Under the pieces are notes generated by a model. That model saw only the letters and a program-made list of their open reading frames with translations. It was not told where the DNA came from and searched no databases. Position numbers and translations under genes: made by a program. From Clostridia bacterium (GTDB taxonomy: Bacteria > Bacillota > Clostridia > Oscillospirales > UBA644): a DNA stretch of 64,000 nt. Shown here one piece after another: positions 1-64,000 of this stretch (positions are counted from its first letter, which is position 1; each line of letters opens with the position of its first letter). The stretch lies in assembly GCA_017427285.1 (NCBI GenBank), contig JAFRTE010000043.1:1-64000 (forward strand). The letters run 5' to 3'.

Positions 1-2
1 AC

Positions 3-809
3 TCCGGCGGCGGCTACACGCTGGCCGAGCTCGCCTTCACGCGGATCACCGGAACGACGCTGCGGGAGGCATTCCGGAAGGAGGTCGCCGAGCCTCTGGG
101 ACTGAAGCGCACCGGCTTTTTCCAGCCGCTGGACGAAGAGTTGGTTTCCAACGCAGCATTTGGCGGCAGACTTGCCGAAAAGGAAGATTCCGCGCACGGT
201 TATCACTACTATCCGGAGCATGCGGCTGCGGGCCTTTGGACGACGCCCACAGAGCTTGTCAAGATCGGCCGCGCACTTTCCAAGAGCTACCGCGAGGGCG
301 GCCTTCTCAGGAAGAAAACCGCAAGGCGCATGCTGACGCCGGTCATGGATAGCTACGGCCTGGGCATTCAAAGCTTCCGGGGCGATATCGGCTATCATGA
401 CGGATCGAACGAGGGCTTCCTGACGACCTGGCTATTCTCACTGCGGGAGGATCTGTGCGCGGCTGTGATGTTCAACCGGTCCACTGACGAACTTGACTGG
501 GAACAATCCTATATCGCCATCGAGCTGTTCCAGACCGCGGAGGAAGACCTGGCAGAGAAACCGAGCAAACGGAGCTTAAAAGCCCTGTGCGGCAAATACG
601 AGCATCCCGATGACGCCGAGATCTGCGTAGACGAGGTCTTCATGAAAGACGGAAAGCTGTACGCAAAGTTTCTAAGCGACGACGACGAGTTTACCAGTCA
701 GCTCTATCCCATCGGGAAGAAGACATTTGGCCGCAAGGGCGGCTTTGCCAAAATCATCTTTGGTGAAAACTGCCTGACTACCGACGGGATCACTTGCAAG
801 AAACTGTAA
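3..809 (+). CDS. Serine beta-lactamase/penicillin-binding-like hydrolase, 5' end outside the window
   Basis: The reading frame is open from the left edge and ends with TAA at 807-809, so only the C-terminal part (about 268 codons) is present. It begins within the motif SGGGYTLAE, which matches the second catalytic element (Y-S-x) of class C beta-lactamase/esterase-family proteins. The next block, PLGLKRTGFF, is also typical of that family. The SxxK nucleophile motif would lie off the left edge. A C-terminal domain of about 90 residues follows the hydrolase part, as in many of these proteins of unknown substrate. G/C-ending codons are clearly more frequent than in the neighbouring genes, which hints at separate ancestry. 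The family call is secure; the substrate is not known. Confidence 0.8.
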   Translation, partial: SGGGYTLAELAFTRITGTTLREAFRKEVAEPLGLKRTGFFQPLDEELVSNAAFGGRLAEKEDSAHGYHYYPEHAAAGLWTTPTELVKIGRALSKSYREGGLLRKKTARRMLTPVMDSYGLGIQSFRGDIGYHDGSNEGFLTTWLFSLREDLCAAVMFNRSTDELDWEQSYIAIELFQTAEEDLAEKPSKRSLKALCGKYEHPDDAEICVDEVFMKDGKLYAKFLSDDDEFTSQLYPIGKKTFGRKGGFAKIIFGENCLTTDGITCKKL

Positions 810-889
810 AATCAAAACGGCAGCAGAGTATCCCTGTTACGAGAATTAACGATAACCCTCATTTTGTTGAAATGGTAATCTTTAGCCAG

Positions 890-920
890 AAAAAAGGACT
901 TGCAATGCAAGTCCTTTTTT
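890..920 (+). terminator. Intrinsic terminator of the beta-lactamase family gene
   Basis: GGACTTG pairs with CAAGTCC around a 5-nt loop. The stem is extended by six A:T pairs, so it works in both directions, and the 3' arm is a T6 run. It lies about 80 nt after the stop codon. Confidence 0.75.
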
Positions 921-1054
921 CAACGATGTGTTCCGCTGCGCGCAACGAGATGTTTGCATCGCAAGCGATGTGCGCTTCGTGCGAGATGTTTGTCTTCGTT
1001 TGACGAGATATTGATACCGAAAAAAATACGACATCTTTCGAGATGTCTTTTTTT
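921..1054. repeat. Array of mini-hairpins joined by GATGT linkers
   Basis: The 810-1148 gap holds no convincing gene. After the terminator, GATGT recurs at 925, 949, 967 and 985, with a GATAT variant at 1007. Between the linkers are short self-complementary units: TTGC/GCAA at 954-964, GCGC/GTGC at 972-982 and GTC/GAC at 992-1004. The stretch closes with GACATCT-TTCG-AGATGTC (1030-1047) plus a T7 run, a perfect terminator-type hairpin whose arm contains the linker word itself. The regular 18-24 nt spacing suggests a mosaic intergenic repeat rather than random sequence. Function is unknown. Confidence 0.5.
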
Positions 1055-1073
1055 ATTTGTTTTTTGAAAAGTC

Positions 1074-1102
1074 TTGATTTTTTAATACGGATGTTGTATA
1101 AT
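1074..1102 (+). promoter_or_regulatory. Sigma-A type promoter of the M16C peptidase gene
   Basis: TTGATT at 1074-1079 and TATAAT at 1097-1102 with a 17-nt spacer, about 45 nt before the start codon. Confidence 0.75.
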
Positions 1103-1148
1103 ATGCAATGTTAAAGATAATATGCTTTAACTGAAGGAGGAAAAAGAT

Positions 1149-4100
1149 ATGAAAAAAATCCTTTCACTGTTAATTACGGCAATACTGCTTTTTTCGCTTG
1201 CTGCATGCAATGCGGGAGACGGCAGCGGACTGCCGAAAGTCGGTGACAAAGTTGAAGGCTTCGTAGTTAAAGAGACCCGCGATTTTCCGCTGGTCGGAGC
1301 GAAGCTGTTTTATATGGAACATGAGAAAACGGGCGCGGGTCTTGTTTACATTGCAAACAACGACACGAACCGTGTTTTCAATTTGACCTTTTTTACCCGT
1401 GCAATAGACAATACCGGTCTGCCGCACATTTTTGAGCACTCTACTCTGGACGGAAGCGAAAAATATCCCTCGAAGGCGCTGTTTTTCAACCTTTCGTATC
1501 AGACATACAACACTTACATGAACGCGATGACCTCGCAGCTTTATACAACGTACCCCGTTGCGAGTCTTTCCGAAGAGCAGCTTTTAAAATACGCCGATTT
1601 TTATACCGACAGCTGTCTTCACCCGATCATTCTCGAAGACGAGAGCATTTTCCGTGAAGAAGCGTGGCGTTACCGTCTCGCGGATATGGAAAGCGAACTT
1701 ACCATTGAAGGCACCGTTTATTCCGAAATGCTCGGCGCCACAAGCATAAACTCGGATGCATACAGAAATCTGCTTCGTTCCGCGTTCCCCGGAGCAACAG
1801 TATGCAACGTTTCGGGCGGCGACCCTGCGTCCATACCCGATATGACGTGGGAAAGTCTTCGCAGCTATCACGAGCTTTATTACCATCCTTCAAACTGCTG
1901 CGCTTTCCTTTACGGCGAATTTGAAGACTACACGGCGTTTCTCAAGCTTTTAAACGAAGCGTTTTCACCGTATGAAAAACGCGAATTCAGTTTTGAAGAA
2001 AAAAACTATACCGCAATTGAAGACGACGTTGTAAGCAACTGGAAATTCCCCGCCGAAACCGGTACGAGCACCGAAAACGCAAGTATTGTTTACTACGCGA
2101 TCATGTGCCCGGGACTTAAAGACGATCCCGAAGAGGAACTTGTTTACAATACCCTTACGGACCTTCTCAACGCAAGCGCTTCCACTCTTATGATAAACCT
2201 GAAACGCGCTATTCCGAGAGGAAGTTTCGGCACATATATAGAGCTTGACGGACCGGAAGACATGATAGTCTTTATTGCGATGAACGTTAATGAAAGCGAC
2301 GCGGAAACTTTCAGGGAAACCGTTGATTCTTCGCTTGCCGAAATCGCTAAGACAGGTTTTTCCGACGACCTTGTCGACGCCGTTATGAATTCCGTTGCAA
2401 TGAGCGTAAAACTGACAGGCGAGAGCAGCGATATAGGTGTTGATCTTATCGATACTTTTGTTAGCTACTACGCCGCTCGCGGTCAGATTTTCGGATACGC
2501 CGACTACGTTGACGCAATGGATAGATTTGAGGAGTGGAACAGCGAAGGTCTTTACGCAAAAGCCATTTCAGACCGCCTTATCGACGCCGAAATCACTATT
2601 TTAAGCACTACTTCTCCCGACCCCGGCGCGCGCGAAAAGCTTAACGCCGCTGAAAAAGAGCGTCTTGCAAGCGTTAAAGCTTCAATGAGCGAAGAAGAGC
2701 TTCAGGCGATAATCGATTCCGCGGCAAGCGAAGACGAAGAGGACGACGCGTCAGAATACATAAAGGCGTTGCAGGCGGTAACGGTTTCGTCTCTGCCCGA
2801 AGAATTCCGCGAATACGAGGTTTCGGAGCAAATGGGTGAAGACGGAGTAAATTACATAAACGCCGTTGCGGATGTTGATGGAGTGGGCGATATAGTCCTT
2901 CTTCTGGACGCTTCGTCGCTGCCGCAGAAGGATATTCTCTGGTTCCACCTTTATACCGATCTTCTCGGCGAGCTTGACACGGAAAAACACGACCGCGACG
3001 AGCTTTCGCTTCTGACGGGACGTTATCTTTACAACGGCGAGATAAGAATGTCCATTGCGGTAGACGAAGAAACCGGCATTTTCACACCCCGTCTGCGTGC
3101 TGGCTGGATCTCAGCCGACGAAGACCTTGAAACGGGCTACGACCTGATGTATGAGATCCTTTTCGAAACGGATTTCAGCGACGCGGAAACGGTGGCAAGT
3201 CTTATAGGCAAATACAAAGACTCGCTGAAAAACAGTCTGAATTCAAATTCATATTCTCCGATGCTTTACCGCACGATAGGCGCAAAGAGCAAGCTTTACA
3301 GTTATTACAGCTATTACAACGGAATCACATACTATCAGTTCCTTGAAGAGACGGAACAGACCGCCCTTGAAACTCCGGGCGTTGTAAAGCTCAAGCTTGA
3401 ATCGATAAAGAAATTCTTCAATAACCGCTACGGCGCCGCCGCAATCTTTGCGGGCAACGCCGAAAGCATAGAGTTAAACTCGGGATATGCCGCGGGATTT
3501 TTCTCAAAACTCGATGAAACGGCCCGCAAACGCGTTGATTACGACCTTCCTTCTCCATCCGGTTTTGAAGCGATGATAGTTGATTCAAACGTGCAGTATA
3601 ACGGCGTCACTGCGGACTACGATACGCTGGGCATGGAAGGATACAGCGGTTCTCTTGACGCGATATCAAGTATAGTAAGCGACAAATATCTTTACCCGAT
3701 GCTCAGAGACCAGTACGGCGCTTACGGCGTAATGACCGGCTTTATTGAGGACTTCGGCGCATATATCGTATCGTACCGCGACCCGAACATCGTTGAAACG
3801 TTTGAAGTTTACGAAAAACTGCCCGAATTCCTCTCAACACTCGAGCTTGACCAGGAAGAGCTTGACGGATATATCCTTTCGGCTTATTCCTACTACGCCA
3901 AGAGCCAGGGAGAGCTCAGCGGCGCGGTAAACGCAGCGTTCGACAAACTTCTTCATACCGATTCGAACGCGCTCTTGCTTGAATATATGCGGGACCTTAA
4001 GAGCATAACTGTTGAAAAGCTGCAGGATTTTGCGGATATTTACGAAAAACTCGTTACTGAGGGCATGCGGTTTACAACGGGAAGCAAAGCGGCGATAAAT

Positions 4101-4544
4101 GAGAACGAGGAATTTTTTGATACTATCCTTTCTCCTTTCGCAGGCGACGAAGTCGATCTTGACGACTTCAAAGAAGACCTCCCCTACTATGAAGCGATCG
4201 GCTTCGTACTCGATTACAATCTCATGTACCCCGTCGGCAGGACCGTATTCGGAGTTGACGAAACGGCAACGATGGGCGACGCCGCGATCGCTCTTTACGC
4301 GCTCGGTATTGACGACATAAGAGACGCTGAAACGGCGCTGACCGAAATTGCCGGATTCGGGATCCTATCTTCGAGCGCACAGGCAAGCGATCCGCTTACG
4401 GGCGCAGCGTTTGAAGACGCGCTTGCCGTTTTCAGCACGCTTGTCGGAGTTGAGTATGAAAAGAGCGGAGCAGACGACACCGTAATTACAAGAGGCCGTC
4501 TTGCCGAGATGATCATGGATTATACGCTTCCTCTTCTCGGATAG
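1149..4544 (+). CDS. M16C family zinc metalloprotease, lipoprotein with C-terminal SLH-like region
   Basis: The 1131-residue protein starts with a lipoprotein signal peptide (lipobox LAAC, Cys20), so it should be anchored outside the cytoplasmic membrane. The inverted zinc motif HIFEH is at residues 93-97, and the third ligand is probably the Glu of YSEM (about 193). This pattern and the two-lobed length place it in the M16C/falcilysin-PreP group, which degrades unstructured peptides inside a closed chamber. Family members are about 970 residues. The extra ~115 C-terminal residues contain two degenerate units resembling S-layer homology modules (LMYPVGRTVFGVDETATMGD, then ...TRGRLAEMI). The start is preceded by AAGGAGG. 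The gene appears monocistronic, with its own promoter and terminator. Family assignment is firm; the SLH reading is tentative. Confidence 0.85.
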   Translation: MKKILSLLITAILLFSLAACNAGDGSGLPKVGDKVEGFVVKETRDFPLVGAKLFYMEHEKTGAGLVYIANNDTNRVFNLTFFTRAIDNTGLPHIFEHSTLDGSEKYPSKALFFNLSYQTYNTYMNAMTSQLYTTYPVASLSEEQLLKYADFYTDSCLHPIILEDESIFREEAWRYRLADMESELTIEGTVYSEMLGATSINSDAYRNLLRSAFPGATVCNVSGGDPASIPDMTWESLRSYHELYYHPSNCCAFLYGEFEDYTAFLKLLNEAFSPYEKREFSFEEKNYTAIEDDVVSNWKFPAETGTSTENASIVYYAIMCPGLKDDPEEELVYNTLTDLLNASASTLMINLKRAIPRGSFGTYIELDGPEDMIVFIAMNVNESDAETFRETVDSSLAEIAKTGFSDDLVDAVMNSVAMSVKLTGESSDIGVDLIDTFVSYYAARGQIFGYADYVDAMDRFEEWNSEGLYAKAISDRLIDAEITILSTTSPDPGAREKLNAAEKERLASVKASMSEEELQAIIDSAASEDEEDDASEYIKALQAVTVSSLPEEFREYEVSEQMGEDGVNYINAVADVDGVGDIVLLLDASSLPQKDILWFHLYTDLLGELDTEKHDRDELSLLTGRYLYNGEIRMSIAVDEETGIFTPRLRAGWISADEDLETGYDLMYEILFETDFSDAETVASLIGKYKDSLKNSLNSNSYSPMLYRTIGAKSKLYSYYSYYNGITYYQFLEETEQTALETPGVVKLKLESIKKFFNNRYGAAAIFAGNAESIELNSGYAAGFFSKLDETARKRVDYDLPSPSGFEAMIVDSNVQYNGVTADYDTLGMEGYSGSLDAISSIVSDKYLYPMLRDQYGAYGVMTGFIEDFGAYIVSYRDPNIVETFEVYEKLPEFLSTLELDQEELDGYILSAYSYYAKSQGELSGAVNAAFDKLLHTDSNALLLEYMRDLKSITVEKLQDFADIYEKLVTEGMRFTTGSKAAINENEEFFDTILSPFAGDEVDLDDFKEDLPYYEAIGFVLDYNLMYPVGRTVFGVDETATMGDAAIALYALGIDDIRDAETALTEIAGFGILSSSAQASDPLTGAAFEDALAVFSTLVGVEYEKSGADDTVITRGRLAEMIMDYTLPLLG

Positions 4545-4570
4545 GAACGGCGAAAACAATAAATAGCATA

Positions 4571-4603
4571 ATGCACCTCACGTTTCCCGTGAGGTGCATT
4601 TTT
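4571..4603 (+). terminator. Intrinsic terminator of the M16C peptidase gene
   Basis: ATGCACCTCACG pairs with CGTGAGGTGCAT, followed by T5. It sits between convergent genes and could also act weakly on the minus strand. Confidence 0.85.
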
Positions 4604-4612
4604 CAGCGGTGA

Positions 4613-5251
4613 TTATCGGATTTTGTAGATTTTTCTGCCAAGTTCCCAAAAGATTATTGCCGCGGTCCAGCTTAAAAGGCAGATAGAGATAAGAAATACC
4701 GCTCCTATACCCCATCCCCAGAAAAGAAAACCGTAAATGTCGGTTGCGGGATCTGATTTGCCCGTCCAGCCGACAGCGTTTATTACAGAGTAGACCGCGC
4801 CGTAAAGAAACGTCGGCAGGATACCCCAGAGTGTCACGGAAAAGGGATATTTCCGTTCCGGTTTAAGCAAAAGCATTTTTATCATGCTCATTATGGGGAC
4901 TATAAGGTGAAAAAAGAGATTTGCGCGAAGATACATATACCCGTAGCCGTAAACGGGGCCGAGAAATCCGATCACGACAAGGAAAGTTACGGTCACAACG
5001 GTCGTGCCTGTAAGCTGAAAAATATAAAGAGCGTCGGGGATTTTTCCGTTGCGTTTTATCAGCGAATACAAAAGCGCGGCAAGCGATGAAAGAGCGCAAA
5101 ACACGTTTGACTGAACTGTGTAATACTTAAACGCGCCGAATCCTTTGGAAGAAAGCGAATCTTCCGATGGCGCCGTCATCATCAGGATAAGCGCAAAAAA
5201 TACAAATACAACGATTATGATATCAAAAATGACAGTAAGTTTTTTTCTCAT
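4613..5251 (-). CDS. Pr6Pr-like six-helix integral membrane protein
   Basis: A 212-residue protein with about six hydrophobic helices. The motif FKYYTVQSN after helix 1 resembles the F-x-Y-[FY]-T-x-Q-S-N signature of the Pr6Pr (FAR-17a/AIG1-like) membrane proteins. It starts 7 nt downstream of the GH2 gene's stop codon on the same strand, so it is probably the last gene of the glycan operon. The ribosome binding site is poor (GGATAAAAAG), which suggests translation coupled to the upstream gene. No biochemical role can be assigned from sequence. Confidence 0.6.
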   Translation of the reverse strand: MRKKLTVIFDIIIVVFVFFALILMMTAPSEDSLSSKGFGAFKYYTVQSNVFCALSSLAALLYSLIKRNGKIPDALYIFQLTGTTVVTVTFLVVIGFLGPVYGYGYMYLRANLFFHLIVPIMSMIKMLLLKPERKYPFSVTLWGILPTFLYGAVYSVINAVGWTGKSDPATDIYGFLFWGWGIGAVFLISICLLSWTAAIIFWELGRKIYKIR

Positions 5252-5258
5252 ATTCTTT

Positions 5259-7634
5259 TTATCCGACGGAAAGCGTCATCGTCTGTTCACCAAGACCTTC
5301 GGCGGTGATTTTGACCGTGATTTCTCCCGCTTCCCAACCCGAGCGGACTATCAGAAGGACTCTGCCGTTAAAAGACGTGAATTTTCCGGTAGTGTAGTTT
5401 TCTTCGGTTATCGGGCGCGCTATGCCGAATGCGGCAAGTTTGCCGGCTCCGCTTACCGATGCTGTGCAGGGAATTTCCGCATAGGGTACCCTTCTGCCGC
5501 AGCTGTCTGTGATTTCAGCGGTGATATACGCAAGAGAGCAGCCGTCGGCTCTGAGAGTATAAACGTCCGATGTCAGATTCAGCGCGGCGGGTTCGCCTGT
5601 TGTAGCGATTTCGTCGCGGCTGATTTCCTTTCCGTCCGTATAGCTTACCGCGGTAAGCGTTCCGGGGGTATAGATAATATCGAACGTTGCGGTATATCCG
5701 TTGGCTTTTCCGGCGGCTTTACGGCCCAGGCTCTCCCCGTTAAGTATAAGCTCCACTTCTTCCGAGGCGGAATAAACGTCAACGACGGTAGGTTTTCCCT
5801 CGTGACCGGGCCACGTCCAGCTGTTTTCGCAGGCAGGCCACGACCATGAGCCGATATTTGCCTTTTTACCGTAGTTTTCGGGATAACCGACTGCAATATA
5901 CGTTTCCGAAGAGCCCCAGACCGCTTTGCGCAAATGAAGCTGAGGTCTGTCAAAACCGCAGATATCAAAATCGCTGTCGTTTGCAAGACGCCACGGATAA
6001 GGAGAACTCAGATCTGCGGTTTCGGTTTCGTCGTAATAAACCGATTTTCCGATTCCCGCCTCGCCTAAATAATCAAAGCCCGTCCATGTAAAATCGCCGA
6101 TAACATAGGGAAGCTTTTCGACCTTATCCCACACAAAAGCGATATCCTTCGGAAAGCTTTCAGTCCCGCAGATAATTCTGTCGGGGAACTGTTTTCCGTC
6201 GTTTTCGTATCTTTCGGGCAGATAGTTATATCCCATTATATCAAGCACCGCGCCGAATGGCTCGGTGTATTTGCCCCAGTTTGCGTCGGAAAATTCTTTT
6301 GCCGCCTTTGCGCCTTCCGTTTCTTCTATCTGCTTTGCTTTTTCAAAAATATCCGCAGCCTCGTCGGGCACTGTACCGTTCCACAGCAGGCAGACAGCGC
6401 TTGTAACGGGGCGCGGATCGAGCGAGCGGACCTTGTTTGCAAGCATATCCGCCACCGCATACCCGTTTCCGCCTCCTCCGCGCTCGCTAACCTCGTTGCC
6501 TATCGACCAGATCGCGACCGACGGATGATTTCTGTCGCGCAAAATGAAGCTTTCCATATCCTTTTCCCAATTATCGTCGAAATAAAGATGATAATCGTTA
6601 TGATTTTTTCCGATCCTCCACATATCGAAAGCCTCGTCCATAACGATAAGCCCGATCTTATCGCAGATATCGAGCATATCCCTCGACGGCGGGTTATGAG
6701 CCGATCTTACGGCGTTGAATCCGTTGTTTTTCAGCAGCGAGAGCTTGCGGTATTCGCTGTCGTAAAACGACGCGGCGCCGAGAATTCCGTTATCGTGATG
6801 AATGCAGCTTCCTTTGAGTTTTACCGTTTTTCCGTTGAGCATAAATCCGTTTTTAACGTCAACTGAAACAGTGCGGATGCCGAATGAAACGAAATCGGAG
6901 TCGGTGATACGTCCGTTTTTCTCTTCTACCCGCGCGTTTACGGTGTAAAGATCCGGAGTATCGATATCCCAGATTTTTGCATCGGGGATTATAAGGCGCA
7001 AACGGCATACCGATTTGCCTTTTGCTTCGATATGGATGAGTCTTGACTCTGAAATTCCGCCTATCTCCGCAAAAACACGGAATTCTCCGGCTTTTTCCGT
7101 TTCGTTTAAAACGGTTATTTCAACCGTGACGTATGCGGCGTCGTCCGTGATCCTGTCGGTATGCGCATATATCCCCCAAGGGGCTATATGGACTTTTTCG
7201 CCAACAAGCAGATCAACGTGGCGGTAAATGCCGGAACCGCTGTACCAACGGCTGTTTAGCTGTTTGGAATTATCGACCTCAACGCAAAGCTTGCCGTCTT
7301 TTCCCGCTTTGGCAAACGGCGTAATATCAGCGTGGAAAGGCGTATAGCCGTACGGATGAAAAGCCGTCTCAACGCCGTTAAAGGAAACTTTTGTAAGCCC
7401 GTAAACGCCGTCAAACTCGACGAGCATTTTGCAGTCTTTCCATTTTTCCGGAATCGGAAGGATTTTTTCGTAGATCCCCCTCCCGCCGCGGTAATATCCC
7501 GTTGCCGCACCCGAAACTGCGTCGGGCGAAACGTCTGTACTAATAGTAAAATCATGAGGGAGATCTGTAAGCGATATGTCTTTTTGCTTATCCGAAGTAA
7601 AGATCCATGCGCGGTCAAGCGAAATGCGTTTCAT
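5259..7634 (-). CDS. Glycoside hydrolase family 2 (beta-galactosidase-like)
   Basis: 791 residues with the GH2 order: N-terminal jelly roll (sugar-binding) domain to about residue 150, an immunoglobulin-like domain, then a TIM barrel from about 265. The acid/base Glu381 is in SIGNEV and the nucleophile Glu492 is in CGTESFP. SAHNPPSRDMLD is the conserved barrel start. Two further beta domains follow the barrel; the first (from about 610) looks like DUF4982 and the second is Ig-like. No signal peptide is visible, so action on imported oligosaccharides is likely. AGGAG lies upstream of the ATG. Beta-galactosidase is the usual activity of this architecture, but beta-glucuronidase or related activities cannot be excluded. 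Confidence 0.85.
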   Translation of the reverse strand: MKRISLDRAWIFTSDKQKDISLTDLPHDFTISTDVSPDAVSGAATGYYRGGRGIYEKILPIPEKWKDCKMLVEFDGVYGLTKVSFNGVETAFHPYGYTPFHADITPFAKAGKDGKLCVEVDNSKQLNSRWYSGSGIYRHVDLLVGEKVHIAPWGIYAHTDRITDDAAYVTVEITVLNETEKAGEFRVFAEIGGISESRLIHIEAKGKSVCRLRLIIPDAKIWDIDTPDLYTVNARVEEKNGRITDSDFVSFGIRTVSVDVKNGFMLNGKTVKLKGSCIHHDNGILGAASFYDSEYRKLSLLKNNGFNAVRSAHNPPSRDMLDICDKIGLIVMDEAFDMWRIGKNHNDYHLYFDDNWEKDMESFILRDRNHPSVAIWSIGNEVSERGGGGNGYAVADMLANKVRSLDPRPVTSAVCLLWNGTVPDEAADIFEKAKQIEETEGAKAAKEFSDANWGKYTEPFGAVLDIMGYNYLPERYENDGKQFPDRIICGTESFPKDIAFVWDKVEKLPYVIGDFTWTGFDYLGEAGIGKSVYYDETETADLSSPYPWRLANDSDFDICGFDRPQLHLRKAVWGSSETYIAVGYPENYGKKANIGSWSWPACENSWTWPGHEGKPTVVDVYSASEEVELILNGESLGRKAAGKANGYTATFDIIYTPGTLTAVSYTDGKEISRDEIATTGEPAALNLTSDVYTLRADGCSLAYITAEITDSCGRRVPYAEIPCTASVSGAGKLAAFGIARPITEENYTTGKFTSFNGRVLLIVRSGWEAGEITVKITAEGLGEQTMTLSVG

Positions 7635-7661
7635 AAAAATGTCTCCTTTATATCGGGTAAA

Positions 7662-10220
7662 TCAGTATTTCAGCTTCAGAATGCACTTGCCCGTTATTCC
7701 CGAAAGGGTCACGCATTCATTTTCCGGCATATTTTCGCGCTCGGAGTTTGTCGCAACTTCGATACTGATGTCGTTTTCGCCCGAACGGAGCAAATTTGAG
7801 ATTTCGAAACGGTATTCGGGAACTATCTGTATGCCCGCGCTTATACCGTTTACAAAAAGCTCGACTCCCTCGTGGGCGTCCGTTAACGACAAAAGAGCAC
7901 GTGACGGAGCTGTTTTTATATCTACTTTCCGTTCATACTTTGCAAATCCGGAAAAATGGGGCATTTCTGCTGCGAGACTGTCGGGCAGAGAAACCGATTT
8001 TTCATCTTTGAAATCGGGATAATCGATCGAACGGCATATGCTGCGTTTCCAGCCGTCGTTAAGAGATATTTCTTCGCCGTCAAACGGTTCCGGAAGAAAA
8101 TCTTTTTCGGAGGGCGTGTATCCGAAAAGGACGATAACGCTGTGAAGCGGCTCTGCGGTGAAATAAAGACGGGTTTTATCTCCGTTTTTCTCCGACTTAA
8201 TGCGTCTCAGTCCGTTTTCCCATGCGTCGTATATCATGCACTCGCCTTTCGACGGTACGTCGGCATAGCCCTGCCAGATTTCTTTTCCCTCATTGACGAA
8301 CATATAAATACCATATTCGCCGGAGACGTGAAGCACGCGCAAATCGGGATTTTCGGGGTAAATATTTACGGATTTCAAGCCGAGATTTTCAAGCTTTTCC
8401 GGAATATCCCACGGGTTTACGGTATTCGCGTCAAATACCTTTACGCCGTTTTTTTCAAGAGACGGTATCGCATTTTCAACGCACGGCGCGCGGAACTCGC
8501 ATGACGGAAGGATAAACGATCTGTATTTTCTGCCGTTTACACATAGACCGTCTGAGAGATCCGTATCATAACGTTCGGGTCTTGAAAAGACGTCTGCGGG
8601 AATGAAGTCGTAAGCGATCTGTTTTCTTGCAAGGGGCTCCGCAACATCTTCCGGAGGCGCGCATCTTCCCATCCAGTCGCTTTCCGCGGCGTATAAAACA
8701 GCCGCTTCGGGAACGGGATTTCCCGTTTTGAGAAGCGTGACAACGCGGTTCATATAAAGCATAAGTTTGCCGAAATGCTTAAACTGCGGGTCGTTGCCGT
8801 GATTGTAAAAATGCGGGGGACAGTCGTGGTCAGGGTATTTGCAGAGCGAAAACGCATGCGGAACGAAATGATTGATATTTCTTACAAGGCAGTGATCCGC
8901 AACGTATTTTTCGAGCCGAACGCCCTCTTTCCAGCCGTAAGCGCCGAATATTTCGCACATGCTGTTGCCGTGCTTTGCGGGGTCGATCGCCGCCTGCGAA
9001 GCCGCAAGAGCGGCAAGTCCGAAATGATTGAAGCGACCGCAGCGTTTTTCGGTGTCTATTTCGCCCTGTGGGACAATCTGTCCGCTTATTACGTCAATTC
9101 CCGACATATCCTGCCCGCCGAGACCGCGAAAATAATGTCCGAGGCTCGGTCCGGTGCGCGTATGATGATTGTTGTCTTCGATAAGATGACCGATATACTC
9201 TACGCCGTGGTCTCTGCACCATCCGCCAACCTGTTCTGAGAAATTGCGCTCGACGAGCGACGTTACCGCATCCATATACTCAAGACGGACTTTCGCCGCG
9301 GCATTCTGATCGAAATCTCTGTCCCATATAAGCGGCATAAGAGAGATCCATTTTTCCCCAAGGCGTTTTTCCATTTCTTTCGTAACGTCGCTGCCCCACG
9401 CCTGGTCTTCGAGCTGCCAGATGGGTATTCCCGTTTCGTAAAGGTGTCCGTTGCCGAGTTCCGGTTCGTCGGAGAAAAAGCCCGCGATCGTTTTTCCGAA
9501 ATCCGCGGAATAGTGCTGCCAGAATTTTTCGTGGACAGCGTCGATCAAAATGCGGCACGACTCTGCGGACGTCATATTGATAAACTGCCGCCGTGCGCCG
9601 CGGTTTCGGGTCAGATAAAGGATATAAAGAGTCCATTCCCCTTCGGGAACACGGAATGAAAACGAACCGCTGTCTGCTTTATCGCTGAAATCCATTATCC
9701 CGTCGGGCAAAACGCCGTTTTTTCGGACTGCAACTATACCGATAAGTCGGTCGTCGTAATAAACGCGTTTGTTTCTGTGCTCAACGTCGTAGCGTTCCAT
9801 ATCGTTTCTGGGAACGAACGGCGGAAGCTTGCGTAAACCGGTTACGTCTACGGTCATTTCCGAACCCGCCGCGGCGCAGGGGAGCGTTCTGTAAAAAAGG
9901 CACTGACGGCAAAGCTCCTCGGGGGCGTCTGCCATTTTGCCGTCGGCAAAACCCGTCGGGAAATGACTGTCGTCAAGTATCCAGACCTTCATACCGAGAG
10001 CTCTCGCCTCTTCGAGTATAACATCCATATCGTGCCACCACTTCGGACCGGCAAAATCGGGGTGCGGACGGCTCTCCACGCAGACTGCGCCTATATTTGC
10101 AGAGTGTATCGCGCGCATATAGTCGCGCGTTACGTCGTCGTCCTCGCCGTGAAGCCATAAAAACGGAAGGATATAATTATCGTATCCGCCCTGTAAAAGA
10201 TAATCGACAGTATTTTTCAT
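7662..10220 (-). CDS. Large GH106-like glycosidase (alpha-L-rhamnosidase-related)
   Basis: 852 residues, no signal peptide. The N-terminal barrel has blocks recalling GH106-type rhamnosidases: a start like ILPFLWLHGEDDD, then ESRPHPDFAGPKWWHDMD, then LGMKVWILDDSHFPTGFADG. An acidic pair appears in FFSDEPELG and a further block in GHLIEDNNHH. The last ~150 residues form a galactose-binding-like jelly roll (FAKYERKVDI ... VELFVNG). It is the first gene of the operon, 27 nt ahead of the GH2 gene, and carries GAGGAT as ribosome binding site. The pair may remove terminal sugars in sequence from a plant or host glycan. The exact family and substrate are inferred from motif resemblance only. Confidence 0.55.
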   Translation of the reverse strand: MKNTVDYLLQGGYDNYILPFLWLHGEDDDVTRDYMRAIHSANIGAVCVESRPHPDFAGPKWWHDMDVILEEARALGMKVWILDDSHFPTGFADGKMADAPEELCRQCLFYRTLPCAAAGSEMTVDVTGLRKLPPFVPRNDMERYDVEHRNKRVYYDDRLIGIVAVRKNGVLPDGIMDFSDKADSGSFSFRVPEGEWTLYILYLTRNRGARRQFINMTSAESCRILIDAVHEKFWQHYSADFGKTIAGFFSDEPELGNGHLYETGIPIWQLEDQAWGSDVTKEMEKRLGEKWISLMPLIWDRDFDQNAAAKVRLEYMDAVTSLVERNFSEQVGGWCRDHGVEYIGHLIEDNNHHTRTGPSLGHYFRGLGGQDMSGIDVISGQIVPQGEIDTEKRCGRFNHFGLAALAASQAAIDPAKHGNSMCEIFGAYGWKEGVRLEKYVADHCLVRNINHFVPHAFSLCKYPDHDCPPHFYNHGNDPQFKHFGKLMLYMNRVVTLLKTGNPVPEAAVLYAAESDWMGRCAPPEDVAEPLARKQIAYDFIPADVFSRPERYDTDLSDGLCVNGRKYRSFILPSCEFRAPCVENAIPSLEKNGVKVFDANTVNPWDIPEKLENLGLKSVNIYPENPDLRVLHVSGEYGIYMFVNEGKEIWQGYADVPSKGECMIYDAWENGLRRIKSEKNGDKTRLYFTAEPLHSVIVLFGYTPSEKDFLPEPFDGEEISLNDGWKRSICRSIDYPDFKDEKSVSLPDSLAAEMPHFSGFAKYERKVDIKTAPSRALLSLTDAHEGVELFVNGISAGIQIVPEYRFEISNLLRSGENDISIEVATNSERENMPENECVTLSGITGKCILKLKY

Positions 10221-10256
10221 TAAAGTATCCTCGCAAAAATCTGAAAATATAGCATT

Positions 10257-10285
10257 ATTATATCATTTATAAACTGAGCTGTCAA
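10257..10285 (-). promoter_or_regulatory. Perfect consensus sigma-A promoter of the glycosidase operon
   Basis: Read on the minus strand: TTGACA (10285-10280), 17-nt spacer, TATAAT (10262-10257), about 37 nt before the start codon. Both hexamers match consensus exactly. Confidence 0.85.
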
Positions 10286-10315
10286 GATAAAAACGGCTGT
10301 TTTCCTCCGTAAAGA

Positions 10316-10349
10316 CATAAAAATATCCTTCCGTTTTCGGGAAGGATAT
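10316..10349 (-). terminator. Terminator downstream of nfnB
   Basis: On the minus strand ATATCCTTCC pairs with GGAAGGATAT around CGAAAAC, followed by a T4 run (TTTTATG). It closes the nfnA-nfnB transcript before the divergent glycosidase promoter. Confidence 0.8.
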
Positions 10350-10367
10350 AAGGATATTATTAAAAAA

Positions 10368-11756
10368 TTACAGTAGGCCCTGAATTTTTTTATTGATAGC
10401 CGCGGCGGCTTTCTTGCCTGCGCCCATTGCGAGAATGACAGTTGCGGCGCCCGTTACGGCGTCGCCGCCGGCGTAGACGTTTTCTCTCGAGGTTTCACCG
10501 TTTTCGTCAACTACGATACCGCCCTTCGGCGTTGTTTCAAGTCCGTTTGTGGTGGACTTTATGAGCGGATTTGGCGACGTGCCGATAGCCATGATAACGC
10601 AGTCAAGGGGAATTTCGAATTCCGAGCCATGTTTTTCTATCGGACGTCTGCGTCCGGAAGCGTCGGGTTCGCCGAGGGTCATTTCAACGCATCTTATACC
10701 GGAAACCGTTTTACCGTCTTCCGAAAGGATCTCGGTGGGGTTTGTGAGAAGTCTGAAAACGATGCCTTCCTCTTTTGCGTGCTCTACCTCCTCCGCTCTT
10801 GCGGGCAGTTCTTCCTCGCTGCGTCTGTATATAATATAAACTTCTTTTGCGCCGAGACGTTTCGCGCATCTTGCGGCGTCCATCGCAACGTTTCCGCCGC
10901 CTACGACCGCTACTTTTTCAGCTCTCATCACGGGCGTTTCGGAATTATCCCTGTACGCCTTCATGAGATTTATGCGGGTAAGAAACTCGTTTGCGGAATA
11001 TACGCCGTTAAGCCCTTCGCCGGGGATATTCATAAAGTTTGGCAGCCCTGCGCCCGAACCGATAAAGATCGCTTCGAAGCCCTGGGTAATAAGCTCGTCG
11101 ACCGTCAATGTTTTGCCTATGACAACGTTTGTTTCTATTTTTACTCCGAGCGCTTTCAGTCCGTCAACTTCTTTCGATACGATATCTTTGGGAAGACGGA
11201 ATTCGGGGATGCCGTATACAAGCACCCCCCCTGCGGTGTGAAGCGCCTCAAAGACGGTAACGTCATAGCCTTTTTTTGCAAGATCTACCGCGCACGTAAG
11301 ACCCGAAGGACCCGAACCGATAACGGCAACCTTATGTCCGTTTTTTGCGGGCGCCGTTCTGTTTTCGGTCGGCAGTGAATTGTGGCGGTCGGCTACGAAT
11401 CTTTCGAGACGGCCTATTCCTACCGGCTCTCCCTTAATACCCCTTACGCAGTATTTTTCACACTGAGACTCCTGCGGGCATACCCTTCCGCATACTGCCG
11501 GGAGCGAACTTGAAAGCGAAATGATTTCATACGCCTTTTCAAAATTACCCGCAGCGGTTTCTTTGATAAAATCGGGTATTCGTATCGCAACGGGACATCC
11601 CTGTGTGCACGGTCTGTTTTTGCAGTTGAGACAGCGCGCCGCCTCGTCGAGGGCCTGCTCCTCCGTATAGCCGAGAGCGACCTCTTTGAAGTTTTTATTT
11701 CTTACTTCCGGTTCCTGAGAAGGCATCGGATTTTTTTTGAGAGACATATTCGGCAT
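10368..11756 (-). CDS. nfnB: NADH-dependent ferredoxin:NADP+ oxidoreductase large subunit (GltD/GltA-like)
   Basis: About 462 residues, the size of characterised NfnB/NfnL. The N-terminal domain carries eight Cys (42, 45, 50, 54 and 89, 93, 99, 103) for two [4Fe-4S] clusters. An FAD-binding GSGPSG follows at 147-152 and an NADPH-binding GGGNVAMDAAR near 290. Alone it would be called the small subunit of glutamate synthase. The NfnA partner directly upstream, and the absence of a glutamate synthase large subunit, favour the electron-bifurcating NfnAB complex, which couples NADH and reduced ferredoxin to NADP+ reduction. A GTG at 11765 is in frame, but GAGGTG sits at good distance only for the ATG at 11756. 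Confidence 0.8.
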   Translation of the reverse strand: MPNMSLKKNPMPSQEPEVRNKNFKEVALGYTEEQALDEAARCLNCKNRPCTQGCPVAIRIPDFIKETAAGNFEKAYEIISLSSSLPAVCGRVCPQESQCEKYCVRGIKGEPVGIGRLERFVADRHNSLPTENRTAPAKNGHKVAVIGSGPSGLTCAVDLAKKGYDVTVFEALHTAGGVLVYGIPEFRLPKDIVSKEVDGLKALGVKIETNVVIGKTLTVDELITQGFEAIFIGSGAGLPNFMNIPGEGLNGVYSANEFLTRINLMKAYRDNSETPVMRAEKVAVVGGGNVAMDAARCAKRLGAKEVYIIYRRSEEELPARAEEVEHAKEEGIVFRLLTNPTEILSEDGKTVSGIRCVEMTLGEPDASGRRRPIEKHGSEFEIPLDCVIMAIGTSPNPLIKSTTNGLETTPKGGIVVDENGETSRENVYAGGDAVTGAATVILAMGAGKKAAAAINKKIQGLL

Positions 11757-11766
11757 GGCTGACACC

Positions 11767-12594
11767 TCACTTTGTGTTCAAAAGCCGACAGGCTTTTTCC
11801 CGTTCGAATTCTTTATACATGGTATTTCTGCGCATCGCCTCGTCAAAATCAACTTCGTGACCGTTGAAATCCGGGCCGTCAACGCACGCAAATTTCATCT
11901 TTCCTCCGACCGTAAGACGGCATCCGCCGCACATGCCCGTACCGTCGATCATGATCGGGTTCATGCTCACAACGGTTTTTATGCCGTACTGTTCGGTGAG
12001 CTTGCATACGAATTTCATCATTACAAGCGGGCCTATCGCTATTACCTCGTCGTATTCCGCGCCGCTTTCTATGAGCTTTTTCAGCGCATCCGTAACGAGA
12101 CCTTTTTCGCCGTAAGAGCCGTCGTCCGTCATGATCACGAGATTGTCGCTCGCCGCTCTGAATTCGTCCTCAAGAAAAACGAGATCCCTGTTTCTGAAAC
12201 CGACGATAAAATCTACGGACGCGCCGAGGTTCGTCAGTTTTTTTGCAACGGGATACGCTATCGCGCACCCTACCCCTCCCCCGACAACGGCAACTTTTTT
12301 AAGTCCCTCCGTTTCGGTCGGTCTGCCGAGCGGTCCGGCAACGTCGCATATAAAACCTCCCTCGGGAATAGCGTTCAATTCTGCCGTGGTGGCGCCGACG
12401 ATCTGGACTATAACGGTAACCGTGCCTGCTTCGCGGTCAAAATCGGAAATCGTAAGCGGAATACGTTCGCTTTCAGAATTCGGTCTTAAGATCACAAACT
12501 GCCCAGGCTCCGCTTTTTTTGCTATAAGGGGAGCTTCGAAGGTAAAAAGCGTTACAGTGGGATTCAGCGAACGTTTCAAAATTATTTTATTCAT
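11767..12594 (-). CDS. nfnA: NADH-dependent ferredoxin:NADP+ oxidoreductase small subunit (PyrK-like)
   Basis: 275 residues, as in known NfnA/NfnS. It has an N-terminal ferredoxin-reductase-like FAD domain, an NAD-binding GGGVGC at 105-110, and a C-terminal [2Fe-2S] motif with Cys222, Cys225 and Cys237 in GMCGGCRL...KFACVDGP. It ends about 10 nt before the nfnB start, so the two are co-translated. In Clostridia the complex balances NADH, NADPH and ferredoxin pools; with the Rnf complex in this same window the cell can exchange electrons among all three carriers. AGGAAGG precedes the ATG. Confidence 0.82.
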   Translation of the reverse strand: MNKIILKRSLNPTVTLFTFEAPLIAKKAEPGQFVILRPNSESERIPLTISDFDREAGTVTVIVQIVGATTAELNAIPEGGFICDVAGPLGRPTETEGLKKVAVVGGGVGCAIAYPVAKKLTNLGASVDFIVGFRNRDLVFLEDEFRAASDNLVIMTDDGSYGEKGLVTDALKKLIESGAEYDEVIAIGPLVMMKFVCKLTEQYGIKTVVSMNPIMIDGTGMCGGCRLTVGGKMKFACVDGPDFNGHEVDFDEAMRRNTMYKEFEREKACRLLNTK

Positions 12595-12618
12595 ATAAGA
12601 CCTTCCTTCCGGACATTT

Positions 12619-13503
12619 TCACTGATCGTTCAGTTCGTTTATCGTATCAAAGATTTTACGCGCGGCTGCTTTCTGCGCGTCAGTCGTTGCCGCAAACGGA
12701 TGTCTGCATCCGAAAGAATCGATTCCGTAAAGAGTCAATACCTCTTTTAAAGTCTGATAAATACCCGCTTTGAGCAGCATATCTGTAACGGTGTTTATCT
12801 TTTTCTGCGCGGCAAGAGCGGACGGGATATCATTTTTGCGGCAGTTTTCAAAAACTTCTTTGCCCCAGCTGCCTATAATGTTGTATGTACTTCCGATCGC
12901 TCCGTCCGTACCGAGTACGGCTGCGGAAAGGAGAGCTTCGTCTACGCCCGAGAAGATGATTTTATCGGGGAACGCCGTTCTTACACGTTCAAGGAAAAAG
13001 TAATCCTGAGCGGAATTTTTAACGCCGATAATATTTCCGTGAGAAAACAGCTTTTCAAAATCCGCCATCGAAAGCGAAACGGAGGTTAAAACGGGAATAT
13101 TGTAAACGACAAGGGGGAGCTTCGATCTATCAGCAAGTCTGAGGTAGTAATCAACTACCTCGCTGTTTGTAAACTTATAGTAAAACGGGGTCACGGCGGA
13201 AACCGCGTCGTATCCGTTTTCGGCCACAAGAGATGCGAGTTCGTAAACCTCTTCGGCAACGTTAGAGCCGATATGCGCTATAAGCGATACTCTGCCGTTT
13301 GCGGCTTTTGCAACGGACGAGAGCACTTCTTTTTTCCGAGAGTGGCTCATAAGAAAGTTTTCGCCCGTGCTTCCGCAGACGTAAAGACCGTCCGCGGCGC
13401 AGTTATTTATAACGTGATCGACAAGTTTTGCGATAGCGCCGGTATCGGGATCGCCGTTTTTGTCAAAAAGCGTTAATAGCGCGGGATATATGCCTTTATT
13501 CAT
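12619..13503 (-). CDS. nanA: N-acetylneuraminate lyase-type aldolase (DapA/NanA superfamily)
   Basis: 294 residues, close to NanA of E. coli (297). The barrel carries GSTGE at 44-48, catalytic Tyr134 in VVYNIP and the Schiff-base Lys162 in GVKNSAQD. The blocks TPFYYKFT and LPLVVYNIPVLTSVSLS are closer to sialic acid lyases than to dihydrodipicolinate synthases. The expected reaction is cleavage of N-acetylneuraminate to N-acetylmannosamine and pyruvate. The frame extends upstream to 13572, but that part overlaps the promoter; the ATG at 13503 follows GGAGG. No other sialic acid genes are adjacent, although a BadF-type amino-sugar kinase lies 2.5 kb away on the other strand. Confidence 0.75.
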   Translation of the reverse strand: MNKGIYPALLTLFDKNGDPDTGAIAKLVDHVINNCAADGLYVCGSTGENFLMSHSRKKEVLSSVAKAANGRVSLIAHIGSNVAEEVYELASLVAENGYDAVSAVTPFYYKFTNSEVVDYYLRLADRSKLPLVVYNIPVLTSVSLSMADFEKLFSHGNIIGVKNSAQDYFFLERVRTAFPDKIIFSGVDEALLSAAVLGTDGAIGSTYNIIGSWGKEVFENCRKNDIPSALAAQKKINTVTDMLLKAGIYQTLKEVLTLYGIDSFGCRHPFAATTDAQKAAARKIFDTINELNDQ

Positions 13504-13543
13504 GAAAATATCCTCCGAAAACCGTATTTCATCAGTATAGTTT

Positions 13544-13572
13544 ATTTTAGCACAAAAATGCCTAAAAGTCAA
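13544..13572 (-). promoter_or_regulatory. Promoter of the nanA-type gene
   Basis: Minus strand TTGACT (13572-13567), 17-nt spacer, TAAAAT (13549-13544). The sequence TTTTTGTGC directly before the -10 recurs in the promoter at 15904-15932. Confidence 0.7.
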
Positions 13573-13573
13573 C

Positions 13574-13598
13574 AGCCGTCCGCTATAAACGGACAGCC
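13574..13598 (-). terminator. Weak hairpin after the acyl-CoA synthetase gene
   Basis: GGCTGTCCG and CGGACGGCT form a 9-bp stem with wobble pairs around a 7-nt loop on the minus strand. The T tract that follows is interrupted (GTTGACTTTT), so termination is uncertain. Confidence 0.35.
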
Positions 13599-13607
13599 GA
13601 AAGACTT

Positions 13608-15254
13608 TTATTCTGCTTTTTCGTTTCTTATCTGAACGCGTCTGATCTTACCGCTGATAGTCTTGGGTAGTTCGTCAACGAATTCTACCACTCTCGGATA
13701 TTTGTACGGAGCGGTGAGACGCTTTACATGGTTCTGTATCTCTTTTACAAGCTCGTCGGACGCCTTGTTTTTGTATTCTTTCGTAAGAATTATCGTTGCC
13801 TTTACCGCCTGACCCCTGATCGGGTCGGGTACGGCGGTTACGGCGCACTCCATAACGGCGGGATGCTCCATAAGAACGCTTTCGATTTCAAAAGGACCGA
13901 TACGGTAGCCAGAACTTTTGATAAGATCGTCTGTTCTTCCTACATACCAGAAATAACCGTCCTCATCGCACCACGCCATATCACCGGTGTGATACAGACT
14001 GTCATGCCATACGGCGTCGGTTTTTGCCTTGTCGTTAAAATATCCGATAAACATGCCGAGCGGACGTCCGTTATCGGTCTTTAAACATATCTCCCCTACC
14101 GCGCCGGGTTTGACCTTATTGCCGTTTTCGTCGGCTATGATCATATCGTACTGCGGCGTGGGCTTGCCCATCGAGCCGGGTTTGGGAGTCATCCCCACAA
14201 GATTTGCAACCGTGAGGGCCGTTTCGGTCTGACCGAAACCTTCCATAAGGGAAATACCCGTAATTTCCTTGAATTTATTGAAAACCTCGGGATTGAGCGC
14301 TTCGCCTGCGATCGTTGCGTATTTGAGGGAGCTCAGATCGAATTTGGACATATCCGCCTTTATGAAAAAGCGGTAAATCGTGGGAGGAGCGCAGAAAGTG
14401 GTGATTTTGTATTTTTCCACCATCGAAAGGACAGCGTTGCCGTCGAATTTATCGAAATCGTAAGTGAAGACCGGGGCTTCGCAAAGCCACTGTCCGTAAA
14501 GTTTTCCCCAGACCGCTTTTCCCCATCCCGTATCGGCGATGGTGAGGTGAAGGCCGTCGGGGTCTACGTTGTGCCAGTATTTTGCGGTAACGATATGTCC
14601 TATCGGATACGTGTAATCGTGCACCGCCGCTTTCGGATAGCCGGAAGTTCCGCTTGTAAAATACATTATCATCGGATCTTCGTTTTTGGTCGGGATGCGG
14701 GCAAAAAATTCGGGATATTCCGCGATTTTTTTGTCGAAATCATACCATCCTTCGGGCGTGTTGCCTACCGCGATCCTGATTTTGAGAGAGGGCGATTCGA
14801 GAAGCGACGCGTCAACGTGAGAAGTGACCTCTCCGTCGCCTGTACAGACGATCGCCTTTACACCGGCCGCATTGAAGCGGTAAACGTAATCCTTCTTAGT
14901 CAGAAGGTGCGTTGCGGGAACGACTATCGCTCCGATTTTATGAAGAGCGACTATCGATATCCAGAATTGGTAATGCCGCTTCAAAACAAGCATTACCCTG
15001 TCGCCTTTTTTAATTCCTATATCGGTAAAAAAGCCGGCTGCCGCCGAAGAAAGGCGCATCATATCGCCGAAAGTGAACCTTTTTTCCTCTCCGTCGTTCG
15101 ATACCCAGAGCATGGCGAGCTTATCGGGCTTTGTTTTTCCGAGTTCATCAACAACGTCGTAGCCGAAATTGAAGTCGATATCGGGTTTCATTTCAAAACG
15201 TTCGAGATGTCCGTTTGCGTCAAAATATTCGTTTACAAATTTACTGTATAGCAT
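13608..15254 (-). CDS. AMP-forming acyl-CoA synthetase
   Basis: About 548 residues of the ANL adenylation superfamily. The ATP/phosphate loop TSGTSGYPKA is followed by YHTGDMAWCDEDGY, the hinge GRTDDLIKSSGYRIGPFEIE and the C-terminal catalytic Lys in PKTISGKIRR. It should activate a carboxylic acid to its CoA thioester through an acyl-adenylate. Overall it resembles acetyl/medium-chain acyl-CoA synthetases encoded next to XRE-cupin regulators in Clostridia. A TTG at 15287 would add 11 residues but has no ribosome binding site, so the ATG at 15254 is preferred. It is transcribed with the regulator 43 nt upstream. Acid specificity cannot be read from sequence. Confidence 0.8.
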   Translation of the reverse strand: MLYSKFVNEYFDANGHLERFEMKPDIDFNFGYDVVDELGKTKPDKLAMLWVSNDGEEKRFTFGDMMRLSSAAAGFFTDIGIKKGDRVMLVLKRHYQFWISIVALHKIGAIVVPATHLLTKKDYVYRFNAAGVKAIVCTGDGEVTSHVDASLLESPSLKIRIAVGNTPEGWYDFDKKIAEYPEFFARIPTKNEDPMIMYFTSGTSGYPKAAVHDYTYPIGHIVTAKYWHNVDPDGLHLTIADTGWGKAVWGKLYGQWLCEAPVFTYDFDKFDGNAVLSMVEKYKITTFCAPPTIYRFFIKADMSKFDLSSLKYATIAGEALNPEVFNKFKEITGISLMEGFGQTETALTVANLVGMTPKPGSMGKPTPQYDMIIADENGNKVKPGAVGEICLKTDNGRPLGMFIGYFNDKAKTDAVWHDSLYHTGDMAWCDEDGYFWYVGRTDDLIKSSGYRIGPFEIESVLMEHPAVMECAVTAVPDPIRGQAVKATIILTKEYKNKASDELVKEIQNHVKRLTAPYKYPRVVEFVDELPKTISGKIRRVQIRNEKAE

Positions 15255-15297
15255 AATCCAACCTGTTTCCTTTGCCTTTCGCTTCAAAAGCGATTTA

Positions 15298-15867
15298 TCA
15301 GTTTTTTCCGATAACTACGGCAATAAAGGTGCAGTCTTCTCCGTTTATGGCTATCATTCCGTGTCCGTGCGCGCTGTTGTAGTATATGCTGTCGCCGGGT
15401 TTAAGATACTCTATATGATCTTCAAGACGGACTTTCAGAGTGCCTGACAAAACGTAGTCAAACTCCTGTCCTTCATGAAACGAAAGCGCGATCTCGCTGT
15501 TCTGAGCATCTTCGTCGTATTTTGCGGTAACAAGAAACGGTTCGCTTATCTTATCTTTGATAAAAGGAGCGAGGTGCTGATATTTAAAGCCCTTTCTGCG
15601 TTCGATGGGAAGACCTTCCCCCGAACGTGTGACGGAATAAAAAGAAAGCGTGGGTTTATCGCCGGTTATAAGTTCCGTGATATCGACGCCGAAATGTTTC
15701 GAACATTTATAAAGAAAAGTAAATGAAAAATCGATATCACCTGTTTCGTGAGCTATGTAGTCCTCCTCTGTCGTGTCGCATACGCGCGCCATTTCGTCGG
15801 TCGGTATATCAAGTATCATCCGCAGGCCGCGGATTCGCTCCGCTATCGCTCTTACATGTTCGTTCAT
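15298..15867 (-). CDS. XRE-family transcriptional regulator with cupin sensor domain
   Basis: 189 residues. An N-terminal helix-turn-helix (about residues 8-65, with the LRMILDIPTDEMARVCDTTE pattern) is followed by a cupin_2 beta barrel (about 110-185, HEGQEFDYVLSGTLKVRLED ... LKPGDSIYYNSAHGHGM). Such proteins bind DNA through the HTH and a small ligand in the cupin. It is the promoter-proximal gene of a two-gene operon with the acyl-CoA synthetase, so local control of that operon in response to an acid or acyl-CoA is a reasonable inference. A near-consensus promoter is present, and the ATG is preceded by GGGAGG. Confidence 0.85.
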   Translation of the reverse strand: MNEHVRAIAERIRGLRMILDIPTDEMARVCDTTEEDYIAHETGDIDFSFTFLYKCSKHFGVDITELITGDKPTLSFYSVTRSGEGLPIERRKGFKYQHLAPFIKDKISEPFLVTAKYDEDAQNSEIALSFHEGQEFDYVLSGTLKVRLEDHIEYLKPGDSIYYNSAHGHGMIAINGEDCTFIAVVIGKN

Positions 15868-15903
15868 CTGACTGCGAACCTCCCTTGTTGAAAAATTTTT
15901 ACC

Positions 15904-15932
15904 ATATTAGCACAAAAAAGCGATTTTGTCAA
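15904..15932 (-). promoter_or_regulatory. Promoter of the XRE-cupin/acyl-CoA synthetase operon
   Basis: Minus strand TTGACA (15932-15927), 17-nt spacer ending TTTTTTGTGC, TAATAT (15909-15904). It is divergent from the promoter at 15954, leaving 21 nt between the two -35 boxes, so one regulator could affect both. Confidence 0.75.
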
Positions 15933-15953
15933 TAGATTTTATTTGACGGGTAC

Positions 15954-15982
15954 TTGAAAATAATGCGGAAAACTGCTATAAT
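15954..15982 (+). promoter_or_regulatory. Promoter of the BadF-type kinase gene
   Basis: TTGAAA at 15954-15959, 17-nt spacer, TATAAT at 15977-15982, about 54 nt before the start codon. Confidence 0.75.
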
Positions 15983-16036
15983 ATATAATGAACGGATATT
16001 TGGCCGTATATCTTTTGCGTTACGGAGGACGGACCG

Positions 16037-17002
16037 ATGATCTATATTACCGCCGACGGCGGAGGAACAAAGCTTGCCGCATTCGCTTTTGACGAAAAAC
16101 TGAACGTTGTCTCCGAGGCAAGAGGCGGAGGCGTAAACGGTCTTTTCATGAGCGGCGACGACGCCCGCAAAAATATGGAAGCCGTTGCCGACGGTATTAT
16201 AGACGGTCTTAAAAAAAACATTGGGGCCATAGACGAGATCGACGGTCTTTACTATACCGTTGCGGGCAATTCGGATTATTTTATAAACGCGCTCGAACGC
16301 AGAATAAAATTAAAGAAAGCGACGCGCGTAAACGAGGGACAGCTCGGAATACTTGCCGGCACACTCTCTCAAAGCGGTCTTCTTGCGATTTCCGGCACAG
16401 GATCAGACTGTTTTCTTGTAGAAAACGGCGTTTCCGTGGATATGATAGGCGGATGGGGACAGTATTTCGGCGACGAGGGCAGCGGCTTTGACATGGGAAG
16501 AAAAGCGATCGTCGCAGCGATAAAGTCATACGACGGCAGAGGCGAAAAAACGGATCTTGAAACGCTTGTTTTCAGCGGACTCGGACTTGAAAATTCGCTT
16601 TGGGAAGTATGCTCGATACACCGCAGACCGTCCTTCAGAAAAGACGTCGCAGCTCTGACGAAGGCGATCGAAACGGCATGCAAAAACGGAGATGCGGTAG
16701 CGCGAGAAATAGTAAAATACGCCGCAAACGAGCTCTCTCTTGCAGCAGTTACACTGATGAAAAAGCACGGTTACAAAAAAGACGACGGTTTTGTTTTCAC
16801 GACCTCGGGAGGCGGATGGAAAACCTCCGAGGAGATGACGGAAATATTCGTTTCAGGCGTTAAGAACGAATTTCCGTATTCGGAATTCAGAAGACCCGAA
16901 TTCGAGCCGGTCGCTGGCGGCGTAATAAAATACATATACGACAGCGGAGAGACCCCCGAAAAAGAAATTTTAAAAGAAAAACTCCGCGATTACACGTTAT
17001 GA
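16037..17002 (+). CDS. BadF/BadG/BcrA-type ATPase, N-acetylglucosamine kinase-like
   Basis: 321 residues of the ASKHA fold. The phosphate-1 motif is in ITADGGGTKLAAFAFDE, phosphate-2 in AISGTGSDCFL, and the block GGWGQYFGDEGSGFDMGRKAI is typical of eukaryotic-type N-acetylglucosamine kinases and their bacterial relatives. The likely role is ATP-dependent phosphorylation of an amino sugar. The nearby nanA-type gene makes GlcNAc or ManNAc attractive substrates, but this is inference. The gene overlaps the next by 4 nt (ATGA), so the two are translationally coupled. GGAGG lies 9 nt before the ATG. Confidence 0.75.
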   Translation: MIYITADGGGTKLAAFAFDEKLNVVSEARGGGVNGLFMSGDDARKNMEAVADGIIDGLKKNIGAIDEIDGLYYTVAGNSDYFINALERRIKLKKATRVNEGQLGILAGTLSQSGLLAISGTGSDCFLVENGVSVDMIGGWGQYFGDEGSGFDMGRKAIVAAIKSYDGRGEKTDLETLVFSGLGLENSLWEVCSIHRRPSFRKDVAALTKAIETACKNGDAVAREIVKYAANELSLAAVTLMKKHGYKKDDGFVFTTSGGGWKTSEEMTEIFVSGVKNEFPYSEFRRPEFEPVAGGVIKYIYDSGETPEKEILKEKLRDYTL

Positions 17003-17619
17003 TCACCGTAGGTAAAAACATAAAAACCGAGTTTACGGAAAAAAAGTCCGTTTTTATCGGTCAGACGTTCTGGGTGACATCGGAAAAAGAAGCGGAAGCC
17101 GCGATAGCATCCGTAAAAAAGGAGTATCCCGACGCCACTCACGTTTGTCATGCCTATATCCTTCGCACCGGCTCGCTGCAGCGCTTTTCCGACGACGGCG
17201 AACCTTCCGGGACTGCGGGCATGCCAATACTTCACGTTATATCCTCAAAAAAACTCTGCGATACGCTCATCACCGTAACAAGGTATTTCGGCGGGATACT
17301 GCTCGGCGCGGGAGGACTCGTAAGGGCGTATTCGAGATCCGCTTCGGACGCCGCAGACGCTGCGGGAATTGCAGACATAGCTACTTTTGCCGAATTTACC
17401 ATGGAATACGGATACGATCTTCACAGTCAGATGGAAAGAGCGCTTTTGCAGTCGGGCGCGGAGATAACGGACAGAGAATTTACCGACAAAGTCCGCATTT
17501 CCGCTGTTATCCGCTCGGATCTTTACGAGCGCTTCTGCGGAGAAATAAAAAGCGTATGGCACAGAAACGTGGACATAAAAACGGGAAACGTTACCGAAAG
17601 ACGTCTTATTCGCGCCTGA
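16999..17619 (+). CDS. YigZ family protein (UPF0029/IMPACT)
   Basis: 206 residues. The N-terminal domain contains the conserved blocks EKKSVFIGQ, DATHVCHAY, RFSDDGEPSGTAGMP and VTRYFGGILLGAGGLVRAY, which identify the YigZ/IMPACT family. A ferredoxin-like C-terminal domain follows from about residue 135. Bacterial members have been suggested to act on nucleotides or translation, but no reaction is established. It overlaps the kinase gene by 4 nt. Confidence 0.88.
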   Translation: MITVGKNIKTEFTEKKSVFIGQTFWVTSEKEAEAAIASVKKEYPDATHVCHAYILRTGSLQRFSDDGEPSGTAGMPILHVISSKKLCDTLITVTRYFGGILLGAGGLVRAYSRSASDAADAAGIADIATFAEFTMEYGYDLHSQMERALLQSGAEITDREFTDKVRISAVIRSDLYERFCGEIKSVWHRNVDIKTGNVTERRLIRA

Positions 17620-17665
17620 AAGCTCCGATAAAAAACGAAATTATTGTTAAATGGAGCGAATACTC

Positions 17666-17694
17666 TTGAAAAGATGAAGAAAATGGTGTAAAAT
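17666..17694 (+). promoter_or_regulatory. Promoter of the pur operon
   Basis: TTGAAA at 17666-17671, 17-nt spacer, TAAAAT at 17689-17694. The short AT-rich leader to purE shows no purine riboswitch core or terminator. Confidence 0.7.
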
Positions 17695-17737
17695 AGCTTT
17701 ATATTTATATTTTATATATAAAAAAACGGAGAAAAGT

Positions 17738-18241
17738 ATGAAAAAAGCGGCAATCATCATGGGAAGCGACAGCGACCTTCCCGTTATCAGACCGGCGTTT
17801 CAGATACTGAAAAAATTCGGTGTGGAATACACCGTAAATGTTATTTCCGCGCACAGAACCCCCGACAGAGCTGCCGAATTTTCCAAATCCGCAAAAGAAA
17901 ACGGATATTCGTGCATAATCTGCGCGGCGGGAAAAGCTGCACATCTTGCCGGAGTCATGGCGGCGTATACCGCCCTGCCGGTAATAGGTATACCCATAAA
18001 GAGCTCCACTCTGGACGGACTTGACAGTCTGCTCTCCACCGTTCAGATGCCTAAGGGAGTGCCCGTTGCCACGGTCGCCGTAGACGGCGCAGAAAACGCG
18101 GCTCTGCTCGCCGTTCAGATAATGGCGGTAAGCGACGGAGAGCTTTACGCAAAACTTGTCGAATACAAACAAAAAATGGCGGAAGACATCTACGAAAAAG
18201 ACAGAAAAATCTCCGAGGCAGAACAGCTTCAGATACAATAA
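17738..18241 (+). CDS. purE: 5-(carboxyamino)imidazole ribonucleotide mutase, class I
   Basis: 167 residues, the usual size. The active-site blocks MGSDSDLP, ISAHRTPDR, AGKAAHLAGV and LDSLLSTVQMPKGVPVATV match class I PurE, which converts N5-CAIR to CAIR in purine synthesis. The partner PurK is not in the window. First gene of a purE-C-M-N series with its own promoter and a CGGAG ribosome binding site. Confidence 0.93.
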   Translation: MKKAAIIMGSDSDLPVIRPAFQILKKFGVEYTVNVISAHRTPDRAAEFSKSAKENGYSCIICAAGKAAHLAGVMAAYTALPVIGIPIKSSTLDGLDSLLSTVQMPKGVPVATVAVDGAENAALLAVQIMAVSDGELYAKLVEYKQKMAEDIYEKDRKISEAEQLQIQ

Positions 18242-18280
18242 ACCGAATCAACTTCTAATTATCGAAAAGAGGATATACAA

Positions 18281-18988
18281 ATGAAAAAGGATCTACTGTA
18301 CGAAGGCAAGGCGAAAAAAGTCTATTCCACGGAAAACGCAGATGAGCTTATCGTTGATTACAAAGACGACGCTACGGCATTCAACGGTCTTAAAAAAGGA
18401 ACGATCGAGGGCAAGGGCGTTATAAACAACAGAGTAACCAACCATCTGATGAAGATGCTCGAAGCAAAAGGAATCCCCACTCATTTCATAAAAGAGCTTT
18501 CCGCGCGCGAAACTCTCGTCAAAAAAGTAACGATAGTACCTCTCGAGGTCATTGTAAGAAATATCGCGGCAGGTTCGCTTTCAAAGAGACTCGGTCTTGA
18601 AGAAGGCACGAAGCTTTGCTCAACGGTCCTCGAATACTGCTATAAAGACGATGCGCTCGGAGACCCGATGGTAAACGAATACCATATAAAGGCGATGAAT
18701 CTCGCAACGGACGAAGAGCTTAAAACGATTGCGGATTACTCGTTTAAGATCAATACATTCCTTTCCGAATACCTTGCGGACCTCAATATAGAGCTCGTTG
18801 ACTTCAAGCTTGAGTTCGGACGCCTTTCGGACGGAACTATCGTGCTTGCAGACGAGATCTCTCCCGACACATGCCGTTTCTGGGACAGCAAAACCCACGA
18901 AAAGCTCGACAAAGACCGTTTCCGCAGAGATCTGGGCAACGTTGAAGGCGCATACAAAGAGATAATGAAGAGACTTATGGGCGAATAA
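18281..18988 (+). CDS. purC: Phosphoribosylaminoimidazole-succinocarboxamide (SAICAR) synthase
   Basis: 235 residues. The N-terminal block [12 protein letters not shown] and later VRNIAAGSL and LVDFKLEFG are diagnostic. The enzyme joins aspartate to CAIR using ATP, the step after PurE. It lies 39 nt after purE and 21 nt before purM, on one transcript. Confidence 0.95.
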
Positions 18989-19009
18989 TCAATACGGAGT
19001 AATCGGAAT

Positions 19010-20062
19010 ATGAACGGATCAAGTCACAGCGCAAGCTATGCTGCGGCGGGCGTTGACGTTACCGCAGGATACAAGAGCGTGGAACTGATGAAGAAATTCG
19101 TCAAAAGCACGTATAATTCAGGCGTTTTGCAGGATATAGGCGGTTTCGGCGGCTTGTTCGCGCCGAACATGACGGGGATAAAAGAGCCCGTCCTCGTTTC
19201 AGGTACGGACGGCGTCGGAACAAAGCTGAAGATCGCATTTTTGCTCGACAAACACGATACGGTAGGCATCGACTGCGTAGCAATGTGCGTAAACGATATA
19301 ATCTGCTGCGGCGCGTCTCCCCTGTTTTTCCTTGACTATATCGCAACGGGCAAACTCGTTCCCGAAAAGATCGCCGAAATAGTAAAAGGCGTTTCGGAGG
19401 GCTGCGTCATGTCCGAAGCGGCGCTTATCGGCGGAGAGACCGCGGAAATGCCGGGTTTTTATTCCGCAAACGAATACGACCTTGCGGGATTTGCCGTAGG
19501 GCTTGTGGATAAAAGCGAGATCATAGACGGCAGCGGCGTTTGCGAAGGGGACGCGCTTATAGGCATCGCCTCGTCGGGCGTTCACTCAAACGGTTTTTCG
19601 CTTGTAAGAAAAGTTTTCGGTTTAAACGGCGAAAATGCGGATAAAGCGCTTTCGCAGCATTACGCCGAGCTCGGCAAAACTCTGGGCGAAGCGCTTTTAA
19701 CTCCGACAGAGATATACGTTAAGACCGTAAAGGAAATAAAAAAAGACGTAAAAATAAAGGCAATATCGCATATTACGGGCGGAGGATTTTATGAAAACCT
19801 TCCGAGAATGCTTCCCGAAGGAATTTCGCTCGAAATAGATAAATCTTCATTCCCGATACATCCGATCTTCACTCTTTTGCAAAAATGCGGCGACATACCC
19901 GAAAGAGATATGTTAAACACATACAATATGGGTATCGGAATGGCTATGCTCGTTTCCGAAAAGGACGCGGACGCTGCGCTCGAAGCAGCAAAACGCGCAG
20001 GCAAAAACGCATACGTCATAGGACGAGCGCAAAAAGGCGAAAAGGAAATTACGGTAAAGTGA
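19010..20062 (+). CDS. purM: Phosphoribosylformylglycinamidine cyclo-ligase (AIR synthetase)
   Basis: 350 residues. Starts [17 protein letters not shown], with [27 protein letters not shown] and [13 protein letters not shown] as conserved ATP- and FGAM-binding blocks. It makes AIR, the substrate for the carboxylation steps upstream of PurE. Third gene of the pur series. Confidence 0.95.
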
Positions 20063-20084
20063 TTTTAAACTCAAGGAGTATTAA

Positions 20085-20705
20085 ATGAAAAAAATTTCCG
20101 TTGCCGTTCTCGTATCGGGAGGCGGAACGAATCTTCAGGCGCTTATAGACGCGGAAAAAAGCGGAATAATAGAAAACGGTCATATTTCGGTCGTTATTTC
20201 GAGCAAACCGGGGGTTTACGCCCTCGAGAGAGCAAAAAAAGCCGGAATCCCCTACTTTGTTGCCGAAAAAGCGCTTTTTACGGACGACGAAAACGCATTT
20301 GCGGACGAGATATCGAAATATCTGCGGCAATACGGAGCTGAAGTGATAGTTCTCGCCGGCTTTTTATCCAAGCTTCCCGAAAAAATCTGCAGCGAATACG
20401 CCGGAAGGATCCTCAACGTCCATCCCGCCCTTATTCCGTCTTTTTGCGGAAAAGGGTATTACGGTATTCACGTTCACGAAGCGGCGCTGAAATACGGCGT
20501 TAAAGTAAGCGGAGCGACGGTCCATCTCGTTGACGGCGAATACGATCACGGAAGGATCCTTATGCAGAAGGCCGTTGACGTTATGCCGGACGATACTCCG
20601 GAAAGCTTACAGCAGAGAATAATGACGCAGGCGGAACATATTATTCTGCCGCGCGCAGTTGAAATGATCTGCAAAGAAACAGCGGCAAATAAAAAGACAG
20701 TATAA
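20085..20705 (+). CDS. purN: Phosphoribosylglycinamide formyltransferase (10-formyl-THF dependent)
   Basis: 206 residues. The N-terminal VLVSGGGTNLQALID, the catalytic block NVHPALIPSF and the SGATVHLVDGEYDHG region are those of PurN. An Asn-His-Asp catalytic set is visible: Asn and His in NVHP, Asp in VDGEYDHG. It ends only 18 nt before rnfC with no terminator between, so pur and rnf may share a transcript. Confidence 0.95.
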   Translation: MKKISVAVLVSGGGTNLQALIDAEKSGIIENGHISVVISSKPGVYALERAKKAGIPYFVAEKALFTDDENAFADEISKYLRQYGAEVIVLAGFLSKLPEKICSEYAGRILNVHPALIPSFCGKGYYGIHVHEAALKYGVKVSGATVHLVDGEYDHGRILMQKAVDVMPDDTPESLQQRIMTQAEHIILPRAVEMICKETAANKKTV

Positions 20706-20723
20706 CATATTGGGGGTATTTAT

Positions 20724-22031
20724 TTGGCTTTTTCCTTCAAGGGCGGTATCCATCCCGACTACAACAAAGAACGGACTTACGCAAGTCCGATCGAGGTACT
20801 TCCTCCTACGGAAGAGATGTATCTTCCCCTATCTCAGCATATCGGAGCGCCGTGTACTCCCACGGTTCAGCCCGGCGATCACGTAAAAATGGGGCAGATC
20901 ATCGCAGACAATCCCGTTGCGATGGCATGTCCTATACACTCGCCTGTTTCGGGAAGATTCAGGGGCGTCGTTCAGCACTGGCATCCTTCCGGAACGCGTC
21001 AGCCGACTATGGTAATAGAAAACGACGGGCTTGACACGGTGGACGAATCGCTTCATCCTTACGAGGGCGATCTTGACGATCTTACGCCCGCGGACATAAT
21101 TCAGTTTGCAAGAGCGTCCGGTACGGTAGGCATGGGCGGAGCGGCGTTTCCCTTACACGTAAAGCTCAAAACGGCTCTCGATAAAAAAATAGAAACCATT
21201 ATAATAAACGGATCGGAGTGTGAACCGTTTATAACCGCAGATCACCGCGCGATGGTGGAATATCCAGCCACGATAATAAACGGCGTAAAACTGATTATGA
21301 AGTGTCTCAATAAAGACACCGCGGTCGTCGCCATTGAATCAAACAAACCCGACGCCATAGCGTCCATGTCAAAAGCGGCGGAGGACTCGGATATAAGAAT
21401 ATGCGAGCTTCCCACGAAATATCCGCAGGGCGGCGAAAAACAGCTTATCAAGGCGATAACCGGCAGAGAAATTCCTCCCGGAAAGCTTCCCATGGATATC
21501 GGATGCGCCGTTTTCAACGTTGACACCTGCGCTTCGCTTTTCAGATACGTATCGAAGGGAAGACCGCTTACAAAAAGAGTGTGCACCGTATCGGGTTCCG
21601 CGGTAATAAGGCCCGCAAACCTGCTTGTCCGTATCGGAACGCCGTATTACGCGCTGTTTGACTACTGCAACGGCTTTGTGGAAGACCCGTATAAGATCAT
21701 TTCGGGCGGACCGATGATGGGATCGGCTCAGCATGCGCTTGAAACGCCCGTAGTTAAAAATACATCCGCGCTTCTCGCTTTCTGCGGAGACGAAGAAAGC
21801 TTTGAGGATAATCCCACATGCACTCGCTGCGGCAAATGTATCGAAGTTTGTCCGATGCGTCTTCTGCCTACGTATATTTATCAGCACGCGCTTGCGGAAG
21901 AGTTTGCGGAATGCAAAAAGCTCAATGTTACAGACTGCATAGAATGCGGATGCTGTTCTTACGTATGTCCCGGAAAGCTTCACCTCGTTCAGGCAATGAG
22001 GATGGCAAAGGGAAATATTCCGAAAAACTGA
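20724..22031 (+). CDS. rnfC: Rnf electron transport complex subunit C
   Basis: 435 residues. Opens with FKGGIHPDYNKE and the biotinyl-like PIHSPVSGRF region, then the NADH/FMN-binding GMGGAAFPLHVKL and NGSECEPFITADHRAM. Two C-terminal [4Fe-4S] motifs follow: CTRCGKCIEVCP and CIECGCCSYVCP. RnfC is the peripheral NADH-oxidising/reducing subunit. Translation starts at TTG, with GGGGGTA about 7 nt upstream. First of six rnf genes in the order C-D-G-E-A-B usual for Clostridia. Confidence 0.95.
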   Translation: MAFSFKGGIHPDYNKERTYASPIEVLPPTEEMYLPLSQHIGAPCTPTVQPGDHVKMGQIIADNPVAMACPIHSPVSGRFRGVVQHWHPSGTRQPTMVIENDGLDTVDESLHPYEGDLDDLTPADIIQFARASGTVGMGGAAFPLHVKLKTALDKKIETIIINGSECEPFITADHRAMVEYPATIINGVKLIMKCLNKDTAVVAIESNKPDAIASMSKAAEDSDIRICELPTKYPQGGEKQLIKAITGREIPPGKLPMDIGCAVFNVDTCASLFRYVSKGRPLTKRVCTVSGSAVIRPANLLVRIGTPYYALFDYCNGFVEDPYKIISGGPMMGSAQHALETPVVKNTSALLAFCGDEESFEDNPTCTRCGKCIEVCPMRLLPTYIYQHALAEEFAECKKLNVTDCIECGCCSYVCPGKLHLVQAMRMAKGNIPKN

Positions 22032-22098
22032 CGGAAAATTCCGATGAACGGTATTATCGATTCAAATTCAGATTTTATGAAAGACCGGAGTGTTTGTT

Positions 22099-23124
22099 TT
22101 GGCTAAGAAACTGCTTGTAACCTCCTCGCCGCACTACAGATCGGAAAGAACGACAGGCAAAGTCATGCTTGACGTTATAATAGCTATGTTTCCGATCTCC
22201 GCAATGTCGGTTGTGTATTTCGGCTGGAGGGCGTTGGCGCTGACGGCTATCAGCGTTGCGGCGTGTATCGCCTTTGAATCCCTTTTTAATCTCATAGCAA
22301 AGAAAAATAACACTGTAAGCGACCTTTCCGCCGTTGTTACGGGTATGCTTTTATCGTTTAACCTTCCCGTGACCGCGCCTTACTGGATAGCGGTTGTCGG
22401 CTCGTTTTTTGCGATAGTCGTTGTAAAAATGCTTTTCGGCGGACTCGGCAAGAATTTTGCAAACCCCGCGCTCGCCGCAAGAGCGTTTCTCTTCTCGTGG
22501 CCCATGCTTATGACAACGTTCGTAAAACCGCTGACGAGGACCCTTCCCGTTTTTTACGACCCGATATTCACAAACGGAGCGGAACTTCCCGATTATATAG
22601 ACTCGGTAACTACCGCAACTCCGCTTGCGTCGCTTAAAACCGGAGCATTGCCCGACGGCACAAGCATTGTCGATATGTTCCTTGGAAATATCGGCGGATG
22701 TATGGGTGAGGTCTGTACGGCGGCGATACTCCTCGGCGGCATTTATCTGCTTTTAAGAAGAGTAATAACATGGCATATCCCCGCTGCGTATCTCGGAACG
22801 GTAGCTTTGATAACGTTCGTTTTCCCTCTGACAGGCGGTAATTTCAACTGGCAGTTTATGGTCTACGAACTTCTGAGCGGCGGACTTATGCTTGCTGCGT
22901 TTTTCATGGCAACGGATTACGTTACTGCGCCCGTGACCGCAAGAGGCAAGCTTTTATTCGGCATAGGATGCGGACTTCTGACCGTATTTTTGCGATATTA
23001 CAGCGGATACAGCGAAGGCGTAAGCTATGCGATACTTATAATGAACGTTCTTGCCGTTCCGATCGACAAAATAACGAAACCGAGACGTTTCGGAATAGGA
23101 GGCGGTTACAATGATGCTAAATGA
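22099..23124 (+). CDS. rnfD: Rnf electron transport complex subunit D
   Basis: About 341 residues with around ten membrane helices. The DSVTTATPLA motif (about 168-177) is where RnfD and NqrB carry covalent FMN on Thr. The frame is open from a GTG at 22090, but GGAG (22087-22090) overlaps that codon; it is correctly spaced for the TTG at 22099, which gives the N-terminus MAKKLL. RnfD takes part in coupling electron flow between ferredoxin and NAD+ to ion transport. It overlaps rnfG by 14 nt. Confidence 0.93.
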   Translation: MAKKLLVTSSPHYRSERTTGKVMLDVIIAMFPISAMSVVYFGWRALALTAISVAACIAFESLFNLIAKKNNTVSDLSAVVTGMLLSFNLPVTAPYWIAVVGSFFAIVVVKMLFGGLGKNFANPALAARAFLFSWPMLMTTFVKPLTRTLPVFYDPIFTNGAELPDYIDSVTTATPLASLKTGALPDGTSIVDMFLGNIGGCMGEVCTAAILLGGIYLLLRRVITWHIPAAYLGTVALITFVFPLTGGNFNWQFMVYELLSGGLMLAAFFMATDYVTAPVTARGKLLFGIGCGLLTVFLRYYSGYSEGVSYAILIMNVLAVPIDKITKPRRFGIGGGYNDAK

Positions 23125-23752
23125 CATTAATTCCGAAGCTTTTGAAGAAGAAAACGAAAACGTTCCCGCTCAAAAAGACCGTCCTTCCAAAAAATCCGGA
23201 AACGAGATAATCAATCTGTCTTTCCGTCTTATGATAATCATAGCGGCGGTAGTATTGATGCTTGCATTTGTAAACGGACTTACAAAAGACACGATAGCCG
23301 AAAACGAAAGACGTGCAAACGACGAAGCGAGAAAATCGCTTTTTCAGGAAGCGACCGCTTTTACGCCCGTATCCGCAGAGCTTTCCGAAGACCTTGCAAA
23401 GTATGTCGGAGATATTTACGAGGCGTCCAATGGTTCCGAAAAGCTCGGATACTGCGTAAGCGTTTCAAACAACGGTTTCGGCGGTGCAATAAACATGATC
23501 GTAGGCATATCGTCCGACGGACTTATCGTCGGGGTCAAGGTTGTTTCGCATTCGGAAACCGCTGGCGTCGGAGAACGCGTAATTTCAAACGGATCGATCC
23601 TTTCACTGTTTGTCGACCTGCCTACGGGCTCCGTAGCGTCGTTAAACCCGAAAGAAACTATCACAGGCGCGACGGTAACGTCCAACGCGATAAAAAAAGG
23701 CGTTGAAAAGGCTGTTGAAGCGATCACGCCCATAATGAACGGAGGAGACTGA
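23111..23752 (+). CDS. rnfG: Rnf electron transport complex subunit G
   Basis: 213 residues: a charged N-terminal segment of about 40 residues, one membrane helix (about 42-62), and an FMN-binding domain outside the membrane. TGATVTS at about 185-191 is the flavinylation motif, with Thr190 expected to carry FMN. The N-terminal extension is longer than in many homologues. The start lies inside the end of rnfD. Confidence 0.92.
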   Translation: MMLNDINSEAFEEENENVPAQKDRPSKKSGNEIINLSFRLMIIIAAVVLMLAFVNGLTKDTIAENERRANDEARKSLFQEATAFTPVSAELSEDLAKYVGDIYEASNGSEKLGYCVSVSNNGFGGAINMIVGISSDGLIVGVKVVSHSETAGVGERVISNGSILSLFVDLPTGSVASLNPKETITGATVTSNAIKKGVEKAVEAITPIMNGGD

Positions 23753-23753
23753 T

Positions 23754-24380
23754 ATGGCTGCAAAAAAGAAAAAAGTATCGTATCTGAATATCCTCAAAGA
23801 AGGAATAATCACTAAAAACCCGACGTTTATTCAGCTGCTCGGAATGTGTCCCACCCTCGCCGTCACAACAACGGTCGCAAACGGCATCGGCATGGGTCTA
23901 TCGGCAACGTTCGTGCTAATCTGTTCTAATTTCTTTATTTCGGTACTCAGAAAATTTATACCCAATAAAATACGGATAGCTTCGTATATCGTAATAATCG
24001 CCGGATTCGTTTCCGCAGTTGAAATGGCTATAAAAGCGTGGCTGCCCGACCTTGCAAGCTCGCTCGGTCTGTTTATCCCGCTTATCGTCGTAAACTGCAT
24101 AATCCTTGCGAGAGCGGAGGCGTTTGCATCCAAAAACGCTCCGCTGCCCTCCGCAGTTGACGGACTTGCCTGCGGCATCGGCTTCACCCTTGCTTTAACT
24201 ATCATTTCCACCGTGCGCGAGCTTATCGGCAACGGCTCGATATTCGGAGTCGATATTCTCGGACCGAACTACTCCCCCGCCCTGATAATCATACTTCCCG
24301 CGGGAGGATTTCTTGTCCTCGGTTTTCTTATCGCTCTTGTTCAGTTTATCATGTCAAAACTCGAAAGGAGGAGCGAATAA
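23754..24380 (+). CDS. rnfE: Rnf electron transport complex subunit E
   Basis: 208 residues with six membrane helices and the NPTFIQLLGMCPTLAVT and AWLPDLASSLGLFIPLIVVNC blocks of the RnfE/NqrD family. A central Cys pair near the middle of the membrane is conserved and is proposed to bind iron together with RnfA. Only 1 nt separates it from rnfG, and it abuts rnfA. Confidence 0.94.
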   Translation: MAAKKKKVSYLNILKEGIITKNPTFIQLLGMCPTLAVTTTVANGIGMGLSATFVLICSNFFISVLRKFIPNKIRIASYIVIIAGFVSAVEMAIKAWLPDLASSLGLFIPLIVVNCIILARAEAFASKNAPLPSAVDGLACGIGFTLALTIISTVRELIGNGSIFGVDILGPNYSPALIIILPAGGFLVLGFLIALVQFIMSKLERRSE

Positions 24381-24965
24381 ATGCTTAATCTGCTTGTAAT
24401 ATCGATAAACGCGATACTTATCGAGAATTTCGTGCTTGTAAAATTCCTCGGCTGCTGTCCGTTCCTCGGCGTTTCAAAAAAAAGTGAAACTGCGCTCGGT
24501 ATGGGCCTTGCGGTTGTATTTACAATGACTCTCGCCTCGGCCATGACATGGCTTTTCAACGAATTTGTTTTAAAACCGTTCGATCTTGAATATCTTCAGA
24601 CGATCGCTTTTATAGCGATAATCGCCACCCTTGTGCAGATAATAGAAATGTTTTTGCAAAAAAGCATCCCCTCTCTTTATTCCGCACTCGGAATTTACCT
24701 GCCGCTCATTACAACAAACTGCGCGGTCCTGGGCGTTGCGCTGCTTAACATAAACAACGGCTACGACTTCATATCTTCCGTTGTATACGGTTTTTCCGCA
24801 GGCGTGGGATTCCTCGTCGCGATACTTCTTTTGTCGGCAATACGCGAAAGGATCGCGTATTCGGATATTCCCAAACCTTTCAGAGGATTTCCGATAGTCC
24901 TTATCGCGGCTGCGATTTTAAGCATTTCGTTTATGGGATTTCAGGGTCTCAAGCTTCCGTTCTGA
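24381..24965 (+). CDS. rnfA: Rnf electron transport complex subunit A
   Basis: 194 residues, six helices, with NFVLVKFLGCCPFLGVS and IYLPLITTNCAVLGVAL. RnfA and RnfE are homologous with inverted membrane topology. The ATG follows the rnfE stop codon directly. Confidence 0.95.
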   Translation: MLNLLVISINAILIENFVLVKFLGCCPFLGVSKKSETALGMGLAVVFTMTLASAMTWLFNEFVLKPFDLEYLQTIAFIAIIATLVQIIEMFLQKSIPSLYSALGIYLPLITTNCAVLGVALLNINNGYDFISSVVYGFSAGVGFLVAILLLSAIRERIAYSDIPKPFRGFPIVLIAAAILSISFMGFQGLKLPF

Positions 24966-25004
24966 AAACGGACAAGTAAAAAATAATCATGGGAGAAAAT
25001 TCGG

Positions 25005-25901
25005 ATGGATTTCGGTTCAATACTGTTGGCATTTCTGATCATGGCGGTTTTCGGGCTGTTTCTCGGTCTTCTTTCCGCCCTTGCAAGCAAATTTCTTTCC
25101 GTTAAAAAGGACGAGCGAATCGATCTGATCGTTGATCAGCTGCCTAAAGCGAACTGCGGCGGATGCGGCTTTGCCGGCTGCGAAGCGTATGCGCAGGCGA
25201 TCGTTTCAGACGGCGCCCCCGTAAACAAATGCCCCGTAGGCGGCGACAAGGTCGCCGCGGCGGTTGCAAAGGTCATGGGCGTTGAATCAAAAAAGACCGT
25301 AAGGATGAGAGCGCAGGTCCTTTGCAGCGGCACAACTTCGCTTGCCAACAGAAAATACAATTATGCGGGACTTGAAGACTGTCTGTCGGTAGCAAAGCTC
25401 GGCAACGGTCCGAAAGAATGTCCTTACGGCTGTATCGGGCTCGGCACCTGCGTAAAAGCATGTCAGTTCGGCGCAATTAAAGTTGAAAACGGCGTTGCCG
25501 TAGTTGAATATGAAAAATGTCACGCGTGCGGAATGTGCGTTTCCGCCTGTCCGCAAAAGCTCATTCAGCTTCTTCCCTTCGATACGGACGTATGGGTAGG
25601 ATGCCGTTCTCACGACAAGGGACCCGTTGTAAGGAATCTTTGCAAAGTCGGCTGCATAGGATGCGGAATATGCGCAAAAAACTGTCCTGTCGGAGCAATT
25701 ATGGTTACAGAAAGCGTTGCTCAGATAGACTATGAAAAATGTATAAACTGCGGAACATGCGTTGAAAAATGCCCGAGAAAGATAATCTGGTCGGGCAAGG
25801 TGCAGATGGCGCTGGGCGACACGCTCGGAAACGATCTCGTTCCCGAAACGGTCGAATCCCCGAAAAGACGCCGCAAAACAGACGAAACAACGTCTGAGTA
25901 A
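25005..25901 (+). CDS. rnfB: Rnf electron transport complex subunit B, multi-cluster ferredoxin
   Basis: 298 residues. An N-terminal membrane helix (about 5-25) is followed by the Fe-S domain CGGCGFAGCEAYA...CPVGG. Three ferredoxin-type modules come next: GTCVKACQFGAI/CHACGMCVSACP, CIGCGICAKNCPVGAI and CINCGTCVEKCP. RnfB is the likely entry or exit point for ferredoxin electrons. The tail is rich in Lys and Arg. Last rnf gene; the next ORF begins 2 nt after its stop codon. Confidence 0.95.
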   Translation: MDFGSILLAFLIMAVFGLFLGLLSALASKFLSVKKDERIDLIVDQLPKANCGGCGFAGCEAYAQAIVSDGAPVNKCPVGGDKVAAAVAKVMGVESKKTVRMRAQVLCSGTTSLANRKYNYAGLEDCLSVAKLGNGPKECPYGCIGLGTCVKACQFGAIKVENGVAVVEYEKCHACGMCVSACPQKLIQLLPFDTDVWVGCRSHDKGPVVRNLCKVGCIGCGICAKNCPVGAIMVTESVAQIDYEKCINCGTCVEKCPRKIIWSGKVQMALGDTLGNDLVPETVESPKRRRKTDETTSE

Positions 25902-25903
25902 CG

Positions 25904-26062
25904 ATGATCTTCAAAAGAGAAAAAAGCTATAAATATACACCGGAAAAAAAGCCGCTGACGAAAAAACGGATCGCGCTGTATGCAATTATCGCCGCAGTGC
26001 TGTTCGTTCTCGGCTTTTTTTCGGCATATCCGATTATGACACTGGTAGGTATGTTTTCATGA
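25904..26062 (+). CDS. Unannotated 52-residue single-pass membrane protein between rnfB and the ASKHA gene
   Basis: ATG at 25904, 2 nt after the rnfB stop codon; TGA at 26060-26062 overlaps the next ATG (26059). The product has a very basic N-terminal half (MIFKREKSYKYTPEKKPLTK, then KKR), one hydrophobic helix of about 22 residues (IALYAIIAAVLFVLGFF...), and a short tail. This predicts N-terminus in the cytoplasm. I do not recognise a family. Its exact fit between two stop/start junctions suggests a real, translationally coupled gene. It may be an accessory of Rnf, but only position supports that. Confidence 0.6.
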   Translation: MIFKREKSYKYTPEKKPLTKKRIALYAIIAAVLFVLGFFSAYPIMTLVGMFS

Positions 26063-27606
26063 ACGGAAAGATTAACGGAAAAGAAATCACATTTGAAAAG
26101 GGGCAGACGCTTCTTGAAATACTCGGCAATTCCGGATTCACCCTCGACGCTCCCTGCGGCGGAAGAGGCGTTTGCGGAAAATGCAAGGTATACGTAAGCG
26201 GAAGCGTTTCTTCCGTATCCGCAAAGGAGAGGGCTCATCTTACCGAAAACGAGATAAGAAGCGGCGTTCGGCTTGCCTGCTACTGCCGCGCGGAAGGCGA
26301 ATTTGAGCTTACAACGGAAAAATCGTCTTATAAAATACAGACCGACGCAAATCATACGGAATATGAGATCTGTCCCGACAAAAAAACCGCCGAATTTGCC
26401 AAAAGCAACGGAAAAGCGGTCGGAGTTGCCGTCGATATAGGCACAACAACCGTGGTCGCCGTCTTTTACGATCTGATCTCAGGCGAAAAGCTATTTGAAA
26501 CCTCTGCGATAAACGCTCAGAAAACATTCGGCGCCGATGTAATGTCACGTATCGGATTTGCCATAGATACTCAAAACGGCGACGAAACGCTGCAGAATGC
26601 GATAATCGGGCAGATTAACGGTATGATAAAGCAGTCGAGCATCGATGAAAATCTCATTTACAGGATATTCGTCTGCGGCAATACTACCATGCAGCTTACG
26701 GCGTCCGGGCATTCCGTAAAATCGCTCGGAGCAGTTCCCTTTGAGCCTCTATCTTATTTCGGATGTTTTTTCAGCGCTGAAAAGCTCGGTTATTCCGCAA
26801 AAAACGCGGATATTTACTTTATGCCCTGCTGCGGGGGTTTTTTCGGAGGCGACGCTGTCGCATGCATGCTTCCGTGCGGATACGGCGACGGAAAAACGAA
26901 ATTTATTGCGGATATAGGCACAAACGGCGAGCTTTCGCTTGAAGACGGAGATATGATTTACGGCTGTTCTACCGCGGCAGGTCCCGCATTCGAAGGCGCT
27001 TGCATACGCTTCGGAACGGGCAGCGTTGAAGGCGCGATAAACGGAGTAATAGCAAACGCCGACATGCCTTCCGGCTTCGAATTAAGGACGATAGGCGGAA
27101 AAGATCCCGTCGGAATATGCGGTTCGGGTCTTATCGACCTTGTCAACATTTGTCTTGAAAAAGGTCTGATAGACGAATCGGGACACATAGACGACGACTG
27201 TCCCGAATTCGAGGGCGACTGCGCCGTTGAAATCACTGACGGCATTTATCTTACTCAGAAGGACGTAAGGGAAATACAGCTCGCAAAATCCGCAATATGC
27301 GCCGGAACGATCGTTCTTGACGGTATGATCAGATCGAAAAACGCGCCTGAGGTAAGCATCGCGGGCGGATTCGGCACGGCGATAAACCTTGAAAGCGCAA
27401 AAGGGATAGGACTTTTGCCCGAAAAATACTGCGACGGTGCAAAAGCGGTCGGAAATGCGGCGCTTGCGGGAACGACTATGGCGCTGCTGTCCGAAAACTG
27501 CAGAAAAAAGGCGGAAGAGCTCGCAAAAAAAGTCTGCATCCTCGACCTTTCCACAGATCCCGTATTTCAGGACGAATATATAGAGAATATGATATTTGAC
27601 ATATGA
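26059..27606 (+). CDS. [2Fe-2S] ferredoxin–ASKHA (DUF4445) protein, corrinoid-activator-like
   Basis: 515 residues. The N-terminal ferredoxin domain has APCGGRGVCGKCKVYVSG and a fourth Cys in LACYC. It is followed by an ASKHA ATPase-like region starting GVAVDIGTTTVVAVFYDL (about 125), then CGNTTMQLTASG, ADIGTNGELSL and AGGFGTAINLES. This is the architecture of RACE/RamA-type activators, which reduce Co(II) corrinoid proteins in an ATP-dependent way. No corrinoid methyltransferase lies in the window, so its target is unknown. Its place directly after rnf suggests reduced ferredoxin or NADH as electron source, which is inference. It overlaps the small membrane ORF by 4 nt. Confidence 0.8.
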   Translation: MNGKINGKEITFEKGQTLLEILGNSGFTLDAPCGGRGVCGKCKVYVSGSVSSVSAKERAHLTENEIRSGVRLACYCRAEGEFELTTEKSSYKIQTDANHTEYEICPDKKTAEFAKSNGKAVGVAVDIGTTTVVAVFYDLISGEKLFETSAINAQKTFGADVMSRIGFAIDTQNGDETLQNAIIGQINGMIKQSSIDENLIYRIFVCGNTTMQLTASGHSVKSLGAVPFEPLSYFGCFFSAEKLGYSAKNADIYFMPCCGGFFGGDAVACMLPCGYGDGKTKFIADIGTNGELSLEDGDMIYGCSTAAGPAFEGACIRFGTGSVEGAINGVIANADMPSGFELRTIGGKDPVGICGSGLIDLVNICLEKGLIDESGHIDDDCPEFEGDCAVEITDGIYLTQKDVREIQLAKSAICAGTIVLDGMIRSKNAPEVSIAGGFGTAINLESAKGIGLLPEKYCDGAKAVGNAALAGTTMALLSENCRKKAEELAKKVCILDLSTDPVFQDEYIENMIFDI

Positions 27607-27633
27607 GTTTTCGGTGCGCGCAGGAATGACGAA

Positions 27634-28962
27634 ATGAGATCAGACGCGATTTTTTACGAAAAGATAAAAAAATACGGAGAAGACGGTGGCATACACCGCT
27701 TCCACATGCCCGGACATAAAGGCAGAGCGAACTTTTTCGGCACGGAAATTTCGCGCTATGACGTTACCGAAACTAACGGAACGGATAATCTCTTTTTTCC
27801 GCAAAAAGAACTGATCGATGCGGAAAACAGAGCCGCAAAGCTTTTCGGCGTAAAGCGGACTGTCTTTCTTGCAGGCGGGGCAACGCTCGGAAATCAGACC
27901 GCGCTGTCGTTTTTCAACGGTAAAAAGGTACTTTTTGAAAGAAATATACATATATCGGCGCTTAACGCCGCAATGCTTTCGGATATAACGCCCGTTTTCG
28001 CATACAACGGATCTGACGTCGCAACCGGTGTGGTTTTGCCGATAAGCGCGGATGAGATAGAAAAAAAACTTGACGAAGAAAAAGACGTTTCTGCTGTTTT
28101 TATCACTTCTCCGAATTATTACGGACTTTGCGCTGACCTGCCGAAAATAAAAAGCATTTGCTCTCATCGCGGAGTAAAGCTGATAGCTGATAATTCACAC
28201 GGCGCGCATCTTTCCTTTACGGGAGATATATTCTCCCCGCTTGCGGCGGGCAGTCACTGCGCGGATATAACGGTAGACTCGGCGCATAAAACGCTTCCTT
28301 CGCTTACGGGCGCGGCGATGATACATTTCAATTATGACGTTTCGCGGGAAGATGTCTGCGCAAATATGCTCGCTTTCGCGTCGACGAGTCCTTCGTTTCT
28401 GATTTTGTCCTCACTCGACTATGCCTGCGAATGGTGCGCAAAAAACAGAGAAAAGTTTGAAGAGGCAAAGCGCAGGACCGATGAGCTGAAAGAAAAACTC
28501 GAATCGGCGGGGATATGCGTTGTAAGATCCGAATTTTACGACCCGCTAAGAATATGTATCGCCGCAAAAAACGCTGCCGAAATAGACAAAAAGCTTCAAA
28601 ACAACGGGATAATACCCGAAATGCAGTCGGGAAACTGCATAGTTTTTATGATTTCCCCGTTTAACACCGAAGACGATTTTTCCGCTCTGGAAAAAGCGCT
28701 TTTAAATACGAAAATCATTCCTCCCGAACGAGAAGAGCGTTCGTTTCCGAAAACAGTTTTCGTCCGTCCTTTAAAAACGGCTTTTTTCGGGAGAAAAAAA
28801 GAGGTTTTAACGGAAAAATCCGTAGGAATGATCGCCGCCCGCGCGGTGATCCCCTACCCGCCCGGAGTACCGATTCTGATACCGGGAGAAATAATAACCC
28901 GTGAAACCGCGGATTATCTTATCATGAATAAAACGGAAAAGGTGACAGTCTGTGAGATTTGA
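27634..28962 (+). CDS. Orn/Lys/Arg decarboxylase family PLP enzyme (YaaO-like)
   Basis: 442 residues. Starts with the conserved HRFHMPGHKGR. The PLP-binding Lys is in VDSAHKTLPSLTG, and PPGVPILIPGE lies in the C-terminal domain. It is the short form (about 440-490 residues) found in Gram-positive bacteria next to DNA replication genes, like B. subtilis YaaO. Whether it acts on lysine, arginine or ornithine cannot be read from the sequence. It overlaps holB by 11 nt. Thymidylate kinase, which lies between these two genes in Bacillus, is absent here. Confidence 0.85.
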   Translation: MRSDAIFYEKIKKYGEDGGIHRFHMPGHKGRANFFGTEISRYDVTETNGTDNLFFPQKELIDAENRAAKLFGVKRTVFLAGGATLGNQTALSFFNGKKVLFERNIHISALNAAMLSDITPVFAYNGSDVATGVVLPISADEIEKKLDEEKDVSAVFITSPNYYGLCADLPKIKSICSHRGVKLIADNSHGAHLSFTGDIFSPLAAGSHCADITVDSAHKTLPSLTGAAMIHFNYDVSREDVCANMLAFASTSPSFLILSSLDYACEWCAKNREKFEEAKRRTDELKEKLESAGICVVRSEFYDPLRICIAAKNAAEIDKKLQNNGIIPEMQSGNCIVFMISPFNTEDDFSALEKALLNTKIIPPEREERSFPKTVFVRPLKTAFFGRKKEVLTEKSVGMIAARAVIPYPPGVPILIPGEIITRETADYLIMNKTEKVTVCEI

Positions 28963-29896
28963 CGGACTTATCGGCAACAGCGGAGTAAAAAAGACTCTTG
29001 AAACGCCGTTTCATGCCTATATCATACACGGGACGAAAGGTTCGGGAAAACATACGCTCGAAAGAATACTTACAGCGTCGCTTGTCTGTCAGAGCAAAGA
29101 AAAGCCCTGCGGCAAGTGCGATCAGTGCAAAAAATTCCTGTCGGGAAATCACGTCGACGTTGCGTATATCCCTACCGATATCAAAGTAAGGGATCTTCGG
29201 GAAAAGCTGAAAGACGTACTGTATCTTCCAAACGAGGCGGAGCACAGGGTGTTCGTTTTTTATGAGGCTGAAAAACTGTCGCCCGTATGCCAGAACACGC
29301 TTCTGAAAATAGTTGAAGAGCCCCCTTCTCACGCCGTGTTCATTTTTCTAACCGAAAACGCCGGGGCAATGCTTGCAACGCTGCGTTCGCGCTGCGAAAT
29401 GATCGCGATGGAGCCGGTTGATGAAAAAGAAATTTACGGATATCTGCAAAGACCCGAGTTTGCAAAAATAAGTGATGAAAGAAAAAAGACCGCGGTTGCG
29501 TTTTCGGGAGGGTATATAGGCGCAGCGCGCGAATTTTTATCCGAAGAGAAATCGGAAACGTATTTAAAATGCGACAGATTCGCAAAAGCTGTTTTGCAAA
29601 ACCGTATGAGCGATGCAATAAATATCTCAACGTTCAAAAAAAGGGACGAAATGGCTGATTTTACAGAGGAGCTGTATCTTTATTTTACAGTACATCTCCG
29701 TTCGCTGCAAAAAGGGACTTCGGAAGGGCTGAGCGAAGAAATACGCTCGCTCGGCAAAGAAAAGCTCGCAAAGCTTTGCGTAAGTCTTGCAAAGCTTAAA
29801 GAAAACATGAAATTCAATGTTAACGTATCGCTTTTTTCCGCTGCGCTTATCGCAGCATGCCGCGAAATGCGCAAAGCGGAACCGATACTCAAATAA
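28952..29896 (+). CDS. holB: DNA polymerase III delta' subunit
   Basis: 314 residues of the clamp-loader AAA+ family. The Walker A region is GTKGSGKHT (about 27-35), followed by a Cys cluster (CGKCDQCKKF) for structural zinc, and then KIVEEPPSHAVFIFLT and ATLRSRCEM, the sensor 1 region. Delta' helps load the sliding clamp during replication. Translation starts at GTG, with AAGGTGA 5 nt upstream, inside the end of the decarboxylase gene. The flanking decarboxylase and ricT genes match the Bacillus replication-associated block. Confidence 0.88.
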   Translation: MRFDGLIGNSGVKKTLETPFHAYIIHGTKGSGKHTLERILTASLVCQSKEKPCGKCDQCKKFLSGNHVDVAYIPTDIKVRDLREKLKDVLYLPNEAEHRVFVFYEAEKLSPVCQNTLLKIVEEPPSHAVFIFLTENAGAMLATLRSRCEMIAMEPVDEKEIYGYLQRPEFAKISDERKKTAVAFSGGYIGAAREFLSEEKSETYLKCDRFAKAVLQNRMSDAINISTFKKRDEMADFTEELYLYFTVHLRSLQKGTSEGLSEEIRSLGKEKLAKLCVSLAKLKENMKFNVNVSLFSAALIAACREMRKAEPILK

Positions 29897-29926
29897 ATTA
29901 AGCATATAAAGGAAAGAAGCAGATAA

Positions 29927-30796
29927 ATGGAACTTGTAGAAATTGTAGGCGTAAGATTCAAAAGCGTTGGCAAAATATACTATTTTGATCCGCGCGGTAT
30001 GATTTTCAAGAATAATGACAGAGTGATCGTTGAAACTATCCGCGGTCTTGAGATAGGTACCGTTGTTGTTGAAAACAGGCAGACCGAACAGCTGGAAAAA
30101 TTCACGCCGCTCTCTCCCGTAATAAGACTTGCAACAAAAGAGGATATTGAAACCGACAGGCAGAACCGCGAAAAAGAAAAAGCCGCGGTTTCGATATTCA
30201 ACGAGAAAACCGCAAAACACGGTCTTGAAATGAATCTTGTAGACGTTGAATACTCGTTTGACAACAATAAGATAATCTTCTTTTTTGTTGCGGACGGCAG
30301 AGTTGATTTCCGCGAGCTTGTAAAGGACCTGGCTTCCGTATTCAAAACGAGAATAGAGCTCCGGCAGATAGGCGTCAGGGACGAAACGAGAATGATCGGC
30401 GGGCTTGGGATATGCGGCAGAAAAGTATGCTGCGCAAGCTTTCTCAGCGAATTTACGCCCGTTTCGGTAAAAATGGCGAAAGATCAGTCGCTTTCAACAA
30501 ATCCGCAGAAGATTTCGGGCACATGCGGCAAGCTTATATGCTGTCTTAATTTTGAAGAGCCGCTTTACGAGGAAGCATACGAAACGATGCCGCGCGTCGG
30601 CTATACGGTAAAAACTCCGGACGGTCAGGGTACGGTCGTTGAAGTAAACATCCTTACGGCGACCGTAAGAGTAAATATCGGCACCGAGCGCGAGGCAGAC
30701 ATACGCCCGTACAGCGTTTCGGACGTTAAAACGATAAGCAGAAATGCGGATGAAGAAAACAGTTCCGAGCTTGAAGCGATAGCGGACGAAGAATAA
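29927..30796 (+). CDS. ricT: PSP1 domain protein RicT (YaaT)
   Basis: 289 residues. The PSP1 domain includes VGVRFKSVGKIYYFDP near the N-terminus and the Cys-rich signature GGLGICGRKVCCASFLSEF...SGTCGKLICCLNFE (about 158-205). In Bacillus, RicT forms a [4Fe-4S]-containing complex with RicA and RicF that influences RNase Y-dependent mRNA processing. RicA and RicF are not in the window. It follows holB, the order seen in Bacillus. Confidence 0.9.
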   Translation: MELVEIVGVRFKSVGKIYYFDPRGMIFKNNDRVIVETIRGLEIGTVVVENRQTEQLEKFTPLSPVIRLATKEDIETDRQNREKEKAAVSIFNEKTAKHGLEMNLVDVEYSFDNNKIIFFFVADGRVDFRELVKDLASVFKTRIELRQIGVRDETRMIGGLGICGRKVCCASFLSEFTPVSVKMAKDQSLSTNPQKISGTCGKLICCLNFEEPLYEEAYETMPRVGYTVKTPDGQGTVVEVNILTATVRVNIGTEREADIRPYSVSDVKTISRNADEENSSELEAIADEE

Positions 30797-30830
30797 AATA
30801 ATGAAATTTTAAAGAATATTTAAAAACCTA

Positions 30831-30859
30831 TTGCAAAAACGATAAAAATATGTTAATAT
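30831..30859 (+). promoter_or_regulatory. Promoter of the ferredoxin gene
   Basis: TTGCAA at 30831-30836, 17-nt spacer, TAATAT at 30854-30859, about 36 nt before the ATG. Confidence 0.65.
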
Positions 30860-30895
30860 ATACTTTGGAATTATTAGCAAGGAGGTCTATACATT

Positions 30896-31069
30896 ATGGC
30901 ACATGTAATAACCGATGAATGTCTCGCCTGCGGCGCATGCCAGGCGGAATGTCCCGTTGACGCTATCTCCGAAGGAGACGGCAAATTTGTAATCGATCCC
31001 GAGCTCTGCATAGACTGCGGCGCTTGCGAATCAGTATGCCCGGTCGGCGCTCCCAAAGAAGCTGAATGA
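30896..31069 (+). CDS. Small 2[4Fe-4S] clostridial-type ferredoxin
   Basis: 57 residues. Two clusters are bound by CLACGACQAECP and CIDCGACESVCP, each CxxCxxCxxxCP, separated by the usual spacing. The size and acidic composition match clostridial ferredoxin, the low-potential carrier that would feed Rnf and NfnAB. AAGGAGGT lies 9 nt before the ATG, the strongest ribosome binding site in the region, and a promoter is visible. Both fit high expression. It is inserted between ricT and trmN6. Confidence 0.92.
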   Translation: MAHVITDECLACGACQAECPVDAISEGDGKFVIDPELCIDCGACESVCPVGAPKEAE

Positions 31070-31087
31070 TCGAGCGATAAAACCAAT

Positions 31088-31168
31088 AAAAGCGGTTACC
31101 CAAGGCCGCTTGAAATAAGAATACATGCCGATGCGTTCTTATTTCAGGCAGTCAAAGGAACCGCTTTT
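31088..31168 (+). other. Nested, mutually exclusive hairpins between the ferredoxin gene and trmN6
   Basis: AAAAGCGGTT (31088-31097) can pair with AACCGCTTTT (31159-31168). This encloses an 11-bp stem TGAAATAAGAA/TTCTTATTTCA (31111-31121/31136-31146). The same AAGCGG (31090-31095) can instead pair locally with CCGCTT (31106-31111), which breaks the outer stem. The outer arm ends in only T4. It could be a terminator, an attenuator for trmN6, or a stable 3' end of the ferredoxin mRNA. Confidence 0.5.
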
Positions 31169-31208
31169 AGATTAAACCGGAGAAATATTAAAAGAAAGGC
31201 GCGGCGAT

Positions 31209-31931
31209 ATGGCGATACGGCTTGACGATCTTTGTATAAACGGCTATAAAATCTATCAGGACGGCGAAAGCTTCCGTTTCGGTACAGACGCCGTGCTTCT
31301 TGCATGGTTTGCAGGCAGTAAAAAATTTGCCAAAGCCGCGGACCTTTGCTGCGGAAACGGCGTTATTCCCGTAATTTTATCAACACACGCCTGCTGCATG
31401 GAAGCGAGAGGATACGAGATCCTCGCAAGTCAGGTCAAACTCGCAAAAATGACCGCAGAATACAATAAAATCGAAGACAGAGTATCGTTTTACGTTCGCG
31501 ACATACGCAAAACAGACGGGGACGAGAGTTTTTTGCACGGTTATTTTGATCTTGTTACCGCAAATCCGCCTTATATGACGGCAAATTCGGGATTTGTAAG
31601 CGAGAAATTCGGAACGGCAAGGACGGAGCTTTGCTGCGATCTTTCCGAAGTATGCCGTGCGGCAAAGGTATTGCTGAAAAACGGAGGCAGATTTTGCACG
31701 GTAAACAAGCCGGATCGGCTGACCGATGCGATATGCCTGATGAGGGAAAACAGAATAGAGCCGAAAAGACTTGCTTTCGTAGTCCCCCGAAGCGGGAAAA
31801 AGCCCGAACTTTTCCTTCTGGAAGGCATAAAAAACGGTAAAGCGGGGCTTTTATGCGAGCCTGCAATCGAGATTTACGGTCCCGACGGCGAATACACCGA
31901 AACAATTAACGTAATTTACGGAAGAATATAG
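31209..31931 (+). CDS. tRNA1(Val) adenine-N6-methyltransferase-like protein (TrmN6/YabB)
   Basis: 240 residues. The SAM-binding motif is ADLCCGNGVIPVIL, and the catalytic motif VTANPPYM (NPPY) is typical of N6-adenine methyltransferases. The N-terminal block FRFGTDAVLLAWF matches the YfiC/TrmN6 family, which modifies A37 of tRNA-Val. It lies 2 nt before rsmI, as yabB precedes yabC nearby in Bacillus. Confidence 0.85.
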   Translation: MAIRLDDLCINGYKIYQDGESFRFGTDAVLLAWFAGSKKFAKAADLCCGNGVIPVILSTHACCMEARGYEILASQVKLAKMTAEYNKIEDRVSFYVRDIRKTDGDESFLHGYFDLVTANPPYMTANSGFVSEKFGTARTELCCDLSEVCRAAKVLLKNGGRFCTVNKPDRLTDAICLMRENRIEPKRLAFVVPRSGKKPELFLLEGIKNGKAGLLCEPAIEIYGPDGEYTETINVIYGRI

Positions 31932-31933
31932 TT

Positions 31934-32767
31934 ATGGAAGAAAAAAAGAAGGTGTCGCTTTACCTTGTTGCAACACCTATAGGCAATTTAAACGATATAT
32001 CGCCGCGTGCGCTCGAAACGCTTGAAAAAGCCGATTTTATTGCTGCCGAAGACACGAGGGTAACGGGCAAGCTGCTTGCGAAATACGGAATAAAAAAGCC
32101 GCTGATAAGCTATTACGAACACAATATGATTCAGCGCGGCGAAGTGATACTCGAAAGACTGAGACAGGGCGAAACGTGCGCCCTTGTTTCAGACGCCGGA
32201 ACGCCCGCGATTTCGGACCCCGGAGAAATGATAGTAAAACAGTGTATTTCGGAAGGGTTTAAAGTAAGCGCGATACCCGGTCCGTGCGCAATGGTATGCG
32301 CTCTTGCCATGAGCGGTATGTCTACAAAGCGTTTTACCTTTGAAGGATTCCTTTCCACCGCAAAAAACAGCCGAAGAGAACATCTTTTATCGCTGAAAAA
32401 CGACCCTCACACGCTTGTTTTTTACGAAGCGCCGCATAAACTGCTCGGCACCCTTGAAGATATGCTCGAATATCTCGGAGACAGAAATATCGCTCTTGTA
32501 AGAGAGATTTCAAAGATATACGAAGAGACTGTTCAGACTACTCTGGCAAACGCCGTTGAAATGTATAAAGGCAAAAACATCCTCGGCGAATTTGTCATTA
32601 TAGTTGAAGGCGCGAAGAAAAAAGAGTCAACTCCCCTTTCCGCGGACGAGCTTGAAGAGGAATTTCTCGCCCTGATAAACGCCGGAAAAGCGAAGTCCGA
32701 AGCCGCAAAGGAGCTTGCGCTCAAATACGGCATGCACAAAAGAGATATTTACGAAATGTTCAAATAA
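31934..32767 (+). CDS. rsmI: 16S rRNA (cytidine1402-2'-O)-methyltransferase
   Basis: 277 residues. LYLVATPIGNLNDISPRALE, AEDTRVTGKLL, SDAGTPAISDPG and IPGPCAMVCAL are the tetrapyrrole-methylase-fold blocks of RsmI. It methylates the ribose of C1402 in the 30S decoding centre. Probably co-transcribed with trmN6. Confidence 0.95.
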   Translation: MEEKKKVSLYLVATPIGNLNDISPRALETLEKADFIAAEDTRVTGKLLAKYGIKKPLISYYEHNMIQRGEVILERLRQGETCALVSDAGTPAISDPGEMIVKQCISEGFKVSAIPGPCAMVCALAMSGMSTKRFTFEGFLSTAKNSRREHLLSLKNDPHTLVFYEAPHKLLGTLEDMLEYLGDRNIALVREISKIYEETVQTTLANAVEMYKGKNILGEFVIIVEGAKKKESTPLSADELEEEFLALINAGKAKSEAAKELALKYGMHKRDIYEMFK

Positions 32768-32769
32768 AA

Positions 32770-32795
32770 ACACAGCGACCGTGAGGCCGCTGTGT
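32770..32795. terminator. Bidirectional terminator between rsmI and the zinc-ribbon gene
   Basis: ACACAGCG pairs with CGCTGTGT. On the minus strand it is followed directly by T5ATTT. On the plus strand the T7 run starts 7 nt after the stem. Confidence 0.7.
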
Positions 32796-32814
32796 ATGAA
32801 TGTTTTTTTGCGGA

Positions 32815-33267
32815 TTATTTAAGGAATTTCAGATTGCTTATAATTGCGGGTTCTTTTGCTTTGCCGCCGCAAACCTGGAAGAAAGCGATGATCTCGAGAA
32901 CGCTTATTATTGCGAGGCAGATCATTCCGGCGATGGGAACGATAAACGTCCAGCAAAGGATTGCGGATACGAGCATAATAAGCGTGGAAACTACGTTGAG
33001 TTTAAGCGCCTGTCTTACATGGAAAGCAACGTACGGAGAATCTTTTGCGATAATGGCGGCAATGATGATTCCGATATAACCGGAAAGATAGGGAATCATT
33101 GCAACAACTTTGTTATCAGAAATATCCTTCGGATCGTATTCCGCGGTATGATCGGTTGCGGGAACAACGGCAGCAGGTGCGACCGGCGCAGCAGTGGGAG
33201 CTCCGCAGCTGGGGCAGAAAGACAGGTTGTCATCCATCTGGGTGCCGCATTTCGGACAGTATTTCAT
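32815..33267 (-). CDS. Zinc-ribbon membrane protein (DUF4870-like)
   Basis: 150 residues. The N-terminal zinc ribbon has MKYCPKCG and FCPSCGAP (two CxxC pairs, residues 4-24), then an Ala/Pro-rich linker, then three hydrophobic helices from about residue 55. The segment SPYVAFHVRQALKLNV resembles the F-H-x-R-Q-[AS] signature of DUF4870 proteins. The function of the family is unknown. It has its own near-consensus promoter and a 5' leader of about 50 nt that contains a small CAACAA/TTGTTG hairpin. Confidence 0.75.
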   Translation of the reverse strand: MKYCPKCGTQMDDNLSFCPSCGAPTAAPVAPAAVVPATDHTAEYDPKDISDNKVVAMIPYLSGYIGIIIAAIIAKDSPYVAFHVRQALKLNVVSTLIMLVSAILCWTFIVPIAGMICLAIISVLEIIAFFQVCGGKAKEPAIISNLKFLK

Positions 33268-33313
33268 AATTTTAACTCCTTTTTTTCAACAAATCAACTT
33301 GTTGTTTTTTTAC

Positions 33314-33342
33314 AGTATATTACAAAATTTGTAAAATGTCAA
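33314..33342 (-). promoter_or_regulatory. Promoter of the zinc-ribbon membrane protein gene
   Basis: Minus strand TTGACA (33342-33337), 17-nt spacer, TATACT (33319-33314). Confidence 0.8.
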
Positions 33343-33399
33343 TACCTTTTCGGGCAATTATGACCAATTTTTTTCCGTATAGATATGTGAGGCACGGAT

Positions 33400-33969
33400 T
33401 TGAGCTTATTTGAACTTTTTCTTCTGGGTATCGGTTTGTCTATGGACGCTTTTGCGGTGTCCGTATGCAAAGGGATGATAATGCGAAAGCCGCAAATTAA
33501 AAATGCGGCGCTGATATCCCTGTTTTTCGGCGGTTTTCAGGCGCTGATGCCGTTTATCGGCTGGCTTCTGGGAAGACAGTTTGAATCGGTAATAAAGGCG
33601 TATGACCACTGGATAGCGTTTTTCCTTCTTGCGTTTTTAGGCGGAAAAATGATATTCGACGCCTTAAAAAAGGATGGCAAAGAAGAGAAATACAAAGAGT
33701 CAGCTGATATAAAAGAGCTGTTTTTGCTTGCGGTCGCAACAAGCATAGACGCTCTTGCCGTCGGAGTTACTCTGGCGTTTCTTGACGTTTCTCTTGCCGA
33801 AGCGGTAAGCGTGATAGGCGTTACAACGTTTGTTATTACGTTTTGCGGCGTTTATATCGGAGCAAAAACGGGAGAATATTTAAAGGACAAGGCGCAGATT
33901 GCAGGCGGAGTCGTTTTGATCTTGATCGGGATAAAAATTCTTGTCGAACATCTTTCCGGCGCAGCGTAA
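33400..33969 (+). CDS. mntP: Putative manganese efflux pump MntP
   Basis: 189 residues, six helices in two repeats: GIGLSMDAFAVSVCKGM (repeat 1) and ATSIDALAVGVTLAF (repeat 2), each with the metal-site Asp. The start is TTG, with GAGG 7-8 nt upstream. No yybP-ykoY manganese riboswitch, often found before mntP, can be seen in the 130 nt upstream. It is followed by a MATE pump 33 nt downstream on the same strand. Confidence 0.9.
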   Translation: MSLFELFLLGIGLSMDAFAVSVCKGMIMRKPQIKNAALISLFFGGFQALMPFIGWLLGRQFESVIKAYDHWIAFFLLAFLGGKMIFDALKKDGKEEKYKESADIKELFLLAVATSIDALAVGVTLAFLDVSLAEAVSVIGVTTFVITFCGVYIGAKTGEYLKDKAQIAGGVVLILIGIKILVEHLSGAA

Positions 33970-34002
33970 AAGGATGATCCGAATAACAAAAAGGGTTAAA
34001 AA

Positions 34003-35379
34003 ATGAGTATTTTAACAAAAGACAGACAGTTTTACAAAACATTGTTTACGATCGCGTTGCCCGTTGCGCTTCAGCAGCTTATTTCGCTTGCGGTTGTAAT
34101 GCTCGATAACGTTATGGTGGGCTCGCTCGGCGATATTTCGCTTTCTGCGGTATCGCAGGCAAACCAGGTAACGGTGTTTTTCACGTTTTTTGTCCGCGGC
34201 ATTTCGGGCGGAGCGGCGCTTTTGATCTCACAGTATTGGGGCAAAAAGGACACCGGCAGGATAAAGCAGATTTTTTCCATGACTTTTATAACAACCGTCG
34301 TTCTTGCCGGGACCGTTACGCTTTTTGTGTTTCTATTTCCGGATACGGTTGTGAAATTTTTCTCAAACAATACCGATATCCTCTCCGAAGCAACTTCATA
34401 TATAAAAATAGCGTGCTTTTCGTATATCCTTTTCGCCGTTTCGGATACGTTTATTGCGATGCTTCGGTGTATCGAAATAGTAAAGATCACGTTTATCGTC
34501 TCTATCATCTCGTTTTTCACAAACCTCGGCGGAAATTATATCCTGATTTTCGGCAAGTTCGGTCTTCCCGCAATGGGTGTTCGCGGCGCGGCGACGGCTA
34601 CCGTTATCGCAAGGGGTATCGAGCTTATTATCGTAATGATCTTCTTTTTTAAAGGACAGAAAAAGCTGTCTGTACGACCGAAAGATCTTTTTTATGCGGA
34701 AAAACCGATGTGGAAAGACTTTTTCCGTTACGGCATACCTGTTATCGTGGGCGACGTTCAGTGGGGACTCGTAGGCGTTGTAAAAGCCGTAATAATAGGC
34801 AGACTAACGGTTGAAATGATGGCGGCGGTATCTATTACGGACGTTGTAATGCAGCTCGGGCTTATTTTTGCAAACGGACTTGCTGCGGGGGCGTGCGTAA
34901 TAATCGGCAAAACCGTAGGAGTAAACGATTTTGCCAAAACGAGAGAGTATTCAAGAAGTATCGAGATAATATTTGCGGTCGTGGGTATTATTATGGGCGC
35001 GCTCGTATTTACGCTGCGCTTTATTCCCGTATCGCTTTACACTGAAATATCGCAGCAGACAAAAGACCTTGCAAAGCAGCTTCTTGCAATAGGCGCGGTA
35101 TCGCTTATGGGCACGAGCTATCATATGGCCTGTTTTACGGGCATAAACCGAGGCGCGGGCGACAGCAGATTCGTTTTTTTTGTCGATATGATCTGCGGCT
35201 GGCTTGTTGTCTTGCCTTTAAGCGCAATCTCAGCTGCGGGATATTTAAACTCGTGGAGCCCCCTTTTCACTTTGCCGCTCGTTTATCTTTGCACGAGAAT
35301 AGACCAGTGCTTCAAATGGATAATCGCGCTTATCCGCCTTCGCGGCAACAAATGGATAAGAAACGTGACGAGAGAATAA
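34003..35379 (+). CDS. MATE family efflux transporter
   Basis: 458 residues with about 12 helices in two homologous halves. Starts FYKTLFTIALPVALQQLISL, then VVMLDNVMVGSLGDISLSAVSQANQ, which is typical of MATE drug/sodium antiporters. The second half repeats the pattern from about residue 235 (RYGIPVIVGDVQWGLVG). Likely exports cationic drugs or metabolites. Probably in one transcript with mntP. Confidence 0.9.
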   Translation: MSILTKDRQFYKTLFTIALPVALQQLISLAVVMLDNVMVGSLGDISLSAVSQANQVTVFFTFFVRGISGGAALLISQYWGKKDTGRIKQIFSMTFITTVVLAGTVTLFVFLFPDTVVKFFSNNTDILSEATSYIKIACFSYILFAVSDTFIAMLRCIEIVKITFIVSIISFFTNLGGNYILIFGKFGLPAMGVRGAATATVIARGIELIIVMIFFFKGQKKLSVRPKDLFYAEKPMWKDFFRYGIPVIVGDVQWGLVGVVKAVIIGRLTVEMMAAVSITDVVMQLGLIFANGLAAGACVIIGKTVGVNDFAKTREYSRSIEIIFAVVGIIMGALVFTLRFIPVSLYTEISQQTKDLAKQLLAIGAVSLMGTSYHMACFTGINRGAGDSRFVFFVDMICGWLVVLPLSAISAAGYLNSWSPLFTLPLVYLCTRIDQCFKWIIALIRLRGNKWIRNVTRE

Positions 35380-35388
35380 TAAACAGAA

Positions 35389-35416
35389 AAAATCCTGCGC
35401 TTATGCGCAGGATTTT
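35389..35416. terminator. Bidirectional terminator between the MATE gene and the tRNA pair
   Basis: AATCCTGCGC-TTAT-GCGCAGGATT flanked by A6 and T5. It serves the MATE transcript on the plus strand and the tRNA transcript on the minus strand. Confidence 0.85.
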
Positions 35417-35491
35417 TGGTGACCCGTAGCAGAATCGAACTGCTGCCCCAGCCGTGAAAGGGCCGTGTCTTAACCGCTTGACTAACGGGCC
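35417..35491 (-). tRNA. tRNA-Glu (TTC anticodon), CCA encoded
   Basis: Minus strand. The acceptor pair GGCCCGT/ACGGGTC, D-arm AGTCAAGCGGTTAAGAC, anticodon loop CCTTTCACG and T-arm with TTCGATT all fit tRNA-Glu. The 3' CCA is part of the gene (35417-35419). It is downstream of tRNA-Met with 3 nt between them. Confidence 0.95.
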
Positions 35492-35494
35492 GTA

Positions 35495-35571
35495 TGGTAG
35501 CGGAAGCTGGATTTGAACCGGCGACCGTACGGGTATGAACCGTATGCTCTAGCCAACTGAGCTATTCCGCC
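35495..35571 (-). tRNA. tRNA-Met (CAT anticodon), elongator type, CCA encoded
   Basis: Minus strand. Acceptor GGCGGAA/TTCCGCT (G1·U72 wobble), D-loop TAGCTCAGTTGGCTAGAGC, anticodon stem TACGG/CCGTA with CAT in the loop, T-loop TTCAAAT, 3' CCA encoded. The stem sequence matches elongator tRNA-Met of Firmicutes rather than initiator or lysidine-modified tRNA-Ile. Confidence 0.9.
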
Positions 35572-35616
35572 ATACCGGCTCATCCGAATTCGAAAGGAAT
35601 ATCGAACAGCCTATAT

Positions 35617-35645
35617 AGTATACACTAAACAAAATGATTTGTCAA
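35617..35645 (-). promoter_or_regulatory. Promoter of the tRNA-Met/tRNA-Glu pair
   Basis: Minus strand TTGACA (35645-35640), 17-nt spacer, TATACT (35622-35617), about 45 nt upstream of tRNA-Met. Confidence 0.85.
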
Positions 35646-35741
35646 GTCGTTTTTTATTAATTTTTATGATATTTTTGTGAACTCAAAATACGAAGTAATT
35701 ACAGAATATTACGCAAAATGTGATTTTTTTCAAAAAAGTGA

Positions 35742-35770
35742 TTGACAAGCGCAACATTTTAGTGTATTAT
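35742..35770 (+). promoter_or_regulatory. Promoter of the DUF1292 gene
   Basis: TTGACA at 35742-35747, 17-nt spacer, TATTAT at 35765-35770, about 50 nt before the ATG. Confidence 0.75.
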
Positions 35771-35819
35771 TATATTGTAATGAAAATATATATAAAACTA
35801 ACAGATACGGGAGATCATT

Positions 35820-36110
35820 ATGTCCGACATAGAAAAAGACGAAATAATAACTCTTACCGATGAAGACGGCAACGAGATTAATTTTGTCGTTGTATACGCC
35901 GTTGAATACAACGGCAAAGATTACCTTGCGCTCGTTGAAGAAGAGCACTACGAAGACGAGACCTGCGAGTTTACGATCCTGAGAGTAGACGAAACGGAAG
36001 GCGACGACGCCCTTCTCGAGACAATAGAAGACGAGGACGAATTCAACAACGTGCTTGCTTTGATTGAAAATAATCTTGACGACGAATTTGAGATCAGCGA
36101 TATCGAGTAA
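35820..36110 (+). CDS. DUF1292 protein
   Basis: 96 residues, strongly acidic. The pattern IITLTDEDGNEINFVVVYAVEYNGKDYLAL...EEEDEFNNVLALIE is characteristic of DUF1292 (YrzB-like) proteins of Firmicutes. No function is known. In many Clostridia it is near holliday-junction resolvase and alaS genes, which are not present here. It stands alone behind its own promoter. Confidence 0.85.
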   Translation: MSDIEKDEIITLTDEDGNEINFVVVYAVEYNGKDYLALVEEEHYEDETCEFTILRVDETEGDDALLETIEDEDEFNNVLALIENNLDDEFEISDIE

Positions 36111-36111
36111 A

Positions 36112-36345
36112 AAGATTTCCTGCGCGGTTCGTGTTCCGCAGGTATAATTAAAACCTACACCTGTTTGTTGGGATTCCGCCTTCCGCTGCGGGGGAGCAGA
36201 CCTCTCGGACTCTGTCCGAACGTTGGGAGCACAAAACAGCGGAGAGGAATTAACCCACTTTTTAAGCAGGGCTTATATTTGCCTCGGAATTACACATTTT
36301 TGTGTACTCCCCACGGCCGTGCGGGAAATTTTAATTTTGACTTTT
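36112..36345 (+). ncRNA. ssrS: Candidate 6S RNA
   Basis: This 335-nt gap contains a long closed RNA structure. The ends pair: TTTCCTGCGCGG (36116-36127) with CCGTGCGGGAAA (about 36322-36333), 12 bp with two wobbles. Inside, a long apical arm forms from GGGATTCC..TCCGCTG and CAGCGGA..GGAAT..CCC, capped by CGGAC-TCT-GTCCG. Between the closing stem and the arm lie large unpaired strands; the 3' one holds the small hairpin TACACA/TGTGTA. A closing stem, central bubble and apical arm over about 220 nt is the 6S RNA plan. A T-rich tail follows. TTGACG (36076-36081) and GATATC (36099-36104), 17 nt apart inside the preceding gene, may be its promoter. Confidence 0.65.
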
Positions 36346-36445
36346 TTCAAATCAGCGAAAGCAACGGAAAAAGGATTTCGTTGCTTCGTATGATTTTAAT
36401 CAATAAATAAAAATAGATGCGGACCGACGTCCGCACGGGTGATTT

Positions 36446-38254
36446 ATGACAAACGATATAAATCTTATACGCAATTTTTCGATAATCGCGCATATCGACC
36501 ACGGAAAATCAACGCTTGCGGACCGTCTTTTGCAGCTGACGAAAACGGTTGCGGATAGAGACATGGAAGAGCAGCTTCTTGATAACATGGATCTTGAGCG
36601 CGAACGCGGAATAACGATAAAGGCGCGCGCCGTAAAAATGCTTTATACGGCAAAAGACGGTAAAACGTATACCTTTAACCTCATAGATACTCCGGGGCAC
36701 GTAGACTTCAACTATGAAGTGTCTCGTTCTCTCGTTGCATGCGAAGGAGCGGTTCTTGTTGTTGACGCATCCCAGGGTATAGAGGCGCAGACGCTCGCAA
36801 ACACGTATCTTGCGGTCGACAACAACCTTGAAATAATGCCCGTCATCAATAAAATAGACCTTCCGTCCGCAGACCCTGACCGCGTTATCAGGGAAATTGA
36901 AGATACTATCGGTATTCCTGCGGAAAACGCTCCGAAAGTATCGGCAAAAACGGGAGAAAACTGCGAAGAGATACTTGAGCGCATCGTAACGGATATTCCC
37001 GCGCCGAAAGGAGACAGAAACGCGCCTTTGCGCGCGCTGATTTTTGACAGTATATACGATTCATACCGCGGCGTAATAGTATACGTCAGGGTTTTTGACG
37101 GAACGCTTCGCGCTGGAGACAGAATAAGAATGATGTCTACGGGCGCGGAGTTTGAAGTTGTGGAAACGGGATGTCTCCGTCCGTTCGGATTTGAAAAGGA
37201 AGACGAAATAGAGGCGGGCGAGGTCGGCTACATAATGGCGTCCATCAAAACCGTCCGCGATACTCAGGTCGGCGATACGGTAACGAATGCGGAAAACCCG
37301 TGTTCGGATCCTATGCCCGGCTACAAAAAAGTCCAGCCGATGGTCTTTTCCGGCGTGTATCCCGCCGATGGAGCAAAATACGAAGATCTGCGCGAAGCGC
37401 TTGAAAAGCTGCAGTTAAACGACGCTTCCCTTTCGTTTGAAAAAGAGTCGTCCGCCGCTCTCGGCTTCGGATTTCGCTGCGGTTTTCTCGGACTTCTTCA
37501 TATGGAGATCATACAGGAGCGTCTTGAAAGAGAATATAATCTCGATCTTATCACTACCGCTCCGAGCGTTATTTACAAAATAAAGAAGACGTCGGGCGAT
37601 GAGGAATATATCTCGAATCCTTCCGCGTACCCCTCCCCTTCGGATATCGCCGTCGCGTATGAGCCGTTTGTAAAAGCAGATATTTTTTCGCCTACCGAGT
37701 TTATCGGAACGGTAATGGACCTTTGCACGGAGCGCCGCGGCATTTTCAAAAATATGACGTATATAGACGAAGCGAGGGTCAATCTGCATTACAGTCTGCC
37801 GCTGAACGAGATCATATACGATTTCTTCGACGCTCTGAAGTCCAGAACAAGAGGTTACGCGTCGCTTGACTACGAGTTTGAAGAATACAGGGAAAGCAAG
37901 CTCGTAAAACTCGACATTCTTCTCAACGGAGATATAATAGACGCGCTGTCGTTTATAGTCCATGCGGACAGAGCGTATGCGAGGGGAAGAAAAATCGCCG
38001 AAAGACTGAAGGAAAACATCCCCAGGCAGCTTTTTGAGATCCCCATCCAGGCGGCCGTCGGCGGAAAGATAATAGCCAGAGAAACCGTAAAAGCGCTGAG
38101 AAAAGACGTATTGGCAAAATGCTACGGCGGCGATATCACAAGAAAGAAAAAACTGCTTGAAAAACAGAAGGAGGGAAAGAAGAGAATGCGCTCTTTCGGC
38201 ACGGTAGAACTGAGCCAGGAAGCGTTTATGTCTGTTCTTAAATTTGACGAATGA
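36446..38254 (+). CDS. lepA: Elongation factor 4 (back-translocating GTPase LepA)
   Basis: 602 residues, the normal length. G1 [16 protein letters not shown]2 region [11 protein letters not shown]3 DTPGHVDF and G4 [10 protein letters not shown] are intact. The C-terminal tail ends [25 protein letters not shown]..., unique to LepA. It acts on the ribosome in elongation or subunit assembly. A TGCGGAC-CGAC-GTCCGCA hairpin (36418-36435) stands just before the GGGTGA ribosome binding site. The stop codon overlaps the next start (ATGA). Confidence 0.97.
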
Positions 38255-38961
38255 CTGATTACGATTTGATTGCCTCGATATATGACGAATTTACCGACGG
38301 ATTTGATTATTCGGAATATCTTGACCGCATTTTTCAAAAAGCCCCGTATCTTCCGAAATCAGGTCTTGCGCTCGACTGCGGCTGCGGCACGGGCACACTG
38401 ATTTGCGAGCTTGAAAAACGGGGATATTCCTGCACTGGCGTTGATATTTCGCCCGAAATGCTCAAAAACGCGTCGGAAAAGATAGATAATGCGGGATTTG
38501 AGCCGCACCTTGTCTGTCAGCCGCTTGAAAAAATAGATCTATACGGCGCATATGATATCTGTTTTTGCACTCTCGACACGGTAAACCACCTTAACGGAAG
38601 ACAGCTGAAGAAATTTTTCGGCAGACTGAAGTATTTTACGGAACCGAAAGGATATTTTGTGTTTGACGTAAAAACAAAAGCGCTGATGAAAAAAGCCGCT
38701 ATGCCCAGAATAACCGATAACGAAGACTCAATGCTTATTCTCGACGGATTTTATTCAGATAGCCGCCTGAAAAATTACATTACCGTTTTTTCGAAAGACG
38801 GAGAAAAGTATACCCGATACGACAGCGTAATAACGGAAAATCATTATGAGCGCGGCAATCTGAAAAATCTCCTTAAAGACAGCTGGTTTGAACCGCTCGA
38901 AGTTTTCGCTTTCAAAGGAAGAGATATTTTTATTGCACAGAGTAAAAGGAATTATGCATGA
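38251..38961 (+). CDS. Class I SAM-dependent methyltransferase
   Basis: 236 residues. Motif I is [15 protein letters not shown] (about 40-54), followed by [11 protein letters not shown] and the post-I/II block [15 protein letters not shown]. Substrate unknown. It overlaps lepA by 4 nt at the start and the DUF2156 gene by 4 nt at the end, so it is tightly coupled within a lepA operon. Confidence 0.8.
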
Positions 38962-39842
38962 ATTTTAACAGTATAGGTCTTGACGATATACAAAAGATAC
39001 GTCCGTATCTCGAAAAAGGAAAAACTCGCCTTATGGATCTGACCGTAGGCGGAATTTTCATGTGGCGGGACTACATGAACATACAGTGCGCTGCACAAGA
39101 CGGCACGCTGTTTATCAAAATACGCTATCCGGAGCTGAAAACGTCGCTTTTCCTCCCCGTCGGAGGAGACAGAGACGCAGGCATGAAAAAACTGATCGAC
39201 TACTGCAAAGAAAGCGGACAGGAGCCGAGATTTGTATACGTTACGGATGAAGAGCTCGAATGGCTCAAAAACGGATACGCCGTAAAGGAAATAATCGAAG
39301 ATACCATAAGCTACGATTATTTTTACGCCGCCGAAAGTCTCCGCGAGTTTTCGGGGCGGAAATACCATACTCAGAAAAACCATATAAACAAGTTTATGAA
39401 TACTTATACGGACTTTGAATTTGAAGAAATAAACGGCTCTAATATCGCCGACGTGACAGATTTTTACGTCGAATACGCGCAGACTTATGAAAAGGAGAGC
39501 GCGTTTGCGATGGTAGAGGGCGAAAAGGTATTCGAAGTTCTCGCAAATCTCGATAAATACGGATTTTTCGGCATTTTACTGCGTGCGGGAGGAAGAACGG
39601 TCGCGTTTTCGCTCGGCGAAAAGATAAACGACACGCTTTTTGTTTCGATCGAGAAAGCGGATAAAGCGGTAACCGGCGCATATCAGATGACGGTCAGGGA
39701 ATTTGCGAGAAGATATACAAACGACAGCGTGATATATATAAACAGGGGCGACGATGCCGGAGACGAAGGGCTGCGGCAGTCAAAACAGTCGTACCACCCG
39801 ATCGCGATGCTGAAAAAGAATACGGTTTTATTGGATATATAA
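38958..39842 (+). CDS. DUF2156 (phosphatidylglycerol lysyltransferase-like C-terminal domain) protein
   Basis: 294 residues without membrane segments. The fold pattern matches soluble DUF2156 proteins: two GNAT-like halves, with SGRKYHTQKNHINKFM in the middle and YINRGDDAGDEGLRQSKQSYHPIAMLKK at the end. The last block resembles the substrate end of MprF and related aminoacyl-tRNA transferases. An aminoacyl or acyl transfer role is possible; nothing shows the substrate. Confidence 0.75.
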   Translation: MNFNSIGLDDIQKIRPYLEKGKTRLMDLTVGGIFMWRDYMNIQCAAQDGTLFIKIRYPELKTSLFLPVGGDRDAGMKKLIDYCKESGQEPRFVYVTDEELEWLKNGYAVKEIIEDTISYDYFYAAESLREFSGRKYHTQKNHINKFMNTYTDFEFEEINGSNIADVTDFYVEYAQTYEKESAFAMVEGEKVFEVLANLDKYGFFGILLRAGGRTVAFSLGEKINDTLFVSIEKADKAVTGAYQMTVREFARRYTNDSVIYINRGDDAGDEGLRQSKQSYHPIAMLKKNTVLLDI

Positions 39843-39860
39843 AGCCTTACGGAGAAAAAG

Positions 39861-40598
39861 ATGAAAAGCGAGATAATTCAAAGATACATACACGGAGATA
39901 CGCTGATAATCGTATCGTCGCTGCACGGAATATGCGAAGAGATCGCCAAGAATCAGGACATAACGCAAAACAGCAGTTATCTCTCGCTCGGTATTGCCGC
40001 TGCGTTTACAGCCGCGCTTGCCGCCGAACAGAAAGAGGATGAAACGTATCTTACCGCCTGCTTTAAATGGACAAAAACGGGAAAATCTATTGCCGTTACT
40101 GCGTTCGGCGACGGCCGTATGTGCGCCTGCATTGAATCCTTTGCCCCCGAGGCGGATACGGACAGCACCGTACTTGAAGTAACAAGACATTCCGACGTCG
40201 GAGGCGAATACCGCAGCGTTGTTATCGGCAAAAACGTGCAGGGCGCGATAAACGCGTATATTTCCGAAAGCATGCAGAGAAACGCGAAATGGAAAACGAT
40301 ACGCGACGGGCGCAAAACAACGGGCATTTTTGTCCAGGAGCTGCCCGGCGGCGCGGATCTGAGAAAAACATGGGATGATATCAAACCTTTTTTCAAGGTC
40401 CTTGACGAAAACGAGCTGATAAATGCCGGCTGCGAATTTCTCGGAGAACGCGAACTGAAATTCGGATGTCACTGTTCAAGAAGAAGCGCGCAAAGAATAC
40501 TTGAAACGATCCCGCCCTCCGAGAGAGCGGCTTTGGGCAAAACTGCGGAGATAATCTGCAAATTCTGCGGAAAGAAATACGAGATACAAAATGAATAA
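39861..40598 (+). CDS. hslO: Hsp33-type redox-regulated chaperone, short form
   Basis: 245 residues, against about 290 for typical Hsp33. The C-terminal redox switch is intact: CHC at 203-205 and CKFC at 233-236 would bind zinc when reduced. The N-terminal half retains SLGIAAAFTAALAAEQ and GIFVQELPGG. The middle is shorter than usual. In known Hsp33, oxidation releases zinc and activates holdase function. It overlaps the pyrK-like gene by 8 nt. Confidence 0.75.
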   Translation: MKSEIIQRYIHGDTLIIVSSLHGICEEIAKNQDITQNSSYLSLGIAAAFTAALAAEQKEDETYLTACFKWTKTGKSIAVTAFGDGRMCACIESFAPEADTDSTVLEVTRHSDVGGEYRSVVIGKNVQGAINAYISESMQRNAKWKTIRDGRKTTGIFVQELPGGADLRKTWDDIKPFFKVLDENELINAGCEFLGERELKFGCHCSRRSAQRILETIPPSERAALGKTAEIICKFCGKKYEIQNE

Positions 40599-41346
40599 AA
40601 ATCACTATTTTTGCGAAATAACAGGTAAACAGACCTACGAAAAGCTTACGGATATCACCGTGGCATTTCCCGAAGCGGAAAAAATCTGCTCTCCGGGACA
40701 GTTTTTGCATATACTCTGCGGGGGCAACTCTTTTTTAAGACGACCGATAAGCATATGCGACGTATCAAAAAACTCTCTCCGTTTTATTTTTGAAATAAGG
40801 GGGGAAGGAACGAAGGCGCTCGCGGAAAAAGGCGTCGGGGATATCGTTGACATGCTAGCGCCGCTCGGCCACGGCTTTGATCTGTCGCCAAAAGACGAAA
40901 ACGTTGTTGCCGTCGGCGGAGGAATAGGATGCTTTCCTCTGCTTTACGCTGCAAAAAGGTGCGGCAGCGTTAAGGCGATACTCGGTTTTAGAAATAAAGC
41001 CGCCGTTTACGGCAAATTCGTCGATGATTTCAGAAAAGTCTGCGAAGTTACGCTTATGACGGACGACGGCACCGCGGGAGAAAATGGTTTTACGCCGCAG
41101 GGTCTTGAAAAAATGCTTGAAAACGGAGAGAAGATAGATAAAATAATAACGTGCGGCCCCTCGGTGATGATGGAAAAAATAATCTCAACTGCCGAAAAAT
41201 ACAGTATCCCCTGTCTCGCGTCTTTTGAAGAAAGAATGGGCTGCGGTACCGGAACGTGTCTTTGCTGTTCCACCAAAATAAACGGAAAGATGCGGTGCGT
41301 TTGCAAAGACGGGCCCGTATTCGAGTTTTGCGGACAGAATAAGTGA
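40591..41346 (+). CDS. PyrK-like iron-sulfur flavoprotein (dihydroorotate dehydrogenase electron-transfer subunit)
   Basis: 251 residues. An N-terminal FAD-binding barrel has RRPISICDV (about 50-58), the NAD-binding site has GGGIGCFPLLYA (about 109-120), and a C-terminal [2Fe-2S] site has Cys218, Cys223, Cys226 and Cys238. This matches PyrK, which passes electrons from the PyrD subunit to NAD+. No pyrD is adjacent; pyrE lies 21 kb away. It may serve a distant PyrD or another partner. It starts within the last codons of hslO, so the two are co-translated. Confidence 0.8.
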   Translation: MNKNHYFCEITGKQTYEKLTDITVAFPEAEKICSPGQFLHILCGGNSFLRRPISICDVSKNSLRFIFEIRGEGTKALAEKGVGDIVDMLAPLGHGFDLSPKDENVVAVGGGIGCFPLLYAAKRCGSVKAILGFRNKAAVYGKFVDDFRKVCEVTLMTDDGTAGENGFTPQGLEKMLENGEKIDKIITCGPSVMMEKIISTAEKYSIPCLASFEERMGCGTGTCLCCSTKINGKMRCVCKDGPVFEFCGQNK

Positions 41347-41394
41347 TTTTCCGCCGTATTTTGTAAACTTTTTTCTAAATACGAGGCTGACATG

Positions 41395-41446
41395 TTGACA
41401 AATAAAAGGAATTATGTTAAAATGCCTTTACTTTATTTTAGTAAAG
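41395..41446 (+). promoter_or_regulatory. Promoter of the his operon with an operator-like inverted repeat
   Basis: TTGACA at 41395-41400, 17-nt spacer, TAAAAT at 41418-41423. A perfect inverted repeat CTTTACT-7 nt-AGTAAAG spans 41426-41446, right over the expected transcription start. This position suits a repressor. No T-box and no His-rich leader peptide are visible in the leader. Confidence 0.7.
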
Positions 41447-41476
41447 TGGTAAATCGTTAAAGTATCGGGTGTTTTT

Positions 41477-43120
41477 ATGAAATCTACTGATTACGGAAGA
41501 ACAGACGGCAGAAGAGACTATATTTTCGGAGACGCCGAACTCAGGCGCGGGATATGCGAAAAGCTTATTTCGCTTATGCGCGATTCGGGCTATAAAGAAA
41601 CTGTTACACCTACCGCGGAGTCATACGAAGTTTTTTCGGCGGACCCCACAAGACCGATGGGAAACAGCGTTTATAAATTTACCGACGAGCAAAACAGACT
41701 GATGGCTCTTCGCTGCGACTGCACCGTCCCCATTGCGAGAATAGCCGCAACAAAACTCACCGACACTCCCCTTCCCTACAGGATGTTTTACTGTCAAAAC
41801 GTTTTTTCAGCGCCGTCGTCGGGCAACCGTCTAACGGAAGAAACGCAGTGCGGAGCGGAGCTTATAGGCACAGACCCGCAAAGCAGCATCGAAGCGGATA
41901 CCGAGATACTTGAGCTCGCCGCAAAATGCATGAAAGCGCTTTTCGGGGAAAATTTCAGCATAGAGATCGGCCACGGCAGGCTTTTTACTACGCTTGCCGA
42001 GCTGTATGGAATAGACGGCGAGACTGCCGAAGCGGTCCGCAAACTTATTGAAACAAAAAATTTCGCGTCCATCGAGTCGATGGATATTCCCAAACCGTTT
42101 AAGATGCTGCCGAAAATGTTCGGAAACGCAAGCAGCGAAGACCTTGCGTCGCTTGATAAACTGACGGAAGAAACGGGTTCGGAAAAGATAAAAGAAATAA
42201 TAGATTACATTAAAACGATAATAATCAAGCTGAAAGAAAAGGGCTACGGAAACTGTCTGTCGTTTGATCTGGGGCTTGTCGGACGGCTCGACTACTATAC
42301 CGGCATTATTTTCGGCGGATTTGTTAAGGGACTCGGACACTCCGTTTTGCTCGGAGGAAGATACGACAGTCTGACCGCAAAATTCGGCAGAAAGCTTGCC
42401 GCTACGGGATTCGGAGTTACGGTCGACGATATTTTCGATCTGCTGAAAGACAAGAAAGAAGAAAACGCCGAAAAAGGACCCGCTCGCCCCGTTCGTATTG
42501 CTCTTACAAAGGGCAGACTTGAAACAAAAACAGTTGAAATGCTCGAAAAAAACGGGATAGACTGTTCCTCGCTCAAAAACAAGGGCAGAAAACTCGTTTT
42601 CCCGCTCGATAACGGCAGATTTGAGGTTATGCTCGTAAAAAGCCGCGATGTTATAACGTATGTCGAGCACGGAGTCTGCGATCTTGGGATCGTGGGAAGC
42701 GACACTATAGCGGAATACGGTACCGCCGTTTACGAGCTTGCCAACCTCGGATTCGGAAAATGCAGAATGGCGCTTGCCGGTACGGCAAAATACAAAAACG
42801 ATCCCGATTCTTTCTTCGGCGGATATTCAAAAAAGGTTATTGCAACAAAATTCGTAAACGTTGCAAAAAGATATGCCGCGTCAAAGAAAGCGGATGTTGA
42901 AACCGTATCGATAGAAGGTTCCGTAGAGCTTGCGCCGATTCTCGGACTTGCCGACGGCATCGTGGATATTGTTGAAACGGGCGATACTCTCAGGGAAAAC
43001 GGACTTGAAATAATAGAAGAAATATTCCCCGTTTCCGCAAGAATAGTTGCAAATATCGCAGCAACGAAACTCAGGAAAAAAGAGATAGACGAAATCCTTT
43101 CGGATGTCTTCAAAGTCTGA
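41477..43120 (+). CDS. hisZG: HisZ–HisG fusion: ATP phosphoribosyltransferase with regulatory domain
   Basis: 547 residues. Residues 1 to about 322 are HisZ, a histidyl-tRNA synthetase paralogue (RRDYIFGDAELRRGI, MALRCDCTVPIAR, LVGRLDYYTGIIF). After a charged linker (about 324-336), residues 337-547 form a short-form HisG (RPVRIALTKGRLETKTVEML, CDLGIVGSDTIAE, GIVDIVETGDTLRENGL with the PRPP loop). Short HisG normally needs a separate HisZ in a hetero-octamer; here both are one chain. It catalyses the first step of histidine synthesis, ATP plus PRPP to phosphoribosyl-ATP, usually feedback-inhibited by histidine. First gene of the operon; the ATG follows GGGTG. Confidence 0.92.
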   Translation: MKSTDYGRTDGRRDYIFGDAELRRGICEKLISLMRDSGYKETVTPTAESYEVFSADPTRPMGNSVYKFTDEQNRLMALRCDCTVPIARIAATKLTDTPLPYRMFYCQNVFSAPSSGNRLTEETQCGAELIGTDPQSSIEADTEILELAAKCMKALFGENFSIEIGHGRLFTTLAELYGIDGETAEAVRKLIETKNFASIESMDIPKPFKMLPKMFGNASSEDLASLDKLTEETGSEKIKEIIDYIKTIIIKLKEKGYGNCLSFDLGLVGRLDYYTGIIFGGFVKGLGHSVLLGGRYDSLTAKFGRKLAATGFGVTVDDIFDLLKDKKEENAEKGPARPVRIALTKGRLETKTVEMLEKNGIDCSSLKNKGRKLVFPLDNGRFEVMLVKSRDVITYVEHGVCDLGIVGSDTIAEYGTAVYELANLGFGKCRMALAGTAKYKNDPDSFFGGYSKKVIATKFVNVAKRYAASKKADVETVSIEGSVELAPILGLADGIVDIVETGDTLRENGLEIIEEIFPVSARIVANIAATKLRKKEIDEILSDVFKV

Positions 43121-43141
43121 GGCAAGATCAGAGGTGTAAAA

Positions 43142-44425
43142 ATGCTTAAAATATACCGCGAAAGAGATTTACCGGGTTTTTTCGGACAGCTTGACGAAAA
43201 AAGAAATTCCGCAGAAACGGACGTTACGAAAACCGTTTTGCAGATAATAGAGGACGTAAGGCAAAACGGCGATACGGCACTGAAAAAATATACCGAAAAA
43301 TTTGACGGAGTATCTCCCGAAAGTTTTGAAATCCCGATAGAAAAAGCAACGGAAGCGCTTGATAAATCCCGCATAAAAGGTCCTCTTCTTGCGGCTGCGA
43401 AAAATATAAAACAGTACCACGAAAAGCAGGTCGCTCACGGTTTTAAAACCGAAAGCGCTGACGGCTGCGTTGTCGGACGGCGCGTTTTGCCTCTTAAACG
43501 CGTCGGTGTTTACGTTCCCGGGGGAAAGGCGGCATATCCTTCATCTGTGCTTATGAATGCGATCCCTGCAAAGGTCGCGGGCGTTGAAGAAATAATAATG
43601 GTCACTCCTCCTCCGAAAAACGAGGACGAAAATACGGATATCCTTGCCGCCGCGTCGGTTGCGGGCGTTGACAGAATATTTTACTGCGGAGGCGCGCAGG
43701 CGCTCGCCGCTCTTGCATACGGGACCCAAACCGTTCCAAAAACAGATAAAATAGTCGGCCCGGGGAATATATACGTTGCAACGGCAAAAAAGCTGCTTTT
43801 CGGTACGGTCGACATCGATATGATAGCAGGTCCTTCCGAAATATGCGTTATCGCCGACGAGGGCGCTGAAGACGGATACGTTGCCGCAGATCTGCTTTCT
43901 CAGGCGGAGCACGACGAGCTTGCGTCGTCCGTTTTGATCTGTTTTTCTGAAGAAAAAGCAAGAAGAGTTGAAAAGCAGATCGAAATACAGCTGCAGTCCC
44001 TTTCACGCAGAGAAATCATTATAAGATCGCTGAAAAACAACGGCGCCGCAATTATTTGCGACGGCATCGAAAACGCGCTTGAAATCGCAAACAAAATCGC
44101 GCCCGAGCATCTTGAGCTTTGCGTTAATGAACCGTTCAAATATCTCGATTCGGTAAAAAATGCCGGTTCGGTCTTTCTTGGCTACTATTCGCCCGAGCCG
44201 CTCGGAGATTATTACGCAGGACCGAATCACGTGCTTCCCACATCCGGCACGGCGAGATTTTTCTCTCCTCTTTCCGTCGAAAGCTTTACGAAAACAAGTT
44301 CTTTCATATATTATACTGCCTCCGCTCTGTCAAAGGCGGCGTCTGATATAACGGCGATAGCGCGTGCGGAAAGACTGACCGCGCATGCGAATGCAATAGA
44401 AATAAGGAACGGTAAACAAAAATGA
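43142..44425 (+). CDS. hisD: Histidinol dehydrogenase
   Basis: 427 residues. RVGVYVPGGKAAYPSSVLM, GGAQALAALAYGT, VGPGNIYVATAKKLLFG and IAGPSEICVIAD are the NAD- and zinc-site blocks; SQAEHDELAS holds zinc ligands. It carries out the last two oxidations, histidinol to histidine. It overlaps hisC by 4 nt. Confidence 0.97.
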   Translation: MLKIYRERDLPGFFGQLDEKRNSAETDVTKTVLQIIEDVRQNGDTALKKYTEKFDGVSPESFEIPIEKATEALDKSRIKGPLLAAAKNIKQYHEKQVAHGFKTESADGCVVGRRVLPLKRVGVYVPGGKAAYPSSVLMNAIPAKVAGVEEIIMVTPPPKNEDENTDILAAASVAGVDRIFYCGGAQALAALAYGTQTVPKTDKIVGPGNIYVATAKKLLFGTVDIDMIAGPSEICVIADEGAEDGYVAADLLSQAEHDELASSVLICFSEEKARRVEKQIEIQLQSLSRREIIIRSLKNNGAAIICDGIENALEIANKIAPEHLELCVNEPFKYLDSVKNAGSVFLGYYSPEPLGDYYAGPNHVLPTSGTARFFSPLSVESFTKTSSFIYYTASALSKAASDITAIARAERLTAHANAIEIRNGKQK

Positions 44426-45486
44426 CTTTCGGAAACAAACTCAAAGATACGGAAGAGTACATTCCGCAAACGTATACACCCGCAATGATCCGTCTTGACT
44501 CAAACGAGAGTTATGCGGATATGCCGGACGAGATGAAAAACAAAGTCCTAGCCGAAATCAGCGCGCAGGCGTTCAACAGATACCCCGATCCTGCCGCCAA
44601 CGCGCTTTGCAAGGCGTTTGCGGATTATTGCGGACTTTATGCGGCAAACGTAGTTGCGGGAAACGGAAGCGACGAGCTGATTTCAATAATGTGTTCCGCG
44701 CTGCTGCCCTCGCATTCAAGAGTACTTGTTCTGTCTCCCGATTTTTCCGTATACAGAATTTATGCCAATCTTTATGAAAACACCGTAATCACGGTAGACA
44801 AAGACGAAGATCTTAATTTCGACATTGAAAATGTTATTTCAGTTGCGAAATCCCGAGCGGTAGATCTGATAATTTTTTCAAATCCGTGCAATCCAACGGG
44901 ACAGGGAATAACGGCTGCCGATGCGGAAAAGCTTATCTCGTCCGTAAACTGCGCCGTTTGCGTTGACGAGGCGTATATGGAATTCTGGACCGCAAACGAA
45001 ACGGTCCTGCCATTAATAAACAGATACGATAATCTTATCGTGCTCAAAACGCTCTCGAAGGCGTTCGGCATGGCAGGTTTCCGCCTCGGGTTTGCCGTAG
45101 CGGGGATGGATACCGTATCTCTTTTCAGAAAAGCGAAAATGCCGTATAACGTAAACGTGCTCTCGCAGGCAGCGGGACTTGCGGCGATGAAAAACAGAGA
45201 ATATCTCAAAAACATGACTTCTCAGATAATTGCGAGAAAAAATATGCTTTATGAGTCCGTAAAACCGCTTGAAAACGCGGATTTTAAAGTATTTGATACA
45301 AAAACCAATTTTATTACCGTAAAAACGCCGAATGCGTCCGCAATTCACTCTTATCTTCTGAAAAACAATATTTCCGTTCGATACATTGCTCCGGATTTTC
45401 TGCGTATCACCGCGGGAACGAGGGGCGAAAACGACATGCTTAAAACCAAACTGGAGGCAGCACTGAATGAGACAGGAATTCATTAA
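44422..45486 (+). CDS. hisC: Histidinol-phosphate aminotransferase
   Basis: 354 residues, fold type I PLP enzyme. IRLDSNESYADMP is near the N-terminus, then NGSDELI, NPCNPTGQ, and the PLP Lys in KTLSKAFGMAGFRLGF. It converts imidazole-acetol phosphate to histidinol phosphate. The end overlaps hisB by 20 nt. Confidence 0.95.
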   Translation: MTFGNKLKDTEEYIPQTYTPAMIRLDSNESYADMPDEMKNKVLAEISAQAFNRYPDPAANALCKAFADYCGLYAANVVAGNGSDELISIMCSALLPSHSRVLVLSPDFSVYRIYANLYENTVITVDKDEDLNFDIENVISVAKSRAVDLIIFSNPCNPTGQGITAADAEKLISSVNCAVCVDEAYMEFWTANETVLPLINRYDNLIVLKTLSKAFGMAGFRLGFAVAGMDTVSLFRKAKMPYNVNVLSQAAGLAAMKNREYLKNMTSQIIARKNMLYESVKPLENADFKVFDTKTNFITVKTPNASAIHSYLLKNNISVRYIAPDFLRITAGTRGENDMLKTKLEAALNETGIH

Positions 45487-46048
45487 CAGACAAACGGCCG
45501 AAACACGTATTTCCGTTAATCTGTCCGTAGACGGCACGGGCTCTTTCGACGGATCGTCGGGTATCGGATTTTTTGACCACATGCTCAATTCGTTTGCGGT
45601 CCACGGAGGATTCGACATTGTGCTGAGTGCAAAAGGCGATCTTAACGTTGACTGTCACCATACCGTTGAAGATATAGGTATAGTCCTCGGAAAAGCGTTT
45701 TACGGAGCGTTGGGAGACAAGCGCGGCATAGCCCGCTTCGGCAGCTGCGCGATACCTATGGACGAAGCTCTGGCGAGAGCGGTTGTCGATATCTCGGGCA
45801 GACCGTACCTCGTTTTTGACGCAGAGTTTAAAGACAGCAAGGTCGGAGAGTTTGACACGTGCCTTACCGAAGAGTTTTTCAGAGCGTTTGCGTTCAACGC
45901 AGGCATAACTCTTCATCTCGCGCTTTTATACGGCAGCAATTCTCACCACTGCATAGAAGCGCTGTTTAAATCGTCTGCCCGCGCCCTGAAAGCCGCCGTT
46001 AAAATCGACGGGGAAAGTATTCCGAGCACGAAGGATTTTATTGAATGA
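45467..46048 (+). CDS. hisB: Imidazoleglycerol-phosphate dehydratase
   Basis: 193 residues, the monofunctional form. GFFDHMLNSFAVHGGFD, DCHHTVEDIGIVLG, and EEFFRAFAFNAGITLH with SNSHHCIEALFK supply the Mn ligands. There is no fused histidinol-phosphatase domain, and no separate phosphatase is seen in the operon. Overlaps hisH by 4 nt. Confidence 0.97.
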   Translation: MRQEFINRQTAETRISVNLSVDGTGSFDGSSGIGFFDHMLNSFAVHGGFDIVLSAKGDLNVDCHHTVEDIGIVLGKAFYGALGDKRGIARFGSCAIPMDEALARAVVDISGRPYLVFDAEFKDSKVGEFDTCLTEEFFRAFAFNAGITLHLALLYGSNSHHCIEALFKSSARALKAAVKIDGESIPSTKDFIE

Positions 46049-46680
46049 AGCTTGCGATAGTTGACTACGGGGCTGGAAATCTGCGCTCGGTCGTTAAAGC
46101 GTTTGATTTTATCGGACAGGATTGCGTAATAACGTCTTCAAAAGACGTAATAAACTCGTGCGCAGGTGTCGTCCTTCCGGGCGTAGGAGCATTCAGGGAA
46201 GCGGCAAACAAGCTGAAAGCCGCCGGGCTCTGGGATCATTTAAAGGCGGAGGCCAAAAAAGGAAAGGCGCTTTTCGGGATATGCCTTGGAATGCAGCTTT
46301 TGTTTGACGGAAGCACCGAGTTCGGATATTCGGAAGGGCTCGGGTTGATAGAGGGCTCCGTTGACGGAATAGATACCGGCGGAAAGCCGCTCAAAATACC
46401 TCATATCGGCTGGAACACCCTGCTTTTCAATAAAAAAACCGCCCTTTTTGAAGGTATGGATTACGGAACTTACGTTTACTTCGTCCATTCTTTTTCCGCA
46501 AAAACGTCCGATGAAAACGTAACCGCCTTTACCGATTACGGCGTGAAGACGGTAGCGTCGGCAGAGAAAAAAAATGTGCTCGGCACGCAGTTCCATCCCG
46601 AAAAAAGCGGCGAAGAAGGACTTAAAATTCTCAGAAATTTCTGTAATATGGTGAAACATGATAATTTTACCTGCAATTGA
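46045..46680 (+). CDS. hisH: Imidazole glycerol phosphate synthase, glutaminase subunit
   Basis: 211 residues, class I amidotransferase. The nucleophile Cys is in GICLGMQLLF, and the catalytic His and Glu are in GTQFHPEKSG. It supplies ammonia to HisF. The end overlaps hisA by 23 nt. Confidence 0.96.
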   Translation: MKLAIVDYGAGNLRSVVKAFDFIGQDCVITSSKDVINSCAGVVLPGVGAFREAANKLKAAGLWDHLKAEAKKGKALFGICLGMQLLFDGSTEFGYSEGLGLIEGSVDGIDTGGKPLKIPHIGWNTLLFNKKTALFEGMDYGTYVYFVHSFSAKTSDENVTAFTDYGVKTVASAEKKNVLGTQFHPEKSGEEGLKILRNFCNMVKHDNFTCN

Positions 46681-47374
46681 CATAAAAGACGGTCAGTGCG
46701 TCCGTTTGCTTCGCGGAGAGTTCGGCACCGTGCATAAAGTAGCGGAAAGCCCGGAAATATCCGCCCGAAACTTTATAGAAAAAGGCGCGGGATTTCTTCA
46801 TGTAGTCGACCTTGACGGAGCGCTGATGAAAAAGCCCGTGAATATCGAAACGGTAAAAAGAATAATAAATCTCGGCGTCCCCGTTGAGATCGGGGGCGGG
46901 ATCCGCACGGAAAAAGATTTTGAAACATACGCCGAGCTTGGAGCGAAAAGAATAGTCCTCGGATCCGTTGCATTAACGGATAAAGCGCTCGTCAAACGCT
47001 GCGCCGATAATTATCCGTCCCTTACGGCAGTAGGAATAGACGCGAAAAACGGTTTTGTTTCAACGGAGGGCTGGCTTTGCAACGGCAACGTTGAATATAC
47101 CGAGCTTGCAAAAGAAGTTGAAGCAATAGGCGTAAGATACGTTATTTTTACGGATATCGCCAGAGACGGCACTCTTGAGGGCCCCAATTTAGAGCAGCTG
47201 TCCCGTCTCAAAAACGCAGTATCCGTAAATATCATCGCGTCGGGCGGCATCCGCGACATAAACGATATAAAAAACTGCAAATCACTCGGTATTTACGGCG
47301 CCGTTTGCGGAAAATCACTTTATTCGGGTACCCTTGACCTGCGGGAGGCGATCGAATGCTCGCAAAAAGAATAA
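46658..47374 (+). CDS. hisA: ProFAR isomerase
   Basis: 238 residues, TIM barrel. The blocks [16 protein letters not shown] with catalytic Asp, [31 protein letters not shown] and [11 protein letters not shown] are conserved. It isomerises ProFAR to PRFAR. Overlaps hisF by 19 nt. Confidence 0.97.
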
Positions 47375-48159
47375 TTCCGTGTCTCGACATAAACAACGGA
47401 CGTGTTGTAAAGGGAACTAAATTTATACACCTCCGTGACGTCGGCGATCCTGCGTCCATAGCCAAGGAATACAACGCTCAGGGAGCGGATGAAATAGTTT
47501 TTCTTGATATCACCGCTTCAAGCGAAGGAAGAGGAACGCTTCTTGACGTTATAGAGCGCACCGCAAGCGAAGTTTTTCTGCCCGTTACCGTCGGCGGAGG
47601 GATAAGAACGACTGACGACATAAAGGAGATCCTCCGCGTAGGTGCGGATAAAATATCCGTAAATTCCGCGGCGGTCAAGGATGAAACGCTTGTTTCAAGA
47701 GCCGCCGACATGTTCGGGTCGCAATGCGTCGTAGTAGCGATAGACGTAAAGCGCGTCCCTTCAAAAAATGAGTATAACGGCGTATTTCCGTCCGATTTCG
47801 GAACGGACATAGACGATTTTCACGTTGTTATCCACGGCGGAAGGACAGACACGGGAATAAACGCCGTTGAGTGGGCAAAGAGAGTTGAAAAGCTCGGGGC
47901 GGGAGAAATACTTCTTACCTCAATGGATACCGACGGAGTAAAAAAGGGATTTGATATCGAAATCACGAAAATCATCTCCGACGCGGTATCGATACCGGTA
48001 ATCGCCTCGGGAGGATGCGGAAGTCTTGAAGATTTCCGCGATGTTTTCAGAGAAACGGACGCTTCCGCCGCACTTGCCGCGTCGCTTTTCCATTTCGGGG
48101 AGCTTTCGGTGCCTCAGGTTAAAAACTATCTGAAAGAACAGGAGATACCTGTAAGATGA
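47356..48159 (+). CDS. hisF: Imidazole glycerol phosphate synthase, cyclase subunit
   Basis: 267 residues. [15 protein letters not shown] includes the catalytic Asp, and [25 protein letters not shown] and [11 protein letters not shown] complete the phosphate and active sites. It makes IGP and AICAR from PRFAR with ammonia from HisH. AICAR links back to purine synthesis. Overlaps hisI by 4 nt. Confidence 0.97.
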
Positions 48160-48482
48160 GCTGGGAAGATAAGATTTTTTGCGGCAGAGAGCTTGTTCCC
48201 GCAATTATAACCGACTGTGAAAACGGCGAAGTGCTCATGCTTGCGTATATGAACAGAGAATCGTTTAAAAAGACTCTGGAAACCGGAAAAACATGGTTTT
48301 TTTCCCGTTCGAGAAACACTCTCTGGAACAAGGGAGAGACGAGCGGACACTGGCAATACGTTAAATCGGTAAAAAGCGACTGCGACAACGATACGCTGCT
48401 CATTTCCGTTAAGCAAATCGGTCCCGCATGCCATACGGGAGCGCGCAGCTGCTTTTTCAATATTATTACGGAGGGAAAATGA
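48156..48482 (+). CDS. hisI: Phosphoribosyl-AMP cyclohydrolase
   Basis: 108 residues. [41 protein letters not shown] and [12 protein letters not shown] contain the zinc and magnesium ligands. A stand-alone form, not fused to HisE. Overlaps hisE by 4 nt. Confidence 0.97.
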
Positions 48483-48826
48483 AAGACACGTTAAACGAAC
48501 TTTACGAAGTTGTTCTGTCAAGAAAAAACGAAAAGGCGGAAGGGTCTTATACCTGCTACCTTTTTGAAAAAGGTCTTGACAAGATATTGAAAAAAGTGGG
48601 AGAAGAATGTTCCGAAACCATAATAGCGGCAAAAAACGCCGAAAACATCGACAATAATGAGAAAAAAGCGGACGTTATAGGCGAAATATGCGACCTTTTT
48701 TATCACGTTACCGTGATGATGGCGCAGCTCGGCGTTACTCCCGACGAGGTGAACGCGGAGCTTGAAAAGCGGTCGCTGAAAACGGGAAATCTCAAAACTT
48801 TTCATACGACAGACAAAAACACGTAA
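48479..48826 (+). CDS. hisE: Phosphoribosyl-ATP pyrophosphatase
   Basis: 115 residues. MazG-like fold with [15 protein letters not shown] and [12 protein letters not shown] as metal-binding helices. It hydrolyses phosphoribosyl-ATP to phosphoribosyl-AMP. The frame extends upstream to 48428, but the ATG at 48479 overlapping the hisI stop codon and preceded by GGAGGG is the clear start. Last gene of the his operon. Confidence 0.95.
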
Positions 48827-48870
48827 CCAAACTCAAATTCGAAAAAATTGTAAAATCGGGAAGTTCGCTC

Positions 48871-48898
48871 TTGACAATGTCGATAAATGTGATATAAT
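48871..48898 (+). promoter_or_regulatory. Promoter of the aro operon leader
   Basis: TTGACA at 48871-48876, 16-nt spacer, TATAAT at 48893-48898; transcription should start near 48905. It lies 45 nt after hisE, so the aro genes have their own control. Confidence 0.85.
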
Positions 48899-48926
48899 AC
48901 GCACATATTAATTTTCGGAGCAGAAA

Positions 48927-49013
48927 ATGAAAAGATTTCGTCTTTTTACAGCTGAATACTTCTTTTTCGGTTTTGCATTTTTCTTTAAGCAAAGCCCTGT
49001 TGTGTTTGGCTGA
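48927..49013 (+). CDS. Phe-rich leader peptide (pheL-like) of the aro operon
   Basis: 28 codons plus TGA. The ATG is preceded by CGGAG at 7 nt. Ten of the 28 residues are Phe, with a dense block at residues 11-20 (YFFFGFAFFF); one Tyr starts that block. The peptide has no other recognisable function. The composition, the position between promoter and terminator, and the downstream product (the pathway to phenylalanine) are those of an attenuation leader peptide, like E. coli pheL. Ribosome stalling on the Phe codons would report charged tRNA-Phe levels. Confidence 0.85.
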   Translation: MKRFRLFTAEYFFFGFAFFFKQSPVVFG

Positions 49014-49101
49014 AAAGGTGTAAAGAATTTCGAGCGATCGCTCCTAACGACAATACACATTAAACTCACAGCTGAGCACAGGCTGTGAGCTTTTTATTTT
49101 T
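48969..49101 (+). promoter_or_regulatory. Phenylalanine attenuator: 1:2, 2:3 and 3:4 pairings with terminator
   Basis: Region 1 GGTTTTGC (48969-48976), inside the Phe codons, pairs with region 2 GCAAAGCC (48989-48996). Region 2 can instead pair with region 3: AGCCCTGT (48993-49000) with ACAGGCT (49078-49084, one bulge) and GGCTG (49008-49012) with CAGCT (49069-49073). Regions 3 and 4 form the terminator CTCACAGC (49065-49072)/GCTGTGAG (49082-49089), followed by CTTTTTATTTTT. The 2:3 pairing uses bases of both terminator arms, so the two cannot coexist. A ribosome stalled on Phe codons masks region 1 and should allow readthrough into aroF. Pairings were found by eye. Confidence 0.8.
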
Positions 49102-49113
49102 CGGAGGTTTATT

Positions 49114-50118
49114 ATGATAGTACTTTTGAAGCCCAATCCGGACAAGGCGCAACTTGACAGTCTTATAAAATGGCTTGAATCAAAGGGCGTGGAAATCCAT
49201 CCGACTGTGGGAACAACTCAGACGATACTCGGACTTGTAGGCGACACCTCGCATCTTGATATCGATCTGATTTCGGCGCTCGATATAGTTGCGGGCGTAC
49301 GCAGAGTGCAGGAACCGTACAAAAATGCGAACAGAAAATTCCATCCCGACGATACGGTAATCAAAGTTGGAAACACTGTGATCGGCGGAGGAAATCTGAC
49401 GCTTATTGCCGGTCCGTGCTCGGTTGAATCGGAAGAGCAGATATGCGCTATTGCGAAACAGGTAAAGGAAAGCGGCGCTACGCTTCTTCGCGGCGGCGCA
49501 TTCAAGCCGAGGACTTCACCGTATTCTTTCCAGGGGCTGAGAGATGAAGGATTAAAGCTTCTTTCCGTTGCAAAAAAAATGACGGGACTTCCGATCGTTT
49601 CGGAGATAATGGATATTGCTCATCTCGAATCGTTCGACGACGTTGACGTGATACAGGTCGGAGCAAGAAATATGCAGAATTTTGAGCTCTTAAAGGCGCT
49701 CGGAACGATACGCAAGCCGATTTTGCTGAAAAGAGGTCTGTCGTCCACTTACGAAGAGCTTTTAATGAGCGCGGAATATATCATGGCGGGCGGCAACAAC
49801 AATGTTATTCTCTGCGAGCGCGGAATAAGAACGTTTGAAACTTATACAAGAAACACTCTCGATATTTCCGCGATCCCTGTGCTGAAGCAGCTGAGCCATT
49901 TGCCCGTAATTATAGACCCGAGCCACGCATCGGGAAAATCGGCGCTTGTTGTCCCCCTCGCATGCGCAGCCGTTGCCACGGGAGCGGACGGACTTATCAT
50001 AGAAGTACATAACGATCCCGAGCACGCGCTTTGCGACGGTCCGCAGTCAATACGGCCAGAAGCGTTTGACGCTCTCGTTAAAAAACTCGGTAAGATCTCA
50101 GCGGCCGTAAAGGAATAA
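49114..50118 (+). CDS. aroF: 3-deoxy-7-phosphoheptulonate (DAHP) synthase, type I beta with N-terminal regulatory domain
   Basis: 334 residues. An N-terminal ferredoxin-like/ACT-related domain (about 1-75) precedes the barrel, as in the Thermotoga enzyme, where it mediates feedback inhibition by Tyr and Phe. Barrel blocks: LIAGPCSVESEEQI, LLRGGAFKPRTSPYSFQGL, QVGARNMQNFELL, LLKRGLSST and IIDPSHASGK. It joins PEP and erythrose-4-phosphate, the entry step of the shikimate pathway. First structural gene after the attenuator; GGAGG precedes the ATG. Confidence 0.95.
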   Translation: MIVLLKPNPDKAQLDSLIKWLESKGVEIHPTVGTTQTILGLVGDTSHLDIDLISALDIVAGVRRVQEPYKNANRKFHPDDTVIKVGNTVIGGGNLTLIAGPCSVESEEQICAIAKQVKESGATLLRGGAFKPRTSPYSFQGLRDEGLKLLSVAKKMTGLPIVSEIMDIAHLESFDDVDVIQVGARNMQNFELLKALGTIRKPILLKRGLSSTYEELLMSAEYIMAGGNNNVILCERGIRTFETYTRNTLDISAIPVLKQLSHLPVIIDPSHASGKSALVVPLACAAVATGADGLIIEVHNDPEHALCDGPQSIRPEAFDALVKKLGKISAAVKE

Positions 50119-50143
50119 AACAGTTTTTCGGGGAGACACGGAA

Positions 50144-51208
50144 ATGAACAGAAGGACCGTAAGGATAAACGTCGGAAAAGGGTACGACGTTTATATAGAA
50201 AACGGAATACTTTCTCACTGCGGAGAATTATTTAAAAAATCCGCGGGAAATACTCGCGCCGCGATAATCACGGATTCGAACGTTGCTAATCTGTATCTTG
50301 AAAAAGTTGCTTCGTCCCTAAAAAACGAGGATATCCCCGTTGAAAGCTTTGTTTTTGAGGCGGGCGAAAAATCGAAAAACATAAATACTCTTACAAGTAT
50401 CCTTGAATTTCTTGCCGAAAACAGGCTTACGAAAGCGGATACGGTTGTCGCTCTGGGCGGAGGGGTGACCGGCGATCTGGCAGGATTTGCAGCGTCGGTT
50501 TATTTTCGCGGTATAAATCTTATTCAAATGCCCACTACCCTTCTTTCCGCCGTCGATTCATCGGTCGGAGGAAAAACAGCCGTAAATCTCTCTTCCGGAA
50601 AAAATCTTGCCGGAACCTTCAAGCAGCCGAAAGCGGTTATCTGCGACCCCGAAACACTTTTAACCCTGCCCGACGGGGAATTTCGAAACGGTAAGGCGGA
50701 GGTTATAAAATACGGCATCCTTTTCAGCAAAGAGCTTTTTGACGGTTTTGCGGACGGTGCGAAAGGAAAAGATATCGGGGAAACAATCGAAAGCTGCGTC
50801 GCTTTCAAGGGGAAAACGGTGGAAAACGATGAATTTGACAGCGGAGAAAGAAAGCTGCTGAATCTCGGTCACACCGTAGGACACTCGATAGAAAAATGCA
50901 GTAATTTTACCGTTCCTCACGGTTTTGCCGTTGCCGCAGGGATAGCTATAGTTGCGAGAGCAGGCGAAAAAATCGGTATTACGCAAAACGGAACGGCGAA
51001 GGCGATCGAAAACGTACTTGAAAACAACGGACTTCCGATCGATTCCGAATTTTCCGTAAAAGACCTCGTATCTGCGGCGCTTTCGGACAAAAAACGTGAC
51101 GGAGACAAAATAACGCTTGTTATTCCCCAAAAAATCGGTAAATGCATATTAAAAGACTTATCTGTAAACGATCTTGAAGATTTTATTGACAAAGGTAAAA
51201 AATACTGA
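50144..51208 (+). CDS. aroB: 3-dehydroquinate synthase
   Basis: 354 residues. NAD-binding GGGVTGDLAGFAASVYFRGI, then PTTLLSAVDSSVGGKTAVN, RNGKAEVIKYGI and LNLGHTVGHSIEK with the metal-binding residues. Converts DAHP to dehydroquinate. Stop and next start overlap by 1 nt (TGATG). Confidence 0.97.
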   Translation: MNRRTVRINVGKGYDVYIENGILSHCGELFKKSAGNTRAAIITDSNVANLYLEKVASSLKNEDIPVESFVFEAGEKSKNINTLTSILEFLAENRLTKADTVVALGGGVTGDLAGFAASVYFRGINLIQMPTTLLSAVDSSVGGKTAVNLSSGKNLAGTFKQPKAVICDPETLLTLPDGEFRNGKAEVIKYGILFSKELFDGFADGAKGKDIGETIESCVAFKGKTVENDEFDSGERKLLNLGHTVGHSIEKCSNFTVPHGFAVAAGIAIVARAGEKIGITQNGTAKAIENVLENNGLPIDSEFSVKDLVSAALSDKKRDGDKITLVIPQKIGKCILKDLSVNDLEDFIDKGKKY

Positions 51209-52464
51209 TGGACGCATGTATTACTCCCTCCCCTCTTTTCGGCAGAATAAACGCCGTCGGTTCTAAATCGGACATCCACAGACTGCTGATATGTTCTGCT
51301 TTTGCGGATAAAAAAACGGAGATTAGCGGTTTTTTTCTCTCCGATGATATTGCGGCAACCGTAAGATGTATAGAAGCGTTGGGAGCGTCGGTCGAAATTT
51401 ACGACGAGAGATGCTTTGTAACCCCGATCGCGAATTATTCCGGAAATCCCTTTCTTGATTGCGGTGAAAGCGGGACAACGCTTCGGTTTATGCTTCCGAC
51501 AGCATGTGCGGTATGCGAAAAAGCCGCTTTTTCCGGCAGCGGAAGATTGCCCGAACGCCCGATAGATGAACTTATAGTTGCGTTAAGCTTCGGCGGGGTT
51601 GATTTTTCAGGCAAAAAGCTGCCGTTTTCAACAAAAGGGAAGCTGAAATCCGGGGAATACCGGTTGCCGGGGAATATAAGCTCTCAGTATATATCGGGGC
51701 TTCTTACGGCGCTCTGTCTTATTGAAGGCAAGAGCGAAATAATGCTTACAACACCTCTCGAGTCTGCCGCATACGTTGATATGACCCTCGCTACGCTCTC
51801 TCTTTTCGGCGCGGAAATTATTGCTGAAAACGGGAAATACACGGTTTACGGCAAAGGAAAGCTCGTATCGCCCGAAAAGGCGGTCGCAGACGGCGACTGG
51901 TCTAACGCTCTCTTTTTTATGGTTGCGGGCGCAATAGGACAAAGCGTTGAAATAAACGGACTTTCACTGTCAAGCGTTCAGGGAGATAAGGCGGCGGCTG
52001 AGATATTAAAGCGTTTCGGCGCAGACGTTGCAGTTAAAAACAATACTGTTTACATTAAACACGATAATCTTTGCGGATGCGATATAGATATTTCGCAAAT
52101 TCCCGATACGCTTCCCGCTCTTGCCGTTGCAGCTGCTTTTGCGAACGGAAAATCACTTTTTTTCGGCGGGAAACGGCTTAGGATGAAAGAGAGCGACAGA
52201 ATTGCAACGACATGCGACATGATAAACTCGCTCGGAGGAAAAGCTGAGGAAACGGAAGACGGACTTACCGTATACGGCAATGGCGGTCTTTCGGGCGGGA
52301 TCGCAAACGGTGAAAACGATCACAGAATAGTTATGGCTGCCGCAGCTGCGGCATCGGGTTGTAAAGACAAAGTAGCGATAAAAGGCGTTGAGGCGGTAAA
52401 TAAATCATATCCGACATTTTTTTCGGATTTTAAAAAGCTCGGAGGGATAGCAGATGTCATCTGA
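51208..52464 (+). CDS. aroA: 5-enolpyruvylshikimate-3-phosphate synthase
   Basis: 418 residues. Conserved blocks: VGSKSDIHRLLICSAFA, DCGESGTTLRFMLP, ISSQYISGLLTAL and RMKESDRIATT. The catalytic Asp/Glu/Lys set is present. The N-terminal Lys that is usually in SKS is present as GSKSD. It makes EPSP from shikimate-3-phosphate and PEP. Overlaps aroC by 11 nt. Confidence 0.96.
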   Translation: MDACITPSPLFGRINAVGSKSDIHRLLICSAFADKKTEISGFFLSDDIAATVRCIEALGASVEIYDERCFVTPIANYSGNPFLDCGESGTTLRFMLPTACAVCEKAAFSGSGRLPERPIDELIVALSFGGVDFSGKKLPFSTKGKLKSGEYRLPGNISSQYISGLLTALCLIEGKSEIMLTTPLESAAYVDMTLATLSLFGAEIIAENGKYTVYGKGKLVSPEKAVADGDWSNALFFMVAGAIGQSVEINGLSLSSVQGDKAAAEILKRFGADVAVKNNTVYIKHDNLCGCDIDISQIPDTLPALAVAAAFANGKSLFFGGKRLRMKESDRIATTCDMINSLGGKAEETEDGLTVYGNGGLSGGIANGENDHRIVMAAAAAASGCKDKVAIKGVEAVNKSYPTFFSDFKKLGGIADVI

Positions 52465-53563
52465 ATACGGAAAAATGCTGAAAATATCTGTTTTCGGTCA
52501 GTCTCACGGAAAAGCGGTCGGCGTAAATATCGACGGACTTCCCGCGGGAGAGGAAATTGACGAAGAAAAGCTTTGCGCTTTTATGCAAAGGCGCGCTCCG
52601 GGCAAAAACGCCGTTTCGACCGAAAGAAAAGAGGAGGACGCCCCGATTTTTCTGTCGGGGATCGTAAACGGCAGGACGTGCGGAAGTCCTATATGCGCGA
52701 TTATCGAAAACAAAGACGTCCGCCCTGCCGATTACGAAGGATTTGCGGTAACGCCGCGCCCGGGGCATGCGGATTATACTGCAGTCGTTAAATACGGAAA
52801 AGGCGCAGACGTAAGAGGCGGCGGCCATTTTTCCGGAAGACTGACGGCGCCGATATGTATTGCGGGCGGATTAGCAAAGCAGATTCTTGAAAGAAGAGGC
52901 ATTTACATCGGAGCGCATCTTGCGTCTGTTGGAAATGAAAAAGACGACGCATTTCCGATATACCCGACAAAAGAACTTTTTGAAGAGATCGAAAATAAGC
53001 CGCTTCCCGTAATAAACGGCGAAAGCGGAGAGAGAATGACAGAGGCTATAAAGTCCGCCGCGGCTCAGCTCGATTCTGTGGGAGGCACGGTGGAATGCGC
53101 AGTTATCGGTGTTAAGGCAGGCGTCGGCTCGCCGATGTTTGACGGGCTTGAAAACCGCATAGCCGCAGCGGTTTTCGGGATCCCTGCGGTAAAAGGGATA
53201 GAATTCGGCGCGGGGTTTGAATCGTCAAAAATGTTCGGATCGGAAAACAACGACGCTTTTGAGATAAAAGACGGTAAAGTTGCGACAAAAACGAATAACT
53301 GCGGGGGAATCCTCGGAGGGATATCAAACGGAATGCCGATAGTTTTTAGGGTTGCGTTTAAACCGACCCCGTCAATAGGGAAAGAACAGAAAACCGTAGA
53401 TCTTGAAACGGTGACAGATACTGTAATAACGGTTAAAGGGAGACATGACCCGTGCGTTGCGGTAAGGGCCGTTCCCGCCGTTGAAGCGATAGCGGCGATA
53501 GTTATGCTTGATATTTTGCTGGAGGAAAACGATGGAATTATCCGAAATCAGGAAGAAAATTGA
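52454..53563 (+). CDS. aroC: Chorismate synthase
   Basis: 369 residues. KISVFGQSHGKAVGV, RPGHADYTAVVKYG, RGGGHFSGRLTAPI and RHDPCVAVRAVPAVEA are the FMN- and EPSP-binding blocks. It forms chorismate. Overlaps pheA by 32 nt. Confidence 0.97.
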   Translation: MSSEYGKMLKISVFGQSHGKAVGVNIDGLPAGEEIDEEKLCAFMQRRAPGKNAVSTERKEEDAPIFLSGIVNGRTCGSPICAIIENKDVRPADYEGFAVTPRPGHADYTAVVKYGKGADVRGGGHFSGRLTAPICIAGGLAKQILERRGIYIGAHLASVGNEKDDAFPIYPTKELFEEIENKPLPVINGESGERMTEAIKSAAAQLDSVGGTVECAVIGVKAGVGSPMFDGLENRIAAAVFGIPAVKGIEFGAGFESSKMFGSENNDAFEIKDGKVATKTNNCGGILGGISNGMPIVFRVAFKPTPSIGKEQKTVDLETVTDTVITVKGRHDPCVAVRAVPAVEAIAAIVMLDILLEENDGIIRNQEEN

Positions 53564-54671
53564 CGAGACCGACGAAAAGCTTCTGCCTCTTTTTCTTGAA
53601 AGAATGAATCTTTCCGCGGAAGCGGTACGATATAAAGCGGAGCACTCGATGCCGATACTGAATAAATCAAGAGAAAGCGAAATACTTGAGCGCGTAATGC
53701 GAGAAAGCGGCGATATGGAGCAGTACGCCCACCGTCTTTATATGATGATTTTTGAGCTGAGCAGAGCATATCAGGCAACGCTGTCGCATAAAAATTCAAA
53801 AATTACGGAAGAGATAAAAAAGGCGATCGCCGATTCGGAGACATCTTTGCCTCAAAGAGCGGCGGTAGCGTGTCAGGGAGTTGAAGGAGCATACTCGGAA
53901 GAGGCGGCAACAAAGATGTTTCCGCGCGGAAATCTGATGTTTTTTAAATCGTTCGAAGCGGTTTTCGAAGCGGTTGAAAGCGGACTTTGCCGATACGGAA
54001 CGGTGCCTGTCGAAAACAGTTCCAACGGTCCCGTAAAAGAGATATACGATCTTCTGCGCATAAAAAACGTGAAAATCGTAAAAAGCGACAGACTTTGCAT
54101 ACGCCACGAGCTGATCGGTCTGCCCGGAACGAAGCCCGAAGAAATAAAAGAGATACGCTCGCACAGGCAGGCGCTCGGTCAATGCAGCGAATATCTGAAA
54201 AAGCTGGGAGCGGACGTAACTATCGTCCCCTATCCCAACACCGCGATGGCGGCAAAGTCGGTGGCAGACGGGAAGGATAAGTCCGTTGCGGCAATAGCGT
54301 CGCATTCCGTATGCGAAATATACGGGCTTGAAACCGTTGAGGAAAACATCCAAAACAGCGATAACAATTATACGCGGTTTATATGTATTTCTCAAAAAGC
54401 GGAAATCTATCCCGGAGCGAACAGAATAAGCTTTGTTGTTGAATGTGAAAACAGACCAGGTGCGCTTTATTCCATAATTGCGAAGTTGGCGGCGCTCGGA
54501 ATAGATATTTTGAAGCTTGAAAATTATCCGATAGTCGGACGCAATTTTGATTACGTATTCTTTTTTGATATCGCCGCGAGCGTTAAGGACGTAAAAACGC
54601 TGGCGATGCTTGAAAGCATTGAATATGAGTGTAAAAAGCTGATTTTCCTCGGAAACTACTCGGAGGGTTGA
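53532..54671 (+). CDS. pheA: Bifunctional chorismate mutase/prephenate dehydratase (P-protein)
   Basis: 379 residues. An AroQ-type chorismate mutase (1 to about 85, LSEIRKKIDETDEKLLPLFL) is followed by prephenate dehydratase (about 110-285, with the catalytic Thr in NYTRF at 279-283) and an ACT domain (from about 298, RPGALYSII at 308-316) for Phe feedback. It converts chorismate to phenylpyruvate, and its presence explains Phe as the controlling amino acid. A start at 53508 is possible in frame, but GGAGG is spaced for the ATG at 53532. It abuts the next gene with no gap. Confidence 0.94.
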   Translation: MELSEIRKKIDETDEKLLPLFLERMNLSAEAVRYKAEHSMPILNKSRESEILERVMRESGDMEQYAHRLYMMIFELSRAYQATLSHKNSKITEEIKKAIADSETSLPQRAAVACQGVEGAYSEEAATKMFPRGNLMFFKSFEAVFEAVESGLCRYGTVPVENSSNGPVKEIYDLLRIKNVKIVKSDRLCIRHELIGLPGTKPEEIKEIRSHRQALGQCSEYLKKLGADVTIVPYPNTAMAAKSVADGKDKSVAAIASHSVCEIYGLETVEENIQNSDNNYTRFICISQKAEIYPGANRISFVVECENRPGALYSIIAKLAALGIDILKLENYPIVGRNFDYVFFFDIAASVKDVKTLAMLESIEYECKKLIFLGNYSEG

Positions 54672-55913
54672 ATGGAAGAAAAGATATACGGTCTTCTTGG
54701 AAGGAAGCTTGGACACAGCTATTCCGTCAACGTACACCGAAAGCTCGGAAACAACGCCTACAGACTTTACGAACTCGAACCCGACGGACTGGAAGCGTTT
54801 ATCAGAAGCGAAAACGTCGGTGGGCTCAACGTGACGATCCCGTATAAAGTTGAAGCGATGAAATACTGCGACGTTATTTCGCCCGAAGCGGAAGAGATAG
54901 GCGCGGTAAACACGATCGTAAGAAAAAACGGCAAAATATTCGGATACAATTCGGATAAATACGGATTTATACATATGCTCGAAAAATGCGGGATCGACGT
55001 TTCGGGCAAAAAGGTAATCGTTCTTGGCAGCGGCGGAGCAAGCAAAACGGCATGTTACTGCGTTAAAAGCCTCGGGGCGAAAGAGCTTACGGTTATTTCA
55101 AGAAACGGAGAAAACAACTACGGGAATATAGACAAGCATTTCAACGCTGAAATAATAATAAACGCAACGCCCGTCGGGATGTATCCCGAAAACGGCAGTT
55201 CTCCCGTTGAGCTTGACAGATTTACGGCGTGTAAGGGCGTAGTTGACATGATCTACAATCCGCTTCGGACAAAACTGCTGCTTGACGCAGAAAGGCTCGG
55301 GATCAGATCTGCAGGCGGACTTTCGATGCTGACGGCGCAGGCAAAAAAGGCGGCAGAGTATTTTTTTGATACGGAATATCCCGATGGAATAACGGACGAA
55401 ATAACGGACGAAATAATACGGGAATGCGAAAATATCGTAATTATCGGTATGCCGGGAAGCGGAAAAAGCGTTATCGGGACGGCGCTTGCGAAAATAACGG
55501 GAAGAGAGCTGTTTGATACCGACACCGAGATCGAAAAAAACACGGGGAAGAGCATTCCGCGAATTTTTGCCGAAGACGGCGAAAAAAAATTCAGGGAAGC
55601 GGAAAGTGAAACCGTTGAGTATCTCGGAAAGCAGTCCGGCAAAATAATAGTTACGGGCGGCGGTGCGGTGACGGTTGAAAAAAACTTCGGTTTTCTCAGA
55701 CAAAACGGGCGTATTTATGAGATAAAACGCGATATCTCTCTTCTTTCGAGAGACGGGCGCCCACTTTCGCAGAGAGCGGATCTTGCTGAAATGTACGCCA
55801 AAAGACGGCCCATGTATGAAAAATTCAGAGACGTTTGCATAAATAACGACAAAACGCCCGAAGACGCGGCGGAGAAGATAAGGAGAGATTTTTATGAAAA
55901 TTCTCGTTATTAA
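54672..55913 (+). CDS. aroEK: Shikimate dehydrogenase–shikimate kinase fusion
   Basis: 413 residues. Residues 1 to about 235 are AroE: shikimate site LGHSYSVNVHRKL, catalytic Lys59 in NVTIPYKV, Asp95 in YNSDKYGF, NADP loop VLGSGGASKTA, and Gln in GLSMLTAQA. After a short acidic linker with a duplicated ITDE motif (about 240-248), residues 253-413 are AroK, with P-loop GMPGSGKS (259-266), FDTDTEIE and VTGGGAV. The kinase half is complete. One chain does the reduction of dehydroshikimate and phosphorylation of shikimate, two successive steps. Overlaps aroQ by 20 nt. Confidence 0.95.
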   Translation: MEEKIYGLLGRKLGHSYSVNVHRKLGNNAYRLYELEPDGLEAFIRSENVGGLNVTIPYKVEAMKYCDVISPEAEEIGAVNTIVRKNGKIFGYNSDKYGFIHMLEKCGIDVSGKKVIVLGSGGASKTACYCVKSLGAKELTVISRNGENNYGNIDKHFNAEIIINATPVGMYPENGSSPVELDRFTACKGVVDMIYNPLRTKLLLDAERLGIRSAGGLSMLTAQAKKAAEYFFDTEYPDGITDEITDEIIRECENIVIIGMPGSGKSVIGTALAKITGRELFDTDTEIEKNTGKSIPRIFAEDGEKKFREAESETVEYLGKQSGKIIVTGGGAVTVEKNFGFLRQNGRIYEIKRDISLLSRDGRPLSQRADLAEMYAKRRPMYEKFRDVCINNDKTPEDAAEKIRRDFYENSRY

Positions 55914-56319
55914 CGGACCGAATATCAATATGCTCGGGATACGCGAACCCGAAATTTACGGGAAAGGGACATACGCGCAGCTGACGGAAGAGATCAGTAA
56001 AAAAGCGGATGAGCTGGGGGTCACGGTCGAGTTTTTTCAGTCCAACCATGAGGGCGACATCGTTGACAAAATACAGCAGGCATATGGTAATTTTGACGGA
56101 ATAATCATAAATCCGGCGGCGTACACGCATACGAGCATCGCAATACCCGACGCGATCAAGGCGGTAGGCCTGCCGACGGTGGAAGTCCATATTTCCGACC
56201 CGGATATCAGGGAGGATTTCAGAAAGATATCGTACGTTAGACCCGTATGCAAGGCGACAGTAAAGGGCAAAGGGTTTGCGGGATATACCGAAGCGCTGCG
56301 TATTCTGAAAGAAAGATAA
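55894..56319 (+). CDS. aroQ: 3-dehydroquinate dehydratase, type II
   Basis: 141 residues. INGPNINMLGIREPEIYG contains the catalytic Tyr and Arg, QSNHEGDIVDKI follows, then INPAAYTHTSIAI and VEVHISD with the catalytic His in the type II arrangement. It supplies dehydroshikimate to the AroE half of the preceding protein, so steps two to seven of the shikimate pathway are all in this operon. Ends 6 nt before a strong terminator. Confidence 0.97.
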   Translation: MKILVINGPNINMLGIREPEIYGKGTYAQLTEEISKKADELGVTVEFFQSNHEGDIVDKIQQAYGNFDGIIINPAAYTHTSIAIPDAIKAVGLPTVEVHISDPDIREDFRKISYVRPVCKATVKGKGFAGYTEALRILKER

Positions 56320-56324
56320 AATAA

Positions 56325-56358
56325 AATGCTTACCCGAAAAGGTAAGCATTATTTTTTT
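56325..56358. terminator. Bidirectional terminator between the aro operon and the MATE gene
   Basis: AATGCTTACC-CGAAAA-GGTAAGCATT with T7 on the plus strand and TTATTTTAT on the minus strand. Confidence 0.9.
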
Positions 56359-56363
56359 ATCGG

Positions 56364-57740
56364 TCAGTCTTCAAGAGCTGGATCGTATTGTTTGTCGGAT
56401 CGGACATGCTTTTTGTAATTGATAAAAAATGCGATAAGCTGGACGATAAACGTGACTGTCCAGGAAACGGCGTATGAAAGATAGAGGACCTCGGGCGTAT
56501 GAAACTGTTCGAGGCGGAAGACGGAGAAAATCCAGACGATACGAAGTCCGCAAATGCCGAGAATAGATATTATCATCGGGGTAACGGACGAGCCCATGCC
56601 GCGAAGAGCGCCCGTTGTGACATCCATAAGTCCGCAGAGAAAATACGGAAGCGAGATAAAGGCAAGTCTGACGATCCCGGCGGAAATCGCCTCTGCGGAG
56701 TCTGTAATATAGATCGAGAGGAGCTGTTTTCCGAAGATATTTACGAGCGAGCCGTTGACTATGCCCACAACGGTTACGCATGCGAGGCAGATCCAGAGAG
56801 CTTTGACGGCGCGCTTATATTTTTTTGCGCCCGTGCACTGACCCGTAAAGTTGACGGCGGTTTGATGAAAAGCGTTGATGGTTACGTAAACGAAGCCCTC
56901 GATATTGCCTGCGGCGGCGTTTCCGGACATAAAAACGTCGCCGAAAGAGTTTATGGAAGACTGAATAATAACGTTGGAAATCGAAAACAGGGAGCCCTGT
57001 ATTCCCGCCGGAAGTCCGATACGGACGATTTTGAGAAACTGCATTTTGTAAAAGCGCATTTTCGTAAGAAAAAGGCGGCAGGAATCTGTTCTGACCATTA
57101 ACGCCCTTACAACGAGCACTGCGGAAACGCCCTGCGAGATGATAGTAGCCAGGGCAACGCCCGCAACGCTTAAATTGAAAACGGTAACAAAAATGATATT
57201 AAGTATAACGTTTACAACGCCGGCGATCGAAAGGTAAATCAGCGGGCCTCTTGTATCGCCTACCGCGCGGAGAATGGACGAGCAGAAATTATAGACCATT
57301 GAAAACGTCATTCCGCAAAAATAGATACTCATATATACCGTCGAAAGGCCGAGGACATTTTCAGGAGTGCCCATCATTTCAAGAAAAATCCTTGAAAATA
57401 TAACTCCGATAAGCGTAAGGACAATTCCGCTGACGATAGCCGTTGGAAGCGCGGTATGAACCGTTTTGTGAACGGCGTTATCATCGTTTCCTCCGTAGGC
57501 GTGAGCGACGGTAACGCCAGCGCCGACAGAAAGACCGACAAAAAGATTTATTATCAGATTTGTAACCGAACCCGTGGCGCCGACGGCGGCAACGGTCAGG
57601 CTTCCGCAAAATCTGCCGACGACAACAAGATCGGCGGCATTGAAAAGAAGCTGCAAAACGCTTGTAAGAATGATCGGGATTGTATACTTTACGATATTCC
57701 AGAAAAGCGGACCTCGGAGTATCGCGTTATTGTTATTCAT
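56364..57740 (-). CDS. MATE family efflux transporter
   Basis: 458 residues, about 12 helices. Starts PLFWNIVKYTIPIILTSVLQLLFNAADLVVVGRFCG, then AAVGATGSVTNLI and SVGAGVTVAHAYG, the classical MATE N-half pattern. It differs clearly in sequence from the other MATE protein at 34003. Likely a Na+- or H+-driven exporter. Monocistronic, with its own promoter. Confidence 0.9.
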   Translation of the reverse strand: MNNNNAILRGPLFWNIVKYTIPIILTSVLQLLFNAADLVVVGRFCGSLTVAAVGATGSVTNLIINLFVGLSVGAGVTVAHAYGGNDDNAVHKTVHTALPTAIVSGIVLTLIGVIFSRIFLEMMGTPENVLGLSTVYMSIYFCGMTFSMVYNFCSSILRAVGDTRGPLIYLSIAGVVNVILNIIFVTVFNLSVAGVALATIISQGVSAVLVVRALMVRTDSCRLFLTKMRFYKMQFLKIVRIGLPAGIQGSLFSISNVIIQSSINSFGDVFMSGNAAAGNIEGFVYVTINAFHQTAVNFTGQCTGAKKYKRAVKALWICLACVTVVGIVNGSLVNIFGKQLLSIYITDSAEAISAGIVRLAFISLPYFLCGLMDVTTGALRGMGSSVTPMIISILGICGLRIVWIFSVFRLEQFHTPEVLYLSYAVSWTVTFIVQLIAFFINYKKHVRSDKQYDPALED

Positions 57741-57773
57741 TTATTATACCTTCGTTTCTTCGATAACCCGAGT

Positions 57774-57802
57774 ATTATAGCATATAATCAGGAATAATGC
57801 AA
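57774..57802 (-). promoter_or_regulatory. Promoter of the second MATE gene
   Basis: Minus strand TTGCAT (57802-57797), 17-nt spacer, TATAAT (57779-57774). Confidence 0.7.
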
Positions 57803-57843
57803 TAACTTCGCGAAAATAAAATCAGTTGTCAAAAAACTGTCAA

Positions 57844-57869
57844 TTTACAGGGGAGCCATGCTCTGTAAA
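57844..57869 (-). terminator. Possible terminator of the MFS/GDPD-MsrA operon
   Basis: TTTACAG pairs with CTGTAAA around a 12-nt loop on the minus strand. The T tract (GTTTTTT) begins only about 7 nt later, so this call is weak. Confidence 0.35.
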
Positions 57870-57880
57870 ATCAGAAAGCT

Positions 57881-59212
57881 TTACATGTTGGGATCGGCGT
57901 TCTTTTTTCTTCCGGATGAGATAAGCTCGCAGGCGAACTCTTCGGGGTGTTTGAGATAGTAATCCTGATGTTCTTCGCCCGCTTCCCAGAAAGATTTAAA
58001 TGGTTCTGCGCTGACAAAAGCTTTTTTGCCTGCGCTTTTTTCAAGGTTGGCGATCTTCGATAGCGCAACGGTTTTTTCTTCGTCGTTCAAACAGTAAACG
58101 GCGAGCGTATAGGAACGTCCGCGGTCGATAAACTGTCCGCCCGAATCGAAAGGATCGACCTTTGAAAGGAAAATATCGAAAAGCTCTCCGAATGAAACGG
58201 AAGAGGGGTCGTAATCTATTTTTACAGTCTCGCGATGACCGGTTTTCTGACGTTTTACGTCTTCATACGTCGGGTTTGGCTCATCGCCGCCCGAAAAGCC
58301 GGCAGTGACGGAAATAACGCCGCTTTTTTCTTTAAAATCGGGCGTTATACACCAAAAGCATCCGCCCGCGAAATACGCCGATCTAACGGGATCGTTGACC
58401 GTGCTTTCCGAAAGACGCTCAAAAATCGCATGCTCGCCGAGGAGACGGACGGAGGCAAGCTCCTCCTTTCCGCGGACGGTCCAGACAAACTTGGGAGCGC
58501 GGAAAAATCGGGTGGTCAAAAATACGGGAAACGACTTTCTGCACTCTTTATTAAAGGCGATAAAATCGGGACGGGAGACGAAATTGAATGCCATCAGGGT
58601 AAGAAAAACCGTTATCGGATTGTATTTTTTCTGATCTTTGCAGACGTTTGTATAAAGCTGACCGGTGATAACGCCTTTAAGCAGTTTTTTTATCCTGCCG
58701 ATGAGGAACGGATTGAAAGATTCGACGATATAAGGGCCGGAATACTCTTTTAAGACGGGAGCTGCCACGTCGCAAAGGGAGGTGTCAAGGTTTTCACCTT
58801 TAAGCTCAACGAGAATCGGTACTTTTCCGTCTATAAGAGACAAAACCTCGGTAAATTTCGGGATACGCTGATCAGTGCCCGAAAGACGGAGCGTTTCTAT
58901 CTCTTTTGACGTCATTTTGCAGAGATTCTTGTCGACCCCCGTCATTCTTTTTGCGTTACTGTCGTGAAAAACGAATATTTCGCCGTCAGACGAAAGCTGA
59001 ATATCAAGTTCAACTCCCACGCCCTCTTTTAGCGCGCGTTCAAAAGCCGCAAGCGAGTTTTCGGGGATATTATCGGAATAAAGTCCGCGGTGCGCGTATT
59101 CGCAAAGCAGTCCGTCAAAATCGGGAGTTTTGATCTTCGGTCGGACGAGGACGAAAACATAAAGTAAAAACAGCGCTGCGAGGACAGCGAGGATAATTAT
59201 TGCCGCCTGCAC
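57881..59212 (-). CDS. Fusion of glycerophosphodiester phosphodiesterase and methionine sulfoxide reductase A
   Basis: 443 residues. One N-terminal membrane helix (about 3-23) is followed by a GDPD domain (about 30-270) with AHRGLYSDNIPENSLAAF, catalytic His41/Arg42, Glu68 and Asp70 in VELDIQL, and HD at 83-84. From about 277 comes a complete MsrA with GCFWC (nucleophile Cys285), GFSGGDEPNPTYEDV, GHRETVKIDYDP and GEEHQDYYLKHP. The Arg/Lys after the helix suggests that both domains face the cytoplasm. GDPD releases glycerol-3-phosphate from phospholipid head-group diesters; MsrA repairs methionine-S-sulfoxide. Joining them is unusual. GTG start, 2 nt after the MFS stop codon. Confidence 0.88.
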   Translation of the reverse strand: MQAAIIILAVLAALFLLYVFVLVRPKIKTPDFDGLLCEYAHRGLYSDNIPENSLAAFERALKEGVGVELDIQLSSDGEIFVFHDSNAKRMTGVDKNLCKMTSKEIETLRLSGTDQRIPKFTEVLSLIDGKVPILVELKGENLDTSLCDVAAPVLKEYSGPYIVESFNPFLIGRIKKLLKGVITGQLYTNVCKDQKKYNPITVFLTLMAFNFVSRPDFIAFNKECRKSFPVFLTTRFFRAPKFVWTVRGKEELASVRLLGEHAIFERLSESTVNDPVRSAYFAGGCFWCITPDFKEKSGVISVTAGFSGGDEPNPTYEDVKRQKTGHRETVKIDYDPSSVSFGELFDIFLSKVDPFDSGGQFIDRGRSYTLAVYCLNDEEKTVALSKIANLEKSAGKKAFVSAEPFKSFWEAGEEHQDYYLKHPEEFACELISSGRKKNADPNM

Positions 59213-59214
59213 GG

Positions 59215-60609
59215 TCAGTCACCCACGTCAAGATGCTCGAGAACGCTCTTTTTTTCGATCATCTTTGAGTCGCCGTGTTTAACGAAAAGCATTGTTGTAA
59301 ACGAGAAAAGGACGAAAAGCACGCCGAACGGGAAAAAGACGTATCTCATGCCGATAATATCGTAAAGAAAGCCGGAAAGGATGGGCGCGACGATCTGAGC
59401 GGCCATGGAGGCGGTGTAGTAATACCCGGTGTATTTACCGGTATCGCCGTGTTTTGCAAGCTCAACGACCATGGGAAAGGAGTTTACGTTGATCGTAGCC
59501 CAGCCGACGCCGGCAAGAGCAAATACGGGATACATGATGATCTGAGGCGTTTCGGGGGTAATGAAAACGCCGATGAAAAACGCGGTGGCAAGGATAAGTA
59601 CTCCGGCAAGAATAGTCTTTTTTCTGCCGAATTTCGATGAAATCAGCCCGACGGGGATATAGGAAACGATTGCCGCCGCCTGAGCTACGATAAGAGTTAA
59701 ATTAAAGTCAAAACCGAGAATATTTGTTGCATAAACGGAATATTTGCTTGTAATGGAATTATAACCGATAAACCACAGCGCAACTGACGCGAGAATAAGG
59801 ATAAGCGAGCGAAATTCTGCGGGAGAAAGCTTATGTTTTTCTCCGGGATTCTCGGGCTCGTCGGATATTCCGTATTCGGAGGACTGTTTTTCCATCTCCT
59901 CAGCCCACTTCTTTTCCCTGACGAAAACGAGGAAAATAACGAAACCGAGAAGCATCACTGCGCTGACTGCTCCGATATAGCCGATATAAGGCATATATGC
60001 GTTTTCTTTCTTTGACGTTGCGAAAACGATGCCGAGAATAAGTACGGTTATTCCGCCTGCGGAGCCCATAAGATTGATCACCGCATTCGCCTTGGAGCGC
60101 AGAGGTTTCGGGGTCACGTCGGGCATGAGAGCGACGGCGGGAGAGCGGAAAGTTGCCATAGCGACAAGAACGACAAGCAGAGTTGCAAGAAAACCTATAA
60201 GGGGCAGAGGATTGGAAAGAGTAAGCTCGTAAGTGGTCTTTAAAATAAATTCCTCCGTTCCCTCTTTTGCAAGCTCGGGGATGTTTTCCGCTATTACAAA
60301 CGAGAGCTGATAATTATCGATAAATGAAAGAGCCATAAAAGAAACGGTCGCAATTATAGTACCGATAAAAATGAACGGTGTGCGTCTGCCGAACTTAGAG
60401 TTGACTTTATCGGATATCGCGCCGAAAATCGGGAGCATAAACACGGCGAGAATATTGTCAAGAGACATTATTACGCCGGAAAACGTCTGGGGAAGTCCGA
60501 AATGGTTTGTTAGAATAAGCGGGACTATGGCGTCGTATGCCTGCCAGAATGCGGAAATCAGGAAAAACGCCATTCCCACAAGGATAACTCGCTTGTAATT
60601 TAGCTTCAT
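59215..60609 (-). CDS. MFS transporter (GPH/SLC45-like)
   Basis: 464 residues with 12 helices. The loop 2-3 motif GAISDKVNSKFGRRTPFIFIG is typical of major facilitator and glycoside-pentoside-hexuronide/sucrose-type carriers; the same motif recurs in the second half (GLISSKFGRKKTILAG). A charged cytoplasmic loop of about 45 residues separates the halves. Substrate is unknown; sugars are likely by family. First gene of an operon with the GDPD-MsrA fusion. AAGGAAG precedes the ATG. Confidence 0.82.
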   Translation of the reverse strand: MKLNYKRVILVGMAFFLISAFWQAYDAIVPLILTNHFGLPQTFSGVIMSLDNILAVFMLPIFGAISDKVNSKFGRRTPFIFIGTIIATVSFMALSFIDNYQLSFVIAENIPELAKEGTEEFILKTTYELTLSNPLPLIGFLATLLVVLVAMATFRSPAVALMPDVTPKPLRSKANAVINLMGSAGGITVLILGIVFATSKKENAYMPYIGYIGAVSAVMLLGFVIFLVFVREKKWAEEMEKQSSEYGISDEPENPGEKHKLSPAEFRSLILILASVALWFIGYNSITSKYSVYATNILGFDFNLTLIVAQAAAIVSYIPVGLISSKFGRKKTILAGVLILATAFFIGVFITPETPQIIMYPVFALAGVGWATINVNSFPMVVELAKHGDTGKYTGYYYTASMAAQIVAPILSGFLYDIIGMRYVFFPFGVLFVLFSFTTMLFVKHGDSKMIEKKSVLEHLDVGD

Positions 60610-60649
60610 GATATCTTCCTTTCGTAAATACTTTATTTTGTTTATAGCA

Positions 60650-61330
60650 TCAAATTTCCGTTTCCATGCCGTCGAAGGCGACGGAAACGCCGAACTGCCT
60701 CATTCTTTCGCAAAGCGTTTCATGGTCCGTATGAAGGGTGCGCGCCATATGGCTTATGCAAAACGAACCGACGTATTTTTCGAGCGATTTTTTCATTTCG
60801 AGAACCATATAAAGATTGTTATGCTCGAAAATGCGGTAATCGCCGTCTATAAAGCCGACAGTTGCGTCAAGAACGGCAAAATCGGGGCGCAACTGTTTTA
60901 TTGCCTGAACCTCGGGGTATAAAAGCCATGCACCGTCAAGTCCGTAAAAAAGCGTTTTTTCCCCGTCTGATATAATGAAGTGGACGGGCGACTCAGCGGT
61001 GGAGTGATTTGCGGCGTATGCCCTGACGGTGTATTTTCCGACCGCTTTTTCTTCGTTTGCGGCAAACGGGATAAAGACAGCGCCGTTTTTTTCGAGCTTT
61101 GAAACCGTTTCTTCGCAGAAATGATCGGAATGAGGATGAGTATTTATAATATACCTGATATCCTGCGGATCGATTTTAAATTCGTCAAGCGCGTCAAAAA
61201 CGCAGGGATTCGGGTCTATAAGAAGCGCTCTGTCTATAAGCGCGGATGAAAGTCTGCGATATTCTTTTGCGCCTTCCGGTTTTTTGGCGGGCCAGTCTGC
61301 GGCTCCCGTGCCTAAAAAAATTATTTTCAT
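60650..61330 (-). CDS. MBL-fold metallo-hydrolase (PhnP-like)
   Basis: 226 residues. KIIFLGTGAADWPA is the typical first strand, and HPHSDHF is the zinc motif HxHxDH. Later ligands lie in AANHSTAES, LDATVGFIDGD and SHMARTLHTDHE. It resembles PhnP/RNase Z-like phosphodiesterases; the substrate is not identifiable. It may be followed in the same transcript by the MFS operon. Confidence 0.8.
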   Translation of the reverse strand: MKIIFLGTGAADWPAKKPEGAKEYRRLSSALIDRALLIDPNPCVFDALDEFKIDPQDIRYIINTHPHSDHFCEETVSKLEKNGAVFIPFAANEEKAVGKYTVRAYAANHSTAESPVHFIISDGEKTLFYGLDGAWLLYPEVQAIKQLRPDFAVLDATVGFIDGDYRIFEHNNLYMVLEMKKSLEKYVGSFCISHMARTLHTDHETLCERMRQFGVSVAFDGMETEI

Positions 61331-61360
61331 ATTTTACCTTCCTGTATTTTTACGGATAAA

Positions 61361-62143
61361 TCATTCTTCCGACTTTTTTTGCAAAAAAATTCGTTTCAGC
61401 GCATTATAAATAAGATAAATAAGCATTTCAACTGCGAAAAAGATTATAATATTCAGAAACGGCATGATATACACGGCTATGCTTTTATCGAAAATACCGA
61501 ACGGGTCGCAAGTAACGAAAAACCAGTTGAAATCCGCAGAGTACTTGCCCGCCGCTCCGGTATAAAGCAGATTGCCGAGCAGCGCCCAAAGTGTCATGCC
61601 GACAAGGACGGCAAGGTCTTTGTGACACTTTTTGAAGGAAAGGCCTTCGCTGTCAAAAACGACGGTGAGAAAACCGTATGCTGTCATTATGCCGTGAAAA
61701 AGAAGCGTTTGTATTACGCGGTAGGTAAACGGATGGACGGCATGCCACATTACGCCCGCGGGATAAATAAGATAAACGAGGTTTGAAATAAACCCGAGAA
61801 GGGCGAAATTCGTTTTGTATTTTACGAAAAAGCGGGTATGTCTGCTTAAAAAGCACATAACGCACATCGCCGTGCAGATATGGAACGGAAGCTTTTCGAT
61901 ATCGATTTCTTCGTATGCAAACGGCATAAGGAAGAAATCCGCGATATAAAGCCCGAAAGCGACGGAAATAAAGGCGCTGCAGGTTTTTTCTCTGACGCCT
62001 GCGCTCTTTTTTGCAAGAAAAACGCAGACAATTGCGATAACGGCGAATATGAAAAGCATGAAACAGATATGAAAAAGTCCGAAACACGTAAAAATGTCGC
62101 CGCCCTTACGGTCGCAAAGAATTCCGTGAATGAAAGAATACAA
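61361..62143 (-). CDS. YwaF-like membrane protein (TIGR02206 family)
   Basis: 260 residues, about seven helices. The blocks LPFHICTAMCVMCF and IYPAGVMWHAVHPFTYRVIQTLLFHGIM match the YwaF/TMEM164 group, where conserved His residues lie within the membrane. TMEM164 acts as an acyltransferase in animals; the bacterial function is unproven. TTG start with GGAGGGGG 9 nt upstream. First gene after its promoter, 31 nt before the MBL gene. Confidence 0.75.
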   Translation of the reverse strand: MYSFIHGILCDRKGGDIFTCFGLFHICFMLFIFAVIAIVCVFLAKKSAGVREKTCSAFISVAFGLYIADFFLMPFAYEEIDIEKLPFHICTAMCVMCFLSRHTRFFVKYKTNFALLGFISNLVYLIYPAGVMWHAVHPFTYRVIQTLLFHGIMTAYGFLTVVFDSEGLSFKKCHKDLAVLVGMTLWALLGNLLYTGAAGKYSADFNWFFVTCDPFGIFDKSIAVYIMPFLNIIIFFAVEMLIYLIYNALKRIFLQKKSEE

Positions 62144-62173
62144 ATTATTTCCCCCTCCGATATCTTTTTCATT

Positions 62174-62202
62174 ATTATATCAAAAAACAGTAAAAAAAGC
62201 AA
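62174..62202 (-). promoter_or_regulatory. Promoter of the YwaF-like/MBL genes
   Basis: Minus strand TTGCTT (62202-62197), 17-nt spacer, TATAAT (62179-62174), about 31 nt before the start codon. Confidence 0.7.
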
Positions 62203-62242
62203 GAGTAAAATAGCGATTCGGATATTTTCGGATAAAAGAAAA

Positions 62243-62262
62243 ATCCTGCGGAAAGGCAGGAT
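62243..62262 (-). terminator. Second hairpin terminator downstream of tRNA-Gly
   Basis: ATCCTGC-6 nt-GCAGGAT followed by TTTTCTTTT on the minus strand. It lies after the terminator at 62315-62345, as a backup. Confidence 0.6.
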
Positions 62263-62314
62263 CGGAAAAGGACAAAATACAGATATGAATTCAACTTTAC
62301 GGAGTGAATTCAGA

Positions 62315-62345
62315 CAAAAAAAATCCGTCCTTTCGGACGGATTTT
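62315..62345 (-). terminator. Terminator of tRNA-Gly
   Basis: AAATCCGTCC and GGACGGATTT pair around a 4-nt loop, with T8 on the minus strand. It starts right after the tRNA's CCA end. Confidence 0.85.
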
Positions 62346-62346
62346 C

Positions 62347-62420
62347 TGGAGCGGGTGACGGGAATCGAACCCGCACAACTAGCTTGGAAGGCTAGGGTTC
62401 TACCACTGAACTACACCCGC
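62347..62420 (-). tRNA. tRNA-Gly (TCC anticodon), CCA encoded
   Basis: Minus strand. Acceptor GCGGGTG/CACCCGC, D-arm AGTTCAGTGGTAGAAC, anticodon stem CTAGC/GCTAG with loop CTTCCAA, T-arm GCGGG-TTCGATT-CCCGT, discriminator T, then CCA at 62347-62349. Confidence 0.95.
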
Positions 62421-62431
62421 AATGCTTAACT

Positions 62432-62460
62432 ATTATATTACAAACGGCGGGAAATGTCAA
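62432..62460 (-). promoter_or_regulatory. Perfect consensus promoter of tRNA-Gly
   Basis: Minus strand TTGACA (62460-62455), 17-nt spacer, TATAAT (62437-62432), 12 nt upstream of the tRNA. Confidence 0.88.
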
Positions 62461-62476
62461 GGTGTATTTTGTAAAA

Positions 62477-62494
62477 TTTTCGTGAACACGAAAA
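62477..62494 (-). terminator. Possible terminator of pyrE
   Basis: TTTTCGTG-TT-CACGAAAA followed by TTTTAC on the minus strand. Short and AT-rich, about 25 nt after the pyrE stop codon. Confidence 0.45.
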
Positions 62495-62519
62495 CAGTCC
62501 CGCAAAAAAACGGTCGAGA

Positions 62520-63179
62520 TCAGTATTCGACTCCGTAATCGGCACGGTATTTTTTCATTGCGTCAAGATACTCCTCGCCTGGAACGGCTCCGCTTTCGAT
62601 TGCTGCGATTATATCGTTTATGTTTACTATTGAATATACGTCAACGCCGAAATCACGCTTTGCGGACTGAACCGCGCTGAGATCGCCTTCAAGGGCTCTT
62701 TCCATACGGTCGACCGTAATAACCATACCGGCGATGTTTATATCCGCTGCCTGTCTGAGCTTGGGAAGGACTTCTCTGAGAGCTTTGCCGGAAGTCATAA
62801 CGTCTTCGATAATAATAACGTTATCTCCGTTTTTAAGCTTTGTACCGACAAAATCTCCGCCTTCGCCGTGGTCCTTCGCCTCTTTGCGGTCGAAGCAGTA
62901 TCCAACTTCAACGCCGTATTTGCCGTAAATAGCCTGAGCGGCGCAGACGGCGAGCGGGATGCCTTTATAAGCGGGGCCGAAAAGAACGTCTGCGGAAAGT
63001 CCGTTTTCGGTTATGCAGTCCGCATAAAAACCGCCGAGTTTTGCAAGCTGGGCGCCTGTGCGGTAATTTCCCGTATTGATAAAATACGGCGCTTTGCGTC
63101 CGCTTTTCAAAGTAAAGTCGCCGAATGTCAGAACGCCGCATTCGGTCATGAATTTTACGAATTGTTCTTTGTTTGTCAT
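62520..63179 (-). CDS. pyrE: Orotate phosphoribosyltransferase
   Basis: 219 residues. PRPP motif VIIIEDVMTSGKAL, flexible loop with FDRKEAKDHGEGG, and FTLKSGRKAPYFINTGNY at the N-terminus. Converts orotate and PRPP to OMP. An in-frame extension to 63239 runs through the promoter, so the ATG at 63179 (AGGAAAG upstream) is chosen. No other pyrimidine genes are adjacent; a PyrK-like protein lies at 40591. Confidence 0.95.
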   Translation of the reverse strand: MTNKEQFVKFMTECGVLTFGDFTLKSGRKAPYFINTGNYRTGAQLAKLGGFYADCITENGLSADVLFGPAYKGIPLAVCAAQAIYGKYGVEVGYCFDRKEAKDHGEGGDFVGTKLKNGDNVIIIEDVMTSGKALREVLPKLRQAADINIAGMVITVDRMERALEGDLSAVQSAKRDFGVDVYSIVNINDIIAAIESGAVPGEEYLDAMKKYRADYGVEY

Positions 63180-63210
63180 ATTATACGTCTTTCCTGTTTT
63201 TCTTGCTTCG

Positions 63211-63239
63211 AGTATAACACAGCCCGAAGATTTTGTCAA
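63211..63239 (-). promoter_or_regulatory. Promoter of pyrE
   Basis: Minus strand TTGACA (63239-63234), 17-nt spacer, TATACT (63216-63211). The 63240-63397 stretch beyond it is AT-rich and holds TATAAT at 63330-63335, a possible -10 for the rightward lipoprotein gene, without a good -35. Confidence 0.82.
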
Positions 63240-63397
63240 CCGTTTTTTTAAAGGGGCCGAATTTTTTGCGAAAAAGACAAGTTTATATTTTTTTAAATTA
63301 TTTTTTATTTTTTCGGAACTTATTTGGATTATAATCGTCTAAGAAGACATAAAACGGAAATCATCAATAATTTTATCCGATCAAATGGAGGAAAAAT

Positions 63398-64000
63398 ATG
63401 AAACTGCATAAGAAAGCAGCGGCTTTAATGCTCGTTGCGGCAATGATCGGCACGTTAGCCACGGCGTGCGCGACCGTTTCCGAAGAACCGGAAAAAACGG
63501 TCGATGAGGAACCTGCCGATGAGACTGTTTTGAACCAAACCGCAGAAACCGCAGCGGCAACAAGCTCAAAGGGAAGCGTTACAGAATCGTCGGTAAACGT
63601 TGAAGAAGAAGTCAGGGAGGAGTTTGCCGAAGATATGGCATACGAAATAGTTGAAGAGCCTGCCGTAGGTATGGGATACCCGTCGGTGACATACCCGGGT
63701 TACGTTGCTTCAACGCCATCTACGGAAATAACGGATCAGGCGGAGCTTGACGCCAAGCTTGCGGAAATAACGCTTCTTGTAAGAAACACTGTAGATATCG
63801 GTGACGAATACACCACTTTCAACGGCAATTTTTCAGACAGCGTTACTCACCGTATGTGGTATCTTTACTGGTCCAACGATGAAAACGACATAAACGTGAC
63901 TGCCGCCGAAGACGGAACGGTCATAAACTACAACAAGTATTATCATAAAAACAACGCAAATAAATACGGAACATACAACAGATTTTACAATCCGAAATTC
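63398..64000 (+). CDS. Lipoprotein with YcdB/YcdC-like domain, 3' end outside the window
   Basis: The frame is open from ATG (63398; ATGGAGG upstream) to the right edge, at least 201 codons. The signal peptide ends in the lipobox LATAC (Cys24). An acidic, low-complexity Glu/Thr/Ser-rich stretch (about 27-90) then acts as a spacer. From about 110, LAEITLLVRNTVDIGDEYTTF...MWYLYWSNDENDINVTAAEDGTVINYNKY resembles the YcdB/YcdC repeat (alpha helix, then beta hairpin with W-x-L-x-W-S and a turn). Function is unknown; surface exposure is expected. Confidence 0.75.
   Translation, partial: MKLHKKAAALMLVAAMIGTLATACATVSEEPEKTVDEEPADETVLNQTAETAAATSSKGSVTESSVNVEEEVREEFAEDMAYEIVEEPAVGMGYPSVTYPGYVASTPSTEITDQAELDAKLAEITLLVRNTVDIGDEYTTFNGNFSDSVTHRMWYLYWSNDENDINVTAAEDGTVINYNKYYHKNNANKYGTYNRFYNPKF

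Follow-up and report, generated by a model that had tools for sequence, protein, structure and literature searches.

The open reading frame at positions 41477-43120 (+) of the window, which is the whole 64,000-nt stretch of DNA analyzed, encodes HisZ and short-form HisG in one chain of 547 residues, running from ATG to TGA without an internal stop. We consider it likely that the product functions as a single-chain short-form ATP phosphoribosyltransferase and belongs to several HisZ-HisG fusions that arose independently in Clostridia, with HisG in the place of the HisZ tail and with four chains most likely forming a HisZ4HisG4 particle; its assembly, activation and inhibition are what we infer. 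The chain comprises three segments:

41477-42460 (+): HisZ domain, residues 1-328, without C-terminal tail (PF13393; the helix ends at residue 328 in the model and the HMM core at residue 320)
42461-42490 (+): linker coil, residues 329-338 (coil in the model; no in-frame start codon)
42491-43117 (+): short-form HisG domain, residues 339-547 (TIGR00070, PF01634 and alignment to the 1z7m and 8oy0 chains)

Pfam search revealed PF13393 tRNA-synt_His at residues 13-319 (199 bits) and PF01634 HisG at residues 388-543 (174 bits), with no other synthetase domain or any further Pfam domain in the chain. Against NCBIfam, the C-terminal part matches TIGR00070 hisG over residues 339-525 with 194.7 bits, above the cut-off. 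The N-terminal part matches TIGR00443 hisZ over residues 13-324 with 248.6 bits, below the cut-off of 271.65 that the equivalog label requires, and scores well under this with the hisS model (157.4 bits). The name HisZ therefore rests on homology, HisZ models outranking hisS, and on the location in a his operon, not on the TIGR00443 label. This part has the HisRS-like core of a HisZ without an anticodon-binding domain, and also lacks the tail. It carries DYYTG (residues 272-276) and LGGRYD (residues 292-297), which we take to be histidine-pocket-like motifs with their meaning carried over from HisRS.

The HisG domain has 209 residues, within the range of ~200-230 residues of short-form enzymes, and no C-terminal regulatory domain. 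Equivalents of the catalytic arginines of the short form are present, as is the PRPP loop, ETGDTLRENGL at residues 500-510. In alignments to solved chains, R347 and R371 correspond to R32 and R56 of Psychrobacter arcticus (numbering from sources such as PMC10795190), R56 being placed by the offset of R32; HisZ has been proposed to position R56 (PMC9734150). The sequence-only reading, which had described HisZ and short-form HisG in a single frame with no stop codon and a 13-residue charged linker, was right on the first point and fair on the second, given that the two HMM domains lie 18 residues apart and that the modeled coil spans ~10. The second hisG or hisZ that it proposed to look for was not found: the 2.2-Mb genome (49 contigs, 95.7% complete) has one HisG and, apart from one 428-residue HisRS-like gene, no other HisZ-like ORF.

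The whole chain was modeled by AlphaFold2 as a single chain, with a pLDDT of 92.8 and a pTM of 0.89, which for a two-domain protein we take to mean a confident predicted placement of the domains relative to each other. In the model, the HisZ domain closes with a helix (residues 316-328), and the first strand of HisG starts at residue 339. Among solved structures, the nearest chains are short-form HisG and HisZ from Lactococcus lactis, Acinetobacter baumannii, P. arcticus and Bacillus; chain-level fold search showed that the L. lactis HisZ chains match the model over 325-327 columns, with a TM-score by target of 0.86-0.87. In the known particle, a HisZ tetramer is flanked by two HisG dimers, giving four HisZ and four HisG subunits (PMC10795190). 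We find no support for the view that fixing the ratio at 1:1 must alter the assembly: as the known octamer is 4:4 to begin with, the fusion only fixes an existing ratio and does not require a different arrangement. We propose that the N-terminal HisZ domain would serve as regulator and histidine sensor and the covalently attached HisG as catalyst, and that four fused chains most likely form the usual HisZ4HisG4 particle of the split enzymes. By homology, the HisZ domain would activate HisG and relay histidine inhibition, with HisZ and HisG presumably pairing within a chain rather than between chains. Because HisG is tethered in every chain, no HisG would be free of its regulator. The single-chain model is compatible with HisZ4HisG4 assembly, with activation by HisZ and with inhibition by histidine.

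The fused gene opens an operon with the order hisZG-hisD-hisC-hisB-hisH-hisA-hisF-hisI-hisE, followed by aromatic-amino-acid genes. The control region and the downstream his genes are as follows:

41395-41423 (+): promoter-like TTGACA-N17-TAAAAT ahead of the fused gene, in the matching place in all six fused members of the genus
41429-41448 (+): putative HisR operator TACTTTATTTTAGTAAAGTG, one mismatch away from the HisR consensus given for Firmicutes in PMC9413887
43142-44425 (+): hisD (PF00815, 556 bits)
44422-45486 (+): hisC, aminotransferase class I/II (PF00155; named by operon position)
45467-46048 (+): hisB, dehydratase (PF00475)
46045-46680 (+): hisH (PF00117; named by operon position)
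46658-47374 (+): hisA (PF00977; told from hisF by order and sequence, on inspection)
47356-48159 (+): hisF (PF00977; told from hisA by order and sequence, on inspection)
48156-48482 (+): hisI, a separate gene (PF01502)
48428-48826 (+): hisE, a separate gene (PF01503; on inspection, the real start is probably an ATG near 48479)

The putative operator is the only match to the HisR-type site in the window at two or fewer mismatches, compared to 0.20 expected by chance. Its core, TTTA-N6-TAAA, is kept in all six fused members of the genus, this one included, whereas the one split member, G005, has the promoter-like site and no operator core. HisR belongs to the TrpR family, and a TrpR-family gene (PF01371, 98.7 bits) lies on contig 11, not on the contig of the his operon. 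Rfam search found no T-box or other leader RNA upstream of the fused gene, and in the window as a whole it gave three tRNAs only. Near the operon, a single ORF at 54672-55913 (+) combines the N-terminal domain of shikimate dehydrogenase with a shikimate kinase domain and represents another biosynthetic fusion.

The same two-domain architecture, for which the sequence-only reading had suggested a database search, is widespread. With the whole fusion as query, one alignment spanning both domains was obtained in at least 44 of the 394 genomes in the order, comprising 6 in the genus of the window, 20 in family f12, 3 in f23/g87, 1 in f13 and 14 in a divergent HisG lineage. Among these, 41 were confirmed in the DNA as an unbroken ORF; one (G013) is broken by a TAA, and two (G382 and G198) are known by alignment alone. 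In a sample of the class, at least 20 of 391 genomes have the fusion, 17 of them outside the order and all 17 verified as DNA. None of the matches listed for the phylum beyond the class (289 genomes) is an intact fusion; single matches in G910, G1036, G878, G986 and G912 contain one or two internal stops and were not counted. Frames of 588-674 residues (e.g. in G596, G538 and G608), considered as fusions that keep the tail, were rejected because the DNA shows a real HisZ stop codon before HisG, which follows in the same frame. The rarity implied by the reading was thus wrong, as the fusion occurs in many Clostridia and had already been mentioned in print (PMC9413887). Separately, locus L042, on a contig titled Alphaproteobacteria, has a HisG fragment 88% identical to that of the window and probably belongs to mis-binned Clostridia.

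Comparison of fused and split HisZ revealed a consistent difference at the C-terminus. All 58 fusions are tailless, the HisZ core being separated from HisG by only 9-23 residues, whereas 98 of 100 split HisZ have a C-terminal tail (at least 55 residues in 96 of them, 39-40 residues in two). In ten independent tree pairs, tail loss accompanied fusion in eight, with two showing no difference and none going against it (p = 0.0078). The two tailless split HisZ, those of G005 and G682, indicate that tail loss does not require fusion. Profile comparison of the 96 tails against five HisRS C-termini gave a P value of 3.5e-10, compared to 0.04-0.32 for five control segments; profile homology thereby identifies the HisZ tail as a remnant of the anticodon-binding domain of HisRS. 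PF21996, the Pfam family of the HisZ C-terminus, was matched by one of five tailed HisZ tested, and weakly (E = 0.078). As HisG is joined at the site of the split-HisZ tail, it occupies the chain position of this remnant. We give roughly even chances to a broader reading, namely that HisG took the place of a vestigial anticodon-binding domain at least seven times in one lineage, a convergent domain replacement in a tRNA-synthetase paralogue, in which tail loss would expose the HisZ end and tethering would yield a permanently regulated, never-free catalyst.

The number of origins was estimated from concatenated HisZ-HisG trees, which count changes of state between split and fused and not their direction as gain or loss. 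In a tree of 158 rows (58 fused), for which 23 of 181 rows were dropped as 19 repeat loci from genomes already represented (L001, L022-L029 and L032-L041) and four loci that were partial or disrupted (L003, L015, L148 and L155), ten changes were counted, all ten forced by supported branches. A hand-thinned subset of the main lineage, with near-copies and the divergent lineage left out (88 rows, 22 fused), gave seven changes, again all forced; the HisZ-only and HisG-only trees of this lineage gave seven each, of which six and seven, respectively, were forced. These trees suggest that the fusion arose about seven times within the main lineage. Could one ancestral fusion instead have been spread by lateral transfer, or been split again many times? 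Such a history is in keeping with change counts that leave gain and loss unseparated, and in the divergent HisG lineage, where split genes are nested inside fused ones on the tree, re-splitting may have occurred. However, the fused rows are placed beside split rows from the same families (f1, f12, f13 and f23) instead of clustering together, the data reject a single clade of fusions (p-AU 1e-51), and each re-splitting would require regain of a tail homologous to the HisRS domain. We therefore regard a single ancestry as improbable; since the fused groups adjoin split members of the same families, the pattern is better explained by repeated local fusion than by transfer. Five loci from other genera in the family of the window (L011, L013, L014, L016 and L017, from G015, G019, G016, G018 and G002) have divergent, split and tailed HisZ-HisG among the fused ones, which suggests a replacement of hisZG within the family.

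A second alternative concerns the product, in that the gene might yield free HisG beside the full fusion, either from an internal start or by cleavage of the chain in the linker. In favor of this, the linker varies and is charged, an in-frame ATG, GTG or TTG occurs between the linker and HisG residue 3 in 31 of 58 fusions, and in six of 58 such a codon is preceded by an SD-like match. Four fused loci of the divergent lineage (L174, L175, L176 and L177) keep a Met just before HisG, which is likely the old hisG start codon. In the genus of the window, by contrast, none of the five intact fusions, this one included, has an in-frame ATG, GTG or TTG from the start of the linker to HisG residue 3, which makes free HisG from an internal start unlikely here. 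Overall, we see only a small chance of two products, and prefer a single fused polypeptide.

The HisZ part might also be decaying, or be merely structural, with HisG acting alone. Its score under the TIGR00443 cut-off and its missing tail would agree with this, as would the fused copy in G013 (L003/L037), where an in-frame TAA interrupts the HisZ part at residue 143, far from the join. However, in the genus comparisons that were computable the HisZ dN/dS is 0.04-0.06 (four of five comparisons), the pocket-like motifs persist, and the model matches the solved L. lactis HisZ chains as described above, so that we consider this reading very improbable. In both domains, dN/dS is 0.03-0.06 where computable, three of 15 comparisons being saturated; judged from these ratios, both domains are under strong purifying selection. 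The HisG downstream of the TAA in G013 is 96% identical to that of the window, and the interrupted copy may be a pseudogene, a polymorphism or an error.

Ten genomes represent the genus, and seven have HisG, six of them fused (the window included) and one split (G005). The five other fused copies are 81-92% identical to the chain of the window over the full length and lie on public contigs from separate metagenome projects, including rumen and water-deer colon. Both genes are therefore found in one uninterrupted ORF in more than one assembly. Linker length is identical in all six fusions, whereas the amino-acid identity over codons 320-338 is 42-74% to that of the window. The sequence-only reading had named a missed stop codon or frameshift near 42480-42490 as the point on which it would fall; this is unlikely, given the same in-frame join in five congeners from separate assemblies. 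Although the genome is a draft of 49 contigs, and G005 is truly split, with TGA A ATG between the genes and 5 nt fewer in the junction, we regard an artefact of assembly or sequencing as in effect refuted by the join and linker length shared among the congeners, by the same join in many distant lineages, and by linker codons that diverge without ever changing the frame.

The split relatives outline how the fusion may have arisen in the family of the window. Two near relatives, G003 and G014, have split genes with a tailed HisZ. In G005, the sister of the fused genus members (97-98% support), the genes are also split, but HisZ lacks the tail and has AAAGGAGG within its final codons; relative to G005, the junction of the fused members shows a net difference of 5 nt. 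From these three states, we suggest that the tail was probably lost first, and that a small frame-changing indel then joined the genes. A series of tailed split, tailless split and fused forms within one family shows how such a fusion can arise.

Fusion of hisZ and hisG is already known in print, whereas we have not seen the pattern of tail replacement described. PMC9413887 (2022) names the same gene pair as one of the his-gene fusions that occur "in a variety of genomes"; this statement comes with no lineages, structure, tail loss or count of origins, and Fani 2007, the source it cites, makes no mention of hisZ. In the literature searched, with subscription papers mostly outside reach, we found no structural or biochemical study of any HisZ-HisG fusion, no mention of tail loss in such fusions, and no description of the HisZ tail as an anticodon-binding remnant.

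Compared to the HisZ4HisG4 enzymes of L. lactis (1z7m), P. arcticus (5m8h) and A. baumannii (8oy0), the window enzyme shares both domains, the catalytic arginines and the PRPP loop; however, they consist of two chains, whereas this one, known here from its sequence and a model, consists of one. The hisIE, hisNB and hisHF fusions likewise place neighboring operon genes in one ORF (PMC8305728), but they join two enzyme activities, whereas hisZG links a catalyst with the protein that regulates it allosterically. In long-form HisG (E. coli type), regulation is also carried on the catalytic chain, by a C-terminal regulatory domain and with no HisZ (PMC8305728), in contrast to the N-terminal HisRS-like regulator here. 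The fusion overturns nothing known on the histidine pathway. A natural one-gene HisZ-HisG complex of several origins nevertheless offers a series for studying an activator that cannot leave and the key HisZ-HisG contact, and the fused gene provides a simple construct for expression in which the 1:1 ratio is guaranteed.

Two further ORFs elsewhere in the window are of note. One at 57881-59212 (-) combines glycerophosphodiester phosphodiesterase and peptide methionine sulfoxide reductase domains, an odd pairing. The other, an 852-residue ORF at 7662-10220 (-) that adjoins a GH2 enzyme, matches GH106 alpha-L-rhamnosidase with 28.8 bits, just below the cut-off of 29 bits.
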